Of a stretch of 64,000 nucleotides of DNA, positions 1 through 64,000 are shown one piece after another. Made by a program: the position numbers and the translations under genes. Origin of the DNA: Myxococcales bacterium 68-20 (GTDB lineage: Bacteria; Myxococcota_A; Polyangia; Polyangiales; Polyangiaceae); contig MKVQ01000040.1 in assembly GCA_001899635.1 (NCBI GenBank), forward strand, positions 313,915-377,914, given 5' to 3'. Every line of letters starts with the position of its first letter. Positions within the stretch are counted from its first letter, which is position 1. The notes beneath the pieces are model-generated. The model was not told where the DNA came from. It saw nothing but the letters and a program-made list of their open reading frames with translations, and ran no database searches.

Positions 1-1
1 C

Positions 2-2851
2 GGCGGCGCCGAGGTCGACAAGCGCGTTGCGGCGATCGCCGGTGTGTCCGTCGAGAAGCTGAAGCAGCTGGAGGCGAAGAACGAGAAGCGACGTCCGATG
101 AAGGGCCGCATCTCGGAAGCCCAGCGCACGCCGCTCGAGCGGGCGTTGCTCGCGGACCTCGAGCGGGTCGCGCAGACGAAGGCGTCGTTCGACGCACCGT
201 CGACGTGGGCGCCGGTCTACGAGGCGCGGATGAACCAGCTCCGCGGTACACCGGGAGAGGCTGCGCTCGTGACGCCTGCGATGCAGGAGCTCGCCAAGTC
301 GGCCCTCGGGAAGCTCGGCGGGAGTCTGAGTGCCTCGAGCGCCCAGAGCGCCGATCCGCAGAGCGCGATGTTCAAGGCGGCGTCGCCGCTCCAGGGCTTG
401 AACCCGAAGCTCGCGAGCGCGCTCGAGCACCGTCTCGAGAGCTCGCTCGCCGAGCGCGGAGCGTGCGTCATGAACTACGAGGCGCTCGCGCCGCTCGGCT
501 ATGCCGCGCTGGCCGAGGAGCTCCAGAACAAGTTCGGGCGCTTCAATCCGAGCGACGGACCGGGCGTGCAGCTCGAACGTGCGGACAGGATGAAGAACTG
601 GCTCGCTCGTCGAGCGCACTACTCCGTCATCGCGCACGAGATGGGGCACTCGTTCGCGCTCCGACACAACTTCGTGAGCTCGTCGGACTCGTGGAACTAC
701 CGCCCGCAATACTGGGCGCTTCGCACGAACGCGAAGACCGTGACTGCCGAGTGTCCGGCCGACGCGAGCGCGGCGGCGGACGGCTCGAAGTGCGTCGGCC
801 CGCGCTGGCTCGACAAGGTCACGCCCAACGAGCAGAAGAACCTCATCAACATGTGGGCGCAGTCGTCCACGATGGAGTACGCCGGTGAGCCCTCGCAGGA
901 TCTGCTCGGCATCGGCGTCTACGACTTCGGCGCCGCGCGGATGTTCTACGGCGATGCGGTGACGGTCTACAAGGACGCCCGTTTCCAACGTGACAAGGAG
1001 ATCGGCAAGGTCGCTCAGGATCACCAGAACGACTTCGGTGGGCTCCTCGGCTTCCGCTACGGCAACTTCTCGAACCCAATCCACTACTCGCAGCTCGACA
1101 AGCGCGTGAACCTCATCGAGGCCTGCGAGGCCGTCCAGCCGGAGGCGTTCAGGCCCGCGAGCTGGAACGAGGAGAAGGACGGCAAGTGGAGCGCGCTCAT
1201 CGACGGCCACATCGTCACGGACGAGGGGGGCCGCTCGATCAAGTGCAGCCAGCCGAAGGTCGACTTCGTCCAGTGGGACGCGATGAAGTCCACCGATAAG
1301 AAGACGCACTCGTACGACGGGAGGAACCGGGTCAGGGTCCCGCATGCTTTCGCGTCGGACAACTGGGCCGACCTCGGCAACGTCGCCGTCTTCCGCCACG
1401 ACAACGGCGCCGATCTCTACGAGACCATGCACTTCTGGCAGGCGCAGCAGGAGATGAACCACATCTTCACGTCGTACCGCCGTGGCCGCCGGGACTTCAA
1501 CATCTGGGGCGCGTTCCGGCGCACGCTCACGCGCTACCACGAGAAGATGCGCGACTCCGCGAAGGCGATCGGCCTCTTCGTCAATCTCGCGCGCGACACC
1601 GTCGTTCACTACAACAGCGCCGGTGACGACCCCGAGGCGTTCGTCGCCGACATCCTGAAGCAGGTCGCCGTCGAGAGCACGATCGCGAGCTCGATCGCGT
1701 TCGACCAGTTCTCGCACGTGTTCTCGCGTCCGCAGCCCGGCGAGCACGGCACCGTCGGTGTCGAGGACGCGGAGAACGGCACCACGATCGTTCGCTCGTG
1801 GGACGGAACGGGCTTCGCCGACAAGGGCATGCGCCCGCTCCTCTCCGTCGCCAACGGCGTCACAGGCGGCTTCGGGACCATCTCGCTCGGCGGCCGTCCG
1901 GTCGAGAACGCGCTCGATCGCAACCAGGGCCGCGACTACAACTCCTGGTACACGCTCAACGTCGGCTCGTACTACGAGAAGGCGTACACCGCGTACCTGA
2001 TGACGGAGTCGGCTGACAACTTCATCAGCCAGAGCCGCGACGACTATGTCGATCCGCGCTTCCGCTCGGTGTCGCTCGCCGACGTCTTCCCCGACGGCTT
2101 CCGTCGCTGGCTCGCCAACAACCTGACGAACGACGAGCAGATCAAGGGCGTCTACGCGATGGCCCAAGGCGGTGGCGGCGTCGTCGGACCGCCCGCGCTC
2201 GACGACAAGGGCTACGCCGTCCTCAGCAACACGCAGTGGTGGCCGAAGGAGGGCGTGCAGACCTGCATCCCGAAGGAGGACCGCCTCTTCTGCAACGATC
2301 CGTTCACTCCGGGGACCCCGGCGGGCGCGGGCGGCACGGTCGTCGACTCGCAGGTCGGCTTCGAACAGCAGAAGTTCGCGATCATCTTCTCGCTCATCTT
2401 CCTCCCCGAGAACGCGCGCACGAACTGGCTCGACCAGATGCGCATCTACGACATGTCGAAGGACGCAGATCCGGGCTTCGAGAACCGAATCGAGTTCCAC
2501 GATCCCGACGGCAAGGTCTACGTCGCCCAGACGTTCGGTACCGAGACCATCTTCGGCAAGACCGTCCAGCGAGGCATCGGCGCGCGCGTCCTCGAGTATG
2601 CGAACAGCCTCCTCGCCAAGGCGGTCGAGACCGAGCCGGTCAAGCGCGGTGACCGCGACGTCGGCCTTCGCGCCAAGCTCACCGCAGGCAACGTGAAGTA
2701 CCTGAACGGCACCACGCCCGTCGCGACGTGCGCGCAGAGCAAGTACTGCATGAAGATGAAGGACTACACGGCGATCCCGAAGCTGATGTACGAGCTCGAG
2801 ACGCAGCTCGGATTCGGCCGCTTCGGTGGGTGGCTGAAGGGCGTGTACTAG
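2..2851 (+). CDS. zinc-dependent metallopeptidase, 5' end outside the window
   Basis: The frame is open from the first complete codon, so the true start lies upstream; the GTG at 44 is internal. A zincin signature HEMGHSFALRHN begins at about visible residue 212 (base 635). It gives HExxH plus a third His, with Ala where the classic HExxHxxGxxH has Gly. A Met-turn-like SSTMEY follows about 80 residues later. This pattern fits the large metzincin-like family (Pfam Met_zincin/DUF4953 type) of exported proteases. The long C-terminal part has several Cys and no other domain I recognise. The N-terminus, including any signal peptide, is not visible, so export is inferred from the family. A GC-rich hairpin follows the stop. 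Substrate unknown; protease class fairly sure. Confidence 0.8.
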   Translation, partial: GGAEVDKRVAAIAGVSVEKLKQLEAKNEKRRPMKGRISEAQRTPLERALLADLERVAQTKASFDAPSTWAPVYEARMNQLRGTPGEAALVTPAMQELAKSALGKLGGSLSASSAQSADPQSAMFKAASPLQGLNPKLASALEHRLESSLAERGACVMNYEALAPLGYAALAEELQNKFGRFNPSDGPGVQLERADRMKNWLARRAHYSVIAHEMGHSFALRHNFVSSSDSWNYRPQYWALRTNAKTVTAECPADASAAADGSKCVGPRWLDKVTPNEQKNLINMWAQSSTMEYAGEPSQDLLGIGVYDFGAARMFYGDAVTVYKDARFQRDKEIGKVAQDHQNDFGGLLGFRYGNFSNPIHYSQLDKRVNLIEACEAVQPEAFRPASWNEEKDGKWSALIDGHIVTDEGGRSIKCSQPKVDFVQWDAMKSTDKKTHSYDGRNRVRVPHAFASDNWADLGNVAVFRHDNGADLYETMHFWQAQQEMNHIFTSYRRGRRDFNIWGAFRRTLTRYHEKMRDSAKAIGLFVNLARDTVVHYNSAGDDPEAFVADILKQVAVESTIASSIAFDQFSHVFSRPQPGEHGTVGVEDAENGTTIVRSWDGTGFADKGMRPLLSVANGVTGGFGTISLGGRPVENALDRNQGRDYNSWYTLNVGSYYEKAYTAYLMTESADNFISQSRDDYVDPRFRSVSLADVFPDGFRRWLANNLTNDEQIKGVYAMAQGGGGVVGPPALDDKGYAVLSNTQWWPKEGVQTCIPKEDRLFCNDPFTPGTPAGAGGTVVDSQVGFEQQKFAIIFSLIFLPENARTNWLDQMRIYDMSKDADPGFENRIEFHDPDGKVYVAQTFGTETIFGKTVQRGIGARVLEYANSLLAKAVETEPVKRGDRDVGLRAKLTAGNVKYLNGTTPVATCAQSKYCMKMKDYTAIPKLMYELETQLGFGRFGGWLKGVY

Positions 2852-2920
2852 GAGCGCGTAATAGCGCGCATGCGCCGCGTGCGAACCTGCTCGCGGCCTA
2901 GCGAGAGCGTCTGCGAACGG

Positions 2921-2956
2921 ATCCGGCGGTCCTCACGAGGTCGAGGGCCGCCGGAT
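2921..2956 (+). terminator. candidate hairpin terminator after the metallopeptidase gene
   Basis: A 9-bp perfect stem ATCCGGCGG/CCGCCGGAT encloses an 18-base loop that contains its own small CCTC/GAGG stem. It lies 70 bases after the stop at 2851. There is no T-run, so it is a structure-only call. Confidence 0.4.
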
Positions 2957-3041
2957 ACCGGCTGTCGTCGGATAGGCTCGGCGTCGCGCTGATCATCAGC
3001 GGGCTGACAGCGCGTCGCGTTCACGCGTAGTCTCGTCGACG

Positions 3042-3932
3042 ATGCGGACGGCTTGTCGGTTCCAGACCGATGCTTCACGTCGCGAGCCGTCGGATCGACC
3101 GCGCGCTCTCCGCCGGCTTGCGTCCTTTTTCCTGCTGGCGCTCCCTGCGTGTACGCCGTTCAGCGCCGAGCCGCCTGCCGAGGTCGGCGACGCCGGAGCG
3201 ATCGACGCGGGACCCGTGGTGGACGGAGCCGCCCCGCCGGATGGAGGCGGGGTGCAGGTCGACGCCGCCGTTTCCTGCACGCTCGACGGCGCCGTTCTCG
3301 CGCTCGGATTCGACGAGACTGCGGGCACGCAGCTGAGCGACAGCTCCGGGGCGTCGAACCACGGTACTCGCGTCGGTGCCATGACCGTCCCCGGCGTGCA
3401 TGGTAGCGCCCTCCAGTTCGGTTCAGCGGGTGCGGGAAGCACGTCGGTTCGTGTCCCGAACTCGACGTCGCTCGACCTCGGTGGCCCGGCCTTCACGCTG
3501 GCGTTCTGGATCTACGCCGATGCCCCGTTCCCCTCGGCGGACGAGGTCGTGCTCGGCAAGCCGTGGACGTCAGGGTCGATGGAGCGGCCCTACTACCAGT
3601 TCGGGGTCGAGATCGACACGGACGGGAGCAAGAACATCGACCTCTTCGTCGGCACGGAAGGGGGCGAGAAGAGATTCCTCGGCATGCCGATGGACCTCGA
3701 GAAATGGGTGCACATCGCCTTCGTCCTCGGCGACAGCGTCGGGTGGGGCTATCTCGACGGCGTTCCCAGGGCCCAGCAGTCAGCGCCGCCGTTGATCGTC
3801 CAACGGGGCACCGAGCTCATCCTCGGTCTCGACGCCCTTGGGCAGCAGCCCTTCCTCGGCAAGCTCGACGAAGTCCGGATCTACAATCGCGCGCTTTCGG
3901 CGGAGGAAGTCGCCTGCCTCGCCCGCAGGTGA
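3042..3932 (+). CDS. LamG-like (concanavalin-fold) lipoprotein
   Basis: 296 aa. A basic N-terminus and hydrophobic stretch end in LALPAC, a lipobox with Cys37. An Asp/Ala/Gly-rich linker (about 45-78) follows, as is common in myxobacterial surface lipoproteins. The rest (about 82-293) is a laminin-G/jelly-roll domain: it opens with GAVLALGFDE, contains LAFWIYAD and WVHIAFVLGD, and closes with KLDEVRIYNRALSAEEV, the usual last strands of Laminin_G_3. Such domains bind carbohydrate or protein ligands; the ligand cannot be told here. It converges with the histidine kinase gene, with 20 bases between the stops. The ATG at 3042 gives a long n-region, but no better start was found. Confidence 0.75.
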   Translation: MRTACRFQTDASRREPSDRPRALRRLASFFLLALPACTPFSAEPPAEVGDAGAIDAGPVVDGAAPPDGGGVQVDAAVSCTLDGAVLALGFDETAGTQLSDSSGASNHGTRVGAMTVPGVHGSALQFGSAGAGSTSVRVPNSTSLDLGGPAFTLAFWIYADAPFPSADEVVLGKPWTSGSMERPYYQFGVEIDTDGSKNIDLFVGTEGGEKRFLGMPMDLEKWVHIAFVLGDSVGWGYLDGVPRAQQSAPPLIVQRGTELILGLDALGQQPFLGKLDEVRIYNRALSAEEVACLARR

Positions 3933-3952
3933 GCGGAGGCGGCTCCAACGCT

Positions 3953-5845
3953 CTACGGTGGACTCGACGGGGCGGCGGAGCGAAGCGACGCATCGCTCTC
4001 CGCGCGGCGGATGGCGTCGAGGAGCTTTTCGACCACGAGCGGCTTCTGCAGCACGGGCGCGTGATGACGCTCGAGGAACGATGCGTCCGCGTCCGACAGG
4101 ACGCCGCCGGTGACGAAGAGGAGCGACTTCATGAGGTCGGGTCGCCGGCGAGCGATCTCCTCGTAGAGGCGTCGGCCTCCGCCGTCCGGCATCTTCCAGT
4201 CCGAGAGCACGACATCGAAGGTCTCGTGGCGGAGGCGGTCGACGGCGGCCTCGACGCCGGAAGCGATCTCCAGGATGAAGGCTGACGAGAGCATCCGCGC
4301 GAGCGCCGTCCGGACGCGATCGTCGTCTTCGACGAGCAGCATCGTGCGGCGGTGCCCGTGGAGTCGAAGGCGCTCGGTCGAGGTGGTGGTCGGCGTGGCG
4401 CTCGCCGGCAGGTCGACGAACATGGTCGTCTGACCGGGACGCGACTCGACGCGAAGGTCTCCGCCGATCGACCGAACGATGCCGAGGCTGAGGGGGAGCC
4501 CGAGGCCGGTGCCCTCACCGAACGGCTTCGTCGTGAAGAACGGATCGAAGAGCCGCCGCTGGGTGTCTTCGGTCATTCCCGTGCCGTCATCCGTCACCGC
4601 GATGACGATGCGTTCACCCTCTTCGGTCGCGGCGATCGCGACCTTTCCCTCGGTGCGTGTCGTAGGGATCGCCTGGGCGGCGTTGACGAGTAGGTTCACG
4701 AGGACCTGGACGAGCGCTGCCTCGTCTCCGCGGGCGAACAGCTCGCCGGAGACGGTCGTGGTGACCGTGATCGACGGTCGGAACGACGTGCGTGCGGTTC
4801 CGAGCGCCTTCTGGATCGCGCGGCTCACGCTCACCGTTCGGGTGCTGGGGCCGGCCGTCGTCGCGGCACGTCCGAGATCGAGCAGCTGGCGAACGATCTT
4901 CGCGATCCGATCGATCGCGTCGAGCGAATCGTCGATCGACGCGAGCGCGTCGGGAGGGATGCGCCCAGCTTCGAGCTCTTGGCGGAGGTACTCGATGTTC
5001 CCAGCGACCGCAGCCGCAGGGTTGTTGACCTCGTGCGCTACACCGGCGCTCAGTCGTCCGAGCGCGGCGAGCTTCTCGGCGCGCATGAGGGCGGCTTCGG
5101 CGTCGACGAGCTCGTTCGTCCGGTCTGCGGCGACCTGTTCGAGGTGGTGTGTGAGGTGATCGAGCTGGCGCGCATCGGCAACGAAGGAACGTGCCAGAAG
5201 GACGATGAGCGACCCGACCGATGCGATGACGCCGATCGGAAGTAGGAGCGGCCTGTCCCCGACGCCGGTCACCACGAGCGCGTCGTGTATCGCTGCGGCC
5301 AGAATCGTCGCGATCGCCGCGACGTGGATGGCGGCTCCCTCGGTCCCCTGCCGGAACGCACGCACGTAGCGGAGCAGCGGAAGGACGAGACAGAGGACCT
5401 CGATCGCGAATGCCGCCGCCCCGGCTCGCGTCGGAGTCGGGTAGTGGTAGGCGACGCCGAGTGCCTCGAACTCGACGGTCGTGCCGTCGTACATGAGCCC
5501 TGGAACGAGCCAGGCTCCGGCAAGGAGGCCGACCGCGGCTCGAAGTGCGAGCTCCCACTTCCGCGGACGGAGCTTCAGGTAACGGTCGGTGTAGACCTGC
5601 CACAGGATGACGTAGAGGACCGCGCACGCGCCCTCCAGCTGCATGGCGAACAGGAGCGTGCTGGGTCGAACTGGGAGCGTGGAGACGACCTCGAGGGCAC
5701 AGAAGACGCTCGCGGTCCACGCGCTCGCCGAGAGGATTCGATAGCGCGACCATCGTGGCGAGCCGCCGAGAAGGAACGCGAGCGCCCCGACGCAAAGCCC
5801 GAACACTGCAGCGGTCAGCGTGACGACTACGGGAACGTTCAGCAC
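3953..5845 (-). CDS. hybrid sensor histidine kinase with C-terminal receiver
   Basis: 630 aa from the GTG at 5845. The frame stays open to 6040, but that extension starts inside Ser-rich, low-quality sequence, so the shorter start is preferred. About seven hydrophobic segments fill the first 220 residues. Next come a short coiled coil and a HisKA domain with H-box AHEVNNP. The ATPase domain has LVNLLVNAAQ (N box), DDGTGM, FFTTKPFGEGTGLGL and a C-terminal REC domain with VEDDD and the phospho-acceptor Asp in LSDWKMPDGG. The order suggests autophosphorylation and intramolecular transfer to the receiver. No separate output protein is adjacent, so the target is unknown. A lipoprotein gene is divergent at 6128. 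Confidence 0.85.
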   Translation of the reverse strand: MLNVPVVVTLTAAVFGLCVGALAFLLGGSPRWSRYRILSASAWTASVFCALEVVSTLPVRPSTLLFAMQLEGACAVLYVILWQVYTDRYLKLRPRKWELALRAAVGLLAGAWLVPGLMYDGTTVEFEALGVAYHYPTPTRAGAAAFAIEVLCLVLPLLRYVRAFRQGTEGAAIHVAAIATILAAAIHDALVVTGVGDRPLLLPIGVIASVGSLIVLLARSFVADARQLDHLTHHLEQVAADRTNELVDAEAALMRAEKLAALGRLSAGVAHEVNNPAAAVAGNIEYLRQELEAGRIPPDALASIDDSLDAIDRIAKIVRQLLDLGRAATTAGPSTRTVSVSRAIQKALGTARTSFRPSITVTTTVSGELFARGDEAALVQVLVNLLVNAAQAIPTTRTEGKVAIAATEEGERIVIAVTDDGTGMTEDTQRRLFDPFFTTKPFGEGTGLGLPLSLGIVRSIGGDLRVESRPGQTTMFVDLPASATPTTTSTERLRLHGHRRTMLLVEDDDRVRTALARMLSSAFILEIASGVEAAVDRLRHETFDVVLSDWKMPDGGGRRLYEEIARRRPDLMKSLLFVTGGVLSDADASFLERHHAPVLQKPLVVEKLLDAIRRAESDASLRSAAPSSPP

Positions 5846-6127
5846 ACCACGAAGCTCGACGGGGAGAACGGCCTGGAGGTGAAGGTCTTCACGGCACGAA
5901 TCAAATGAGCTCGACGAAGATGAGCTCGGTCGCGCGGAACCCAAAACTCTACATGGCGGCACTGAGAGCTTCACGATCAGATCGCGGACGAGCTCGATGA
6001 ACACGCTCGCGCAGATCGCGACGCATGCACCTACATACATTCTCGGTAGCTACGGAATGGATAGGAGGGCGTTGGCGCTCCGCGGCATCGAGCTCGAGGC
6101 TTCCAGTCGCGATCGAGGCTCTCTAAA

Positions 6128-6820
6128 ATGATCCTCGTGCCCCCTCGTACTCGCTCGTATGGAGTGGTGCTGGCTGCCTGGATTGTGCTCGCAGTGGGCG
6201 GAGGGCTCGCGGGCTGCGGGCTGACGCAGGTCGGCACACTCGAGCCGGAGCTCGACTCGGGCGGGGCGGAGGCAACGCCCAGGCGTGCGGTGGATGGTGG
6301 AGATCCGCGCGACGCAGCGAGCGACGCCACTGGCGACGCAGCGGGGGACGCAGGACCTGACGAACCGCCGACAGCGGTCGGTGCTACGAGCATCGCTGCC
6401 GACTCGCTCAGGATCGACACGACGAGGTTTGCCGACGGGCCCATCACGGTGGATGGAGTCTTCGACGGGAGTTTTCAGGTCGAGGTGACAGGGCCCGCGA
6501 TCGCGATGGCCCTCGTCCGCACGGACGCTGCGGGAGCGCTGGCGTTCAACCAGCAATGGGACACGTGGGTCGGGACCGATGTCATTCCCGCGCCGTTCAA
6601 CGCCGTCTTCGCTACCGGGAGCCGGACCTATCAGCTCGCCGTCTACGAGAAGGGCCTCCTCCTCAACGACGACACCGGACGCGTCTCGATCCCCGCGGGA
6701 ACGCACTCGCTGGTGATCGGCGGATCGAATGTTGGATCGTTCGTCGCCGGCAGCTACTTCCGCGTCGTTCTCCAGCGCCCGGACCAGACGGTCGTCTGGG
6801 GGCCGATCCTGGCCTACTGA
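6128..6820 (+). CDS. lipoprotein of unknown function
   Basis: 230 aa. The signal peptide ends in the lipobox LAGC at about residue 30, followed by an acidic, Asp/Ala/Gly-rich linker to about residue 90. The C-terminal half looks like a compact beta-sandwich, with alternating hydrophobic strands such as FQVEVTGPAIAMALV and YFRVVLQRP, but I do not recognise a family. The gene stands alone, divergent from the hybrid kinase and convergent with the P-loop kinase gene. The 207 bases after its stop hold no gene or clear terminator. Confidence 0.65.
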   Translation: MILVPPRTRSYGVVLAAWIVLAVGGGLAGCGLTQVGTLEPELDSGGAEATPRRAVDGGDPRDAASDATGDAAGDAGPDEPPTAVGATSIAADSLRIDTTRFADGPITVDGVFDGSFQVEVTGPAIAMALVRTDAAGALAFNQQWDTWVGTDVIPAPFNAVFATGSRTYQLAVYEKGLLLNDDTGRVSIPAGTHSLVIGGSNVGSFVAGSYFRVVLQRPDQTVVWGPILAY

Positions 6821-7027
6821 CGCCCGGTCAGCGTGCCGTCCCGCACGATGGCAACGGGAGGGCGGAAATAGAAAAACGCCGCGGCGGGCTCGGGGGGGGT
6901 AAAGCCACGCCGCAGCGCTGGCCACAGACATGCTCGTGCCGTGCCAACGGTTAAGTGTTTGGAATTACGTGATCCGAAGCTCCGTATCGTGCAGAAACGA
7001 AAGATCACGCCGACAGGATCGAAAGCC

Positions 7028-7570
7028 TCAGGTGGCGGTCTGGGCCCGGAGCCAGCGGCGGACCTCGCGCGGCGAGCGCAGGCGAACGAGCTCGATCGCC
7101 TTCATCGAGGCGAACTTCCGGGGATAGAGCCGCCGCCGGAGGAGGTGCTGCTTCACCGCATACGCGACGAGGGAGTCGCGCTCGAAGAAAGCGAACCGGA
7201 GCGTCTGCCGGTTGCCGTTGAACAGGTCGCGTTGCGTGACGACGTCCCAGAGCGCGCGACGTACGAGACGGGACAGGACGAGGGGCAGCGGTAAATCGAG
7301 CCAGACGATCGTATGGGCGCGCTCGTAGACGAGGTTTCCGAGCTTGCGATCGTAGGTGCCGTCGATCACCCAACCATCGGAGGCATCCATGGCCGCGAGC
7401 ACGTCGCGGCGGAAGTCTTCGTTCGTCGCCTCCTTCCAGCCCGGCAGGTGGCAGAGCGCATCGAGCTCGATGTGCGGGACGCCGAGCATCTTCGCGAGCC
7501 GGCGGGAGAGCGTCGTCTTGCCGTTCCCGCTCACTCCGATGACGGCGATCTTGCGGGGCTTGCACGACAC
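7028..7570 (-). CDS. P-loop adenylate-kinase-like protein (topology modulation/FlaR type)
   Basis: 180 aa, GTG start. A Walker A motif GVSGNGKTT lies near residue 12. HIELDALCHLPGW and WVIDGTYDRKL follow, typical of the small AAA_18/FlaR-like kinases often annotated as DNA topology modulation protein. The Arg-rich C-terminal half (SRLVRRALWD, LLRRRLYPRKF) matches the lid region of that group. It probably phosphorylates a small nucleotide-like substrate in the cytoplasm; which one is not known for the group. It precedes the HAD gene's 3' end by about 100 bases on the same strand, but there is no sign of coupling. Confidence 0.7.
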   Translation of the reverse strand: MSCKPRKIAVIGVSGNGKTTLSRRLAKMLGVPHIELDALCHLPGWKEATNEDFRRDVLAAMDASDGWVIDGTYDRKLGNLVYERAHTIVWLDLPLPLVLSRLVRRALWDVVTQRDLFNGNRQTLRFAFFERDSLVAYAVKQHLLRRRLYPRKFASMKAIELVRLRSPREVRRWLRAQTAT

Positions 7571-7668
7571 GGCGCGGAGTCTAGCGCGCGCCCCCCGGGC
7601 CGACGATGCGGCGCAGACCTCTGCGATCGGGAGCGGCCTGCGCGCCGCTTCGATCGTGTGAGCGACGC

Positions 7669-8322
7669 TCAGCTGACGAACGCGTCGAGATCGCCCGGGA
7701 TCGCGGTGAAGTCGGCGATCGTGTGACGGGCACCCGCCGCACGGAGCGATTCGGCCGGCACGTTCGCCGTGATGCCGATGACGTTCATCCCCGCCGCGCG
7801 CGCGGCGACGACGCCGTTCACTGCGTCTTCGAAGACGAGGCAGCCCTTCGGCTCGATGCCGAGGCGCTCTGCGGCGGCGAGGAAGATGTCCGGCTCAGGC
7901 TTGCCGCGCAGGCCCTCGTTCGCCACGACGACGTCGAACGTGTCGTTCCAGCCGAGACCGTCGAGCACCATCGCGCGGTTCTCGATCGGTGCCGAGCTCG
8001 CGACCGCGAGCTTCACACCGCGTCCGCGAAGGACCGACAGCAGCTCGACGGCGCCGCGGACCGGGGCGAGATGCGGTCGATACAGGGCACGGTAATGCTC
8101 CTCCTTCTCGCGCCCGAGCGCATCGAGCAGCGAGGGACCGACCTCGCGGCCGAGGAGCCGAGGGAAGATGTCCTCGTTCTTCAGCCCGTTGCACGACTGG
8201 AAGATCGCCTCGTCCATCGCGAACCCCACGCGATCGCCGAGCGCCTTCCACGCCTCGAAATGGAACCGGATGTCGTCGACGAGCGTGCCGTTGAGATCGA
8301 AGACGGCGGCCTGGAGCTTCAT
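7669..8322 (-). CDS. HAD-superfamily hydrolase, beta-phosphoglucomutase-like, with a D-x-N motif I
   Basis: 217 aa, full length for a subclass IA HAD. Motif I reads FDLNGTL: the nucleophile Asp is present, but the second Asp, the general acid/base in most HAD phosphatases and mutases, is Asn. Motif II is VASSAP, motif III Lys is in RGKPEPD, and motif IV is VFEDAVNG. The alpha-helical cap begins with FHFEAWKAL, as in the beta-phosphoglucomutase branch. The fold is certain and the activity is not. A D-x-N variant is seen in a minor HAD branch, so this may be a real subfamily rather than a mutation. The upstream region carries a GC-rich hairpin at 8351. Confidence 0.75.
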   Translation of the reverse strand: MKLQAAVFDLNGTLVDDIRFHFEAWKALGDRVGFAMDEAIFQSCNGLKNEDIFPRLLGREVGPSLLDALGREKEEHYRALYRPHLAPVRGAVELLSVLRGRGVKLAVASSAPIENRAMVLDGLGWNDTFDVVVANEGLRGKPEPDIFLAAAERLGIEPKGCLVFEDAVNGVVAARAAGMNVIGITANVPAESLRAAGARHTIADFTAIPGDLDAFVS

Positions 8323-8350
8323 GGGCCGAAAGCTTAGCGCGCGCGGGCCT

Positions 8351-8376
8351 GCTCCCGGAGCGGCGCGCCCGGGAGC
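8351..8376 (-). terminator. candidate hairpin downstream of the FHA gene
   Basis: GCTCCCGG pairs with CCGGGAGC around a 10-base loop in the 97-base gap between the FHA-DUF4388 stop and the HAD start. There is no T-run; a structural terminator is possible. Confidence 0.35.
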
Positions 8377-8419
8377 TTCCAGCCGTGCGATGTGCCGCCC
8401 GCGAACGAGCGGGGAGCGG

Positions 8420-9403
8420 TCACTCCGGGCGCAGGTACGAGCCCTTGATCAGCTTCAGGATGCTCTGCACGGTGTCGAGATCGGTCGCGAGGCTCTTGTT
8501 GAGCACCGTCTCGAGGTGACCGTAGTTGTGCGCGAGCTGGAGGATGTCGAGCTCCTCCGGCTTGAGATCGCGCAGCGGCGGGATCACCGGCTGCGAGAGG
8601 ACGAGGCGGGTGTTGAGGTCGGGGAGCTCGTTCCGGATCTCGTTGAACTCGTCGAGCTGGCGGAGACCCTCCATGAGGACCTCCTGCACGCTCAGGCTCA
8701 TCTCGTTCGGGAACTCGCGCTCGTCCGGCGGATCGAGATCGAAGAGGCCCTTCTGCCACGTGAGCATCCGGAAGATGCTCTTCATGGGGGGCACGTCGTC
8801 GAGGTCGTTGATCGAGGCGTAGTAGATGACGCCCTTCCGCATGAAGATCTTGCCGATGTCGTCGCTCTCCGTGCGGATGACGAGGACACCGTTCTTCTTC
8901 GACGTCGCGAACAGCTGGAGCAGGTCCGGCAGCGGGACCTCCTCGATGCTGCCGCTCATCGTGCGGGCCTGAGTGGTTCGGCGGGCGGCGGCGACGTTCT
9001 CGAGATCGCGCTTGGCGTCCGTCGAGTCGCGGGCGCCTTCGCCGGCGATGACCTTGAGGATCGACGTGCCGATGAGGACGCGGTCGCCTTCCTTCAGGCG
9101 GGCGCGCTTGATCTTCTCACCGTTGACGAAGGTGCCGTTCGTGGACCCGAGATCCTCGATCCAGATCTGGTCCTGCTGCATCGTGATGCGCGCGTGCTTG
9201 CGGCTCACCATGTCCTCGACGAGGACCATGTCGAGATCGCTCGAGCGGCCGACGATGATCGGCTTGTCGTTCACGATGGGGAATTCGCCGCCCTGGTACT
9301 TGCCGCTGATGAAGCGCAAGACGTAGGAGCGCCCACCCCCGGCGGAACGGCCACCTGGCGGAATCGACGGCATTGCGGATGCCTTGGCGGCGGGATCTTG
9401 CAT
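8420..9403 (-). CDS. FHA domain-DUF4388 signalling protein
   Basis: 327 aa. An FHA domain (about 28-118) carries the phosphothreonine-binding signature: IIVGRSSDLDMVL, SRKHARI and STNGTFVNG. A DUF4388 (PATAN-type) domain follows (about 150-260), starting with MSGSIEEVPLPDLLQLFATSK. The C-terminal 65 residues are helical (ELDILQLAHNYG, TVQSILKLIKGSY). FHA-DUF4388 proteins are abundant in myxobacteria and are thought to read Ser/Thr-kinase phosphorylation and pass it to unknown partners. No kinase gene is adjacent. It is divergent from kdd, with about 180 bases of shared upstream region. Confidence 0.85.
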   Translation of the reverse strand: MQDPAAKASAMPSIPPGGRSAGGGRSYVLRFISGKYQGGEFPIVNDKPIIVGRSSDLDMVLVEDMVSRKHARITMQQDQIWIEDLGSTNGTFVNGEKIKRARLKEGDRVLIGTSILKVIAGEGARDSTDAKRDLENVAAARRTTQARTMSGSIEEVPLPDLLQLFATSKKNGVLVIRTESDDIGKIFMRKGVIYYASINDLDDVPPMKSIFRMLTWQKGLFDLDPPDEREFPNEMSLSVQEVLMEGLRQLDEFNEIRNELPDLNTRLVLSQPVIPPLRDLKPEELDILQLAHNYGHLETVLNKSLATDLDTVQSILKLIKGSYLRPE

Positions 9404-9581
9404 CGTCAGAAGAGAAGCCTCAGGAGCGGCTTACCACGAGGGTGTGGGAAAGAGCGACGTCACGGCTGTGACTTCGCAAACCACCGCGACAAGCGCGGGG
9501 TTTTTCGCACACTTTTGTGCGATCGGGAGAGTATCGAGCCGACCCAAACGTGGTCAAGTCACGGTATGGGAAAGGTCGCCA

Positions 9582-10694
9582 ATGACCGAGAACGCTGCTG
9601 ATACACCGAAATTCCGGGGCCCCCGACCGCTGGTCGAGGGGGGAGAACCCTACGGGACCCACCGGGCGCTCTCGCCGCGAGGCGCATTGCCTCAGCCGGC
9701 CCAGCGCGTAGACAATGATTTCACGAGGATCTTCGCCGGTGAGCTGCTCCTCGCGGTCGACACCCTGAACGTCGACGCGGCCAGTTTCCGGCAGATGGAG
9801 GAGGCGGGGGCCGTCCCGGGCGAGGGGGAGGAGCAGGTCCAGGCCCGTGTCACCGCCAAGGTCCTCGAGACGGTCGGCGCGCGCGGAAAGCAGCACAACC
9901 CCGTGACCGGGTCCGGGGGAATGCTCCTCGGCCGCGTGCTCCAGCTTGCGCCCGACCGGGCCGATGCCGGCACGCTCGCGGTTGGGCAGCGGGTGGCGAC
10001 GCTCGTCTCGCTCTCCTTGACCCCGCTTTCCATCTCGAAGGTGAAGGCCGTGCGCCGGACGAGCGCGCAGCTCGACGTCGAGGGAGAGGCCGTCCTCTTC
10101 GCCAGCGGCGCCTACGCGAAGATGCCCGACGACATGCCCGACCGGCTCGCGCTCGCGGTGCTCGACGTCGCGGGAGCAGCTCCGCAAGTCGCGCGGCTCG
10201 TGAAGCCCGGCGCGAGCGTCTGCGTGCTCGGCGCAGGCGGCAAGAGCGGGGTCCTCTGCGCCGCCGAAGCGCGACGGCGCGGTGGCCCCTCCGCGCGGAT
10301 CATCGGTGTCGAGAGCTACGCGCCGTTCGCCGCCGATCTCGTGAAGCTCGGGATCTGCGACGCGGTGATCGAGGCCGACGCCCGCGATCCCGTGGCCGTT
10401 CGGCGCGCGGTGCTGGCGGCGAACGGAGGCAACGAGGTCGATCTCTCCCTCTCCTGCGTGAACGTCGAAGGCGCAGAGATGAGCGCGATCCTCGTCACGC
10501 GGCAGCGCGGCGTCGCGTACTTCTTCGCGATGTCGACGAGCTTCACCAAGGCTGCGCTCGGCGCCGAGGGCGTGAGCAAGGACGTCGACCTCGTCATCGG
10601 CAACGGCTACGCCGAGGGCCACGCAGAGCACTCGCTCGCGATGATGCGCGACCTCGCGGACGTGCGCGCGCTCTTCGAGAAGCGCTACGGCTGA
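9582..10694 (+). CDS. kdd: L-erythro-3,5-diaminohexanoate dehydrogenase
   Basis: 370 aa from the ATG at 9582, preceded by GGGAAAGG at good spacing; the open frame further upstream lacks a ribosome site. The diagnostic piece is NPVTGSGGMLLGRV near residue 107, followed by a Rossmann segment CVLGAGGKSGVLCAAEARRRG near residue 207 and ASGAYAKMP. The enzyme oxidatively deaminates 3,5-diaminohexanoate to 5-amino-3-oxohexanoate with NAD(P), a step of the anaerobic lysine degradation pathway. The partner genes (aminomutases, kce, kal) are not in this window, so the pathway is not shown to be complete. Kdd is my best match by motif; another quinone-oxidoreductase-like dehydrogenase remains possible. 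Confidence 0.7.
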   Translation: MTENAADTPKFRGPRPLVEGGEPYGTHRALSPRGALPQPAQRVDNDFTRIFAGELLLAVDTLNVDAASFRQMEEAGAVPGEGEEQVQARVTAKVLETVGARGKQHNPVTGSGGMLLGRVLQLAPDRADAGTLAVGQRVATLVSLSLTPLSISKVKAVRRTSAQLDVEGEAVLFASGAYAKMPDDMPDRLALAVLDVAGAAPQVARLVKPGASVCVLGAGGKSGVLCAAEARRRGGPSARIIGVESYAPFAADLVKLGICDAVIEADARDPVAVRRAVLAANGGNEVDLSLSCVNVEGAEMSAILVTRQRGVAYFFAMSTSFTKAALGAEGVSKDVDLVIGNGYAEGHAEHSLAMMRDLADVRALFEKRYG

Positions 10695-10754
10695 CGAGCG
10701 ACCTCCCCCCGTGGTACGGCGTCGCTCCCCTCGTGGTAGGCCATGGGAGGAGCG

Positions 10755-11348
10755 ATGCCGAAGCCGAAGCTGCTCAAGAAGACCAAGACGCTCGCGCTCC
10801 ACGACGACGCGCTGCGCGTGGTCGTCGTCGCCGACACGCATTCGGACCCGCATCCGCGGACCGAGGAGCTCATCGCGGCGCTCGAGCCCGACCACATCCT
10901 CCATGCGGGCGACATCGGAGACCTGAGCGTGCTCGACCGCCTCGCTCGGATCGCGCCGACGTCCGCGGTGCGAGGGAACATCGACGTCCACGCTGACGTG
11001 GTGCCGGACGTCCTGACGATCGACGTGCGCGATCTCGAGGACCCGGCGGATCCCGACGCCGGCGACACCCTCTTCAAGATCCTGCTCCTTCACATCGGCG
11101 TGAACGGACCGCGGATCCGCGCGGACGCGGCCCGGCTCGCCCGCGCCGAGGGCGCGAAGCTCGTGATCTGCGGGCACTCGCACGTGCCCTTCATCGGTCG
11201 CGATCGCGACCTCAGCGTCTTCAATCCCGGCTCGATCGGGCCGCGGCGATTCCACCTCCCGATCGTCTTCGGGGTGATGGACGTGACCCCGCAGCGCGTC
11301 GACATGAAGCACATCGACTGCGAGACGGGACAGCGCTGGTTGCCGTGA
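10755..11348 (+). CDS. YfcE/MJ0936-type metallophosphoesterase
   Basis: 197 aa. The ATG at 10755 is chosen over the one at 10743 because GGGAGG lies between them at correct spacing. Calcineurin-like motifs appear in order: ADTHSD, HAGDIGD, RGNID (the usual form is GNCD), LLHIG, GHSHVP and NPGSIGPRR. The fifth motif normally reads HGH; here it is HIG, so one metal-ligand position differs. Small members of this family are cytoplasmic phosphodiesterases with poorly known natural substrates. It follows kdd by about 60 bases and may be co-transcribed. Confidence 0.8.
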
Positions 11349-11370
11349 CGATGCAGGCGGCGGCGCCGAC

Positions 11371-11478
11371 TCAGTAGGTCGGTGGGAAGACGCGCTCGCA
11401 CGTGATCGGCGTGGGCGCGGACGCGTCGGGCGACCCGAGCAGCAAGAGGGAGGAGCCTTCGACTTCGCTCTTGCTCAT
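11371..11478 (-). CDS. possible 35-residue small protein
   Basis: An ATG-started frame of 35 codons ending in TGA, with peptide start MSKSEVEG and end FPPTY, containing one Cys. A weak GAGTGG precedes the start. It lies in the gap between the phosphoesterase and the TonB locus. There is no family match and it may be chance; coordinates could be off by one base. Confidence 0.2.
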   Translation of the reverse strand: MSKSEVEGSSLLLLGSPDASAPTPITCERVFPPTY

Positions 11479-11617
11479 GTCCACTCACGCGAGCCTCACC
11501 TCACCGAGGCGGTGCCCGTGTCGCTGACGACCACGTGTTCGTGAACTCGGGGGCGATGCGCCCGTCCCCTGAACGGGTGTCTAGTGCGCCCGGCGTTTGG
11601 TGGCCGGTGCATTTTCT

Positions 11618-11656
11618 TTTGAACGGTTCGCGGCTGGCCGGTGACCCAACGTTCGA
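11618..11656 (+). promoter_or_regulatory. ECF-sigma-type promoter of the TonB receptor operon
   Basis: TTTGAAC, 14 bases, CGGTGAC, then AACGTTCGA. The same pieces at the same first spacing occur before the sigma gene at 18820. A GAAC -35 and a short GTGA-like -10 are the usual shape of ECF promoters. The call rests on this repetition within the locus. Confidence 0.6.
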
Positions 11657-11829
11657 AACCAGGACGCGCTGTCGTTCACGGCGCTCGGTGATCACCACCG
11701 CGCCCGTCGATCCGAGCGGACACTCCAGCCAGCTGGATCCCGTTTGCGTTGGCTCGTGCGAGCCGAGGCCGCGACCTCGTCGCGCGCCGGCGAAGCGTCG
11801 TGCGCCGCGCGTCCGTGAAAGAGGACCCT

Positions 11830-14400
11830 TTGAAGTCGAACCTACTCGTCCGCCTTGGACGAGCGGCGGCCGTCTGCGCGCTGCTCTCGCAAGGCTCGAT
11901 CGCACGCGCCGACACACCCGTTCTGTCGCCGCCGCGTCTGTCGCGCTTCGTCGATGCCGTCGATCCGCGACCGGAAGGGCCGGTGGAGCGCGCGAGCGTC
12001 GAGCTCGAGCTCGACATCGACGCGAGCGGCAACGTCATCGATGCTCGTGTCCTCCGCTCCGCGAGCGAGGCGCTCGACGCCGCTGCGATGACCGCGGCGA
12101 AGAGCTTCGTGTTCGAGCCGGCGACGCGCGACGGCACGCCGGTGCCGGCGCGCATCCGCTACGAGTACGTGTTCGCCGCGCGCGCCCCCGCGGCTCCTCC
12201 TCCGCCGGAGGCGCCGGTGCCCGTCAAGCCGGCCGCGGTGAGCGGGGTCGTCCGCGATCGCGACAGCGGCGCTCCGATCGCGAACGCGGACGTCGTCGTC
12301 ACCACGGATGCTGGCGGCTCTTACCGGACGAAGACCGATGCGAGCGGAGCGTTCCGGATCGACGGCGTCGAACCTGGGCCGGCGCACGTCGTCGCGAGCG
12401 CAGAGGGACACGTCCCGCAGCGACTCGACGAGACGCTCGATCCCGGCACCCTCACGGAGGCGACGCTGCGGCTCGAGACGACGCCCGATCCCGACGCCTT
12501 CGAGGCAACGGCGCGCGTCGAGGCGCCGGCGCGCGAGGTGACGAAGCGCTCGCTCGACCGCGACGAGATGACGAAGGTGGCCGGGACGCGCGGCGATCCG
12601 CTGCGCGCCGTCGAGCTCATGCCCGGAGTGGGGCGCCCGGCGATGGGAGGGATGCCGATCCTTCGCGGCGCGAACGGCTTCGACACGCAGGTCTTCCTCG
12701 AGGGCGCGCCCGTTCCGCTCCTCTACCACTTCGGCGGGCTCACCAGCTTCGTCCACTCGCGCGTACTCGACACGGTCGACATGTACCCGTCGAACTTCTC
12801 GGTGCGCTACGGCCGCAAGCTCGGCGGCGTGATCGAAGCGCGCCTTCGCGATCCGCGGACCGACGGTCTGCACGGGATCGCCGAGGCGAGCCTGCTCGAT
12901 ACGTCGCTCTTGGTCGAGACGCCGATCGGAGACAAGCTCTCGGTGCTCGCCGCCGCGCGCCGGAGCAACATCGACGCGGTCCTCAACTCGGCGCAGAACA
13001 GCGTCGACCTCGGGATCACCGCCGCGCCGGTCTACTGGGACTACCAGTCCGTCGTCGCGTTCAAGCCGACGGATCGAGACCGCATCCGGCTCCTCGCCTA
13101 CGGCTCGAGCGACAGCTTCAGGGTCGTCTTCAAGAACCCGAACGGAGGCGATCCCGCCGTGCGCGGCGCGTTCGGCGGCACGAGCGTCTTCCACCGCGTG
13201 CAGCTCGGCTATCGACACCGCTTCCGTGGCGGCTCCGAGCAGAACACCGAGCTCACCTACGGGAGGAGCGACGAGAACGGCGAGTTCGGTCAGATCGGTC
13301 GGGTCAAGTTCGCGATCGACACGCTGCAGGCGCGATCGGAGTGGGTGGGCGTCGTCTCGCCGGCGCTCCGCGTGACCGCGGGGCTCGACTTCCTCGGCAA
13401 CCACTTCGGCGGCAGCTACTCGGGCATCCCCGTTCCGCCGGAGGAGGGCGGAGTTCCGACGGCGATCTCGACCCAGCGGCAGATCGAAATCCGTGCAAAC
13501 CAGTGGGCCCTCACGCCCGGCGCCTACGTCGAGGCCGGGATCCGGCCCGTCGCGCCCTTGCTGATCTCGCCCGGTGTGCGTGCGGACTACAACGACATGA
13601 TCAAGGAGGGCGCGATCGATCCGCGTCTCTCCGCTCGCTACGACATCACCGAGTCGACGACGATCAAGGCCGGTGTCGGCCGCTTCTCCCAGTCGCCGGA
13701 CGAGCGCCACGTCGCCACGCCGATCGGCAACCCCGACCTGAAGATGTCGCACGCGCTCCACGCGAGCGCGGGGGTGGAGCAGAAGATCACCGAGGCGTTC
13801 AGCGCATCGCTCGAAGGCTTCGGCAAGTGGATCGACGGCGCGGTCACCGCCACGCCGGAAGGTCGGCCCCCCTACTTCGTCAACGCCCAGGAAGGACGGA
13901 TCTTCGGTGGCGAGGCGCTGCTCCGGATGAAGCCGCGAGGCCGCTTCTTCGGCTTCGTCTCCTACACGCTGATGCGGAGCGAGCGACGTGACGACGGGCA
14001 GCCCTGGCGTCTCTTCGATCGCGATCAAACGCACATCCTCGGCGGCACCGGTGTCTATCGTCTCGGACGAGGATGGGAGATCGGCGCGAGCGTCCGCTAC
14101 ACGAGCGGCACGCCGTACACGCCGGTGACGTCGAGCACCTACGACGCGACCGCGGACGTGTACTCGCCGCGCGCCGGCCGATCGATGAGCGCGCGGAATC
14201 CGCCGTTCTCGCGCCTCGACCTCCGCATCCAGAAGACGTGGACGTTCGCGCAATGGAGTCTCGCCGCGTACCTCGACGTCCAGAACGCGCTCAACGCGCC
14301 GAACCGCGAGGGCTTCTCCTACAGCTACGACTACCGCGAACGACAAGGCGCTCGCGGGCTTCCCATCCTTCCCATCCTCGGACTGCGAGGTGAGCTGTGA
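11830..14400 (+). CDS. TonB-dependent outer-membrane receptor with N-terminal TonB-like domain
   Basis: 856 aa from a TTG at 11830 with AAAGAGGA just upstream. A signal peptide ends near ARA at residue 27. Residues about 35-115 resemble the TonB C-terminal fold: VELELDIDASGNV, then ALDAAAMTAAKSFVFEPA. A Pro-rich link and a carboxypeptidase-regulatory-like beta domain (about 140-220, VSGVVRDRDSGAPI) follow. The plug (about 240-380) includes ELMPGVGRP and ILRGANGFDTQVFLEGAPV, and a beta-barrel ends in ILGLRGEL. It should import a ligand across the outer membrane using the ExbB/ExbD/TonB set encoded downstream. The stop overlaps the next start by four bases (GTGA). The ligand is unknown, and a TonB-like domain on a receptor is unusual outside myxobacteria. 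Confidence 0.88.
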   Translation: MKSNLLVRLGRAAAVCALLSQGSIARADTPVLSPPRLSRFVDAVDPRPEGPVERASVELELDIDASGNVIDARVLRSASEALDAAAMTAAKSFVFEPATRDGTPVPARIRYEYVFAARAPAAPPPPEAPVPVKPAAVSGVVRDRDSGAPIANADVVVTTDAGGSYRTKTDASGAFRIDGVEPGPAHVVASAEGHVPQRLDETLDPGTLTEATLRLETTPDPDAFEATARVEAPAREVTKRSLDRDEMTKVAGTRGDPLRAVELMPGVGRPAMGGMPILRGANGFDTQVFLEGAPVPLLYHFGGLTSFVHSRVLDTVDMYPSNFSVRYGRKLGGVIEARLRDPRTDGLHGIAEASLLDTSLLVETPIGDKLSVLAAARRSNIDAVLNSAQNSVDLGITAAPVYWDYQSVVAFKPTDRDRIRLLAYGSSDSFRVVFKNPNGGDPAVRGAFGGTSVFHRVQLGYRHRFRGGSEQNTELTYGRSDENGEFGQIGRVKFAIDTLQARSEWVGVVSPALRVTAGLDFLGNHFGGSYSGIPVPPEEGGVPTAISTQRQIEIRANQWALTPGAYVEAGIRPVAPLLISPGVRADYNDMIKEGAIDPRLSARYDITESTTIKAGVGRFSQSPDERHVATPIGNPDLKMSHALHASAGVEQKITEAFSASLEGFGKWIDGAVTATPEGRPPYFVNAQEGRIFGGEALLRMKPRGRFFGFVSYTLMRSERRDDGQPWRLFDRDQTHILGGTGVYRLGRGWEIGASVRYTSGTPYTPVTSSTYDATADVYSPRAGRSMSARNPPFSRLDLRIQKTWTFAQWSLAAYLDVQNALNAPNREGFSYSYDYRERQGARGLPILPILGLRGEL

Positions 14401-15389
14401 ACCGTCTGAACTCCTCCTCGCCGCGCAGCCCGATCGAGCGCGGCAGCAACGACCTTCGCGAGTATCTCGCATCGTTCCGCGTCTCGCGCGTGTCGCTCCT
14501 CGCGCTCGCCTTCGTCTTCGGCTGCGAGGAGACGGACACGAAGGGCTGGCTCGTCGATCGCACGCGGGTCCTCGGGGCCCGCGTCGAGGCGAAGGACGAG
14601 CCCGCCCGCGCGACGATCGCTCCCGGAGAGCCGATGCACGTGACCTGGCTCGTCGCGTCGCCGAACGGGACCGGACAGCTGCGATGGGCGTACGCGGTCT
14701 GCGCGCCGCCGATCGGCAACTTTCCCGAGCCCCGCTGCCAAGGCCCCGTGTTCGCGTCGGGCGCAGGCGTCTCCGAAGGGGAGCTCGTCACGATGGAGCT
14801 CGACGCTCCTCGGCCCGATGTGGTTGGCGACCTCGAAGAGCTCCAGATGCTCGCGGCCTTCTGCGAGGACGGTGACGCTTCGCTCGACGCGAGCCGATTC
14901 GAGGCGACCTGCGCGAGCGGCGCTCCGGCCCGGCTCGCCTCGGGCACGATCCGCCTCGCGTCGGCGGGGCCGAACCGGAACCCCGAGCTCGCGCCCGACG
15001 CCGTGCTCTTCGACGGAGCCGCGATGGCGCCGTCGACGCTGCGCACGGGGCCATGCGTCGCCGGACCTTCTGCGCCGGTCGTAGCTCCCGGGACGAAGCA
15101 CACGTTCGTGCTCCGCTTCCGCGGCGACGAGCGCGAGAGCGTCTCGGGTGCGACCGAGGGGCTCGAGAACGTGCTCGCGTCGCATGTGGTGACGGCGGGC
15201 AAGCTGAAGCGGCAGTACTCGATGTTCGAGCCGCACGATCCGGTGCCGAAGGAGGCATCGATCGAGTGGACCGCGCCGCCCGGCGATCAGGTCAGCGCCG
15301 ACGGGCGCCTGGTCGAAGCGTACTTCGTCCTCCGCGATGGTCGCGGAGGAGCGGCGTTCGGCCGGCGCACCGTCTGCGTGCGGCCGTGA
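14397..15389 (+). CDS. lipoprotein encoded between the receptor and exbB
   Basis: 330 aa. The GTG start overlaps the receptor stop and has GAGGTGA before it, so translation is probably coupled. A hydrophobic segment ends in FVFGC (lipobox Cys near residue 43); the long n-region suggests that an internal start is possible. The mature part contains paired Cys and beta-strand-like stretches (MHVTWLVASPNG, TFVLRFRGDERE) but no family I recognise. Its place between a TonB receptor and exbB suggests a surface or periplasmic accessory that helps capture the receptor's ligand. A GGGC-TTCG-GCCC hairpin follows the stop at 15393. Confidence 0.65.
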   Translation: MNRLNSSSPRSPIERGSNDLREYLASFRVSRVSLLALAFVFGCEETDTKGWLVDRTRVLGARVEAKDEPARATIAPGEPMHVTWLVASPNGTGQLRWAYAVCAPPIGNFPEPRCQGPVFASGAGVSEGELVTMELDAPRPDVVGDLEELQMLAAFCEDGDASLDASRFEATCASGAPARLASGTIRLASAGPNRNPELAPDAVLFDGAAMAPSTLRTGPCVAGPSAPVVAPGTKHTFVLRFRGDERESVSGATEGLENVLASHVVTAGKLKRQYSMFEPHDPVPKEASIEWTAPPGDQVSADGRLVEAYFVLRDGRGGAAFGRRTVCVRP

Positions 15390-15449
15390 ACGGGGCTTCG
15401 GCCCGCATCTTGTTGGCACGACGAGAAGAAGACGAAGGGAGACCGTGAC

Positions 15450-16112
15450 ATGTCGATCGAGAACAAGCTTCGCGCGCTGGCCGGTGCCGGTGCTGGTTGG
15501 GTGATGTGGCTGCTGGTGGGCCTCAGCGTGATCGTGATCGCGATCGCGATCGAGAGGGCGATCGTGCTCTTCCTCTCGAAGGAGGACGTCGGCGAGCTGC
15601 GCCGTAACCTGTCGAGCGCCCTCGGGCGGGGCGATCTCCTCGCTGCGCGTGGGGTCGTCGTGGCCTCGCGGTCGATCGAGGCGCAGGTCCTGGCCGCCGG
15701 CCTCGGCGCGCTTCCTCGTGGTGCGGCCGCGGTCGAAGAGCGGCTCGCCAGCGAGGCGCAGCTCACCAAGCTCGCGATGGAGCGCCGGCTCGCGCTCCTC
15801 GGCACGATCGGATCGAACGCGCCGTTCATCGGCCTGCTCGGGACCGTGATCGGGATCATCCGTGCGTTCCACGCGCTCGACGCGAGCGGAGGTCAGGTCT
15901 CGACCGCGCTGATGTCCGAAATCGGCGAAGCCCTCACCGCGACAGCGGTCGGCCTCCTCGTCGCGCTCCCCGCCGTCGCGCTCTTCAATTTCTTCCAGCG
16001 CCAGATCGCCGGTCGTGTGTCGCGCGCCGAGGCGCTCGGTCGCGAGATGCTCTCGTTCGTGAAGGACGAGCGACGCACGCTCACCGCGGCAGCTGCCGCG
16101 GAGGTGGCCTGA
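15450..16112 (+). CDS. exbB: ExbB/TolQ-type proton-channel protein
   Basis: 220 aa, ATG preceded by AAGGGAGA. Three membrane segments lie at about 15-40, 120-145 and 150-180. The family core is present: MERRLALLGTIGSNAPFIGLLGTVIGIIRAF (split here by eye into the loop and TM2), followed by EIGEALTATAVGLLVALPAV with the conserved Thr-rich TM3. ExbB forms the inner-membrane pentamer that with ExbD converts the proton gradient into movement of TonB. MotA/TolQ relatives share the fold; the neighbouring receptor and tonB make ExbB the right name. Its TGA overlaps the exbD ATG. Confidence 0.9.
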   Translation: MSIENKLRALAGAGAGWVMWLLVGLSVIVIAIAIERAIVLFLSKEDVGELRRNLSSALGRGDLLAARGVVVASRSIEAQVLAAGLGALPRGAAAVEERLASEAQLTKLAMERRLALLGTIGSNAPFIGLLGTVIGIIRAFHALDASGGQVSTALMSEIGEALTATAVGLLVALPAVALFNFFQRQIAGRVSRAEALGREMLSFVKDERRTLTAAAAAEVA

Positions 16113-16531
16113 TGGCGAGCTCGTCGAAGAAGGGCGATGACGGGCTGATGACGGAGATCAACGTCACGCCGCTCGTCGACGTCGTCCTCGTTCTCCTCGT
16201 CCTCATGATGGTCACCGCGACGGCGATGGCGCAGAAGACGATCCAGGTCGAGCTGCCCAAGGCGCGGAGCGGCGACGCGGATTCGTCGAAGAAGCCGCTG
16301 ATGGTCGCGGTCGACGAGTCCGGAGCGCTCTTCGTGGACACCGATCGTCTCGACGAGTCCGGCGTTCGTGCGCGTGCTCGGGAGGCTGTGGCTCGGGATG
16401 CGCAGGTCTCCGCGGTGCTCGCAGCGGACGGTCGCGCCCGCCACGAGACCGTGGTTCATGCGCTCGAGCTCCTGCGCGGCGAGCACATCGCCAAGATCGC
16501 GATCGTCGTGCGTGCCGAGGGAACGCCATGA
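16112..16531 (+). CDS. exbD: ExbD/TolR biopolymer transport protein
   Basis: 139 aa. A short cytoplasmic N-terminus ending in MTEINVTPLVD is followed by one membrane segment (about 22-42, VVLVLLVLMMVTATAMA). The Asp in TPLVDVVLVLL is the conserved proton-carrying residue of the family. The periplasmic domain starts at about 43 and keeps the VDESGALFVD and V.HALELLR pattern. It partners ExbB in the motor. Both ends overlap neighbouring genes by an ATGA, which implies fixed stoichiometry through coupled translation. Confidence 0.9.
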   Translation: MASSSKKGDDGLMTEINVTPLVDVVLVLLVLMMVTATAMAQKTIQVELPKARSGDADSSKKPLMVAVDESGALFVDTDRLDESGVRARAREAVARDAQVSAVLAADGRARHETVVHALELLRGEHIAKIAIVVRAEGTP

Positions 16532-17316
16532 TGGCGCTCGCAGCAGTGCGGTGGTCCGAGGAAGAGCGGGGCGGTCTGCTCCGCTGGATCCTCCCGGCGA
16601 GCATCGCGCTGCACGTCGTCACCTTCGCCTGGCTGCCCTCGACGCACCCCAGTCCGACGAAGCTCCCGCCGCCGCCGCTCGTGCTCGAGGTCGCGGACGT
16701 TCCTCCGCCGGCGCCTGCCCCTCCGCCTCCGACTCCCGAGCCGACGGCCGAGCCGACGCCGGAGGCAGCGCCGGCGCGCACGGCATCACGCGCGCCCGCA
16801 GCGCCGGCGAACGTCGCGCGCGCGGCGCGTGAAGCGGCGCCCGCGAGTGCGCCGGCATCGGAGGCGCCGATGGACTTCACGAGCACCGTCTTCTCGAACG
16901 ACGGGCCGGGCCTCGCCGTGGGGGGCGGCGGACCTTCGCTGGCGGCGCCCGCGTCGGCGCCGGCAGGCGCACCTGTGCGGAGTAGCGCGCGGGCCGCTCC
17001 CGCGCCGCCGCGCCTGGTCCCGCCGTCGTCGCTCGCGCGGCGTCCGCGAGCGCCTGGGCTCGATGCCGAGCTCGAGCGTCAGTACCCCGCCGAGGCGCGA
17101 CGCTCCGGGATCTCCGGAAGCGCCGTTCTTCGTGTCCGCATCCTTCCCGATGGGCGTATCGGGGAGGTCCGCATCATGTCCGAGTCATGGAACGGCTTCG
17201 GCCCCGCATGCGAGCGCACGGTTCGCGCGGCGCGCTGGGAGCCCCCTATCGATCGCGACGGCGCCCCGGTCGCGACGGAGATCACCTACACGTGCAGGTT
17301 CGAGGTAAGGAGCTGA
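16528..17316 (+). CDS. tonB: TonB energy-transducer protein
   Basis: 262 aa. One N-terminal membrane anchor (about 19-36, LRWILPASIALHVVTFAW) is followed by a Pro/Ala/Glu-rich periplasmic spacer (about 40-170). The C-terminal TonB domain (about 185-262) has ELERQYPAEARRSG, SGSAVLRVRILPDGRIGEV and AARWEPP. TonB carries ExbB/ExbD energy to outer-membrane receptors. The start overlaps exbD and the stop overlaps the repeat-protein gene, both by ATGA. Having a private tonB beside one receptor suggests dedicated energising of that receptor. Confidence 0.9.
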   Translation: MMALAAVRWSEEERGGLLRWILPASIALHVVTFAWLPSTHPSPTKLPPPPLVLEVADVPPPAPAPPPPTPEPTAEPTPEAAPARTASRAPAAPANVARAAREAAPASAPASEAPMDFTSTVFSNDGPGLAVGGGGPSLAAPASAPAGAPVRSSARAAPAPPRLVPPSSLARRPRAPGLDAELERQYPAEARRSGISGSAVLRVRILPDGRIGEVRIMSESWNGFGPACERTVRAARWEPPIDRDGAPVATEITYTCRFEVRS

Positions 17317-18794
17317 TGATGTCCCGACGACGGAAGGCCGCCGTTGCGATTCTCTCCGTGATGGCGTTCGGCGCCGCGTGTGAGGTCGCCTATGCGCAGC
17401 CGAAGGAGCCTGTATCGGGCGACGCCGTGAGCGCGCCGGCGTACACGCTCGAAGTGGATTCCGATGCGCCCGATGTCGTGTCGTTCGAGGCGATCGCTGC
17501 GCGCGTCGGTTCGGAGCTCGGCGAAGCGGTCGTCCGGCCCGGTACGATCGCGGCATCACGCGCGGCGATCTCGATCCGGTATCGCGATCGCGAGCTCACG
17601 GTGCGTGCGATTCATTCCGGCGGGCGAGTGCTCGAGCGGTCGGTGAAGGCCGAGGGCGACGACGCGGCCGTGCAGCGCGAGGCGGTGCTCCTCGCGGGCA
17701 ACCTCGCACGCGACGAAGCACGTGAGATCCTCGATGCCCTCGCTGCGCGACCAGCGCCTCCTCCGCCTGCAACGAAGACGCCGGAGGTCATCCGGCCGGA
17801 GGTCCAACCGGCGAAGCCGGCGGTCGACGAGGGCTATCATCCCGTCAGCGTCGCGCTGTTCTCTCCGATCGGGACGAACTTCGCCCGGCCCAATGTCACG
17901 AGCAACCTGAACCTGAGCTTCGTCTACGGTCGCGTGGGAACCGTGGATGGAGTGCAGCTCGGCAGCGGCTTCGTCTACGCCTCGCGCGGCGTCTCGGGCG
18001 TGCAGCTCGGAGGGGCGGCGACCGCGGTCTCCGGTCCGATGAGCGGCGCACAGCTCGGTAGCCTCGGCAACCTCGCGACCGGCGCAGGTGACGGCGCGCA
18101 GATCGGAGGCGCCGCGAACATTGCGCTCCAGGGGTTCGAGGGAGCTCAGCTCAGCGGCGCGCTGAACCTGAGCCGTGGAAAAGTCGACGGCGTCCAGATC
18201 GCCGGCGCCGCCAACATCGCGACACGCGACGTCGAGGGCGCTCAGATCAGCGGCGCGGTCAACGTTGCCGACACGATCGACGGCGCGCAGGTCGGCTTGA
18301 TCAACGTGGCACGGAAGGTCCGCGGCGCGCAGGTGGGCGTGATCAACATCGCCGAGGAGGTCGACGGCGCTGCGGTCGGCGTGATCAGCATCTCGAAGGG
18401 CGGGATCCATCCCGTCGTCTGGACGTCCAACCTCCAGTACATGAACGCCGGCGTGAAGTTCTCGACGAAGTACGTCTACACGATCGCCGCGGTTCACTAC
18501 GGCACGCTCGAGGGCGAGTTCGGCAACATCGGCACGACCGCCGTCATCGGTGGGCGGGTCCCGCTCCCGCTCGGCTTCGACGTCGAGGTCCAGAGCGCGT
18601 TCACCTATCTCGTGCCTCGACCCAGCCAGAGCACCAAGGAGGGGAACAACTGGGTCGCGCCTCAGCTCATCGGCGGCTACTCCTTCGCGCCGCACCTCCG
18701 GGTCTTTGCGGGGGGCGGCGCCAGGCTGCCGATCTCGGTCGACCTCGGCCGTGACGTCGTACGGCCCGAAGTGCTCGCAGGTGTTCAGTTCTGA
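17316..18794 (+). CDS. surface repeat protein of the LA_2272-like type
   Basis: 492 aa, ATG at 17316 with AAGGAGC before it; signal peptide ends near AYA at residue 27. Residues 40-145 form an alpha/beta periplasmic-looking domain, followed by a Pro-rich hinge. Residues about 210-358 hold ten copies of a short repeat opening with G-[VA]-Q (last copy GAA) and usually containing GxxN. The copies are spaced 16 residues, tightening to 14-15 in the last three. The C-terminal 130 residues look like outer-membrane beta-strands ending in LAGVQF. This matches the repeat style of LA_2272-family surface proteins, whose function is unknown. It ends the TonB operon, so an outer-membrane role with the receptor is inferred. 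Confidence 0.7.
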   Translation: MMSRRRKAAVAILSVMAFGAACEVAYAQPKEPVSGDAVSAPAYTLEVDSDAPDVVSFEAIAARVGSELGEAVVRPGTIAASRAAISIRYRDRELTVRAIHSGGRVLERSVKAEGDDAAVQREAVLLAGNLARDEAREILDALAARPAPPPPATKTPEVIRPEVQPAKPAVDEGYHPVSVALFSPIGTNFARPNVTSNLNLSFVYGRVGTVDGVQLGSGFVYASRGVSGVQLGGAATAVSGPMSGAQLGSLGNLATGAGDGAQIGGAANIALQGFEGAQLSGALNLSRGKVDGVQIAGAANIATRDVEGAQISGAVNVADTIDGAQVGLINVARKVRGAQVGVINIAEEVDGAAVGVISISKGGIHPVVWTSNLQYMNAGVKFSTKYVYTIAAVHYGTLEGEFGNIGTTAVIGGRVPLPLGFDVEVQSAFTYLVPRPSQSTKEGNNWVAPQLIGGYSFAPHLRVFAGGGARLPISVDLGRDVVRPEVLAGVQF

Positions 18795-18819
18795 CCGCAG
18801 CTGGTATTTCGCATCTTGC

Positions 18820-18857
18820 TTTGAACGAACTGCCGGGCACCGGTGACGAACGCTCGA
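18820..18857 (+). promoter_or_regulatory. ECF-sigma-type promoter of the sigma gene (autoregulatory candidate)
   Basis: TTTGAAC, 14 bases, CGGTGAC, then AACGCTCGA, matching the motif before the receptor at 11618 in sequence and in the first spacing. It starts 26 bases after the repeat-protein stop and overlaps the longest possible sigma reading frame, so it argues for a sigma start at 18863 or 18878. Confidence 0.6.
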
Positions 18858-18862
18858 GCCCC

Positions 18863-19471
18863 ATGGACACCGCTCCGATGGCGCATCTCGTCGCTCACCC
18901 TCCCGATGCCGACCGGGGGGATGACACCCCACATGCGCTCGTCGTACGGCTCCAGCGCGCCGACGTGAGCGCGATGACGCTCGTGTATCGCCAGCATCAT
19001 GTCGCGGTGCGGGCGTTCGCCCAGCGCCTCGTCGGTGACATCGAGGCCGCCGAGGATCTCGTTCAGGACGTCTTCATCGCGTTGCCCACGGCGATCGCTC
19101 GCTTCCGGGGTGACTGCGCTCTCAGGACCTTTCTCGTCTCGATCGCGGTCAATCAGGCGAAAAACCATGTGCGGGCGGCGGCCCGGCGGCGTGCGGCCCT
19201 CGCCCGACTCGGGCGTGAGCCCGAGCCCGCATCACCCGATCCTCAGCGCGACCTCGAGCGCCGCCAGCTCGCCGATCGCCTCATGCTCGCGCTCGACGAG
19301 CTTCCCCTCGAGCAGCGTGTGGCCGTGGTCCTCGGAGAAATCGAGGAGCGAACGAGCGCCGAGATCGCCACGATCGTGGGCGCGCCAGAGGGCACCGTGC
19401 GAACGCGTATCTTTCATGCGAAGCGAAAGCTTCGCGACATCATGCAGGCGGAGAAGGGAGGCGAGCGATGA
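18863..19471 (+). CDS. ECF RNA polymerase sigma factor
   Basis: 202 aa from the ATG at 18863; an ATG at 18878 is also possible. The upstream TTG at 18821 is rejected because it falls in the promoter motif. Region 2 (about 30-100) has EAAEDLVQDVFIALPTAIARF and the -10-reading stretch LRTFLVSIAVNQAKNH. A linker leads to region 4 (about 140-195), with LDELPLEQRVAVVLGEIEE and SAEIATIVGAPEGTVRTRIFHAKRKLR. It should direct RNA polymerase to the two motifs at 11618 and 18820, controlling the TonB locus and itself. The next gene, translationally coupled, encodes the likely anti-sigma partner. Confidence 0.9.
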   Translation: MDTAPMAHLVAHPPDADRGDDTPHALVVRLQRADVSAMTLVYRQHHVAVRAFAQRLVGDIEAAEDLVQDVFIALPTAIARFRGDCALRTFLVSIAVNQAKNHVRAAARRRAALARLGREPEPASPDPQRDLERRQLADRLMLALDELPLEQRVAVVLGEIEERTSAEIATIVGAPEGTVRTRIFHAKRKLRDIMQAEKGGER

Positions 19472-20322
19472 ACGACGATCACCTCCACGACGACCTGGAT
19501 CTGGCGGACGCGTTCCGCTCGGTGCGTGAGACGTACGACGGCACGAACGCGGAGTCGAACCTCACGCTTCAGCGCGCGCTCTTCCGGACCCGGACACGCG
19601 AGCGGAAGCGACGCGTCGCCCGCTGGGTCGTGCTCCCGGCGGCCGCCGTGCTCATGGCGTCGACCGCATGGGCAGGGGTGACCGGGCGGCTCGCGCCGGC
19701 CGTGCAATCGGTGCTCGAGACCTTCCACTCCGAGCGCACCGCACCGCCTCCGCCTGTGAGCGCACCATCGGTCGCCACGCGTCCGCCGAGCGCGGCGGAG
19801 ACGGCCACGAGCGTGACTCCGGAGGTGCCGGAGAGCGTCGAGCCTATCGTCGCCGAGGCGCCGCCCGCGGAGGCACCGAGCCCGCCGCCCGCTCCCGCTC
19901 CCGAGCCGACGCCGTCGCAGCCGGTCACCGCCGCGCGGCCGCCGGCGATCGCTCACGGGTCGTCGCCCGTCGTGCCGTCGCACACGAGCGAGTCGGCCCG
20001 TGAGCCCACGGTACCGTCGCCGTCGGCGTCAGCCCCGGATCCGCATGCCGCGCTCTTCGCCGAAGCCCACCGGCTCCATTTCGCGGAGCGCGATCCTGCG
20101 CGTGCCCTCGCAGCGTGGGACCGTTACCTCGCGGTCGACCCGAACGGGCGCTTCGCCCCGGAGGCGCGTTACAACCGGGCGCTTGCCCTCGTGCGTCTCG
20201 GCCGTCATGCCGAGGCTCGGAGCGAGCTCGCCGCGTTCGCGGCCGGCACCTACGGGAGCTATCGTCGCGACGACGCGAAGGCCTTGCTCGCAGCGCTCGG
20301 GAGCGACGCCTCAGCGCCGTGA
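19468..20322 (+). CDS. membrane-anchored anti-sigma candidate with periplasmic TPR-like tail
   Basis: 284 aa. It starts within the sigma stop (ATGA overlap) with AAGGGAGG upstream. The cytoplasmic N-terminal 48 residues are charged and helical, followed by one membrane segment (about 52-70, ARWVVLPAAAVLMASTAWA). A long Pro/Ala-rich periplasmic stretch (about 85-195) leads to a TPR-like domain (about 195-280, FAEAHRLHFAERDPARAL, ARYNRALALVRLGRHAEA). One-TM proteins coupled to ECF genes usually bind and silence the sigma factor. No zinc-binding ZAS motif is seen, so the anti-sigma role is inferred from position and topology. Confidence 0.65.
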   Translation: MNDDHLHDDLDLADAFRSVRETYDGTNAESNLTLQRALFRTRTRERKRRVARWVVLPAAAVLMASTAWAGVTGRLAPAVQSVLETFHSERTAPPPPVSAPSVATRPPSAAETATSVTPEVPESVEPIVAEAPPAEAPSPPPAPAPEPTPSQPVTAARPPAIAHGSSPVVPSHTSESAREPTVPSPSASAPDPHAALFAEAHRLHFAERDPARALAAWDRYLAVDPNGRFAPEARYNRALALVRLGRHAEARSELAAFAAGTYGSYRRDDAKALLAALGSDASAP

Positions 20323-20366
20323 CGTCGGGGCTCGCGGCCCAACCGCCCGCATGAGCGTGCCCTTGG

Positions 20367-20397
20367 CGCGCGGCGCCATCGGACGGCGCCGTGCGCG
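20367..20397. terminator. bidirectional hairpin between convergent genes
   Basis: CGCGC-GGCGCC pairs with GGCGCC-GCGCG (two-base bulge) around a 7-base loop, in the 170-base gap between the converging anti-sigma and peptidase genes. Suitable as a shared terminator; there is no T-run. Confidence 0.4.
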
Positions 20398-20493
20398 ACG
20401 GAGCCCGAGCACGCTCGAGCGGTCGCGACGGAGGTCACGCTCGCTCGTTCGAGGACGGCGAGCGCGGCCCGACGAGCGCGGACTGCGTGTGGA

Positions 20494-21615
20494 TCAGGCG
20501 CTGCGGCGGCGACGGACGAAGCACGCGGCGAGGACGAGCGCGAGCGGCGCGACGACCGTACCGGTGTTCGCGCCCGACGGTGCAGCGCTGCAGCCGCTCG
20601 ACGGGATCTCGTCGAGGCTCCTCGAGCGCCTCGACGAGGACTTCGACGACCTCGGTCCAACCGACTCGCCTTCGGCGGGCTCGTCGTCGTGGAGCGATCC
20701 CTCGACGCCCTCGTCCGGGTAGTCGCTCGACTCGGGCGTCGCGGGCTGGGTCGTGTCGTCGGGCGGGGTCTGACCGCCGTTCGGCGTGGGATCCGCGGGC
20801 GGAGCCGGCTCGGGCTCGGGCTCCGGCTCGGGCTCGGGCTCCGGCTCGGGCTCCGGCTCGGGCGCCGGCGCGCCGGCGTCCGCATCCATCTCCGCGTCCT
20901 CCTCACCGTCCTCCGGATCGATGTCGACCGGCTGGCCGTTCTGCGGATCCTGGAACCAGGCCGTCTGCATCGCGGCACCGCGATTCGTGAGCTCGACGTG
21001 AAGATGATCGTCGTGCGGGTGCGGGCCCGTGTACGCCTTGTCGTTCGAACCGTTCGCCTGCCAGACGGTGCGGTCCCAGATGACCAGCTGGACGCCGATG
21101 CGCTCGGCGTTCATGACGAGCCAGTTGGCGACCGCATCTCCCTTCGTGTTGTTCGCCTGCCCGCTGATCTTCGGGATGAAGACGTCGAGCGCCCGTCCCG
21201 TCCCGTGCACGCTCATCTTCGAGCGGTTGGCGGTGTTCTGGCGGCAGACGTAGCCGCCGACGGACGTGACGGACACGAACTCGTCTCGAAGGAAGTCGCC
21301 GAGGCGATCCGCGCCGCTCTTCAACTTCCCGGCGCACGCACGCGAGCTCCAGTTCGGCGCGCCGTCGTAGTTGAGACGGACCTGCGCGCCGGCAGCGGCC
21401 ACCGCCGCGGGCAGCCTCCAGCGGCCCGAGACCGCCACGGCCTCGCTGCTCGACGCCTCGTCTTCGCCGGGCTGCGCGGAGCACGCGACGGAGCTCGCGA
21501 CCAGGACGGTGACGCCGATGGAGAGGAGCGAGGGGGCGAGACGGGGGCGACGCACGATTCCAGTGAGTGCATGCGGTGTGCCGCGTCGGCCGATCGGTAG
21601 ATCACCCATTTTCAT
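20494..21615 (-). CDS. M15-like peptidase domain protein with MYXO-CTERM-like sorting tail
   Basis: 373 aa from the ATG at 21615; starts at 21654, 21609 or a GTG at 21555 are also open. A hydrophobic segment (LLSIGVTVLVASSVAC) leads to the catalytic region, which has SVHGTGRALDVF and later HPHDDHLHVEL. This is the His/Asp and His pair expected of the D-Ala-D-Ala carboxypeptidase/VanY-like M15 fold, so a peptidoglycan peptidase is likely. An acidic (Glu-Pro)n spacer (about 245-265) and a Pro/Thr/Glu-rich stretch follow. The tail is SSGCSAAP, a membrane segment and RRRR, the three-part layout of myxobacterial surface sorting. It is divergent from fhs. Confidence 0.75.
   Translation of the reverse strand: MKMGDLPIGRRGTPHALTGIVRRPRLAPSLLSIGVTVLVASSVACSAQPGEDEASSSEAVAVSGRWRLPAAVAAAGAQVRLNYDGAPNWSSRACAGKLKSGADRLGDFLRDEFVSVTSVGGYVCRQNTANRSKMSVHGTGRALDVFIPKISGQANNTKGDAVANWLVMNAERIGVQLVIWDRTVWQANGSNDKAYTGPHPHDDHLHVELTNRGAAMQTAWFQDPQNGQPVDIDPEDGEEDAEMDADAGAPAPEPEPEPEPEPEPEPEPEPAPPADPTPNGGQTPPDDTTQPATPESSDYPDEGVEGSLHDDEPAEGESVGPRSSKSSSRRSRSLDEIPSSGCSAAPSGANTGTVVAPLALVLAACFVRRRRSA
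20806..20860. repeat. GGCTCG/GGCTCC hexamer tandem repeat
   Basis: About nine near-identical 6-bp units (GGCTCG or GGCTCC) encode the Glu-Pro spacer of the peptidase on the minus strand. This is a simple coding repeat likely to vary in length by slippage. Confidence 0.75.
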
Positions 21616-21706
21616 CGGTAATTTCGGGAGGACAGCGCGGATTTCTTTATCCATCTGGATCGATCCGTGACCAGGTGATTGAGTCGTTGACGCCCCTGAA
21701 ATCACC

Positions 21707-23398
21707 ATGGACCATCCCCCCGAAATGGAGCTCCACCCCCGCCCGATCGCCAATGTTGCCGAGGATCTAGGCCTTGGTCCCGACGACTACATCCCGTACG
21801 GCCGCGGAAAGGCGAAGCTCGATCTCGGGCTTCTCGCTCGCCCGCCTCGCGGCAAGGGGCGCCTCGTCCTCGTCACCGCGATCAACCCGACCCCGGCCGG
21901 GGAGGGGAAGACGACGACCTCCATCGCGCTCGCGATGGGCATGCGCCGCCTCGGGATGAACGCCGTCCTCGCGCTCCGCGAGCCGTCCCTGGGGCCGGTC
22001 TTCGGAGTGAAGGGCGGGGGCACCGGCGGTGGGAAGGCGTCGCTCACGCCCGCCGACGACATCAACCTCCACTTCACTGGCGACATCCACGCGATCACGA
22101 CGGCGCACAACCTTCTGTCCGCGCTCGTCGACAACTCGGCGTACTTCCGCGAGTCGATCGCGGACAAGGGCGAGATCGATCCGCGGCAGATCAGCTGGGG
22201 CCGCGCGCTCGACATGAACGACCGCTTCCTCCGCCGATGCATCGTCGGCCTCGGTGGAAAGGCGCACGGTACTCCGCGCGAGGAGCGCTTCGACATCACC
22301 GCCGCGAGCGAGGTCATGGCGATCCTCGCGCTCGCGTCGAGCCACCAAGACCTGGAGGAGCGCCTCTCGCGCATCGTCGTCGCGCACACGTACGACGGCA
22401 AGGCGGTCACCGCGGGTGACATCGGCGCTGCGAGCGCGATGACGGCGGTGTTGCGCGATGCGCTCCAGCCGAACCTGGTCCAGACGGAAGAGGGCGGCCC
22501 GGCGATCGTCCATTGCGGCCCGTTCGGCAACATCGCGCACGGCTGCAACAGCGTGGTCGCGACGCGGCTCGCGATGGCGCTCGGCGACTACGCCATCACG
22601 GAGGCAGGCTTCGGCTTCGACTTGGGGGGCGAGAAGTTCCTCGACATCAAGTGCAGGCAGGCGAACATCTGGCCGCGTGCGCTCGTCCTCGTCGCGACGC
22701 TCCGTGCGCTCAAGATGCATGGCGGCGCGCCCGTGAAGACGTGCGGCCAGCCGGACGCCGAGCGCCTGAAGAAGGGCCTCGAGCACCTCGAGAAGCACCT
22801 CGAGACGTCGAAGGCGTTCGGGCTCACGCCGATCGTGGCGATCAACGTCTTCCCGACGGACACGCCGGAAGAGGTCGCCCTCGTCGAGAAGGCGGTCGGC
22901 GCGCTCGGCGCCCGCCTGGCCCGTTCGGAGGGCTTCGCGAAGGGCGGCGAAGGCGCGCTCGAGCTCGCGAGGACGGTGAGTGAGGTCGTCGACGCGACCG
23001 ACGCGGATCCGCCGAAGCCGAAGTACGTCTACGAGCTCTCGGATCCCCCGCAGGAGAAGATCCGGAAGATCGCGCGGACGGTCTACGGCGCGAAGGACGT
23101 CGTGTTCACCTCGGCAGCCGAGAAGGGCCTCGAGCGTGGCGCGGCGCTCGGTGGCGCGGAGCTCCCGGTCTGCATGGCAAAGACGCAGCTCTCGCTCACC
23201 GACGATCCTGCCATCCCCGGCCGTCCGCGGGACTTCACGATCACGGTGCGCGAGGTCCGCCTCTCCGCCGGCGCCGGCTTCCTCATACCGCTCACGGGCG
23301 AGATGATGACGATGCCGGGGCTCCCGAGGGTCCCTGCCTCCCGCGGCATCAAGGTGCTTCCGGACGGCAAGATCAAGGGACTGATGCAGAACGACTGA
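21707..23398 (+). CDS. fhs: formate-tetrahydrofolate ligase
   Basis: 563 aa, the usual length. The P-loop TPAGEGKTT lies near residue 62. Family signatures include EPSLGPVFGVKGGGTGGG, FTGDIHAITTAHNLL and FGNIAHGCNSV. The N-terminal I-P-YGRGKAKL and the C-terminal GEMMTMPGLPRVPASR are also present. The enzyme makes 10-formyl-tetrahydrofolate from formate, THF and ATP in cytoplasmic one-carbon metabolism. The ATG at 21707 or the one at 21725 could start it; neither has a strong ribosome site. No folD or other folate gene is beside it. Confidence 0.95.
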   Translation: MDHPPEMELHPRPIANVAEDLGLGPDDYIPYGRGKAKLDLGLLARPPRGKGRLVLVTAINPTPAGEGKTTTSIALAMGMRRLGMNAVLALREPSLGPVFGVKGGGTGGGKASLTPADDINLHFTGDIHAITTAHNLLSALVDNSAYFRESIADKGEIDPRQISWGRALDMNDRFLRRCIVGLGGKAHGTPREERFDITAASEVMAILALASSHQDLEERLSRIVVAHTYDGKAVTAGDIGAASAMTAVLRDALQPNLVQTEEGGPAIVHCGPFGNIAHGCNSVVATRLAMALGDYAITEAGFGFDLGGEKFLDIKCRQANIWPRALVLVATLRALKMHGGAPVKTCGQPDAERLKKGLEHLEKHLETSKAFGLTPIVAINVFPTDTPEEVALVEKAVGALGARLARSEGFAKGGEGALELARTVSEVVDATDADPPKPKYVYELSDPPQEKIRKIARTVYGAKDVVFTSAAEKGLERGAALGGAELPVCMAKTQLSLTDDPAIPGRPRDFTITVREVRLSAGAGFLIPLTGEMMTMPGLPRVPASRGIKVLPDGKIKGLMQND

Positions 23399-23495
23399 CA
23401 GCGCTCGCCGCGCTCGTGAGCGGAGTGGGGGGTGATCGGGTCGAGATGGATCCTCGCTCGACCCTTGCGCCCCGCAGGCCGGGGGCTAGCTTGTC

Positions 23496-24938
23496 TTGCC
23501 AGACGCGGCATCTGCGGGAGAACCTCGACCTCTGACCCTTCCGGCAACGCTCTCGATCACCTCCGCGTCCATCGGCCTCCTCGCGGCGCTGCTCGCATTC
23601 GGGATGTCGTCGGCGCCGGGCTGGCGCGAGCTCCGATGGTTCGCCGTCTGCGCGACGTTCGCAGCGCTGTTCAACCTCGCGAACGCGCCGCTCACCACCA
23701 CGGTCAGCGAGAGCACCTTGGAGCTCGCCTCGCGGCTGAGTCTCTTCTTTGGCGGGCTCCACGCAGCGACGTGGTTCAAGTATGCCGCCACGTACGAGAA
23801 CCGCAGGCTCTCGCGCGGCGAGAGCACCTGGGTCGTCGTCGGCCTCGTGGTGGCGCTCTTCACGCTCGTGCCCGGTGCGCTCCTCGAGGATCGGATCGTG
23901 CCGCGCCCGGTTCCGTTCCTCGGTGTGACGTATGCCGACTCGCCTCCCACGCCGCTCGGGGTGGCCGCCACGACGTACTACATCGCAAGCGTCGGCTTCC
24001 TCTTCGTGAGGGCGTTGCGCCGGCGTCTGCGAGGTGACGTCGGCTCGACGACCCACGCGATCGCGCTCGGCGCCGTGGTCATGGGTGCCGTGCACGATGC
24101 CCTCGCCGCCTCCGACGTCATCCGGAGCCCTTACATCCTCGATCTCTCCCTCGTCGTGTTCGTCCTCGCTGTGGGCGGCTCGATCACGTCGCGTTTCGTG
24201 GCGAGCGCACGCGCGCTCGAGGCGTCGTCACACGAGCTCGCGGCCGCCCAGCAGGAGCTCGTGAAGAAGGAGCGGCTCGCGGCGCTGGGCGAGCTCGCTG
24301 CCGTGGTCGCTCATGAAGTGCGCAATCCGCTCGCCGTGGTGTTCAACGCCACTGCGGGGCTCCGTCGTGCGCAGCCCGGATCGGCGGACCATCTCGCGCT
24401 CGTCTCGATCGTGCAAGAGGAGGCCGAGCGTCTTCGCGACATCGTCAGCGACCTGCTCGAGTTCGCGCGCCCGCGTCCGCCAGTCCTCGCCGCGACGTCG
24501 TTCGACGAGATCGTCCGCGGCGCGGTCGATACCGCGTGCAGCGTCGTCGGTGTGGACGCCTCCGACGTGGTCGTGGAGCTGCACGACGACGTCGGATACG
24601 TGACGTGTGACGATCGGCTCGTTCGTCAGGCGGTCGTGAATCTCGTGACGAACGCGCTCCAGAGCACGGGGCGCCGTGTCCCTGTCCGCGTCGGCATCGC
24701 CGAGGATCACGGCCGAAAGATGATCGCGGTGCGCATCGCCGATGACGGCGAGGGCGTGTCCGACGAGCTGCGTGAGCGTATCTTCACGCCGTTCTTCTCG
24801 ACGCGACCGAAGGGCACAGGCCTCGGCCTCGTGGTCGTGCGCCGGTGCGCGGACGCGCACGGCGGCGACGTCGTCCTTCGAGCGACGCCGGGCGGGGGCG
24901 CTACGTTCGAGCTCCAGCTCCCTCGTCGCGACCCTTGA
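23496..24938 (+). CDS. membrane sensor histidine kinase
   Basis: 480 aa from a TTG at 23496 (start uncertain). The first 235 residues carry about seven hydrophobic segments without a recognised sensor domain. A short helix leads to HisKA with H-box AHEVRNP (His273). The ATPase domain has LVTNALQST (N box), DDGEGV, FFSTRPKGTGLGL and a final Gly-rich GGGATFELQLP. The transmembrane layout resembles those of the kinases at 3953 and 28328. No response regulator is adjacent; the gene that follows (25135) is an unknown protein behind a sigma-54-type promoter. Confidence 0.85.
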   Translation: MPDAASAGEPRPLTLPATLSITSASIGLLAALLAFGMSSAPGWRELRWFAVCATFAALFNLANAPLTTTVSESTLELASRLSLFFGGLHAATWFKYAATYENRRLSRGESTWVVVGLVVALFTLVPGALLEDRIVPRPVPFLGVTYADSPPTPLGVAATTYYIASVGFLFVRALRRRLRGDVGSTTHAIALGAVVMGAVHDALAASDVIRSPYILDLSLVVFVLAVGGSITSRFVASARALEASSHELAAAQQELVKKERLAALGELAAVVAHEVRNPLAVVFNATAGLRRAQPGSADHLALVSIVQEEAERLRDIVSDLLEFARPRPPVLAATSFDEIVRGAVDTACSVVGVDASDVVVELHDDVGYVTCDDRLVRQAVVNLVTNALQSTGRRVPVRVGIAEDHGRKMIAVRIADDGEGVSDELRERIFTPFFSTRPKGTGLGLVVVRRCADAHGGDVVLRATPGGGATFELQLPRRDP

Positions 24939-24972
24939 GGTGCGGTCGGTCCGACCGTCTCTGTAACGCGGG

Positions 24973-25020
24973 GTGTATCACCTGTATCAGTCGGCTACAC
25001 CGTACCCGGCGCTGGTACAC
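24973..25020. promoter_or_regulatory. candidate activator-binding repeats (GTGTA/TACAC) upstream of a sigma-54-type promoter
   Basis: GTGTA at 24973 is inverted as TACAC at 24996 and again at 25016, 20 bases apart. The stretch also holds a direct repeat TGTATCA/TGTATCA. It lies about 40-85 bases before the -24 element at 25057, where enhancer-binding proteins usually bind. Confidence 0.4.
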
Positions 25021-25056
25021 GTCGTCGAAATAGCGAGGGATTTGCGTCCCTCGGGG

Positions 25057-25072
25057 TGGCCCCGTCCTTGCG
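25057..25072 (+). promoter_or_regulatory. candidate sigma-54 (-24/-12) promoter
   Basis: TGGCCCC-GTCC-TTGCG fits the TGGC-N7-TTGC core with exact spacing, 62 bases before the ATG at 25135. The -24 GG and -12 GC are both present. The middle bases deviate from the best consensus. Confidence 0.5.
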
Positions 25073-25134
25073 ATGGAGGTTGTCGTCGCCGCTCCTCCCG
25101 AGCGGTCGACCACTTCAACGAAAGGATGGATCCG

Positions 25135-25998
25135 ATGTCGACGCGTCTCGAGAGAACCCACGCTTCCCCGGATGCGCCGTCGTCGGGGCCTGGCATGCGC
25201 GGCGTGTCCGTGACGCGGATCGAATACGACATCCTCGACGACGTCGTGCGCGCGATGAGGGCTGCCCCCGACGATGCCTACTGGGCGCGTCGGCTTCTCG
25301 ACCTCGTGCGTGACCCCGTCGCCGCCACGAGGCTCCGGTCGCACATCGTGACCGCTGTCGCGCGCTGGGTCGCGCACGACCCGTCCTTCTTCGTGCACGA
25401 GCGGTACCTCTCCGAGCAGCTCGCCGTTTGGGCATGGCCGCGCGAGGTGCTCGAGGATCTCGACGCCGAGCTGAAGCTCGAGGACCGCTCGCTCACGCAT
25501 CTCGTCATGGGGCGTCTCTGGCTCGAGGCGCGCCGTCCACCGGAGGATGTGCCGGAGTTCTACGCTCGTGCGGCTCGTCATCTGCGCGAGGTCGAGCCGC
25601 GACTCCAGGTCGGCACGTGGCACGAGGCGATGTGCGAAGCGCTCGGCGTTGCCGATCCCGACGAGCTCGCGCGCCGTGCCGACGCGATCCTCGATACCGC
25701 GGCTCCATCGGCTCGCGACCGTGCGCTCCTCGCCATCCTTCGAGGCGCAGCGCGCGCGGGGAACTGGGCGCTCTACGATGCCCATCGTCGCGCCTACGGC
25801 GCGCTCGATCACGAAGGCGTTCGAATGGACAGCGAGCTCGTTCGCCTCGATGGGCAGCGCGCCGAGCAGACCCTCGGGGCGCGCATGCCGGTGCCGACGT
25901 TCAAGCGCAAGCGCTCACCGATCGCGATGACGCCCGTGCAGCCCGGCACGGAAGCGCCGGACGCAGCGACGGTCCGTCCGCCGTCGCGTCCGCGCTGA
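25135..25998 (+). CDS. protein of unknown function behind a sigma-54-type promoter
   Basis: 287 aa from the ATG at 25135, chosen because AAAGGA sits eight bases before it. No signal peptide or membrane segment. The body is almost entirely helical and rich in Arg, Ala and Leu, with helix pairs such as WARRLLDLVRDP, LRSHIVTAVARWV and RDRALLAILRGAARAGNW. That looks like a solenoid or helical-bundle scaffold, but no family is recognised. The C-terminal 45 residues are basic and Pro-rich (FKRKRSPIAM). It may depend on one of the enhancer-binding proteins of this genome, such as the one at 31038. Function unknown. Confidence 0.6.
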   Translation: MSTRLERTHASPDAPSSGPGMRGVSVTRIEYDILDDVVRAMRAAPDDAYWARRLLDLVRDPVAATRLRSHIVTAVARWVAHDPSFFVHERYLSEQLAVWAWPREVLEDLDAELKLEDRSLTHLVMGRLWLEARRPPEDVPEFYARAARHLREVEPRLQVGTWHEAMCEALGVADPDELARRADAILDTAAPSARDRALLAILRGAARAGNWALYDAHRRAYGALDHEGVRMDSELVRLDGQRAEQTLGARMPVPTFKRKRSPIAMTPVQPGTEAPDAATVRPPSRPR

Positions 25999-26004
25999 CG
26001 CGCC

Positions 26005-27552
26005 TCATGCCGCGGACGAGGTGCGCTTCGAAGACGTCATCAGCTCGCGAATGGCGGCGCGCTCCGCTTCGGTCGGGAGACCCCAGCCGGCTTCGTAGCC
26101 GAACGTGTCGCGCGCCGACTTCGCCGTGAAGCCGTCGAGGACCGCCAGGCGATCGAGGGATACCAGGGCGGGATGCACTTCTCCGCAGGCGTTCGCGAGG
26201 AGCAGGAGCTCCTTGCGAAACGTCATGAGATAGTTCGCGAGGCGGGCGGACTTGAGTGTCGGATCGAGCCCGCGCACGAGCCAGGGACGCTGGGTCGCCA
26301 CGCCGGTCGGGCAATTGCCCGTGTGGCATTCCTGGGCCTGGATGCATCCGATCGCGAGCATGGCCTCGCGGGCCACGTTGATCATGTCGCAACCGAGCGC
26401 GAGGGCGAGCAGCCCCTGTTCGGGGAAGCCGAGTCTCCCCGACCCGATGAAGACGACGTTCTCGTGCACTCCGCGCTCGGCGAAGGCCTTGTAGACGGAC
26501 GCGAAGCCGAGCTTGAACGGAAGGGCCACGTGGTCGGAGAACACGAGCGGAGCTGCGCCGGTTCCACCCTCGCCGCCGTCGATGGAGACGAAGTCCGGCG
26601 CGCGCCCGCTCGTCGCGATCTCGCGCGCGAGCTCCTCCCAGAAGCCGAGATCTCCGACCGCGGACTTGATGCCCACCGGCAAGCCGGTCGCCTCCGCGAT
26701 CCTCTCGATGAAGTCGAGCATCGAGGAGACGTCGGAGAATGCCGAGTGCGCGGACGGACTGATGCAGTCCTGGCCGAGTGGGATGAGGCGAATCTTGGCG
26801 ATTTCCGGCGTGATCTTCGCTGCCGGTAGGACGCCGCCGAGGCCGGGCTTTGCGCCCTGGCTCAGCTTGATCTCGATCGCGCGCACGGGGGCTCCGGCAA
26901 GGACCTCGAGCATGCGTTCGAGCGAGAAGCGTCCGCGCTCGTCGCGGCAACCGAAGTACCCCGTGCCGATCTGCCAGACGAGGTCGCCTCCGTGGCGGTG
27001 CGGGGGCGCGATCCCGCCCTCACCCGTGTTCTGCATCGCCGAGGCGATCGCGACGCCGCGGTTGATCGCCTCGACGGCGGCGTGGCTCAGCGAGCCGTAG
27101 CTCATCGCGGACGTGTTGATGATCGACGAAGGGCGGAACGCCTTCTTCCGCTGGCGGAAGCCGCCGAGCACCTTCGCCGACGGGCACGCGTAGGTCGGGT
27201 CGTATCCCGCTTCTCCGGGATGGGGCGTGTGGACGGGGAACGCGCTGTGGCGAACGACGAGATATCCCGGCGTGAGCTCGAGATCGTTGTCGGTACCGAA
27301 GCCGAAGTAGTTGTTCTCCTTCTTCGCCGACGCATAGATCCAGCGGCGCTGATCGCGCGAGAACGGACGCTCCTCGTTGCTGCCGGTCACGATGTACTGG
27401 CGGAGCGGTCCGCCGAGCGCCTCGAACCAGTAGCGAAAGCGCCCGACGATCGGGAAGTTGCTGACGATGGCGTGCTTGCGCTGGAGGCGATCGCGAATGG
27501 CGAGCGCGAGGACGAGCGCGACCGCAACCAGAAAGGCGGATTCCCACGTCAT
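26005..27552 (-). CDS. FMN-binding glutamate-synthase-family protein
   Basis: 515 aa. One N-terminal membrane segment (about 4-20) is followed by the glutamate synthase central/FMN barrel. It includes NTSAMSYGSLSHAAVEAINRG, MQNTGEGGIAPPHRHGGDLVWQIGTGYFGCR (read in parts), IKLSQGAKPGLGG and DGGEGGTGAAP. A Cys-containing stretch IGCIQAQECHTGNCPTGV lines the usual 3Fe-4S position. This is the stand-alone GltB2-like protein, lacking the amidotransferase and GXGXG domains of true GOGAT. Its electron donor and reaction are unsettled. The membrane anchor is common in this group. It converges with the gene ending at 25998, with only six bases between. Confidence 0.88.
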   Translation of the reverse strand: MTWESAFLVAVALVLALAIRDRLQRKHAIVSNFPIVGRFRYWFEALGGPLRQYIVTGSNEERPFSRDQRRWIYASAKKENNYFGFGTDNDLELTPGYLVVRHSAFPVHTPHPGEAGYDPTYACPSAKVLGGFRQRKKAFRPSSIINTSAMSYGSLSHAAVEAINRGVAIASAMQNTGEGGIAPPHRHGGDLVWQIGTGYFGCRDERGRFSLERMLEVLAGAPVRAIEIKLSQGAKPGLGGVLPAAKITPEIAKIRLIPLGQDCISPSAHSAFSDVSSMLDFIERIAEATGLPVGIKSAVGDLGFWEELAREIATSGRAPDFVSIDGGEGGTGAAPLVFSDHVALPFKLGFASVYKAFAERGVHENVVFIGSGRLGFPEQGLLALALGCDMINVAREAMLAIGCIQAQECHTGNCPTGVATQRPWLVRGLDPTLKSARLANYLMTFRKELLLLANACGEVHPALVSLDRLAVLDGFTAKSARDTFGYEAGWGLPTEAERAAIRELMTSSKRTSSAA

Positions 27553-27591
27553 GCGGTCGAAAGCGTAGGGCCTGAGCCACGCCGAGGCGAG

Positions 27592-28327
27592 CTACTTGGG
27601 GCGGGTCGAGACGTACGCCGCGTAGTCACCGCTCGGCCCGCGCGTGCTCGAGATGTAGAGGCGGCAGTCGTCGCGTGACACGAAGGCGGGCACGTCTGCT
27701 GCGCCCGACACGTTGACGTTGGGGACGAGCGTGATGTCGGTGAAGGGAGCCTGCTTCGAGGCGCGCCTCGCCATCCAGATGTCGCCCGCGGAATCGGAGC
27801 CGCGCGTCGAGTGGAAGTAGATCGTGAGCTCATCGGCTGACACGACGGGGACGGCCTCGTCGGCGTCCGGCGTATTCAGCTCGGCAATGGGCTCCGGCGT
27901 CCCGAACCCTCCGAGGGTGACCGGTGCTCGATACAGATCGCGAATGCCGCTCCGCGTCGAATCGAAGTAGAACGTCTTGCTGTCGGCGCTGAACTGGGAG
28001 CCCTGCTCGTTGGCGCTGCTGTTCAGGCCGGTGAGCTTGGTGAGGCTCCCGAACGTGTCCGCCGGCGACGGGCGGCTCGTCAGGAACATGTCGACCCCCG
28101 CCGTGCCGCTGCGGATCGTAGAGAGGACAGCCGACAGGCCGTCGGCGCTGATGGCCACCGACCAGTCGTCGGAAGCGGGCAAGCCGAACGGATACGACAC
28201 CGGCCCGAACGGGGCTCGTCGTCGTCGCGCGCGAACGCATCGCGATGTGCACTCCCGTCGAGCCGGTGACCGTCGTCACGTAGTAGAGCGTCAGCTCGTC
28301 CGGCGAGAGGTCCGAGATCGCGCGCGC
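27592..28327 (-). pseudogene. decayed PD40/WD40-like beta-propeller protein, truncated and frameshifted
   Basis: An open frame of 202 codons (from 28200) carries PD40 beta-propeller signatures: VAISADGLSAVL, FSADSKTFYFDSTR and VSADELTIYFHSTRG. Upstream, in another frame, the same kind of sequence continues (AISDLSPDELTLYYVTTVTG, then VHIAMRSRATTTSP). It crosses into the open frame near base 28215 at a CCCC run; removing one base joins SP to FGPVSYPFGL. The upstream part begins three codons after the TGA of the histidine kinase and in that gene's frame, with no start codon or signal peptide of its own. So the N-terminal half is missing and a one-base shift breaks what is left. Confidence 0.7.
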
Positions 28328-30505
28328 TCACTCGCCGGCGGATGCAGCCGACGGGGCGATCGAGCTCGGCAGCGGCGTCGCGAGGACGTCGTCCGAGGCG
28401 GGGAGCGTGATCGTGAATTTCGTCCCCGAGCCCTGCTGCGACTGGACCTGGATGCTGCCGCCTGCGTTCTGCACGATGCTCTGGCTGATCGCGAGACCGA
28501 GGCCGGTGCCCTGCTCTTTCGTCGTGAAGAACGGGACGAACAGGTTCTTCAGCACCTTCTGGCTGATGCCCGGCCCGGTGTCGGCGACGCTGATCTCGAC
28601 GACCTCGGCGTCGTCGGGCGGGAGCCGCCCCGAGTTCCCACTCGGCGGCGATGTCACCCATCCAGAGCGCGGCGCTCGGCGGCTGTTCGTGGTGATCGTC
28701 ACGCGTCCCCGTCCGTTCATCGCCTGGATGGCGTTCTGCACGAGGTTCATCAGGACCTGACGAAGCTTCTCGGGATCGATGCTCGCGCGCGGCAACGACT
28801 CGGCGAGCTCGAGGCGGAGATCGACATGCTCGTCGCTCTTCTGGCTGCTCAGGATCTGCACGCTGCGCCGAACGGCGCCGTTGATGTCGAGCGGCACCGG
28901 GTTGCCGGCATGGGGGCGCGCATAGTCGAGGAAGCTCCCGACGACGCGGTTCAGGCGATCGGTCTCCTCCAGGATGATCCCGAGGAACTCCTTCACCGTG
29001 GGGTCGGCGTCCGGAGCGCCTTCGGTCACCTCTTCCAGCAGCTGTGCCGCGCCCTTGATCGCGCCGAGTGGGTTTTTCACCTCGTGGGCGAGGCCGGCGG
29101 CCATCGAGCCGAGCGCGGCGAGTCGATCGCGCTCCTTCATCCGGTCGTAGAGGCGGCTGTTGGCGATGGCGACGCCCATCTGCGCAGCCACGGTCTCGAG
29201 GAGCGCGATCTCCTCCGGTGTGAATGCGTCCTTCACACGGTCGTCGGCCACGCAGAGGAGGCCGACGAGCTCTTCGCTGTCGCCGCGGATCGCGAGGAGC
29301 ACGGAGCTCTTGAGCGTCCCGAGGGCCTCGACGGCGGTGAGCACCGGCGCCATGGTCTCGCGCGCGTGCGGCGCGGCCTCGGCTTCGCGATCGAGCTCTT
29401 CGAGCGACATCGAGAGCCCGAGCCGCTCGAGCAGCGGGCGCATCGCGAGCGACTCGAGCCGTGGCGGCGGCGCGGCGCCGACCGCGCCCACGAGGTCGAA
29501 GCCGTTGCTGTCCTGATCGCGGAGGTAGACGGCGCACGTGGTTGCGCGGCGCGAGCGCTCGAGGCCCGCCACGACGACCTCGATCATCTCCTCGTTCTCG
29601 AGGGTGTGTGCGAGGCGGCGGCGCAGCTCGACGACGCTCGATTCGAGGTCGTAGCGCTCGCGGAAGAAGAAGCGATTGATGCGGGTCTCGAACTCGTGCT
29701 CGAGCGGCTCGAAGAGGACGAGCACGACGATGGCGACGAGGACCGCGTTCAGGTACATCGCGCCGAACCGGCCGATGTACGTGATGAAGACGTAGAAGAT
29801 ACCGGCGAGCGCGAACGCGAGCGCGGTCGAGACGAGCAGGCGTCCCGAGAGCTCGTAGAGGTCGGCGAGGCGCGGACGCGTGAGCGATTCCGCGAGGACG
29901 AAGAGGAAGACGACCGCGAGGACGGCGCCGATCGGCGGCAGGTACACGCCGAGGAACGCGATGAAGTCGGCGAGCGTGAACGTCATCGCGAGCGCGCCGA
30001 CGGCCGCGAGGAAGCGAATGCGGTCGCGAATGGCGCGCGAGGAGCTCTTCTCGCCGCGCCGCCAGAGCGACGTCAGCGCTGCTGCGAGGAGCCCGAAGAC
30101 GTAGAGGTACACGCCTCCGAGAGCGAGGGCCTTGATCGCCGCCCCCGCCTGCTCGAACGGCGAAGCTGCGACGGCGAGCATCGGGATGCCGAGGATCGCG
30201 GCGATCTTCGGCAGCCTGGCGCCGGCAGCGCTCGGGGTCTCGAGCGGCGTGATCGAGTGGAAGAGGTGCACCGCGAACTGCGGGAGCAGGACGGTGAGCA
30301 CGGCCGTCGCGCGGTCGAAGCGTGAGCGCGCCGGATCTTCGAGCAGCCCTGCGAGCGACTGGCTCACGTACCAGAACGCGACGCACGTCGAGAACGCCGC
30401 GAACAGCCAGTGCGCCGACCGCCGGCCCCGGAGGAGCATCGAGAGGGCGATCGCGAACGCGATGATGCCGCAGAAGAGCGTTGTCCTGGCGCGGAGATCC
30501 TCCAC
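28328..30505 (-). CDS. membrane sensor histidine kinase with GAF domain
   Basis: 725 aa. About eight hydrophobic segments span residues 1-260, then a helix ending FETRINRFFFRERYD. A GAF-type domain (about 290-450) covers LERSRRATTCAVYLRD to IALLETVAAQMGVAIANSRLYDR. HisKA follows with H-box AHEVKNP, and the ATPase domain has LMNLVQNAIQAM (N box), DTGPGIS and FFTTKEQGTGLGLAIS. The GAF-to-HisKA order suggests intracellular ligand or redox sensing. Between the N and G1 boxes is an unusual insert of about 20 residues rich in Ser, Pro and Arg. No receiver is fused and no regulator is next to it; downstream lies the broken PD40 gene. Confidence 0.85.
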   Translation of the reverse strand: MEDLRARTTLFCGIIAFAIALSMLLRGRRSAHWLFAAFSTCVAFWYVSQSLAGLLEDPARSRFDRATAVLTVLLPQFAVHLFHSITPLETPSAAGARLPKIAAILGIPMLAVAASPFEQAGAAIKALALGGVYLYVFGLLAAALTSLWRRGEKSSSRAIRDRIRFLAAVGALAMTFTLADFIAFLGVYLPPIGAVLAVVFLFVLAESLTRPRLADLYELSGRLLVSTALAFALAGIFYVFITYIGRFGAMYLNAVLVAIVVLVLFEPLEHEFETRINRFFFRERYDLESSVVELRRRLAHTLENEEMIEVVVAGLERSRRATTCAVYLRDQDSNGFDLVGAVGAAPPPRLESLAMRPLLERLGLSMSLEELDREAEAAPHARETMAPVLTAVEALGTLKSSVLLAIRGDSEELVGLLCVADDRVKDAFTPEEIALLETVAAQMGVAIANSRLYDRMKERDRLAALGSMAAGLAHEVKNPLGAIKGAAQLLEEVTEGAPDADPTVKEFLGIILEETDRLNRVVGSFLDYARPHAGNPVPLDINGAVRRSVQILSSQKSDEHVDLRLELAESLPRASIDPEKLRQVLMNLVQNAIQAMNGRGRVTITTNSRRAPRSGWVTSPPSGNSGRLPPDDAEVVEISVADTGPGISQKVLKNLFVPFFTTKEQGTGLGLAISQSIVQNAGGSIQVQSQQGSGTKFTITLPASDDVLATPLPSSIAPSAASAGE

Positions 30506-30550
30506 GCTCGGAGCCTAGCCTTCCTCGCTCCTTTGATCACGAGAACGGAA

Positions 30551-30570
30551 CGCTCGAGGGAGCTCGAGCG
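30551..30570. terminator. perfect 8-bp hairpin in the gap after the small lipoprotein
   Basis: CGCTCGAG, loop GGAG, CTCGAGCG. It lies between the lipoprotein stop (30685) and the histidine kinase start (30505), both on the minus strand. It could end the activator-lipoprotein transcript or act as an operator for the kinase. Confidence 0.35.
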
Positions 30571-30684
30571 CGCGCGACGTCGGCGCTCACCTGCGCCGCG
30601 GGGAGGGCGGTAGCCCCCCAAACGTGTTCCATTCAGCGTCGAGTCCGCATCATCAGCGGCCGCACGGCATCGAGCGTGCGCCGC

Positions 30685-31037
30685 TTACTTGCTCTTGCCG
30701 TCCGAGTTGGTGCCGCCGCTGCTGGTCGACCCGCCGCTGCTGCTCGTCCACGGATCGGGGAGGGGCCCCATTTTCTTCCACGGATCCGGCAGCGGTCCGC
30801 AGCCGGCGCAGACACTGTTGTCCGGCCTCTGCGTGTCGGAGCTGCGCTGGAGCATCGGGCCCTCGCCCGTGCTGGTCTGCTCGTAGGTGCTGGTACCGAA
30901 GCCGGCCGTTCCGGAGCTCTCGTCACCCTGCTCCGTTTGGTCGTCGTCGTCGGCTGAAGCCTGTTCGAAGGCGCACCCTGCCGCGAAGATCGCAGCGAGG
31001 AACGAGACCAGAGCGAGTCGAGCGATGATGAAGCGAT

Positions 31038-31041
<4 letters not shown>
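30685..31041 (-). CDS. small lipoprotein coupled to the TPR/sigma-54 activator
   Basis: 118 aa. ATG at 31041 within the activator's stop (ATGA overlap), with AGGGGA before it. The signal peptide (about 1-22) ends in the lipobox AAGC. The mature chain is short, acidic (DDDDQTEQ) and Ser/Gly/Thr-rich. It holds the motif [11 protein letters not shown] followed by a second GPLPDPW eight residues on, then a Ser/Gly tail ending DGKSK. No family is recognised; the repeated GPLPDPW suggests a short binding motif. Translational coupling to a 1217-residue regulator is unusual for a lipoprotein and suggests a common signal pathway. Confidence 0.65.
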
Positions 31042-34691
<3,650 letters not shown>

Positions 34692-34961
34692 GGAGAGCGA
34701 CCCATTTCCATCGCGGCTCCCCAGGACCCTTCAGTATGGCTCGGAGATTGGCGAAATCACGGCTGGAAATGACGACGCTTCGCGTCCTCCGTCCCGACGG
34801 CGGAGCCTCGACCGAGAGCCTCGCCGCGAGCTGGAGTTGGCGATGGCTCATGCAAGTCGAGAGCCACCTCATCTTGGCCGGCAAGCAGCCGAGATTGATT
34901 GGTTTACCGATACCTCCGAGGCCGACCGTCAACGCATGCACGGGCGGGCCGGGCGGAGGCG

Positions 34962-35840
34962 TTATCTTCGTGATCGGCGAGAAGGTGCGCGCTTTCCCGC
35001 TGCCGCCTGGGGCCGGGCGGACCGACGAAGCGCTCGCTGGAGGACCTCGCCGACCTCGTCGAGCTGTGCCTTGGGCGCGTCGCCGATGCGCTTCGCGATT
35101 GGGAGCTGGGCCAGGCCGCTGGCGATGAACAGCGGAAGCGCGTCCGGGAGACGATCACGGAGCAGCTCGAGCTGTCGCTCGATGGCACCGGCATCGCCCC
35201 GGCGGACGGGACCGGTGAGGGCATCGGGAAAGCCGAGCTTCTCGACGTTTTCGGCAACGCTCCGGAGGAGCGGGCCGAGCATCTTCGGCGCCTCGGCTCG
35301 CGGGACGCCCGAGACGACGAGGAGCTCGACGCCGATCGCCGCAAGCGCGGCCGCTCCGTTCGCGACGAGCCCGGCGGCGGCGTGATAACCGACCGTGTCG
35401 AGCTCCGCGAAGGTGCGCGGCGTCATTCCGAGCCGCTTGGCCAGGACGCGCGCGCGCTTCTCGGCGACGGGCTCGCCCTTCACGTGGACATGACCGCGCG
35501 TGAGCGTCGGGAACGAGCTCGTCGATGCGAACGCGATCATCGGGTGCATCTGCGCGATGCCTGCGCAGACGCCGCGGAGCGGCTCGAGCGCCTCGGCGGG
35601 AAGGGAGCCCGCGTTGTGGACGACGACCGCGTTCCGCGGCACGACACCGGAGGTCGCGAGGTCCGCCGCCACCGGCCCGAGCTGCCGATCGCGCAAGGCG
35701 AGGACGATGATCGTCGCGTCGATGCGCGTCGTCGGAACGCCCTTTCGTGCAGGGCGGAGCGTGACCGGTGTCCCTTGCTTCTTCAGCGCGGCGGCGAGAG
35801 CGCGCCCGACCTTGCCGGCGCCGAGAATGAAGACCTTCAT
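34962..35840 (-). CDS. Rossmann-like/DUF2520 protein
   Basis: 292 aa from the ATG at 35840, with AGGA eight bases upstream; an ATG at 35849 is equally open. The N-terminus is a nucleotide-binding fold (KVFILGAGKVGRALAAALKKQG) as in ketopantoate reductase-like enzymes, followed by IIVLALRDRQLGPVA and VVVHNAGSL. The second half is the helical DUF2520 domain (YHAAAGLVANGAAALAAIGVELL, FPDALTGPVRRGDAGAIERQLE). Family members are NAD(P)-binding proteins of unknown reaction. The C-terminus is very basic (RRSARPQAAAGKRAPSRRSRR in part). It lies below a hairpin-rich region separating it from nadD. Confidence 0.8.
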   Translation of the reverse strand: MKVFILGAGKVGRALAAALKKQGTPVTLRPARKGVPTTRIDATIIVLALRDRQLGPVAADLATSGVVPRNAVVVHNAGSLPAEALEPLRGVCAGIAQMHPMIAFASTSSFPTLTRGHVHVKGEPVAEKRARVLAKRLGMTPRTFAELDTVGYHAAAGLVANGAAALAAIGVELLVVSGVPRAEAPKMLGPLLRSVAENVEKLGFPDALTGPVRRGDAGAIERQLELLRDRLPDALPLFIASGLAQLPIAKRIGDAPKAQLDEVGEVLQRALRRSARPQAAAGKRAPSRRSRR

Positions 35841-35860
35841 CGCGCGCATCCTAGATGACC

Positions 35861-35882
35861 GAGCGTGATTGTCATCACGCTC
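35861..35882. repeat. perfect 9-bp hairpin, first of five
   Basis: GAGCGTGAT, loop TGTC, ATCACGCTC. It ends the hairpin series nearest the DUF2520 start, 21 bases away, so it would fall in that gene's leader. Confidence 0.7.
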
Positions 35883-35893
35883 GGCCCAGCTAA

Positions 35894-35912
35894 GGCGCAA
35901 CTCAGTTGCGCC
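35894..35912. repeat. perfect 8-bp hairpin, second of five
   Basis: GGCGCAAC, loop TCA, GTTGCGCC, eleven bases beyond the previous hairpin. Confidence 0.7.
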
Positions 35913-35936
35913 GATCCTGAAAGCTCGAAGCGGTCG

Positions 35937-36019
35937 GCTCACACGTACTCGCTTTGACCGGAGATTCACGCCCGCTCGCCCAACGGGCGGGCGTGAATCG
36001 GAGGTCACTCCAAGTGAGC
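35937..36019. repeat. nested 83-bp imperfect palindrome, third of five
   Basis: Three nested inverted segments share nearly one centre (about 35980): GCTCAC/GTGAGC outside, TGACC/GGTCA in the middle and the 12-bp GATTCACGCCCG/CGGGCGTGAATC inside. A matching GGA flanks each side of the inner stem. Confidence 0.75.
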
Positions 36020-36066
36020 ACCGCTATAGGGCCTTCCCATCTCGGGGGGAGACTCGCGCCTCCTCG

Positions 36067-36092
36067 CCCCGGAAAAGCGCGGTTTTCCGGGG
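36067..36092. repeat. perfect 10-bp hairpin, fourth of five
   Basis: CCCCGGAAAA, loop GCGCGG, TTTTCCGGGG. The T-run-like TTTT lies inside the stem, so it is not a standard terminator. Confidence 0.7.
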
Positions 36093-36126
36093 GCCCCACC
36101 CCGCCGCGCGCTCGCTCCGCTCGCGA

Positions 36127-36155
36127 ATCGGCGTTCGAGGATCATGAACGCCGAT
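36127..36155. repeat. perfect 10-bp hairpin, fifth of five
   Basis: ATCGGCGTTC, nine-base loop, GAACGCCGAT, 60 bases beyond the nadD stop. It could serve as the nadD terminator. Confidence 0.65.
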
Positions 36156-36215
36156 GGGTACGACGCGCTTCGTTCGGGCCTGCAACGAGGAGGGGAGGCG
36201 GGCCGCCGCCGCCGA

Positions 36216-36821
36216 TCACGCTCTCTTCGCGTAGAGGCCGCGCGCGTGCGCGTATTCGATGACCGCTCGTGGAACGAGCTCCTCGAGGCTCTGGAGCGCT
36301 CCGTCGCCCTCGCCGAGCTTCGCCCGGACCTCGGTGCTCGAGATCGCGGGCAGCACCGGCTGAGGCGCGCCGGGATATTCGATGCCCACGCGCCCGAGCA
36401 CGATCGGCGGCGCGAGCGCCGAGATGCGGTCGAAGCCGTGCCACTTCGACGACTCGAGCATGATGTCCGCGCCCATGATGAAGCGGAGCGGCTTGTTCGG
36501 GTACACCGTGCGGAGATGTTCGATCGTCCGGAGCGTTCGGCTCTCTCCGCCGAGCTCCGCTTCCACACGTGAGACCTCGACGCGAGGTAGCCACCCCATC
36601 GCGAGCTCGCACATCTTCACGCGGTCGTCGTATGGCGCGAGCGACTTCGCGAAGGGATGCTGGAACGTCGGGACGACGAGGAGCCGCTCGACGTCGAACC
36701 GCGCAAGCACGACCGCGAGCGCGAGCACGTGCGAGAGATGAGGCGGGTTGAAACTCCCTCCGAACACGCCGATGATCGGCGTGCTCGGAACTGCTGTTGC
36801 CTGCGGATTCTCCGTGCTCAT
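36216..36821 (-). CDS. nadD: nicotinate-nucleotide adenylyltransferase
   Basis: 201 aa, ATG at 36821. The nucleotidyltransferase signature FGGSFNPPHLSHV is near residue 20, FIMGADIMLESSKW sits in the middle, and the C-terminal ISSTEVRAKL corresponds to the ISST-x-[IV]R motif. NadD adenylates nicotinate mononucleotide in NAD synthesis, in the cytoplasm. The start overlaps the stop of the degenerate phosphoesterase gene upstream (ATGA), so both are probably translated together. The usual neighbours rsfS and obg/proA are absent. Confidence 0.92.
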   Translation of the reverse strand: MSTENPQATAVPSTPIIGVFGGSFNPPHLSHVLALAVVLARFDVERLLVVPTFQHPFAKSLAPYDDRVKMCELAMGWLPRVEVSRVEAELGGESRTLRTIEHLRTVYPNKPLRFIMGADIMLESSKWHGFDRISALAPPIVLGRVGIEYPGAPQPVLPAISSTEVRAKLGEGDGALQSLEELVPRAVIEYAHARGLYAKRA

Positions 36822-37429
36822 GGCTGGCCCGCGTGCGCCTTCGCGCGCTCCGAAGTGAGCACCTCGCGGTGGGTCGGCTTCCCGGCCCCGTCGTAGACGG
36901 TGACGACGACGTCGTCCTGCTCGTCGTCGAGCACGGCGAGGCCACCGTCGCGTGACCCGATCGGCCCAGGCGTGACGAACCAGCGTGGCCCGACCTTGTG
37001 GACGAGCGGACCGTCGCTCTTGCCGAAGAGGAGGAGGTTCGCGGCGGAGATGTCCTCCTCGTCGAGGAGCGCCTTGTCGTAGATGAGGACGGCGACACGA
37101 TCGCCCACCATCTCGATCGTCCGGGCGAGCTGCTCGGGGAGTGCCTCGAGTGCCTTCAAGCGGAGCCGTGCGCGTTCGGTCGAGACGAACCGGTCGATCA
37201 CCTGCGCCGAGCCCGCCAGCGCGATCTCCGCCGCGCGCCGCCACGCCCCGTCGTCGCTCGGATCGTCACCGACGAGCTTCCGTGCCCAGGCGGCGACGGC
37301 CCGGTCGAGCGCTCCGTCGTTGCCGAGGTAGATCGCGCGATGGACGCGCGCGCCGTTCAGGAGGAACTCGGCCGCTCGACCGAGCGCACCGACGTCTCCA
37401 CCGGCGGGACCGAGCAGACCGAGCCGCAT
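36818..37429 (-). CDS. degenerate calcineurin-like phosphoesterase-fold protein
   Basis: 203 aa from the ATG at 37429 (GGGAAC before it); the frame is open further up to 37507. The outline follows a YfcE-like phosphoesterase. An opening strand is followed by YLGNDGALDRAV where GN(C/N)D is expected, then LLFGKSDGPLVHKV in place of GHSHxP, and TPGPIGSRDGGLAVL in place of NPGSxG. Most metal-binding His and Asp residues are gone, so catalysis is unlikely. The overlap with nadD suggests a partner or regulatory role there. The family reading is inference from motif positions. Confidence 0.55.
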   Translation of the reverse strand: MRLGLLGPAGGDVGALGRAAEFLLNGARVHRAIYLGNDGALDRAVAAWARKLVGDDPSDDGAWRRAAEIALAGSAQVIDRFVSTERARLRLKALEALPEQLARTIEMVGDRVAVLIYDKALLDEEDISAANLLLFGKSDGPLVHKVGPRWFVTPGPIGSRDGGLAVLDDEQDDVVVTVYDGAGKPTHREVLTSERAKAHAGQP

Positions 37430-37581
37430 CGCGTTCCCGACAGTCTCCCGACGTGGGGATCGAAAGTAAAGAGCAGTCCTCATCGCTCCCCGCTTTCTGG
37501 CGCGCACGATGGCCGATGACGCAGCGCCGCGACGCTAGCGTCGTGCTTGTCCGGACGGTGCGTGCTTGAATCGGGCGCGGC

Positions 37582-39294
37582 ATGAAGGGCGTTGCGGGGT
37601 CGTTCGTCTTGGTCGGCCTGCTCGTGGCGTGCACGAGCATCCCGAACGAGGGGCCCTCCTGCATGAGCGACGGCTGCGGTCCGCACGGGACGTGCTCGTT
37701 CGCGGGGCGCTGTGTTTGCGAGAAGGGCTACGCGGGCCCGACGTGCGTCGCATGCGCGCCCGGGTTCCAGGACGTCGACGGGAACGGCCTCTGCGCGCCC
37801 GCGTGTGCCAGCGTGTCGTGCGGTCCGCACGCGCGCTGCAGCGACGCTTCGGGCCGGCCGGTCTGCACGTGTGTGGTCGGCTACTCGTCGGTGAACGGTC
37901 GCTGCGTGTTCACCGGCGGTCCGGTCGATCCGTCGTTCGACGATCCGCGACCGAACGGCTGGGTGACGCGCGGCGCGGCGCAGATCGACACGGGCAAGCC
38001 GGTGCTGGTGAATGGCGGGAACGGCTGGGCGCGCTTCAGCGGGCGCGGTGAGGTCCGCCAGTGGTTCGAGATGCCGAGCTACGCGGAGGCGGAGCCGCTC
38101 GCGCTCGAGCTCGAGAGCACCTGCTCCTGGCAAGGAGGGGCCTGCCGGAACGTGCGACGCCGGTACTCCGTCGCCTTCGACGACCGGATCCTCGAGCATC
38201 GGACCGTCGGTCCCTCGCTGAGCGAGATCCGACGCATCTGCCTCGGGGAAAGCGCGTTCGGTCGTGGGCTGACGTTCGCTGTCCGCACCTATTCGGCGTC
38301 CACCCCGCGCGGGCGCTCGGAGGACGTCTTCTTCGGACGTGCGGAGTTCGTGCCCTGGGAGGGGTGCGCGGCGCCGGGGACCGTGAAGAACGGGGACTTC
38401 GAGACCGGCGACTGGAGGGTGCCGGACGAGGGTCAAGTGGACTTCGTCGAAGAGGACGGGACGCGTCTGGCACGGGTCACGAGCTTCTGCGACCCGGCGC
38501 ACGTTCCGCCGATGGTGGTCTCTTCGATGGTGACGTCGATCTCCGTCCCGGAGGCGCTGCCACGTCCAGCCCTCTCGTTCACGATCGATGCGACGTCCGA
38601 CGGGCACACCAGCGTGACGCTCGACGGCGTGTCGATCGGGACGGTGCTCGGGAACGGCGCGAAGGAGACGGCGGTCCTCTGCCTACCGCAATGGACCCGT
38701 GGTCTCGCCTTCGAGCTCGCGATCCAGGCGACGCTCCGGCGGGAGACCTGCGCGAAGGAGGAGCGCAACGTCGTACGCGTGGACGACTTCACCGTGACGT
38801 CCGATCCCTCGTGTGTGGACGAGACCGTGACCAACGGTGGCTTCGAGCGCCCCGGCCCGAGCGGGCTGGGCCTCGAGGACGCCGTCATCGTCCGGGACGC
38901 CGCAGCGGCTCGTTCGGGAGACGCTTACCTGCGCCTCCACGCAGACTGCGTTCGTCGCGCTCGCGCCCGCGCCTTTGCGGAGGCCGCCGTGCCGGCTCGA
39001 GCGTCCGACGCCAGTGGCGGTCCCGCGTTGAAGCTTTGGTATCGCTTGCCCGCCGCTGCTCCCGCGTACGTGATCGCCGGCGACGAGCTGATCGACTCGA
39101 ATCGGCACAATCTCTCGCCGGCGACCGGCTGGACGAAGGGCACCTTCTGTCTCCCGAGTCACTCATGGGGGCGCCGGGCCGCCGTCGACATCGAGCTCAA
39201 CGCATCGTTCGACGATTTCGGGACCTGTGTCTCGACCGTGCTCGACCTCGACGACCTCTCGATCGCGCCCGATCCATCGTGCCCGCCCGATTGA
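37582..39294 (+). CDS. EGF-domain lipoprotein with three CBM-like modules (paralogue 1)
   Basis: 570 aa. The signal peptide ends in LLVAC (Cys17). Two EGF-like domains (about 27-56 and 75-108) show the C-x-C-GPHGTC and C-x-C-x-GY spacing, separated by the linker CAPGFQDVDGNGLC. Three beta-sandwich modules follow: the first opens with DPSFDDPRPNGW, the second with GTVKNGDFETGDW and the third with ETVTNGGFE. The N-G-x-F-E entry is typical of carbohydrate-binding (CBM4_9-like) modules, each closing with a Cys and a DDL/DDF strand. It is therefore likely a cell-surface adhesin or glycan binder. The next gene is a close paralogue in tandem. Confidence 0.75.
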   Translation: MKGVAGSFVLVGLLVACTSIPNEGPSCMSDGCGPHGTCSFAGRCVCEKGYAGPTCVACAPGFQDVDGNGLCAPACASVSCGPHARCSDASGRPVCTCVVGYSSVNGRCVFTGGPVDPSFDDPRPNGWVTRGAAQIDTGKPVLVNGGNGWARFSGRGEVRQWFEMPSYAEAEPLALELESTCSWQGGACRNVRRRYSVAFDDRILEHRTVGPSLSEIRRICLGESAFGRGLTFAVRTYSASTPRGRSEDVFFGRAEFVPWEGCAAPGTVKNGDFETGDWRVPDEGQVDFVEEDGTRLARVTSFCDPAHVPPMVVSSMVTSISVPEALPRPALSFTIDATSDGHTSVTLDGVSIGTVLGNGAKETAVLCLPQWTRGLAFELAIQATLRRETCAKEERNVVRVDDFTVTSDPSCVDETVTNGGFERPGPSGLGLEDAVIVRDAAAARSGDAYLRLHADCVRRARARAFAEAAVPARASDASGGPALKLWYRLPAAAPAYVIAGDELIDSNRHNLSPATGWTKGTFCLPSHSWGRRAAVDIELNASFDDFGTCVSTVLDLDDLSIAPDPSCPPD

Positions 39295-39486
39295 CGTGAG
39301 CTCGACGCGCACGACTGCGCTGGTTGGGGCGTCGGGGCACCACTCCGGGCGCTGGGGCTCCCAAGACGGATCGGCCGCAGCCAACCGATGCTCGGAGCGC
39401 GGCGATCAGGCGACGGATATCGCGTCGCCGGCCATGGCAGGTGTGCAACGATGTCCGTCGACGTCGAGTGTGCTTCACCATCGGGA

Positions 39487-41265
39487 ATGTCGGGCAAGAC
39501 GAGCATGTCGTGGATCTCGGGGAAGAAAGTTGCTGCGGCCTCGGTCTTGCTCGGGATGCTCGTGGCATGCACGAGCATCCCGGAGGCGGAGCCGTCATGC
39601 GCGAACGACGGATGCGGCCCACACGGGACATGCACGTTCGTCGGTGACTCGGAGAGTTGCGTTTGCGAGGCCGGCTATTCCGGCCCGACGTGCGCCGACT
39701 GTGCGCCCGGGTTCCAGGACATCGACGGGAACGGGCTCTGCGCCGGCTCCTGCGCGGACCTTGCGTGCGGGGCGCACGAGCGGTGCAGCGAAGTATCGGG
39801 GCGCCCGCTCTGTGATTGCGTCGTGGGATACACACGGACGGACGAAGGCGTCTGCGTCTTCACCGGCGGACCGGTGGATCCGTCGTTCGACAACCCGCAG
39901 CCGAACGGCTGGGCGACCCGAGGGGCGGCGAGGATCGAGGTCGGCAATCCGTCGGACGTCGCCGGCGGCCGCGGCTGGGCGCGCTTCGGCGGTCTTGGCG
40001 AGGTCTTCCAGTCGTTCGAGATGCCGAGCTACGCGGACGCGGAGCCGCTCGCGCTCGAGCTCGAACGTGCATGCACGCGCATGGGGTCCTGCGGCAGCAT
40101 GCGAGGTCCGCTGTCGATCGCATTCGACGATCGGCTCACGGATCACTGGCTTTTCGTCGGGCAGAAGGGGCCGCCGGAGACCGTCCAAGTGTGTCTCGGC
40201 GAGCGCGCATTCGGTCGCAAGCTCACGTTCGGACTTCGCGCGTACCCGTCTTTGGATGGTGCCGACTTCGGGCGACCGCAGGATGCGCTGATCGGTCGTG
40301 CCCAGTTCGTCCCTTCGGTCGCGTGCGCTGCGCCAGGGACGGTGAAGAACGGCGACTTCGAAGCGGGCGATTGGAAGATCGCCGGCGCGCACGAGGGTGT
40401 GCCGGGCGCGACCTTCGTCGAAGAGAACGGGACGCGCCTGGCGCGTCTGGAGAGCGTGTGTGCCCCCGATCAGCCGCCGATCTCGGGCAACATCGTCACC
40501 TCGATCTCGATCCCCGAGGCACTCGAGCAGCCCGCCATCGCGTTCTCGCTCGACGGAACGCTCGGCGGGCGCACGCGTGTCTCCCTCGACGGCCGGACGA
40601 TCGGGGTCGTGCCCGGGAGCGGTGCGCGGGAGAAGGCGGTCGTCTGTCTCCCTGCTTCGTCGTCCGGTTTCGCATTCGAGCTCCGCGTGGACGCCGAGGC
40701 CGACTGCGGCTCTCGGAAGCGGAACGTCGTCCGCGTCGACGACTTCGTCGTGACGTCCGATCCGTCGTGTGTGGCGGACGAGACCGTGATCAACGGTGGC
40801 TTCGAGCGCACCGGGGTCGTCGCGTGGAATGCGGAACCGCCGGGCCCAGAAACCGCCGTCGTCATCCAGGACCCGGCTCGGGCGCACTCCGGAACCGCGT
40901 ATCTCGAGCTTCGCGCCTCCTGCAGCTTCCGAATCGCGATCGGCCATTGGACGGGATTGGTCCCCCCGCGCCCGCCCGATGCCGGTGGCGGTCCCGCCGT
41001 GAAGCTCTGGTATCGGCTGCCGAGCGAGTCGAACGTCGACGTGCGCGCGGGGGACACCTACATGCCCGAGCCCGCGCATCGACTCGCGCCGGCCACGACC
41101 TGGACGGAGCGAGTCGTGTGCCTTCCAAGCCACTCGTGGGGGCGTCCGACGGGGCTCCGCATCGAGCTCTTCCCTTCCGGTAATGCCGTCGAGGGCTGCA
41201 TGCCTGGCCAGCTCGAGCTCGACGACATCTCGATCGCGCTCGATCCGTCGTGCCCTCTCGATTGA
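39487..41265 (+). CDS. EGF-domain lipoprotein with three CBM-like modules (paralogue 2)
   Basis: 592 aa from the ATG at 39487 (GGGA before it); 39505 is also possible. Signal and lipobox LLGMLVAC are followed by CTSIP, as in paralogue 1. The same order holds: two EGF-like domains (CGPHGTC, CAPGFQDIDGNGLC), then DPSFDNPQPNGW, GTVKNGDFEAGDW and ETVINGGFE modules. Long identical runs such as EMPSYA-AEPLALELE and CLPSHSWGRP/R show a recent tandem duplication, yet surface loops differ in length and charge. It ends ALDPSCPLD like its neighbour. It is separated from paralogue 1 by about 190 bases. Confidence 0.75.
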   Translation: MSGKTSMSWISGKKVAAASVLLGMLVACTSIPEAEPSCANDGCGPHGTCTFVGDSESCVCEAGYSGPTCADCAPGFQDIDGNGLCAGSCADLACGAHERCSEVSGRPLCDCVVGYTRTDEGVCVFTGGPVDPSFDNPQPNGWATRGAARIEVGNPSDVAGGRGWARFGGLGEVFQSFEMPSYADAEPLALELERACTRMGSCGSMRGPLSIAFDDRLTDHWLFVGQKGPPETVQVCLGERAFGRKLTFGLRAYPSLDGADFGRPQDALIGRAQFVPSVACAAPGTVKNGDFEAGDWKIAGAHEGVPGATFVEENGTRLARLESVCAPDQPPISGNIVTSISIPEALEQPAIAFSLDGTLGGRTRVSLDGRTIGVVPGSGAREKAVVCLPASSSGFAFELRVDAEADCGSRKRNVVRVDDFVVTSDPSCVADETVINGGFERTGVVAWNAEPPGPETAVVIQDPARAHSGTAYLELRASCSFRIAIGHWTGLVPPRPPDAGGGPAVKLWYRLPSESNVDVRAGDTYMPEPAHRLAPATTWTERVVCLPSHSWGRPTGLRIELFPSGNAVEGCMPGQLELDDISIALDPSCPLD

Positions 41266-41392
41266 GCTGAGCCTTTTGAGCTCGCGTCCGCGCTCGCGCG
41301 CTCGCAAGAGCTAGCTCATGTGCTGCTCCTGCTCGTGCCGTCGGGCGAGAAATCGAACTAGAGTGCGCCCGCGCGTTCCGTCGGAGCTCACC

Positions 41393-42664
41393 ATGCCTTC
41401 CTCTCGCACTCGACCGATCAAGGACCCCGTCACGCTCACGCTCGATGGCGAGGAGGTCGTTGCCGAGCGCGGCGAGCCTGTCGCGGCCGCGCTCGTCGCA
41501 GCGGGAAAGACGACGATCGCACGGAGCCCGAAGTTCCACCGTCCCCGCGGGCCGGCGTGCCTGCGTGGTGCGTGCGACGGCTGCCTCGCGCGTGTGAACG
41601 AGACGCCGAACGTCATGACGTGCCTGGTGCCCGCGGAGCAGGGGATGTCCGTCGTCTCCCAGAACCGCATCGGTCCGCGCGATGCCGACCTCCTGCGGAT
41701 GACGGACTGGTTCTTCCCGGATGGGATGAACCACCACGAGCTCTTCGCCGGCATCCCCGGCATTCAGACGATCATGCAGGGCTTCGCGCGTCGCGTCGCC
41801 GGGCTCGGCAAGCTCCCGCTCGAGAGCACTCCGCCGCGCAAGGCCGCGCGTCGCACGGGTGACGTCGTCATCGTCGGCGCCGGGCCGTCCGGGATGGCCG
41901 TGGCCGCTCGGCTCGCTCGGGCGGGGCGCGCCGTCGAGGTGCTCGACGATCAGCTCGAGGCGGGCGGCGGCATGACCGCGCTCGCAAAGGAAGACGCTCG
42001 CACGTTCGAGTCGATCCGCGGCGCGTTCGATGCCGGGGTCGCATCGGGATCGATCCGTCTTCGAACGCGCACCACCGCAGGCGCCGTGTACGGCCGCGAT
42101 CTTCTCGTCGCGGGCGAGGAGGGCGCCGAGATCGTCGAGGCGCGCGCGCTCGTGCTCGCATGCGGCGGCCACGACGGAGTGCTCCCGTTCGAGGGCAACG
42201 ACGTGCCGAACGTGATGAGCGCGCGGGCCGCCGGGTGGCTCCTGTCTCGCGGCGTGCTCGTCGGCTCTCGGATCGCCGTCGTCGTCCCGAGCGGCGGCGG
42301 GCCGTTCGGCGAGTCGTTCGCGCGTGCGGCGCGATCGCACGCGGAGGTCACCGTGCTCCATGGCGACCCGCTCGCGATCCGCGGGAGCAACTACGCGAAG
42401 GGCGTCCGCGTCCGCACGGCGAAGGGCGAGCGCGAGGTCGACGCCGACGTCGTCCTCATCGATGCTCCGCGCTCGCCTGCGTTCGAGCTCTGCCAGCAAG
42501 CCGGCGCCAGCGTCGTGCACGAGCCGCGTGGCTTCGTGGTGAAGAGCGACGACGGTCGCATCACCGACGGGGTCTGGACGACCGGTGAGGTGTGCGGCGT
42601 CCCGTTCGATCCCGCGGCCATCGACGCGCACGCCGCGCTCGTCGCGAAGCAGATCGCGTCCTGA
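41393..42664 (+). CDS. 2Fe-2S/FAD oxidoreductase, sarcosine-oxidase-alpha-like
   Basis: 423 aa from the ATG at 41393 (GGAG upstream). The N-terminal ferredoxin-like domain (about 10-95) has HRPRGPACLRGACDGC and NVMTCLVPA. This gives Cys-x4-Cys-x2-Cys plus one further Cys for a [2Fe-2S] cluster of Fer2_4 type. A GxGxxG FAD-binding segment DVVIVGAGPSGMAVAARLARAG sits near 160. The later nucleotide domain has VVVPSGGGPFGESFA, and TGEVCGV is at the end. This matches the N-terminal half of sarcosine oxidase alpha and HCN-synthase-like oxidases, without the aminomethyltransferase half. The amine substrate is unknown; the partner subunit is not in this window. Confidence 0.75.
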   Translation: MPSSRTRPIKDPVTLTLDGEEVVAERGEPVAAALVAAGKTTIARSPKFHRPRGPACLRGACDGCLARVNETPNVMTCLVPAEQGMSVVSQNRIGPRDADLLRMTDWFFPDGMNHHELFAGIPGIQTIMQGFARRVAGLGKLPLESTPPRKAARRTGDVVIVGAGPSGMAVAARLARAGRAVEVLDDQLEAGGGMTALAKEDARTFESIRGAFDAGVASGSIRLRTRTTAGAVYGRDLLVAGEEGAEIVEARALVLACGGHDGVLPFEGNDVPNVMSARAAGWLLSRGVLVGSRIAVVVPSGGGPFGESFARAARSHAEVTVLHGDPLAIRGSNYAKGVRVRTAKGEREVDADVVLIDAPRSPAFELCQQAGASVVHEPRGFVVKSDDGRITDGVWTTGEVCGVPFDPAAIDAHAALVAKQIAS

Positions 42665-42673
42665 CGCGAGGAG

Positions 42674-43330
42674 TCAGACCGGTCGAATCGGGTGACCGAG
42701 GACGCGCTCGAGCTCCTCGATGGCAGCGGCGGGGGCGGTGACCTTGATCGTCGTCATGCCCATCGCGCGCGCCGTCTTCAGGTTCATCCCGAGATCGTCG
42801 AGGAAGACGCAAGCTTCGGGAGGGATGCCGGCGGCCTGGCAGGCGTGCTCGAAGAATCGCCGCTCCGGCTTGCGCGCGCCGATCTTGCAGGACTCGATGA
42901 CGTGCTCGAAGAGCGCCATCACGTCCGCGATCTCGGCGGCGAGCTCCGGCGAGCTCGCCATCGCCGTCCCGAAGCCGATGCGCATGTTGTTGGTCACGCA
43001 CACCGTCGTGTAGCGAGCGCGAAGCGTGCGCAGGACGTCGACCATCTCCGGCCTCACGCGTCCCGTCAGCCGTCGCAAGACCTCGCGCGCGTCGATCGTG
43101 CCGCCCTGCGCGCGCGCCTCCGCCTCGAAGCGGGCGTAGAATTCGTCTTCGGAGAGCTCGCCCCGCTCCATGCACGCCCACGCGTTCGTATCGGGATCGC
43201 GGACATTCAGGCTCTGGAGAAAGCCGCGCGGCAGGCCCGCCGCCGCCTCGTAGGCCAAGAAGCCTTCGATGGGGCTCGACAGGATCACGCCCCCGAAGTC
43301 GAAGAGCACGGCGCGAACGTCGTTCGTCAT
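42674..43330 (-). CDS. HAD-superfamily hydrolase, ACAD10 N-domain type
   Basis: 218 aa, ATG at 43330 overlapping the thioesterase stop. Motif I is FDFGGVILSS (D-x-G-G-V), the form found in the N-terminal HAD domain of animal ACAD10 and of soluble epoxide hydrolase. Motif II is VTNNM, motif III Lys is in GARKPERRFF, and motif IV is FLDDLGMNLKTARAMGM. The last stretch is a hallmark of that branch. As the last gene of the operon it may remove phosphate from an intermediate made by the APH-like kinase. That role is inferred; the HAD activity of ACAD10 itself is poorly known. Confidence 0.8.
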   Translation of the reverse strand: MTNDVRAVLFDFGGVILSSPIEGFLAYEAAAGLPRGFLQSLNVRDPDTNAWACMERGELSEDEFYARFEAEARAQGGTIDAREVLRRLTGRVRPEMVDVLRTLRARYTTVCVTNNMRIGFGTAMASSPELAAEIADVMALFEHVIESCKIGARKPERRFFEHACQAAGIPPEACVFLDDLGMNLKTARAMGMTTIKVTAPAAAIEELERVLGHPIRPV

Positions 43331-43764
43331 GGCGCGAAGTTCCGTGTGGTGAGGAGGCACGCCGCGCAGTGCCTCTCCTGACCGTCTCGTTCCACGAACA
43401 CGTCGGCTGCGCAGAACGTGAGCGACTTGCCGGGACGCAGCACGCGGCCGCGCCCGAAGAGTCGCGCTCCCTTCGCGGGCTCCATGAACTTGAGCGTATA
43501 GTCGATGGTCGCGACCTTCGAGCCCTGCTCGCAGAGCGTCAGGGCGGCGAGGGTACCGGCGAAGTCGGCGATCGCGCCCTGGATGGTCCCCTGGAAGGTG
43601 CCCGGGACCGCCGTGAGGGGCTCTCGAAAGTCGAGCGCGAGCTCCACGATGCCGGGACCGACGCGGACGAGCTCGAAGCCGTAGAAGCGCATCGCGGGCG
43701 TCGTTCCGACGACGGCCGTGACGTCCTCCACGTAACGCGGATTGACCGGCGTGGCCGACCTCAC
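43327..43764 (-). CDS. hotdog-fold thioesterase (PaaI-like)
   Basis: 145 aa. GTG start at 43764 inside the kinase stop (GTGA overlap). Single hotdog domain: TTPAMRFYGFELVRVG, then GTIQGAIADFAGTLAALT, where the Asp is in the usual catalytic position, and KVATIDYTLKFMEPAKG. The family hydrolyses acyl-CoA or acts as a proofreading thioesterase. Inside this operon it may release a stalled or final acyl group. Both neighbouring genes overlap it by four bases. Confidence 0.82.
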   Translation of the reverse strand: MRSATPVNPRYVEDVTAVVGTTPAMRFYGFELVRVGPGIVELALDFREPLTAVPGTFQGTIQGAIADFAGTLAALTLCEQGSKVATIDYTLKFMEPAKGARLFGRGRVLRPGKSLTFCAADVFVERDGQERHCAACLLTTRNFAP

Positions 43765-44855
43765 GCGCCCTCCGCGATTCGCTTCGCCGTCTCCGCGAAG
43801 AGCTCGGTCTGCGAGGCGAAGCTCTGCGCGCTCTCGGAGCTCGCATTCCCTTGTCGGAGCCGAGCGTCGATGCCCGTGAGGATCGCGGCGAGTCGGAACA
43901 TGCTGAAGGAGAGATAGAACGCGAAGACCCGAGGCGATGGCGGCGCGATCCCGCGCCGGCTGCAGTAGGTCTCGACGATGGTCTCCTGCGAAGGGATCCC
44001 GAGCGCATCGAGGTCGTAGCCGACGAGGCCGCGAAGTCCCTGATCGCTTCGTGGCATGTGATGAGGCACGCAGAAGTAGGCGAGGTCGGTGAGCGGATCG
44101 CCGAGCGTCGACAGCTCCCAGTCGAGCACGGCGACGACGCGAGGCTCGGTCGGGTGCAGGATCAGGTTGTCGAGGCGATAGTCGCCGTGCGCGATCGTGA
44201 CCGCGCCTTCCTCGGGCCGATGCTCCGGCAGGAAGCCCATGAGCCAGTCCATCGCCGGGATCTCGCGCCCCTTCGAGTCGCGGTACTGCTTCGACCACCG
44301 GCCGATCTGACGCTCGAGATAGGCGCTCGGCTTGCCGTAGTCGGCGAGGCCGCGCGATGCCCAGTCGACGTCGTGCACCTTCGCGAGCGTCTCGACGGCG
44401 GAGAGGTAGACCTCCGTCCGCTCCGACCGCGACGCCCAAGGCAAGCTCGGGTCGCGCGAGATGCGGCCGTCGACGTATGCCATCACGAAGAACGGCGTCC
44501 CGATGACGGACTCGTCGTCACAGAAGAGCGGGACTTCGGGCACGGGAACGCCGGTGCCCGCGAGGGCGCGGAGGATGCGCTGCTCGCGCTCGACCATGTG
44601 GGCCGACGCGAGCAGCGGTCCTCCGGGCTTCTTCCGGAGGACCCAGCGCCCGCGATCGGTCTCGAGCAGGAAGGTGGGGTTCGACTGCCCTCCTTCGAAC
44701 TGACGGACCGAGAGGCCTCGCTCGGCGCCCTCGAGCCGGCCCTCGAGCCAGCGCGCGAGCTCGTCCTCGTCGAATCGGTGCGCGGCGCGTACGTCCGTCA
44801 CCTCGCCCGTCACGCGTGTCTCGCTCGCCCCCGATCGTTCTCGGGGTAGTGTCAT
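43761..44855 (-). CDS. APH-family kinase of the ACAD10/ACAD11 (LvaA-like) type
   Basis: 364 aa, ATG at 44855 overlapping the dehydrogenase stop. The aminoglycoside-phosphotransferase fold shows [14 protein letters not shown] (nucleotide loop), VLRKKPGG (Lys), the catalytic loop HGDYRLDN near residue 222 and the metal-binding [39 protein letters not shown] is the signature of the APH domain in ACAD10/ACAD11 and of LvaA, which phosphorylates the 4-hydroxyl of 4-hydroxyvaleryl-CoA. Here it likely phosphorylates a hydroxyacyl-CoA made by the upstream ligase. It is not an antibiotic-resistance enzyme. Confidence 0.88.
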
Positions 44856-46111
44856 GCGATCCCTGCTGCGGGACGAGCGCGCTGCTCGTCGAGCTCCTGC
44901 TTGGCGATTGCCTCGAGGTGGACCTCGTCCGGACCGTCGGCCAGCCGGAGCGTGCGCGCGCAGGCCCACGCATAGGCGAGCGGGAAGTCCTGCGAGACGC
45001 CGCCGCCGCCGTGGACCTGGATCGCCCGATCGATGACTCCGAGCGCCATGTTCGGCGCGACGACCTTGATCATCGCGATCGCCTTCTTCGCCACCTTGTT
45101 GCCGTGGACATCCATCGTGTGCGCGGCGTCGAGCGTGAGGAGCCGTGCCTGATCGATCTCGATGCGGCTCCGGGCGATCTCGTGGCGCAATGCGCCCTGC
45201 TCGGCGAGCGGCTTGCCGAACGCGACGCGCTCACGCGCGCGCTTGCACATGAACGCGAGCGCCCGCTCGGCGAGGCCGATGAGGCGCATGCAGTGGTGGA
45301 TGCGCCCCGGCCCGAGCCGACCCTGGGCGATCTCGAAGCCGCGCCCCTCGCCGAGGAGGATGTTCGCCTTCGGGACGCGGACGCCCGTGAAGGAGACCTC
45401 GGCGTGGCCGTGAGGAGCGTCGTCGTAGCCGAAGACGGTGAGCGCCCGGTGGACCTCGACGCCCGGCGTGTCCATCGGGACGAGCACCATCGACTGCTGC
45501 GCGTGCCGAGGAGCGCTCGGGTCCGTCTTGCCCATGAGGATGGCGATCTTGCAGCGTGGATCGAGCGCGCCGCTCGTCCACCACTTTCGCCCGTCGATCA
45601 CGTAGGAGTCGCCGTCGCTCCGGATCGAGCAGGCGATGTTCGTCGCGTCCGACGAGGCGACCTCGGGCTCGGTCATCGCGAAGCAGGAGCGGATCTCGCC
45701 GGCGAGGAGCGGCTCGAGCCACTGCTTCTTCTGCGCGTCCGTCCCGTAGCGGGCGAGCACCTCCATGTTGCCGGTGTCGGGCGCGTTGCAGTTGAAGACC
45801 TCGGGGGCGATCGGCGAGCCGCCCATGATCTCGCAGAGCGGCGCGTACTCGAGGTTCGTGAGCCCGGCTCCCATCTGCTCGCTGATGGCTCCTCCCTCAT
45901 GATGAGGCAGAAACAGGTTCCAGAGCCCGGCGGCGCGCGCCTTCCGCTTCAGCTCCTCCATGATGGGGGGCACGGCCCAGCGCGTCTTCGCCTCCGAGAG
46001 CTGGCGTTCGAAGACGGCCTCGGCGGGGTAGACGTGCTCGGCGACGAACGCCGCCACGCGCTTCTCGAGGTCTTTCGCTCGCTCGGACCTCTCGGCAGTG
46101 ATGCTCGACAT
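44852..46111 (-). CDS. acyl-CoA dehydrogenase of the ACAD10/ACAD11 type
   Basis: 419 aa, ATG at 46111. N-terminal helices lead to [33 protein letters not shown] and [55 protein letters not shown] and [14 protein letters not shown] follow. The PDTGNMEVL and [14 protein letters not shown] stretches are specific for the ACAD10/11 branch, in which the dehydrogenase works on phosphorylated 4-hydroxyacyl-CoA rather than on plain acyl-CoA. FAD cofactor, cytoplasmic. It is translationally coupled to the APH-like kinase, which in animals is fused to it. Confidence 0.9.
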
Positions 46112-46114
46112 TCC

Positions 46115-47839
46115 TCAGACCTTTCCGGGGTTGGATCCCGCCTGTGACGGAGCAGGGGCTCGGTCACGATCGCGAAGCACGCGGCGGAGGAACTTGCCCG
46201 TCACGGTCTTCGGCACCTCGTCGACGAGCTCGACGACTCGCGGGTACTTGTATGCTGCAATCTTGGACTTGCAGAACTCGATCAGCTCCTCCGCGGTCGC
46301 GTTCGCGCCGGGCTTGAGCGAGACGAACGCCTTGACCGTCTCGCCGCGGTAGGCGTCTTGCACGCCGATGACGGCCGCCTCTCTCACGGCAGCGTGTCCG
46401 TAGAGAGTGTCTTCGACCTCGCGCGGCCAGACCTTGAAGCCGGACACGATGATCATGTCCTTCTTCCGATCGACGACGAAGTAGTAGCCGTCCTCGTTCC
46501 GAGTCGCGACGTCGCCCGTGACGAAGAACCCGTCGCGGAACGCGTTCTGGGTCGCCTCCGGCTTGTTCCAGTAGCCCGTGAAGATCATCGGGCCCCGGTC
46601 GGCGATCTCCCCGGCCTCGCCGGCCGACGCCTCCTTCGTCGGGTCCTCGAGGTCGACGAGCTTCACCTCGCAACCGGGGATCGGGACGCCGACCGAGAGC
46701 GCGCCCGTCAGCGGGTCCACCGGCGCGCGGGCGCCGAGCGGGACCGCGTGCGTCGGAGAGGTCGACTCGGTGAGGCCGTAGATGTTGTGGATGTAGATGC
46801 CGAGCTCCGCCTCGAAGCGGTCGGCGATGATCGGCGCGACCGGCGCGCCGCCGCTGTAGACCTTCGTGAGCGAGGACAAGGCGCTCTTCGAGGTTGCCGG
46901 GTGGTTCATGAGCGCCAGGAACACGGTGATCGATCCGACCGTCATCGTCGGCCGCCAACGCTCGGTGAGACGCAGCGTCTGCTCGGCATCGAAGCGATAG
47001 CCGAGGATGAGGGGACAGCCCGCCGTCGCGGCGGCGGCGATGTGCCCGACCATTCCGGTGATGTGGAAGAGCGGGGCGACGCCGAGGACACCGTCCTTCT
47101 CGTCCAGGCGCATCCACGTCCGGTAGAAGTTGCCGTTGTACGCGATGTTCGAGTGTGTGGTCTTCGCGCCCTTCGCTTGCCCGGTCGTACCGGACGTGTA
47201 GCCGAGCGAGGCGAGGTCACCGGGCATGACCGTCACGCGCGCTGCGGGATCGGGCGTGACCTCCGCGAGCGCGCGGACGAAGTCGACGGTCCCGAGGGCC
47301 TTCGCGTCGAGCTTCTTGCTCGCCGCGAAGCACGCCGGCGGCGCCTCCGAGCCGAGGAGGTCGACCTCGGAGGTCGTGACCACGTGCTCGACCTTTGTCC
47401 GCGGAACGACATCGCGCGCGACCGTGTCGTAGAGCGACTCGTGCGCGACGAGGACGCGCGCGCCGGAGTCCTCGAGGTGGTACGCGAGCTCCTTGTCCTT
47501 GAACATCGGGTTGAGCGGGACGGCGATGGCGCCGCGCTTCCAGAGGCCGTAGAGAGCGGCCACGTATTGCGGGACGTTCTGGAGGTAGAGCGCGACACGG
47601 TCGCCATGTCCGACGCCCCACGACGCGAGCAGCGTCGCGAAGCGGGTCGCGAGATCGTCGAGCTCCCCGTAGCTGATGGTGCGATCGAAGTAGTGGATTG
47701 CGGGCGCGTTCGGCGACTTCGCGGCCGTGGCCTCGAAGACGTCGATCATGCTCGTCGTCGGGAGGGGGAGCGACTCCGGTACCCACGGGGAGTAGAGCGA
47801 TAGCCAGGGCTTCGCGGCATTCTTCTCGGTGGACGCCAT
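46115..47839 (-). CDS. acyl-CoA synthetase (AMP-forming)
   Basis: 574 aa, ATG at 47839 with GAGGG before it. ANL-superfamily motifs: YTSGTTGQAKGAKTTHSN (P-loop), APLFHITGMVGH, IYGLTESTSPTH, TGYWNKPEATQ, VTGDVATRNEDGYY and the C-terminal Lys region PKTVTGKFLRR. It activates a carboxylic acid with ATP and CoA; a medium-chain or branched acid is suggested by the neighbours. The next gene starts three bases after its stop. In the lva pathway an equivalent ligase (LvaE) feeds the kinase and dehydrogenase. Confidence 0.9.
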   Translation of the reverse strand: MASTEKNAAKPWLSLYSPWVPESLPLPTTSMIDVFEATAAKSPNAPAIHYFDRTISYGELDDLATRFATLLASWGVGHGDRVALYLQNVPQYVAALYGLWKRGAIAVPLNPMFKDKELAYHLEDSGARVLVAHESLYDTVARDVVPRTKVEHVVTTSEVDLLGSEAPPACFAASKKLDAKALGTVDFVRALAEVTPDPAARVTVMPGDLASLGYTSGTTGQAKGAKTTHSNIAYNGNFYRTWMRLDEKDGVLGVAPLFHITGMVGHIAAAATAGCPLILGYRFDAEQTLRLTERWRPTMTVGSITVFLALMNHPATSKSALSSLTKVYSGGAPVAPIIADRFEAELGIYIHNIYGLTESTSPTHAVPLGARAPVDPLTGALSVGVPIPGCEVKLVDLEDPTKEASAGEAGEIADRGPMIFTGYWNKPEATQNAFRDGFFVTGDVATRNEDGYYFVVDRKKDMIIVSGFKVWPREVEDTLYGHAAVREAAVIGVQDAYRGETVKAFVSLKPGANATAEELIEFCKSKIAAYKYPRVVELVDEVPKTVTGKFLRRVLRDRDRAPAPSQAGSNPGKV

Positions 47840-47847
47840 GCCGGCCC

Positions 47848-48804
47848 TCACTTGATGACGATCGGGTTCACGGGGGCGCCCGTGCCTCGGAAGATCTTGA
47901 GCGGCGCGGCGGTGTAGAAGAAGTCGTAGCGGCCGTCCTGCGCGCAGTCCTTGGCGAGCTCCTCGAGCCAGAGGATCTCGTTGAAGACGACGCCGAGGTT
48001 GCGCATCAGCGCGCTGTGCAGCGGGAGCACGATGCCCGTCTCGGGATCGACCGTGACCTCGTTCGCGATGGTGTCCGTGCCGAAGAGCGGGATCTCCATG
48101 TCGTGGAACCACTCGACGAGCTCGCGCGAGAACACGAGGCCGGGCTCGACGAACGGGGGCTCGTAGAACTTCGCCGGTCCCTCGTCGTAGAAGAGGTTGA
48201 GCCAGCCCGTGCGGATGAGAAGGATGTCGTGCTTCTCGATCTTCGTGCCCTGCTTTGCCGCGCATTCGAGCAGATCCTTCAGCGTGATGAGCTCGCCGCG
48301 ATCGAGGCGCGACTTCCCGCGGAAGCGCGCGATGTCGAGGAGGACCGCGTGGCCGGAGGCCGTGTGCTCCGCGAGCGGCAGCACGCTCGCCTTGTCGAGG
48401 CCGGCGAGCGTCGTGTGCGCGTCGAAGCCGTTGTAGAGCTTGTCGTCGTACCAGGTGTGGCCGAGGCCGTCGAACTGCGTCGAGCCCTGGAGGAACATCG
48501 TGATGTAGTCGTCGGCGTATTCGAGGCCGCCCGGTAGAGCCTGCAGCTTGCCCGAGAGGTAGCTCCCCTTGTCCTGGGTCATGAGCTTCACTGCGCCGCT
48601 TCGGCCCGGCCAGACGGGATCTCCCTTCGGTGAGTTGACGACCACCGAGAGCGCGAAGGTCTTGTGCGACTTGATCGACGCCAGCCCCCGCGCGACCTCT
48701 TCTTGGGTGAGGAAGTTGAGACCGCCGATCTCGTCGTCCTTTCCCCAGCGACCCCAGTTCGTCGGAAGACCTTCGAGCAACTTCGAAACGGACAGTTGAG
48801 TCAT
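47848..48804 (-). CDS. cyclase-family (kynurenine-formamidase-like) metal hydrolase
   Basis: 318 aa, ATG at 48804 with AGGAGG five bases upstream. The putative cyclase (PF04199) fold is seen from GPTNWGRWGKDDEIGGLN-like N-terminus (LPTNWGRWGKDDE) through MFLQGSTQFDGLGHTWYD, which replaces the classic HxGTHxDxPxH metal site by Q-D-H residues, to DTIANEV. Members open amides, lactones or rings in aromatic and acid degradation. As first gene of the operon it may open a lactone to the hydroxy acid that the CoA ligase then takes; this is inference. The divergent TetR operator sits just before it. Confidence 0.78.
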   Translation of the reverse strand: MTQLSVSKLLEGLPTNWGRWGKDDEIGGLNFLTQEEVARGLASIKSHKTFALSVVVNSPKGDPVWPGRSGAVKLMTQDKGSYLSGKLQALPGGLEYADDYITMFLQGSTQFDGLGHTWYDDKLYNGFDAHTTLAGLDKASVLPLAEHTASGHAVLLDIARFRGKSRLDRGELITLKDLLECAAKQGTKIEKHDILLIRTGWLNLFYDEGPAKFYEPPFVEPGLVFSRELVEWFHDMEIPLFGTDTIANEVTVDPETGIVLPLHSALMRNLGVVFNEILWLEELAKDCAQDGRYDFFYTAAPLKIFRGTGAPVNPIVIK

Positions 48805-48832
48805 GAAGCCTCCTGCTGACTTTGTGCGCGGC

Positions 48833-48858
48833 GATACGAACGACTATTAGTTCGTATC
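48833..48858. promoter_or_regulatory. palindromic operator candidate O1, next to the cyclase start
   Basis: GATACGAAC, 8 bases, GTTCGTATC: perfect 9-bp arms, 29 bases upstream of the cyclase ATG. Its position between divergent genes suits TetR binding over the operon promoter. Confidence 0.7.
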
Positions 48859-48923
48859 GTCACCATGACCCATGTATCGAACGGGGCAAGCTGTTTGTTC
48901 CGCGATGCGATGGGTCGATGGGG

Positions 48924-48937
48924 CGAACGAGCGTTCG
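48924..48937. promoter_or_regulatory. palindromic operator candidate O2, before the TetR gene
   Basis: CGAACG, AG, CGTTCG, followed by TAT, so the right arm TTCGTAT repeats that of O1. It lies 68 bases before the TetR start. The gap between the GAAC and GTTC cores is 4 bases here and 8 in O1. Confidence 0.55.
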
Positions 48938-49004
48938 TATGTTCGATGTCGATCGTGAAAATCGGTTGCCGAGGCGGGTCTCGGATGCGAAAAATGGGGA
49001 GCTC

Positions 49005-49685
49005 ATGTCAAAGAACGACAGCGCAGCTCGAGCGGTCCGGACACGCAGCGAGCGGAGCATCGACGTGCACGAAGCGGCCCTCACCCTCTTCGCCGACCGC
49101 GGCTACCACGGCACCTCGATGAAGGACATCGCCGCGGCCCTGCACCTCCGCGCGCCGAGCCTCTACAACCACGTCTCGGCGAAGCAGGAGATCCTGCGTG
49201 ACGTCATGGTCGAGACCATGAACGACCTCCTCAAGGTCGTGCGCTCGGCGATGACGGGCACGGACGACACGGTCCAGATGCTGCGGCGGGGCGCGGAGGC
49301 CCACGTTCGCTATCACGCACGCCATCCGCGCGAGGTCCGCATCGGCAACCACGAGATCCCCGCCCTCGAAGAGCCGCACCGGAGCGCGATCTCGAACCTT
49401 CGCCGCGAGTACTCGCGGATGTTCGTGGCGCTCATCGAGCGCGGCGTCGAGGAGGGCGTCTTCTCGACGCGCTCTCCGCTCCTGTCGGCCTACGCGATCC
49501 TGCAGATGGGGATCGGCGTATCGATGTGGTACCGGCCCGACGGCCCGCTCTCGGAGGACGAGATCGTCTTCCAGTACGGAGACATGGCGCTCCGCCTCGT
49601 CGGTGCCTCGACCGAAGGCGGGCGCGGAGCCACGAGCGACGACACGAAGAAGCCGGCGAAGCGAGCCTCGAGGAGCAAGCGATGA
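49005..49685 (+). CDS. TetR-family transcriptional repressor
   Basis: 226 aa, ATG at 49005 right after GGGGAGCTC. The N-terminal HTH (about 18-65) has HEAALTLFADRGYHGTSMKDIAAAL and LYNHVSAKQEILRDVM. The C-terminal ligand domain is of the TetR_C_33/KstR2-like helical type (SPLLSAYAILQMGIGVSMWY), followed by a basic tail (KKPAKRASRSKR). It is transcribed away from the six-gene operon and separated from it by 200 bases that hold two palindromes. It probably represses the operon and itself until a CoA ester binds. Confidence 0.85.
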   Translation: MSKNDSAARAVRTRSERSIDVHEAALTLFADRGYHGTSMKDIAAALHLRAPSLYNHVSAKQEILRDVMVETMNDLLKVVRSAMTGTDDTVQMLRRGAEAHVRYHARHPREVRIGNHEIPALEEPHRSAISNLRREYSRMFVALIERGVEEGVFSTRSPLLSAYAILQMGIGVSMWYRPDGPLSEDEIVFQYGDMALRLVGASTEGGRGATSDDTKKPAKRASRSKR

Positions 49686-49776
49686 GCGTCCTCGCGTCCT
49701 CTGCGAGCCACGCTGCGCGTGGACGGGTTCGCGTGAAACTCGGCGACCGGACGCGAGATCGAGTAGACCGGTCTCG

Positions 49777-51456
49777 ATGGCGATCATGCGTGCGAAGCGG
49801 ACCCTCTCATCACGGCCGCCGGCCTCGCGCGTCGTGCCGGCGGCGTCGGGCAAGGCGTTCGTCCTCGACGTGTCGTTCGCGATGCGAGGGGTCGCCACCG
49901 CGGCCGGCGCGCGATGGGATGCGGACAAGAGCGTCTTCGTCTGGCGTGGGGATGAGCTCCCCGCCTCGCTCGCGGCGTTCGTGCCCGCGAGCTACTCGTG
50001 GGAAGCGCGGGTGCAGCGAGGGCTCGACGGCGTCGCGGCGCGCGCGTCGAAGCCGCAAGGAGCGATCAAGCTGCGGTCGCACCAGAGCGATGCCGTGCGC
50101 GCCATCCTCGCCGCGCACACGGCCAAGCGGCCGGGCTTCCTCCTCGCCGACGACGTCGGGCTCGGCAAGACGATCACGACCTGGGAGGCGATCCGCTCGA
50201 TGTCTTCGGTCGAGAGCGTGCTCGTCGTCTGCCCGCTCGCCGTGGTCGCGCACTGGCGGCGGACGATCGAAGCGATGGGCGACGCCGGCAAGGACGTGGT
50301 CCTCCTCAACTACGATCGTCTCGGCAAGCTCTTCGAGATCAGCGCCGAAGCGAGGAAGAAGGTCCGCTCGAAGAAGGGCCTCGCCCGCGCGGGAAGCGCC
50401 CCCGAGTTCGACGTCATCGTCTGGGACGAGAGCCATCGCTGCAAGAACCCGACGTCGGCGCGGTCGAAGCTCGCGGCGAAGCTCGTCGCCAACGCGGGCT
50501 TCTGTCTCTGGCTCTCGGCGACCGCGGGCCAGAACCCGCTCGAGCTCTCGTACCTCGCTCCGCTCCTCGCGAGCGTGACCGGGAGTCGGGCGGCCGACCT
50601 CAAGGACTTCGAAGCGTGGTGCCAGGGCCAGGGGCTCGGCCTCACGCGCGGTACGTTCGGCCGCTGGGAGTGGCGCGGTGACGCCGGCGATTGCGCGAAG
50701 ATGCGGGCGCTTCTCTTCGATGCGCCGCGCGGCGCGCCGCCCGCCGGGGTCCGCCGACGTCCGGAGGACATCGCCGGTTGGCCCGAGATCAACCGCATGC
50801 TCACGCCGATCGAGCTCGCGGGCGAAGCGCGCTCGCTCTACCTCGAGGCGTGGACGAAGTTCCGCAAGGACATGGAGCTCGCGCCGCGCGGGCGCGATCC
50901 GAAGTCGGCGCTCGCGGCGACGCTCCGCCTCCGCCAGAAGAGCTCGCTCATCCGCGCGCCGGGGACGGTGGAGCTCGTTCAGGATCTGATCGCGAACGGC
51001 CATCAGGTCGCCGTCTCGGTGGCGTTCACCGAGACGCTCAACGCGATCCGCGACGCGCTCCAGGCCGACGGTGTCGCCTGCGCCGAGATCCACGGCGGCC
51101 TGTCTGCGAGCGCGCGAGAAGAGGAGCGCCTCCGCTTCCAGCGTGGCAAGGCGCCGGTCGTCCTCTTCACGGTCGAGGAGGGGATCTCGCTCCATCAAGG
51201 CGAGCACGTGGACATCCCGCGCTCGGAGGTCATCCACGATCTCCGCTGGTCGGCGATCCAGATGGCGCAGATCGAAGGCCGCTGCCATCGCGACGGTCGG
51301 TTCGCCCAGGTCTACTGGGCATACGCGGACGACACGATCGAGGATCGGATCGCGCGCGTCGTCGCCGGTCGCATCCAGTCGATGAAGGAGATGGTCGGCG
51401 ACGACGTCACGACCCTGCGCGAGATCGAGCGCCTGCTCGACGACGCAGTCGCGTGA
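49777..51456 (+). CDS. SNF2-type helicase-like ATPase with N-terminal DUF5710-like domain
   Basis: 559 aa from the ATG at 49777 (or 49786; both have weak ribosome sites). The N-terminal segment (about 20-60, FAMRGVATAAGARWDADKSVFVW) resembles the small DUF5710-like module. Next come SF2 motifs: LADDVGLGKTIT (Walker A), DESHRCKN (motif II), LSATAGQNP (motif III), EIHGGLSASAREEE (motif IV-like) and IQMAQIEGRCHRDG (motif VI). The order is that of SNF2 ATPases, which move along double-stranded DNA. Such stand-alone forms are frequent in phages and defence islands, but no other such gene is near. Function here unknown. Confidence 0.78.
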   Translation: MAIMRAKRTLSSRPPASRVVPAASGKAFVLDVSFAMRGVATAAGARWDADKSVFVWRGDELPASLAAFVPASYSWEARVQRGLDGVAARASKPQGAIKLRSHQSDAVRAILAAHTAKRPGFLLADDVGLGKTITTWEAIRSMSSVESVLVVCPLAVVAHWRRTIEAMGDAGKDVVLLNYDRLGKLFEISAEARKKVRSKKGLARAGSAPEFDVIVWDESHRCKNPTSARSKLAAKLVANAGFCLWLSATAGQNPLELSYLAPLLASVTGSRAADLKDFEAWCQGQGLGLTRGTFGRWEWRGDAGDCAKMRALLFDAPRGAPPAGVRRRPEDIAGWPEINRMLTPIELAGEARSLYLEAWTKFRKDMELAPRGRDPKSALAATLRLRQKSSLIRAPGTVELVQDLIANGHQVAVSVAFTETLNAIRDALQADGVACAEIHGGLSASAREEERLRFQRGKAPVVLFTVEEGISLHQGEHVDIPRSEVIHDLRWSAIQMAQIEGRCHRDGRFAQVYWAYADDTIEDRIARVVAGRIQSMKEMVGDDVTTLREIERLLDDAVA

Positions 51457-51463
51457 GCGGGCG

Positions 51464-52219
51464 CTACTCGTCGACGAGGGCGCCGAAGAGGGCGATCCCC
51501 ATCGTGAGCCCCACGAAGACGAACAGCCCCATCAGCGCGAGAAAGCCGCTGTAGTCGTCGAACGGCTGCGTCTCGAACGCGTTCCGGGTGCCCGCCACGC
51601 CGCAGACGAGCACCGGCGAGAGGAGCGGGAAGAGGACGATCGCGAGGACGAGATCGCGCGCGCGTGTCCGGACCGTCATCACGCCGAAGAGCGTGCCGAT
51701 CAGCGCGAGCGCAGCCGTCCCCATGATCATGAGCGCGCCGAACGCGAGCGCGTGGACGATCGCGGGATCGTGCACCGCCCGCGGGTCCCTCATCGCATCG
51801 CCGGGAGGGGTGAAGTCGATGGCAAAGAGGAACATCGACAGCGCGATCAGCGGTAGCTCGACGATGAGGATCGTCCCGAACGTCGCCAGCGCCTTGCCGA
51901 GGAAGATCGACGCGCGCGCGATCGGCGAGACGAGCAGCGCTGTCAGCGCCGACTCGTCGCGCTCTCGCTGCCAGATGCGGCTGAACGAGAGCACCGACGC
52001 GAAGAAGACGGCGAGCCAGATCGTCCCCGCGGCGGTCGCACGGTTGTACTTCGGGTGGACGAAGTACGTCATGCTCGCGAGCACGCCGACGACGATCGCG
52101 AACACGCCCGCGGTCGCGAGGATCTCACGCGTCCGGAGCTCGATGCGGACGTCTTTCCTGCAGATCGCCCAAGCCGCAGCGAGGACGCCGAGACGGCGCC
52201 CCGCCGTCGTGATTGCCAT
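51464..52219 (-). CDS. ccmB: heme exporter subunit CcmB
   Basis: 251 aa with six hydrophobic segments. The signature opening CRKDVRIELRTREILATAGVFAIVVGV (read in parts) matches CcmB, as do FFASVLSFSRIWQRERDESALTALL and LFGVMTVRTRARD. CcmB is the membrane part of the ABC transporter needed for cytochrome c maturation, working with CcmA and CcmC. Neither is in this window, so ccmB stands alone between a helicase gene on the opposite strand and a small zinc ribbon gene. Operon partners would lie elsewhere, which is unusual. Confidence 0.88.
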   Translation of the reverse strand: MAITTAGRRLGVLAAAWAICRKDVRIELRTREILATAGVFAIVVGVLASMTYFVHPKYNRATAAGTIWLAVFFASVLSFSRIWQRERDESALTALLVSPIARASIFLGKALATFGTILIVELPLIALSMFLFAIDFTPPGDAMRDPRAVHDPAIVHALAFGALMIMGTAALALIGTLFGVMTVRTRARDLVLAIVLFPLLSPVLVCGVAGTRNAFETQPFDDYSGFLALMGLFVFVGLTMGIALFGALVDE

Positions 52220-52338
52220 GGGCCACCTATAGGCGAACTCCGCGTCCGTGCGTTAGCGGGACGACCATCGCACCCGGCCGAGGCTCGGCGGTCCGATTCC
52301 CGCGGCGGAGGCGGAGCTCGGTTCTATCCTTCGTGGTC

Positions 52339-52659
52339 ATGCGAACCACGCTTCGTTGCAGGTCATGCGAATCGCGCAAGCTCTGGCGCATCGACCCGGT
52401 GATGCTCCCGCAGTTCGACTCGCGCAACGCCATGTACACGCTCCCGGTCGTCTGCCGGTCCGAGTTGGGGGATACCGCGACGCACGCATGGGGCAAGAGG
52501 CAGGAGCACGGCCGCTTCGAGGTCTGGATCTGCGCCGGCTGCGGCCTGACCGAGTGGTACGCGGTCGACGTCAACGAAAGCCTGAAGAGGCTCAGCCGGG
52601 ATCCGAGCTCTGGCGTCTCCTATGTCGACGGTGACGCCCAGAGGCCGGAAGAGCGGTGA
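52339..52659 (+). CDS. small zinc-ribbon protein
   Basis: 106 aa from the ATG at 52339. Two Cys pairs (CRSC near residue 7 and CAGC near 66) are spaced as in a zinc ribbon; the second is followed by GLTEWYAVD. No signal or membrane segment. Such domains are seen in many small myxobacterial proteins of unknown function. It is divergent from ccmB and convergent with the hydrolase gene. Confidence 0.55.
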   Translation: MRTTLRCRSCESRKLWRIDPVMLPQFDSRNAMYTLPVVCRSELGDTATHAWGKRQEHGRFEVWICAGCGLTEWYAVDVNESLKRLSRDPSSGVSYVDGDAQRPEER

Positions 52660-52753
52660 CGCGAGGACGGCTCGACGGGACGCCTGCATCCAGGGCGCCG
52701 TCCCGTCGGCCCTCGTTCTGGTCACGGCGGCGAGGATCGCTCTCGAGGCCCGT

Positions 52754-53959
52754 TCAGCGGGGACCGAGGTTGCGGTCGTGGAGCCAGCTCACGACGTTGT
52801 CGACCAAGGCTGGCATCGTCTCGTGGGCGAACATGGCGTGTCCTGCGGTCGGCTGCGTGTACGAGCTGACGTCGCAGTTGCAGCTCTGCTGCCAGAGCGC
52901 GACCTCTTGACCGGAGTGGTCCGGATCGCCTGCGGGGTTGTTGGCTCCGGCAACCATCGTGTCGAGCTCGGCGAACGTGAGCAGGGTCGGCGTCGGTCCG
53001 ACACCACCGAGCGCGGCGATGTTTGCCTGGCGGAGCGCAGGGGTGCCGGCGAGCTCACCGCTCGGTGACTTGCCGAGATTCGCGTTCGCGCATTCCATGG
53101 CCGGGACCACCGGAGCGACCGCCGTCTGCGCGAGCGGCTGGGAGAAGAAGCCGAGAAGGCAGGCATCGGATACGCCCGAGGCTCCGGGCGGGAAGAAGGT
53201 CACGTAGTCTTTGCCTTGCTGGAGCTGCGGCACGATCCAGTTGGTGAAGAAACCGCCCGGAACCGATGCCGCGCCGGTGTTGTTCCACGCGAACGAGATC
53301 AGCCCGTCGATGTCGTGGTAGCGAGTGGCGTAGAGCATCGACTCTCCACCGCCGATGCTGTGTCCGCCCAGGATGACGCTCGTCGACGCGAGGCCCACGC
53401 TCGGTCCGGTGCCGCAGCTCGAGCCGACCTTCTTCGTGTACGTGCCCGCGTGCAACTGCGTGATGATCTCGTGCGTCATCTCCACATAGCTGTTGAAGTT
53501 GAGCGAGAAGCCGGCGCCGGGGCCGCGCACGTACGGGCTGTCGCCGTAACCCGCCCGGTCGATCGTGACGACCATGTACCCGTTCTTCGCGAGGCGTCGG
53601 GCAAACGACGAGTCGACGTCGATACCCGCCTTGCCACCGTCGAAGATCTCGCGCGTCTCGACCGCGCCGTGCGAAAGCAGGATGACGCGGTTGTTCGGCT
53701 TGACCGCATTGAAGCTGCGCTGACTGAATCGAGTCCCCGTCACGGAAGTCGGATTTGGATCTCCGGGATTGTGAACCGTGAAGCAGATCTCTTCTGTCTT
53801 TACGCCAAGCGGATTGGTCCCGATTGCTTGAGATGTGCTCGCGTGAATTTCAGAGCCTTCGTTCCCAGCAATGTCGGTGCGAGCGCCGTCGCTGCATGCG
53901 ATGGCGAACAGAGGAAGGACAGCGAAGACGCGAGAGGGCGAGATGCGCACGGTCGTCAT
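52754..53959 (-). CDS. secreted alpha/beta hydrolase lipoprotein
   Basis: 401 aa, ATG with GGCAGGAG upstream. The signal peptide ends in FAIAC, a lipobox at about residue 22. Alpha/beta-hydrolase features: SHGAVETREIF (oxyanion-like), YMVVTIDRAGYGDS, the nucleophile elbow GGHSIGG, a late acidic site LDTMVAG and His in TAGHAMFAHE. Several paired Cys (SSCGTG, QQSCNCDV) suggest disulfides. It resembles secreted esterases or PHB-depolymerase-like enzymes; the substrate is unknown. Confidence 0.8.
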   Translation of the reverse strand: MTTVRISPSRVFAVLPLFAIACSDGARTDIAGNEGSEIHASTSQAIGTNPLGVKTEEICFTVHNPGDPNPTSVTGTRFSQRSFNAVKPNNRVILLSHGAVETREIFDGGKAGIDVDSSFARRLAKNGYMVVTIDRAGYGDSPYVRGPGAGFSLNFNSYVEMTHEIITQLHAGTYTKKVGSSCGTGPSVGLASTSVILGGHSIGGGESMLYATRYHDIDGLISFAWNNTGAASVPGGFFTNWIVPQLQQGKDYVTFFPPGASGVSDACLLGFFSQPLAQTAVAPVVPAMECANANLGKSPSGELAGTPALRQANIAALGGVGPTPTLLTFAELDTMVAGANNPAGDPDHSGQEVALWQQSCNCDVSSYTQPTAGHAMFAHETMPALVDNVVSWLHDRNLGPR

Positions 53960-54342
53960 GGTGATTGGTCTCCTGCCCGCGCGAAGGCGCGAAGCGGTGG
54001 GCGTGTCGTGTCGATGACGGACGCAGTCGGCATCGATGGTACAGCTCTCTGCGGCGATGGGCAGCAGTGCTCCGATCGCGTCACGCGTCTTCGTGAGCTC
54101 CGATCCTCCGCGAGCCCCCGTAGTGGATGACTCTCGAGCGGGCCCTACAGACTTGTCAGGACGGGAGTGGGGCGGCGGTCGAAGTCGATCGACGCGCCGC
54201 GTCTCGTCTCGAGTGATAATGGGTATAGGCGGGCTGCGTCACGCCATTGCCAGACGACAATGGCGATGGTCGGTGCTGTGACCAGTCGGCATGGTCTGGA
54301 TACCGTCTCTCTCGATTCGAGATCGGCGCAAGGGAATCGCGC
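53960..54342. other. 380-base intergenic region with a hairpin
   Basis: Between the hydrolase start and the GAF kinase stop, both on the minus strand. It contains the perfect hairpin CGCCATTG/CAATGGCG (54242-54265, 8-base loop), which may end the kinase transcript, and presumably the hydrolase promoter. No gene is seen. Confidence 0.45.
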
Positions 54343-56295
54343 TCACGGGCCGCCCCTGCGCTCGAGCGGGAGGCGCAATCTTGCGCACGTCCCAGTTGCG
54401 GTATCGGAGGTGAACTCGATCCAGCCTCCATGGGCCTCGATGATGCTCTTCACGATCGAAAGCCCAAGACCCGTTCCCATGGCCTTGGTGGTGAAGAACG
54501 GCTCGAACACGCGCTCTGCGAGGTCGGAGGGAATTCCGGGGCCGGTGTCCGAGACCTCGATTCGCGCGAGCGGGCCTCGCTTCCCCGACTCGATCGCCAC
54601 GCGGATTACCACGGAGCCGCCGACACCGGCGGCCTGTGCACCGTTGGTGAGGAGATTCACGAGGGCTTGGCGCATCATCGCCTGATCGAAGCTGATGCGC
54701 GGGAGATCGGACGGCACTTCGGAGGAGAAGGACGCGCAATCGGGACCGAGCTGCTGGACGGCCGCGCGGAGTGCCCCGTCGATCTCCTCCGCGAGCGAGT
54801 GTGGCTCGATCGAGGGCCTGACGGGGCGCGCGAAGTCGAGCAGATCCCGCATGAGCCTGTCGAGCCGCCGGCTCTCCTCACCCATGATCGAGAGGAGCAA
54901 GGCGACGTCACCGGTCCTCGGTAACAGCTTGGTCAGGGTGCCGAGCGAGTTGAAGAGAACCCCCAGGGGGTTACGTACCTCGTGCGCCAGCGTCGCCGCG
55001 AGCTGTCCCAGCGCCGCGAGCTTCTCCTGCTTGACGAGCTCCTCCTGAGCCAGTGCCAGCTGCTCGTAGCTTTGCTTCACCTTCTCGAACAGGCGCGCGT
55101 TCGCCACGGCCGTCGCCACCTGTACCGCGATGAGCTCGCCACGTTGGATTTCCGCTGCTTCCCAGACGCGCGCGCCATGAGTGTCGTCGATCACGACGAC
55201 CCCAATCGCGTTGCCATGCGCGATCAGGGGCAGCGCGACGAGGCTCTTCTGCCCGAAGCGCTGGACGAGATCACTCCGGGCTTCGCTCGAGTGTTCGACG
55301 TCGGCGACCAGCACCGTCTTCATCGTCCTCACTGCTCGAGCAGCAGCGGAAGTGGCAGCTATCGGAATGCGGATGGTTCGGACGAAGTCCCGCAGCTCCG
55401 CATTCGCGCTTGCGACTCCCCGAAGCACGTCTTCTTCGTCTTCGACGAGAGCGATGATCGCGTTCGATGCGCCGAGCATTCGCGCGAGGATGTCGGCCGA
55501 AGTCTCGAGGCGCTCGGCCAGCGAGTGCGAAGCGGTTACGGACCGTGCGACCTCTAGAAGCATGCGCATCTCGTCGAGCCGGGCGTTCGCATCCGCGAAC
55601 AGGCGCGCGTTCTCGACGTGCACGACGAGCAAATCCGAGAGGATCTCGGTGATACGAAGCTCGCGCTGGGTGTACGGCTCGTCACGGCGGCGCGACAGGT
55701 TCACCGTGCCGATGGGCAGGCCGCGTACGTAGAGCGGCACAGTGGCGACGTGAACGAAGCCCACCGCTAGCAGCACTTGTTGCGCCGCCGGGGGGAGGTT
55801 CGCTACCGGCGTTGCCGAGGCTCGGGCCCTCGAGGTGCTCTTGCCGGTCCACGTCCTGTCCACGCGCATTCGACCGAACGAATCCTGGAGCTGGTCGTAG
55901 TGCGGTTCGGAGACGACTCGGGTCAGCTCGTCCCCCGCTTCGTTCAGGCGGTAGACGACGGCGCCGTCACTCTCGGTGACCCGGATCGCAACGCGGAGCG
56001 CGAGCACGAGCATCTCATGGTGGTCACCGCTCGAGGTGGCATGACTCATCTCGCGAACGGCGTCGACCACACGAAGGAGATCGGCCTTCGACAGCTCGTG
56101 ATCCGAGGTCATCGGAGGCATGGGCCGTAGGAGGCCGTGTCCGTCGGAACGCCCGAGAGCGGAGCCCGTGGCCGGCGGCAGAGCCGTCGGTTGCTCGACC
56201 GAAGCCGCGTGCCCCTCGTGCCCATTCGTCGGTACTTTAGCACCGGCGGATGGGTTTGACGATTCGACCGATAAGCACGTTTTGGAGATTCGCAC
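54343..56295 (-). CDS. cytoplasmic sensor histidine kinase with two GAF domains
   Basis: 650 aa from a GTG at 56295; ATGs at 56121 and 56112 give 592 and 589 residues. There is no membrane segment. The first GAF (about 80-225) covers ALRVAIRVTESDGAVVYRL to LRITEILSDLLVVHVENARLF, and the second (about 240-400) covers ETSADILARMLGASNAIIAL to IAVQVATAVANARLFEKV. HisKA has H-box AHEVRNP, and the ATPase domain has LVNLLTNGAQAA, DTGPGIP and FFTTKAMGTGLGLSIVK. Double-GAF kinases usually sense a small ligand inside the cell. No receiver is fused or adjacent. Confidence 0.85.
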   Translation of the reverse strand: MRISKTCLSVESSNPSAGAKVPTNGHEGHAASVEQPTALPPATGSALGRSDGHGLLRPMPPMTSDHELSKADLLRVVDAVREMSHATSSGDHHEMLVLALRVAIRVTESDGAVVYRLNEAGDELTRVVSEPHYDQLQDSFGRMRVDRTWTGKSTSRARASATPVANLPPAAQQVLLAVGFVHVATVPLYVRGLPIGTVNLSRRRDEPYTQRELRITEILSDLLVVHVENARLFADANARLDEMRMLLEVARSVTASHSLAERLETSADILARMLGASNAIIALVEDEEDVLRGVASANAELRDFVRTIRIPIAATSAAARAVRTMKTVLVADVEHSSEARSDLVQRFGQKSLVALPLIAHGNAIGVVVIDDTHGARVWEAAEIQRGELIAVQVATAVANARLFEKVKQSYEQLALAQEELVKQEKLAALGQLAATLAHEVRNPLGVLFNSLGTLTKLLPRTGDVALLLSIMGEESRRLDRLMRDLLDFARPVRPSIEPHSLAEEIDGALRAAVQQLGPDCASFSSEVPSDLPRISFDQAMMRQALVNLLTNGAQAAGVGGSVVIRVAIESGKRGPLARIEVSDTGPGIPSDLAERVFEPFFTTKAMGTGLGLSIVKSIIEAHGGWIEFTSDTATGTCARLRLPLERRGGP

Positions 56296-56479
56296 CTCCA
56301 GTGTCGAGCCGCGATCCTTCTCCGCGTCGGGACGTGGTCGTATCGGGATAGGTATTCTTCGGCGAGCTCGATGTCCCCGAAGAGTCCCGATTAGCGGAAC
56401 GGGCGGCGAGCTCCCGAGCGGTGCCTTGCCCAGCAGCTCGCGTACCGCGATGGTGGCCCTTTGGGGACGACGTTGGCGT

Positions 56480-57388
56480 TCAGTGACCGAGGAGCGTCGC
56501 GTCGCCGCTCGCGGCCATCGAGCGGACCTTGTCGGCCGCGATCTTGCGCTGCTCGGGCGTGAGAATCGGGAGGATCTTCTCCGCGAGGCCGGTCATGCGA
56601 TCGGCGCCGAAGCGCGCCTGCGCGCCATGGGCCGGCGCGAGCTTGTCGAGATCGAGCTTCTCCTCGCGGAAAGCCTCGATCGCCCGCTTGCCATGGTGTC
56701 CGCCGCGCTTCCCCTCCGCGTGCGACGGACCGTGCTCGCCGCGCGCGCGGTGCCGCCAGCCTTCGTTGCCGCCCTTGTGGCCGCGGCCTTCCTTGTGGGC
56801 CTCGCGCATCGCTTCCCGGATCTGGGTCCTCTGATCGTCGGTGAGCTTCAGGTCGTCGGCGAGCTGCTTCAGCTTTCCGAAGCCGCCCTTCATGTGCTCG
56901 GCACGCTCGCCGCGCTTGCCCTTCATCTGCTTCTCGAGCGCGTCGACGAAGGCGTTGCGCTGCTCGGCGTCGAGGAGCCCGTGCAGCTTCGTGAGCGCCG
57001 CGCGGTCATCGGCGCGGATCTTCTCCAGGTCGGCCTTCACCTTGTCGAGCTTCGGCTGGAGGGCCGTCTTGTCGATCGAGCCCTTCTCCAGCTGGTCGGC
57101 GAAGGCGAGCATCAGGTCCTTGTGCGCGTCGGCCATCGGGGCGTGGCGCGCCTGCGCCTCCGAGGCGAGCTTCTCGATCTCGGTGCGCTGCTCGGGACGG
57201 AGTGGGACCTCACCGAGGGCGTCGCCGACCAGCTTCACGAAGCCATGGGTGTTCGTGCCGATCGGCGCCTTCGTCGCCGCGCTCGCGCTCGTCTGGGGCG
57301 AGTGCTCGACGGAGCCGCCACACGCGACTGCGGCCACGGAGATGCCGGCGACCGAGAGAGAGAATGCGATGCTTCGAACGAGCTTCAT
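56480..57388 (-). CDS. Spy/CpxP-like (LTXXQ-repeat) lipoprotein
   Basis: 302 aa from the ATG at 57388 with GGAGG seven bases before it. The signal peptide ends in AAVAC (Cys23). The mature chain is mostly helical and charged with repeated LRPEQRTEIEK, LLDAEQRN, LKLTDDQRTQI and LTPEQRKIA, i.e. the L-T-x-x-Q pattern of Spy/CpxP periplasmic chaperones. A His/Gly/Lys-rich stretch (about 210-240, HRARGEHGPSHAEGKRGGHHGKR in part) could bind metal. It probably acts as a periplasmic stress chaperone or metal sensor. Confidence 0.75.
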   Translation of the reverse strand: MKLVRSIAFSLSVAGISVAAVACGGSVEHSPQTSASAATKAPIGTNTHGFVKLVGDALGEVPLRPEQRTEIEKLASEAQARHAPMADAHKDLMLAFADQLEKGSIDKTALQPKLDKVKADLEKIRADDRAALTKLHGLLDAEQRNAFVDALEKQMKGKRGERAEHMKGGFGKLKQLADDLKLTDDQRTQIREAMREAHKEGRGHKGGNEGWRHRARGEHGPSHAEGKRGGHHGKRAIEAFREEKLDLDKLAPAHGAQARFGADRMTGLAEKILPILTPEQRKIAADKVRSMAASGDATLLGH

Positions 57389-57577
57389 CCAGTGACCTCC
57401 ACGCGAGTATGACGCGTGGAGGGCCGCTTCTGATTCGTCCCGGCCGGTAAAGAACCGTAAACGGTGCCAACCTGCCGTCATCGCGACGTTTTATCGCTTC
57501 GCGGGATCGCTTGGGCGGAGCGGTCGGCCGCCCGCATCGGCCCAGCCGCGCCGACTCTGCTCACGCGGTCAGGTCGT

Positions 57578-57602
57578 CGAAGGCGGCGCGAGGCCGCCTT
57601 CG
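57578..57602. terminator. 10-bp hairpin after the DUF2505 gene
   Basis: CGAAGGCGGC, five-base loop, GCCGCCTTCG, 50 bases beyond the DUF2505 stop on the minus strand. There is no T-run but the stem is very stable. Confidence 0.45.
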
Positions 57603-57653
57603 GTATCGCCAGGAGCTCGCTGCCCGAACGTGCGGGGGCGAGCTTCCCGCGGC

Positions 57654-58163
57654 CTACAGACCGGCCTCTTTGATGAACTGGTTCGTGAACGCCGTGCTGT
57701 TGTCGTACGACGATCGGAGGTCCGCCATGATGCGGTCCTCGACCATGCCGCCGACCATGAAGACCTTCACCTCGACGGAGATGCGGCACATGCGGCGGAT
57801 CTTCTTGTCGCTGATCTTCTCGATCCAGAGCTCGCCGTTCACCTTCGTCTTGTCGGCCATCGTGCTCGGCGTGACCTTGAACGAGTAGCGCTTCGCCGCC
57901 TTGTCGAACGTGCCCTCCTCCGTGTACGCGAGGCGGTCGCCGATCACCTTCTTCACCGGTCCGGGAAGGTCGCCGACGGGCGGATCGACCTGGATACGGC
58001 GGACGATCTTCGCGTCGTCCTCCTTCGAGTCGAGGACCTTCCAACCCGGGAACTTGAGCGCTCCTTCGAAGAGCTTCTTGTTGAAGGCCTCGTCGAACAC
58101 GATCTTCGTCCAGAAGGTGTCCTCGTCGGTGTCGATCTCGTGGCGGAGCGTGACTTCGGGCAT
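57654..58163 (-). CDS. DUF2505-family (START/SRPBCC-fold) protein
   Basis: 169 aa, ATG at 58163. It starts VTLRHEIDTDEDTFWTKIVFDEAFNKKLF and ends with VKVFMVGGMVEDRIMADLRSSYDNS (parts quoted). This is the DUF2505 pattern, with a helix-grip fold that forms a hydrophobic pocket. A lipid or polyketide-like ligand is likely, but none is known for the family. No signal peptide, so cytoplasmic. It stands alone, with hairpins on both sides. Confidence 0.8.
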   Translation of the reverse strand: MPEVTLRHEIDTDEDTFWTKIVFDEAFNKKLFEGALKFPGWKVLDSKEDDAKIVRRIQVDPPVGDLPGPVKKVIGDRLAYTEEGTFDKAAKRYSFKVTPSTMADKTKVNGELWIEKISDKKIRRMCRISVEVKVFMVGGMVEDRIMADLRSSYDNSTAFTNQFIKEAGL

Positions 58164-58299
58164 GACTCGATCCTCGGAAGCGGCGTCTGGCTACAAGGCG
58201 CCGGACGGGTGATGAAGCCGCCGAGCGCGACGGCAACGGTCGTGTTTCGAGCCCAGCAGCCTACCTAAAGCGTGTGCGTCGAGAGTCCCAAATGCGAAA

Positions 58300-58328
58300 C
58301 GGCCGCGCTCGTGCAACGAACGCGGCCG
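58300..58328 (-). terminator. strong hairpin terminator after the H1-like protein gene
   Basis: CGGCCGCG/CGCGGCCG outer stem, continued inside by TCGT/ACGA around GCA. On the minus strand it is followed by TTTCGCATTT, so it looks like a true intrinsic terminator for the gene ending at 58374. Confidence 0.6.
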
Positions 58329-58373
58329 TCTGCGTTCCCGGTCGCTCGAACGAACGAACGGGCTGCGTAAGCG

Positions 58374-58793
58374 TCAGGCCTTCTTGGCGGCCTTCTTCGC
58401 GGGGGCCTTCTTCTCGGTGGCCTTCTTCGGCGCTGCCGCTGCCGCCGCCTTCTTGGCGGCCGAGGCGGTGCGCTTCGAGGCCGACTGGTACATGTCCCAG
58501 AGGCGCGGTACGGGGTACGCGCCGAGGCGGGTCTTGTAGCCCTCGTCCTTCGAGCGCTTCTCGATCTCCGCGATCGCGTCGATGAGCTTCGCGCGCGTGC
58601 CGAACTTCTCCTTCACCGCGGTGAAGGTCGTGTGGAGCCGGAGGAGCTTCGCGTTGGAGACGTGGGCGAGGCCCTTCTTGGCGTTCAGGCGCGAGACCCA
58701 GAGGTCGTCGCTCTTCGCGAACTTCTCGAGCTCGGCGACGAGCTTCGCCTTGTCACCGAACGACTCCTTCACTGCTGCGATGGGGCTCTTCAT
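58374..58793 (-). CDS. small basic protein with histone-H1-like C-terminal tail
   Basis: 139 aa, ATG with AGGAG before it. Two similar helical units at the N-terminus (AVKESFGDKAKLVAELEKF near 7, AVKEKFGTRAKLIDAIAEI near 59) form an internal repeat. The last 40 residues are almost only Lys, Ala and Pro (KKAAAAAAPKKATEKKAPAKKAAKKA in part), as in histone H1 and in HC1/HctA-like bacterial proteins. A role in binding DNA or condensing the nucleoid is likely from composition, but no family is certain. It is a single gene with its own promoter and terminator. Confidence 0.65.
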   Translation of the reverse strand: MKSPIAAVKESFGDKAKLVAELEKFAKSDDLWVSRLNAKKGLAHVSNAKLLRLHTTFTAVKEKFGTRAKLIDAIAEIEKRSKDEGYKTRLGAYPVPRLWDMYQSASKRTASAAKKAAAAAAPKKATEKKAPAKKAAKKA

Positions 58794-58997
58794 GGCTTTC
58801 TCCTGAGGGTGCGCGAGATCACTCGCGCGGCAAAAGGGGCAGCTTCATTACCCCAGCCGACCCCCTCTTCGCAAGCGGGGCCCGCCGGTCGGCCCGCCGG
58901 TCCAGCTTTCTCGGGCGCCGGCCAAAGCCGAATCGCGGGACGCGTGTAAGGTCGACCTTGGCGGGGCGTTTCCTCCGTCGTCGGCTTCGGAGGTGTC

Positions 58998-59906
58998 ATG
59001 AGGTCACGATTCACAGCGCTCGGGCTCGTCGCGCTCTCTTCTGTCGTCGGTTGCGGCGGCGGCTACGACGGCAAGTCGGCCCCCCAGTCTCCCTCGACGG
59101 GCGGCTACGTCGCCTATCCGTCCCCCGCTGCCACTGCGGGGGAGAGGCGGATCGAGGCTGCCCCGCGGGACACTGTGCTGAGAGGCCAAGCGGTCGCGGC
59201 CCGCGAGGAGGCGCTCGAGGCGTCGTCGGCGACCGACAGCGACAGCGCGGGCGGCGCCCCCGCTCCGGCCCCGCCGCCGCCCCCGCCGCAACCCCCGCAG
59301 GCCGCGGAGCCGTCGGCTGCGATGAAGCCCGAGAAAGCGGATCCGACGACGGAGCCCGCGAAGAACCGCGACCTCGTCATCTACACCGCGCGTTTCACGA
59401 TGGCCGTCTACGAGGTCAACCGGGGCCTCGACGCGGTCGAGAAGATCGCGCGCGACAATGGCGGCTATCTCGGACACAAGAAGGATCGCGAGATCACCGT
59501 GCGCGTCCCGCGTGGGCGGTTCGAGGCGATGCTCGCGGCAGTCAACGGGATCGGCGACGTCCTCCATCGCGAGATCCAGGCCGAAGACGTGACCGATGAG
59601 CACGTCGACCTCGAGATCCGGATCAAGAACGCGCGTGCCATGCAGCGGCGGCTCACCGACCTGCTCACCAGGGCGAGCGTGAAGGACGCGCTCGAGATCG
59701 AGAAGGAGCTCCATCGCGTGACGGAGGAGCTCGAACGCCTCGAAGGACGCATGAAGGTCCTGAAGGACCGCATCGCCTTCTCGACGATCACCGTCATCTT
59801 CGAGCCGCGAAATGCCCAGATCGTCGCCGCCCGAGCGCGCCTCCCGTTCCCGTGGCTCCAGGCGTTGAACCTCCCGTCGCTCCTCTCGCTCTACGAGGAA
59901 AAATGA
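58998..59906 (+). CDS. DUF4349 lipoprotein
   Basis: 302 aa, ATG with GGAGG before it. The lipobox is SVVGC (Cys19). A Pro/Ala-rich linker (about 60-110) leads to the DUF4349 domain (about 122-280). That domain has DLVIYTARFTMAVYEVN, IARDNGGYLGHKKDREITVRVP and the coiled coil DALEIEKELHRVTEELERLEGRMKVLKDR (parts quoted). The family normally ends in a membrane helix; here only a short hydrophobic FPWLQALNLPSLLSLY remains. Function unknown, at the cell envelope. Its stop overlaps the next start (ATGA). Confidence 0.8.
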   Translation: MRSRFTALGLVALSSVVGCGGGYDGKSAPQSPSTGGYVAYPSPAATAGERRIEAAPRDTVLRGQAVAAREEALEASSATDSDSAGGAPAPAPPPPPPQPPQAAEPSAAMKPEKADPTTEPAKNRDLVIYTARFTMAVYEVNRGLDAVEKIARDNGGYLGHKKDREITVRVPRGRFEAMLAAVNGIGDVLHREIQAEDVTDEHVDLEIRIKNARAMQRRLTDLLTRASVKDALEIEKELHRVTEELERLEGRMKVLKDRIAFSTITVIFEPRNAQIVAARARLPFPWLQALNLPSLLSLYEEK

Positions 59907-60421
59907 AACGCGCGCTCGCCGTCCTCTCCATCGCCGTGCTCGCCTTCGCTGCCAGCGCCTGCGGCCGGCCGTTCGACGTCAAGACCGCGCCGGGCTTCGT
60001 CCCGCTGGAGAACCAGACCTCGTACGAGTACCGCGCCACGAGCCCGGAGGGCGTCGTCGTCGCCGTTCGCGTCGTCGAGGACGAGAAGCGCGGCGATCTC
60101 GCGTTTTGGACGCAAGCGATCACGCTCCAGCTCCGCGATGTCTCGGGCTATGCGCTGCTCGACAGCGTCGACGTGGAGTCACGCGACGGCACGAAGGGCA
60201 AGCTGCTGAAGTTCGGACACGACGAGGGCGACAAGCCGTTCGCCTACTGGGTCACGATCTATCCGGCGCAAGAGAAGCTCTTCCTCGTCGAGGCCGGCGG
60301 CGCGAAAGACGCCTTCGAGCGCGCGAAGCCGAGCGTCGAGTGGATGCTGAAGAGCGTGCGCGTGCGTTGCGACACGATCGTGAGCCCGGTGCTCGCCTCG
60401 AGGACGTGCAACCGCTGGTAG
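59903..60421 (+). CDS. lipoprotein coupled to the DUF4349 gene
   Basis: 172 aa, ATG with GAGGAA right before it. The signal peptide ends in AASAC (Cys20). The mature domain is alpha/beta with VVVAVRVVEDEKRG and FAYWVTIYPAQEKLFLVEAGG and two late Cys (CDTI, CNRW). No family is recognised. Because it overlaps the DUF4349 gene it probably acts with that protein at the outer membrane. Confidence 0.65.
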   Translation: MKRALAVLSIAVLAFAASACGRPFDVKTAPGFVPLENQTSYEYRATSPEGVVVAVRVVEDEKRGDLAFWTQAITLQLRDVSGYALLDSVDVESRDGTKGKLLKFGHDEGDKPFAYWVTIYPAQEKLFLVEAGGAKDAFERAKPSVEWMLKSVRVRCDTIVSPVLASRTCNRW

Positions 60422-60475
60422 CCGCGCAGAGGCCGGCGGGCTCAGCTTGTTCGTCGGAAAGCACGTGCTCGGGGC

Positions 60476-62083
60476 TCAGCGCCACAAGCGAGCGAGGATC
60501 GGGTGGAACTTGCCGTCGAGTTGCACGAAGAGCAGCACGAGGACGCGTTGCTCTTGAAGGACGAGCCCGCGCACGTCGGCGATCCCGCCGATGGCAGGCA
60601 GGGACCGCGTTCCCCCGGGACTGAAGATGGAGTCGACGGTGCCGTCGACGAAGCGAGTGAGCACGACGCGGGTGTCGGTCGGGGAGCGCTGCTCGTTGGA
60701 TGCGGCGATGATCCCGTCGGTCTCGTCGACGACGGCGTTCAGGTACTGAAGGTCGTGGCTGCCTTTGACGTAGGCCATCCCATTGTGGTCTGGCCCGAAC
60801 GTCGTATCGAACTTGTCGCCGTCGAGGCGGACGACGACTCCACCCACCGTGTCGTCGAAGTCGGTCTTACCAATGCCGACGATGCGACCCTTGCTGTCGA
60901 GCCGGAAGCCATTCAGCTCCGCCTCGACGGCGTCGGCTGGCTTCGGGACCGCGAGGAATCCAGTGTTGCCGAAGGTGGTGTCCAGCGACCCGGTCTCACT
61001 CAAACGGAAGACGTCCGAACCACCCTGCCGCGTGCCATAGATCGCTCCGCTCGCGGTGGCGACCAATGCTCCGGCGAGCGTGTCGAGCACGGCGCTGCTC
61101 GTCAGGGTGAACGTGTTGTCGATCGTCCCGGACGTAGAGACCCGCCTCACGTAGTTGCTCGACCCGGTGTGTCCGCGCACGAGCGCGCGTTCTTTCGCAT
61201 CGACGGTGACACCGAAGACGGCGGTCCCGTTCGTGAGCGCAAAGCCGCCGGCTCCATACGTGGTGTCGAGGAAGCTTCCGTTCGTCGCGGTGCCGGAGAC
61301 GCGTGCGACCCAGGCGACGTTTCCGGCGCCGCCGAGGTCGTCGTTCCCGCCGACGAGCACCTTCCCATCGGCCTGGAGCGCGAGGCGTACGCAGAAGATC
61401 GGGGTGTCGCCCGGCCGACGGAAATCGACGATGCCGTTCGTCCCCCACCCGCTCGCGTCGATCGCACCGTTCGGAGTGGTGCGAAAGACGCGACATTTCT
61501 TGGGGTCGCCCAAGTCGGGAAGCAGGAGGTAGATGCGCCCCTCGTTGTCGGCGATCGCATCCATGATCGACTCGCCGACGTTCGAGCTCGCGAGATCGAC
61601 GACACCAGCCGCGCCGAAGGTCGTGTCCGCCTCGCCGCTCTTGCCGCGAAGGGTGACCTCGACGTCGGTCGAGACCATGATCGGATTCGCTCCCTCGAAC
61701 GTCGCGGTGATCTTGGCGCGCGAGAATGCTTGGGTGCTGGATGAGGTCGAGAGCCGAATCGTGGCGGTAGTCTGACCGGCCGCGATCGTCGGTGCTCCGT
61801 CCGCGGTGACGCCGTCGGGCAGCTTGTCGATCTCGATCTTCACCGGTCCGTCGAAGCCGGTGCGCGTGATGGTGACCTTGACGTCGGTCGCGACGTTCGG
61901 CGGAACGAAGACGCGAGGGGTCGCTTCCACCTGCAGTGTGGCGGGCGCTGCGCTCTCGAGCACCGCAGCATCGTTCGACGCCCCAGCGTCTTCTCCGTTG
62001 GGACCGAACACCGGCTCGCTTCCGACGCATGCGTAGAGCACCGCGATGGAGGCGAAGAGGGAACCGCCAAGCCAAGCTTTCAT
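60476..62083 (-). CDS. delta-60 repeat beta-propeller lipoprotein
   Basis: 535 aa from the ATG at 62083. The hydrophobic leader ends in VLYAC (lipobox Cys19, with Tyr at an unusual place). A beta-sandwich (about 55-140, VKVTITRTGFDGPVKIEID) is followed by repeated blade motifs of the delta-60 repeat type. Each holds D-TTFG-x-G-x and a strand such as LALQADGKVLVGG or FRLDSKGRIVGIG. About six blades are visible, ending FHPILARLWR. These proteins form secreted propellers of unknown binding role. It converges with the lipoprotein pair. Confidence 0.78.
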   Translation of the reverse strand: MKAWLGGSLFASIAVLYACVGSEPVFGPNGEDAGASNDAAVLESAAPATLQVEATPRVFVPPNVATDVKVTITRTGFDGPVKIEIDKLPDGVTADGAPTIAAGQTTATIRLSTSSSTQAFSRAKITATFEGANPIMVSTDVEVTLRGKSGEADTTFGAAGVVDLASSNVGESIMDAIADNEGRIYLLLPDLGDPKKCRVFRTTPNGAIDASGWGTNGIVDFRRPGDTPIFCVRLALQADGKVLVGGNDDLGGAGNVAWVARVSGTATNGSFLDTTYGAGGFALTNGTAVFGVTVDAKERALVRGHTGSSNYVRRVSTSGTIDNTFTLTSSAVLDTLAGALVATASGAIYGTRQGGSDVFRLSETGSLDTTFGNTGFLAVPKPADAVEAELNGFRLDSKGRIVGIGKTDFDDTVGGVVVRLDGDKFDTTFGPDHNGMAYVKGSHDLQYLNAVVDETDGIIAASNEQRSPTDTRVVLTRFVDGTVDSIFSPGGTRSLPAIGGIADVRGLVLQEQRVLVLLFVQLDGKFHPILARLWR

Positions 62084-62177
62084 GCGGCGAGAATAGCCGA
62101 TGCGCGACGCCGCGCCCCGTACCGGAAGAGTCGCTCGCGACCGAGATCGTCCTTTACAACGAGAGCTCCACCCCCCT

Positions 62178-62325
62178 ACAGACAAGCGAGTCTGGGCGAG
62201 CGTCGAGAAGTCGGCGCGGTCGGTGATCCGCGACGCGTTCGCAGAGGCCCTGCGGCGCGACCCCGAAAAGACTCGCCGATGGGTCGTTCGGGTCGACGGC
62301 AAGCCCAAGCAGCTTGGCGCCGTGA
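62178..62325 (+). pseudogene. fragment of an ISKra4-type transposase
   Basis: About 49 codons read [16 protein letters not shown] then [24 protein letters not shown]. This fits the conserved VWASLEK-DAFxEAxRRDP-RWVVLVDG core of ISKra4-family transposases. No start, no flanking transposase and no terminal repeats are seen, and downstream the frame loses the pattern. The rest of the 509-base gap between the propeller start (62083) and gltX (62593) shows no other gene. Confidence 0.55.
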
Positions 62326-62592
62326 AGGGCCGAGGCGCGACGCGCGGGCGTCAAGGTCAGGATCGCGGCGCGCAAGGCTGTCCGTGCCGGTGCCGGGCAC
62401 GGTGCCGCCCGAACGGCCTCGTCGTCCTCGCGCTTCAGCCTCGAGCGATGCAGATCGGGCTGTCCGCATACTTCGAGGGCTACGCCGTGCGCTGCGGCCT
62501 GCCGGCGGAGCCCCGGCCTGGTCGATCTCGACCGGACGAATGGCTGGTCTCGACCAAAAGGGCGCGAGTTTGCTACTCGTGAACGCTCCACA

Positions 62593-64000
62593 ATGACGAA
62601 GCCTCGGCTCAGGTTCGCGCCCTCTCCCACGGGTTATCTCCACATTGGCGGCGTTCGCACGGCGCTGTTCAACTGGCTGTGGGCCAGGAAGACGGGCGGC
62701 ACGTTCGTCCTCCGCATCGAGGACACCGATCTCGAGCGCTCCACGGAGGAGAGCCGCGAGATCATCCTCGACAGCCTCCGCTGGCTCGGTCTCTCGTGGG
62801 ACGAGGGGCCGGGGGTCGGCGGCCCGCACGGGCCGTACATGCAGACCGAGCGTCTCGCGCTCTACAAGGAGTACGCCGAGAAGCTGATCGCGAGCGGTCA
62901 CGCCTTCCGTTGCTATTGCACGAAGGAGGAGCTCGACGCGCAGCGCGAGGCCCTGAAGAAGCAGGACCCGAAGGCGCAGTTCAAGTACCCGGGTACGTGC
63001 CGCGATCGGACCGATCAGCCCGACAAGAAGAACGTGATCCGCTTCAAGGCTCCGCGCGAGGGAGCGGTCACGTACGTCGACAAGGTCTTCGGCGAGATCA
63101 CGACGCCGAACGTCGAGAACCAGGACTTCGTCATCATGCGGTCCGACGGGGTCCCGCTCTACAACTTCGGCGCCGTCGTCGACGACGTCACGATGGGGAT
63201 CACGCTCGTCGCGCGCGGCCGTGATCACATGATCAACACGCCGCCGCAGATCCTGCTCTACCAGGCGCTCGGCGCGCCGGTGCCCGAGTTCGCGCATCTG
63301 CCGATGATGCTCGCGGCGAACGGCGAGAAGCTCTCGAAGCGTCACGGCGCCGTCAGCGTCACCGACTATCGCGACAAGGGCTACGCGCCCGCGGCCGTCC
63401 TCAACTACCTCGCGCGCTTCGGCTGGTCGTTCGGCGATCAGGAGGTCTTCTCGCGCGACGAGCTCGTGCAGGCGTTCTCGTGGGAGAACTGCGGCCGCGG
63501 CGACGGCAAGTTCGACGAGAAGAAGTTCATCTCGATCAACCACGAGCACCTGAAGACCGAGCGGCTCGTCCCGGCCGGCGAGTACGCCGAGCGCGTCCTG
63601 CCGTTCCTCGCTCAGCGAGGGATCGAAGGCGTGACGAAGGAGGCGGTCCTCGCCGCCCTCTACACCGTGCGCGAGCGCGCCCGCACGTACGTCGAGGCCG
63701 CCGACATGCTCGACTACTTCTTCCGCGACACGCCCGTGATGGACGAGAAGGCGCAGAAGAAGTTCCTCGTGAAGGACGCCGCCGCGCGGCTTCGCGGCTT
63801 CCGCGATGCGCTCGCCGGGGCGGCCGAGTGGACCGAGGCTACGCTCGAGGCGGCGGCCAACGCGCACCTCGAGGCGGCGGGCCTCCAGATCAAGGACGTT
63901 GCTCAGCCGGCGCGCGTCGCGCTCACCGGGCGGAGCGCGAGCCCGGGGCTCTACCAGGTGCTCTTCGTGCTCGGGCGTGACGCGTCCCTCGCGCGCCTGT
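62593..64000 (+). CDS. gltX: glutamyl-tRNA synthetase, 3' end outside the window
   Basis: 469 residues visible. The ATP-binding HIGH-type motif lies in FAPSPTGYLHIGGVRTALFNW at the start. LRIEDTDLERSTEES, YCTKEELDAQREALKK and RFKAPREG follow, and the KMSKS-type loop is EKLSKRHGA near 240. GltX charges tRNA-Glu in the cytoplasm. The C-terminal anticodon-binding part is cut by the window edge within its last domain. A transposase remnant sits in the gap just upstream. Confidence 0.95.
   Translation, partial: MTKPRLRFAPSPTGYLHIGGVRTALFNWLWARKTGGTFVLRIEDTDLERSTEESREIILDSLRWLGLSWDEGPGVGGPHGPYMQTERLALYKEYAEKLIASGHAFRCYCTKEELDAQREALKKQDPKAQFKYPGTCRDRTDQPDKKNVIRFKAPREGAVTYVDKVFGEITTPNVENQDFVIMRSDGVPLYNFGAVVDDVTMGITLVARGRDHMINTPPQILLYQALGAPVPEFAHLPMMLAANGEKLSKRHGAVSVTDYRDKGYAPAAVLNYLARFGWSFGDQEVFSRDELVQAFSWENCGRGDGKFDEKKFISINHEHLKTERLVPAGEYAERVLPFLAQRGIEGVTKEAVLAALYTVRERARTYVEAADMLDYFFRDTPVMDEKAQKKFLVKDAAARLRGFRDALAGAAEWTEATLEAAANAHLEAAGLQIKDVAQPARVALTGRSASPGLYQVLFVLGRDASLARL

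Follow-up and report, generated by a model that had tools for sequence, protein, structure and literature searches.

Substrate-induced uptake through TonB-dependent receptors has mostly been explained by the Fec model, which joins an STN-bearing receptor to FecR. The Fec system (FecI-FecR-FecA) needs both the FecR regulator and the STN receptor, and FecI-like factors are not autoregulated (PMC8103513, PMC9249621), an exception among ECF factors, for which positive autoregulation is usual (PMC8103513). Our study examined a locus of Myxococcales bacterium 68-20 that has in common with Fec an ECF sigma factor, an adjacent membrane-bound candidate regulator, a TonB-dependent receptor and TonB/ExbB/ExbD, combined in one uptake system. 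However, the locus has neither an STN receptor nor a FecR regulator, and the energising complex and a repeat protein are encoded within the operon itself. The sigma gene also carries the motif of the receptor operon, conserved in its orthologs, which suggests that it is autoregulated, whereas the sigma gene of Fec is not. We class the case, on its sequence, as a predicted autoregulated ECF pair controlling a TonB uptake operon, in a Myxococcota variant.

PUMA3 (VreA-VreI-VreR) of Pseudomonas aeruginosa likewise has ECF regulation and a TonB/TolA-like domain on its receptor component (PMC2729926). VreA bears an STN-like domain and no barrel, whereas the receptor described here has a full barrel and no STN, and not all receptors of the regulon share its TonB-like domain. 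Of the cases found in which a signalling receptor has a TonB/TolA-like domain, PUMA3 comes nearest, although its signalling domain is retained. Pairs of the RpoE-RseA type resemble the locus in the co-encoding of sigma factor and membrane partner, in an outer-membrane protein regulon and in a -35 element with AAC. That type has CGT, whereas the second box here is CGG[G/T]NAC; in addition, the partner here has a periplasmic TPR without a recognised anti-sigma domain, and a TonB uptake operon is among the targets. MxcH, the myxochelin receptor of myxobacteria, also has an N-terminal TonB-like domain (the match covers positions 1-107 of the NCBIfam model), but the full-length match of our receptor to the MxcH family (NF038079) is 66.3 bits, below the cut-off of 925, and the two are not the same receptor. 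In the titles and abstracts that literature searches listed, there was no paper on such a system for myxobacterial TonB receptors with ECF control, for a TPR anti-sigma factor in myxobacteria or for the LA_2272 family, to which the repeats of the repeat protein belong.

Within the window (the whole stretch of 64 000 nucleotides that was analysed), the locus extends from the promoter at position 11618 to position 20322, where the partner gene ends, with all genes on the plus strand. The TonB-dependent receptor (11830..14400; Pfam TonB_dep_Rec 5e-27, CarboxypepD_reg 1e-17, TonB_C 1e-9) most likely starts at the TTG at 11830, which is preceded by AGAGGA and followed by a signal peptide. It is followed by a lipoprotein gene (14397..15389) with the lipobox VFGC, which is conserved as the downstream partner of the receptor in relatives, and for which a Pfam scan gave no family and the PDB no convincing relative. 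The energising complex comprises ExbB (15450..16112; MotA_ExbB 3e-29), ExbD (16112..16531; ExbD 2e-26) and TonB (16528..17316; TonB_C 7e-15), the last with an N-terminal hydrophobic segment, a Pro-rich linker and a C-terminal TonB domain. The repeat protein (17316..18794), assigned by the NCBIfam LA_2272 repeat and its predicted structure, closes the operon. An ECF sigma factor limited to regions 2 and 4 (18863..19471; Sigma70_r2 1e-16, Sigma70_r4_2 1e-13) and its partner (19468..20322) complete the locus, the partner being a probable anti-sigma factor by its ATGA overlap, TPR, structural model and co-occurrence with the sigma clade.

Most junctions overlap, by 4 nt at receptor/lipoprotein, ExbD/TonB and sigma/partner and by 1 nt at ExbB/ExbD and TonB/repeat protein. 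An earlier reading made from the letters alone (the sequence-only reading) had described this gene order as one tight operon followed by an ECF sigma gene with a coupled membrane partner, and the junctions agree with it on both points. A terminator-like hairpin lies at 11590-11607, just 5' of the first promoter, in a scan whose hairpin count is at chance level; by the same scan, with hits likewise at chance level, no terminator was seen between the repeat-protein and sigma genes. Downstream of the locus, a convergent ORF (20494-21753, minus strand) contains a long Pro-Glu dipeptide repeat.

The exact motif TTTGAAC-N14-CGGTGAC occurs on the plus strand at 11618..11645, as the predicted ECF-type promoter of the uptake operon, and at 18820..18847, as that of the sigma gene. 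These are the only two exact matches in the 11.9-Mb genome, against 0.03 expected from base composition, and the only genome match with one mismatch falls within a coding sequence. The suggestion that the motif is limited to the starts of the receptor leader and the sigma gene therefore holds for the whole genome as well as the window, and the genome scan that had been proposed as a check found no random scatter. The relaxed CGGKNAC pattern gave two further genome matches, C3:73203 and C43:294418; the former (read as L208) sits in a long open frame and was rejected as an extra promoter site. The sequence-only reading had also counted AACGYTCGA as part of the motif. The first site continues as CC-AACGTTCGA (11648-11656) and the second as G-AACGCTCGA (18849-18857), so that the gap is 2 nt in one and 1 nt in the other. 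The element is kept only in very close relatives, and we rejected it as a conserved third box; outside them, just an A three bases past the second box is kept.

To compare relatives, orthologous sigma genes were taken from their genomes and from GTDB contigs, and the 250 nt upstream of each gene were scored, with at least 11 of 13 positions counted as a match. The ortholog consensus was NTTGAACG-N13-CGG[G/T]NAC, a generalised form of the window motif, and the conserved element can be written as TTGAACG-N13-CGGKNAC with a preference for A three bases beyond it. It was found upstream of 31 of 43 orthologous sigma genes, compared to 1 of 49 non-orthologous ECF genes scored by the same pattern, although the first of these counts is somewhat optimistic because the consensus was drawn partly from the orthologs then counted. 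The remaining 12 orthologs had no good site directly upstream, and shuffled sequences reached the threshold in about 2 % of cases. Spacing between the boxes was nearly always identical, while the spacers had diverged (36 % identical), and the density of sites upstream of the sigma gene was 70-fold that in the rest of the same loci; it is therefore the boxes that are conserved, and not the whole region. Across 65 sites the AAC of TTGAACG was nearly invariant and the second box was CGG[G/T]NAC, without the classical CGT, the exact -10 within it being a prediction. The variable bases of the second box agreed within loci in 20 of 38 pairs (14.7 expected, P=0.04), which is weakly above chance.

The two boxes recur with unchanged spacing before orthologous sigma genes, receptor genes and separate repeat-protein genes. 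Among the 12 related loci with the receptor start in the sequence, a site precedes the receptor gene in 11; in the exception (L067), the receptor directly follows the sigma and partner genes. Repeat-protein genes located away from the operon have their own site, as do some at internal junctions, and in several of these genes the start codon is found 8-15 nt past the second box. In two draft genomes (G011 and G028) the motif stands before TonB-dependent receptors on contigs without the sigma gene (L192 and L196). A further genome, G030, has the motif before two tandem paralogous outer-membrane-protein-like genes and before the gene for a small secreted protein of 107 residues (L199 and L198 sites); these lie far from the sigma locus and perhaps indicate a wider regulon in that species. 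A second copy of the motif, pointing away from the sigma gene, was seen in L064 (12193, minus strand) and L057 (11827, minus strand; both in sigma-oriented coordinates), where it faces a gene for a Cys-rich secreted or lipoprotein-like protein.

Taken with the genome counts, this phylogenetic footprint makes an autoregulated ECF promoter controlling the uptake operon a well-supported prediction. The footprint supports the earlier proposal of a positive loop, in which transcription of both the sigma gene and the uptake operon is driven by the one sigma factor.

The receptor is predicted to consist of a signal peptide, a TonB_C-like domain, a CarboxypepD_reg domain, a plug and a beta-barrel. The Pfam match of the plug is weak (0.04), and it is above the cut-off in several orthologs. 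The N-terminal TonB_C domain (11905-12190) had been missed by the sequence-only reading. No close solved relative of the receptor was found, the best being a ferredoxin receptor (49 residues, E 3.5e-7). That reading had seen no signalling domain or FecR protein at the locus, and our Pfam scans of the receptor, the partner and their orthologs agree: STN (PF07660) was found neither in the receptor nor in nine related receptors, and FecR (PF04773) neither in the partner nor in 15 orthologs at E values up to 1. The genome has one STN only, within a secretin, and therefore no FecA-type receptor was detected in this bacterium. Its seven FecR domains are all outside the locus, in proteins on several contigs of a genome with no detected STN-bearing receptor.

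The sigma clade, in which proteins share 42-83 % identity, was present in 17 of 237 genomes of a phylum-wide sample. Named records with at least 48 % identity belong to Polyangiaceae, Polyangium, Sorangium, Kofleriaceae and other Myxococcota or Deltaproteobacteria, after which identity falls to about 35 %. The one exception, a record titled as a Klebsiella pneumoniae MAG (L119, CAMDBH010000006.1), has the sigma, TPR partner and repeat-protein genes, and is probably a mislabelled or contaminated assembly. Sigma clade and partner occurred together in 28 of 58 genomes, the sigma factor alone in none and partner-like fragments only in two; the ATGA overlap between the two genes is kept in most relatives. 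In the partner, a short cytoplasmic part precedes a single membrane helix, followed by a Pro-rich linker and, in the periplasm, a TPR. In the structural model, helices span residues 4-22 and 28-72 (the latter with the membrane segment near residue 54), the cytoplasmic part is about 50 residues long, and a disordered Pro-rich linker leads to the TPR at 192-280. The partner has no sequence relative in the PDB, and in the fold search the TPR fills the match list, so that the cytoplasmic part was barely probed. YbgF/CpoB and BamD, which are periplasmic TPR proteins, were among the best Foldseek matches of the TPR, but this match is weak (E 0.02) and common to many other TPR proteins, and the TPR of the partner, unlike theirs, is anchored by a membrane helix and encoded in a gene coupled to that of the sigma factor. 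Gene coupling, topology and co-occurrence suggest that the partner is likely an anti-sigma factor.

The most constant partner in the module is the repeat protein, which is present in 35 of 44 loci compared to 15 for the receptor; several of the remaining loci are short or broken contigs. It has no Pfam family, scores above the cut-off for the LA_2272 repeat (NCBIfam NF047436; 30.3 bits, cut-off 25) and falls below that of the VC2662 family (NF047437; 55.8 against 140 bits). Its model (mean pLDDT 81; residues counted from the codon at 17313) has a signal peptide, an alpha/beta domain at about 43-144, beta-solenoid repeats at about 196-363 and a C-terminal 8-stranded barrel whose last residue is Phe. 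The barrel matches OprF, NspA and OmpA at Z 13-15 over about 110-130 residues, and the N-terminal domain was barely probed by the fold search. An even-stranded barrel with all else N-terminal to it would place the solenoid, and with it the alpha/beta domain, in the periplasm, from where the repeat protein might extend towards the TPR of the partner. Of the earlier label ‘repeat surface protein’, the repeats thus stand, and the surface location is doubtful given the modelled barrel topology.

The sequence itself shows the paired promoters, how they are conserved, which genes they precede and that Fec parts are lacking. As a whole, these findings are probably best explained by a sigma factor that drives both units, a partner that restrains it and an envelope signal that releases it. 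The sigma factor (18863-19471) would recognize TTGAACG-N13-CGG[G/T]NAC before unit 1, the sigma gene and partner, and before unit 2, comprising receptor, lipoprotein, ExbB, ExbD, TonB and repeat protein. As no terminator was seen between the repeat-protein and sigma genes, read-through could strengthen the loop. The short cytoplasmic part of the partner would hold the sigma factor at the inner membrane, as gene coupling, topology and phyletic coupling suggest, while its periplasmic TPR, at the end of the Pro-rich linker, may sense the state of the outer membrane or of the uptake machinery. The TPR would most plausibly contact the receptor, TonB or the repeat protein, the last through its periplasmic part. 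Once freed, the sigma factor would cause more of the receptor to be made, together with its own energising complex and the repeat protein.

Other explanations bear on separate parts of this model. The two window sites have extra bases in common beyond the boxes, as might be expected of a chance pair or a recent duplication of a short DNA stretch. However, the footprint is kept in relatives whose sigma proteins are only 42-83 % identical and whose spacers have diverged, and the genome counts and the comparison across relatives refute such an origin, leaving it a negligible likelihood. The motif could instead be the site of another regulator, or of another sigma factor, common to both units, as this genome has eight further related ECF matches and the motif is tied to this sigma factor by sequence comparison only. 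This is very improbable, as the motif follows this sigma clade and is missing upstream of other ECF genes, and its fixed spacing, with a start codon soon after the second box, fits a promoter. Rather less far-fetched, and still quite unlikely, is a disguised Fec-type signalling in which the TonB-like domain of the receptor stands in for the signalling domain of FecA and signals to the partner. The receptor does have a periplasmic N-terminal extension of TonB_C and CarboxypepD_reg, and in PUMA3 of Pseudomonas a TonB/TolA-like domain is linked to a signalling domain in a receptor-like protein (PMC2729926). Among the receptors that share this promoter, the TonB-like domain is present in L051, L059, L066, L113, L115, L118, L192 and L196, but a Pfam scan found it absent from L053, L062, L068, L114 and the N-terminus of L054; the L053 receptor lacks it despite a 66 % identical barrel. 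Its absence from several members of the regulon means that the TonB-like domain is not the conserved signalling element, and it was rejected in that role. Moreover, N-termini of this kind occur at about ten other places in this genome, at which the genome scan found no promoter motif, and the locus itself has no STN or FecR. Some of these other TonB_C N-termini are close to ExbD genes.

The remaining alternative accepts that the sigma factor is autoregulated and takes the partner to be a co-regulated envelope protein and not an anti-sigma factor, with the signal entering elsewhere, for example through transcription of the sigma gene. No recognised anti-sigma domain (FecR, zinc-finger or RseA-type) was matched in 15 partners, and a cytoplasmic part of about 50 residues only is also consistent with this alternative. 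Against it stand the translational coupling by ATGA overlap in most relatives, the near-perfect phyletic coupling and adjacency with the sigma factor, and a membrane topology typical of anti-sigma factors. We regard a partner without anti-sigma function as unlikely, and retain restraint of the sigma factor by the partner as the preferred reading.

In summary, the TonB uptake operon described here is very probably under ECF control without STN or FecR, as judged from its promoters and domains, and the same module recurs across many related Myxococcota. Within this conserved module, the lipoprotein and the repeat protein have no Pfam family and the partner is recognized by its TPR alone. In bacteria with an abundance of ECF factors, the promoter consensus provides a direct handle on the regulon and its signal. 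A possible new signalling path can also be put to the test, as sigma factor, TPR partner and repeat protein are constantly paired.
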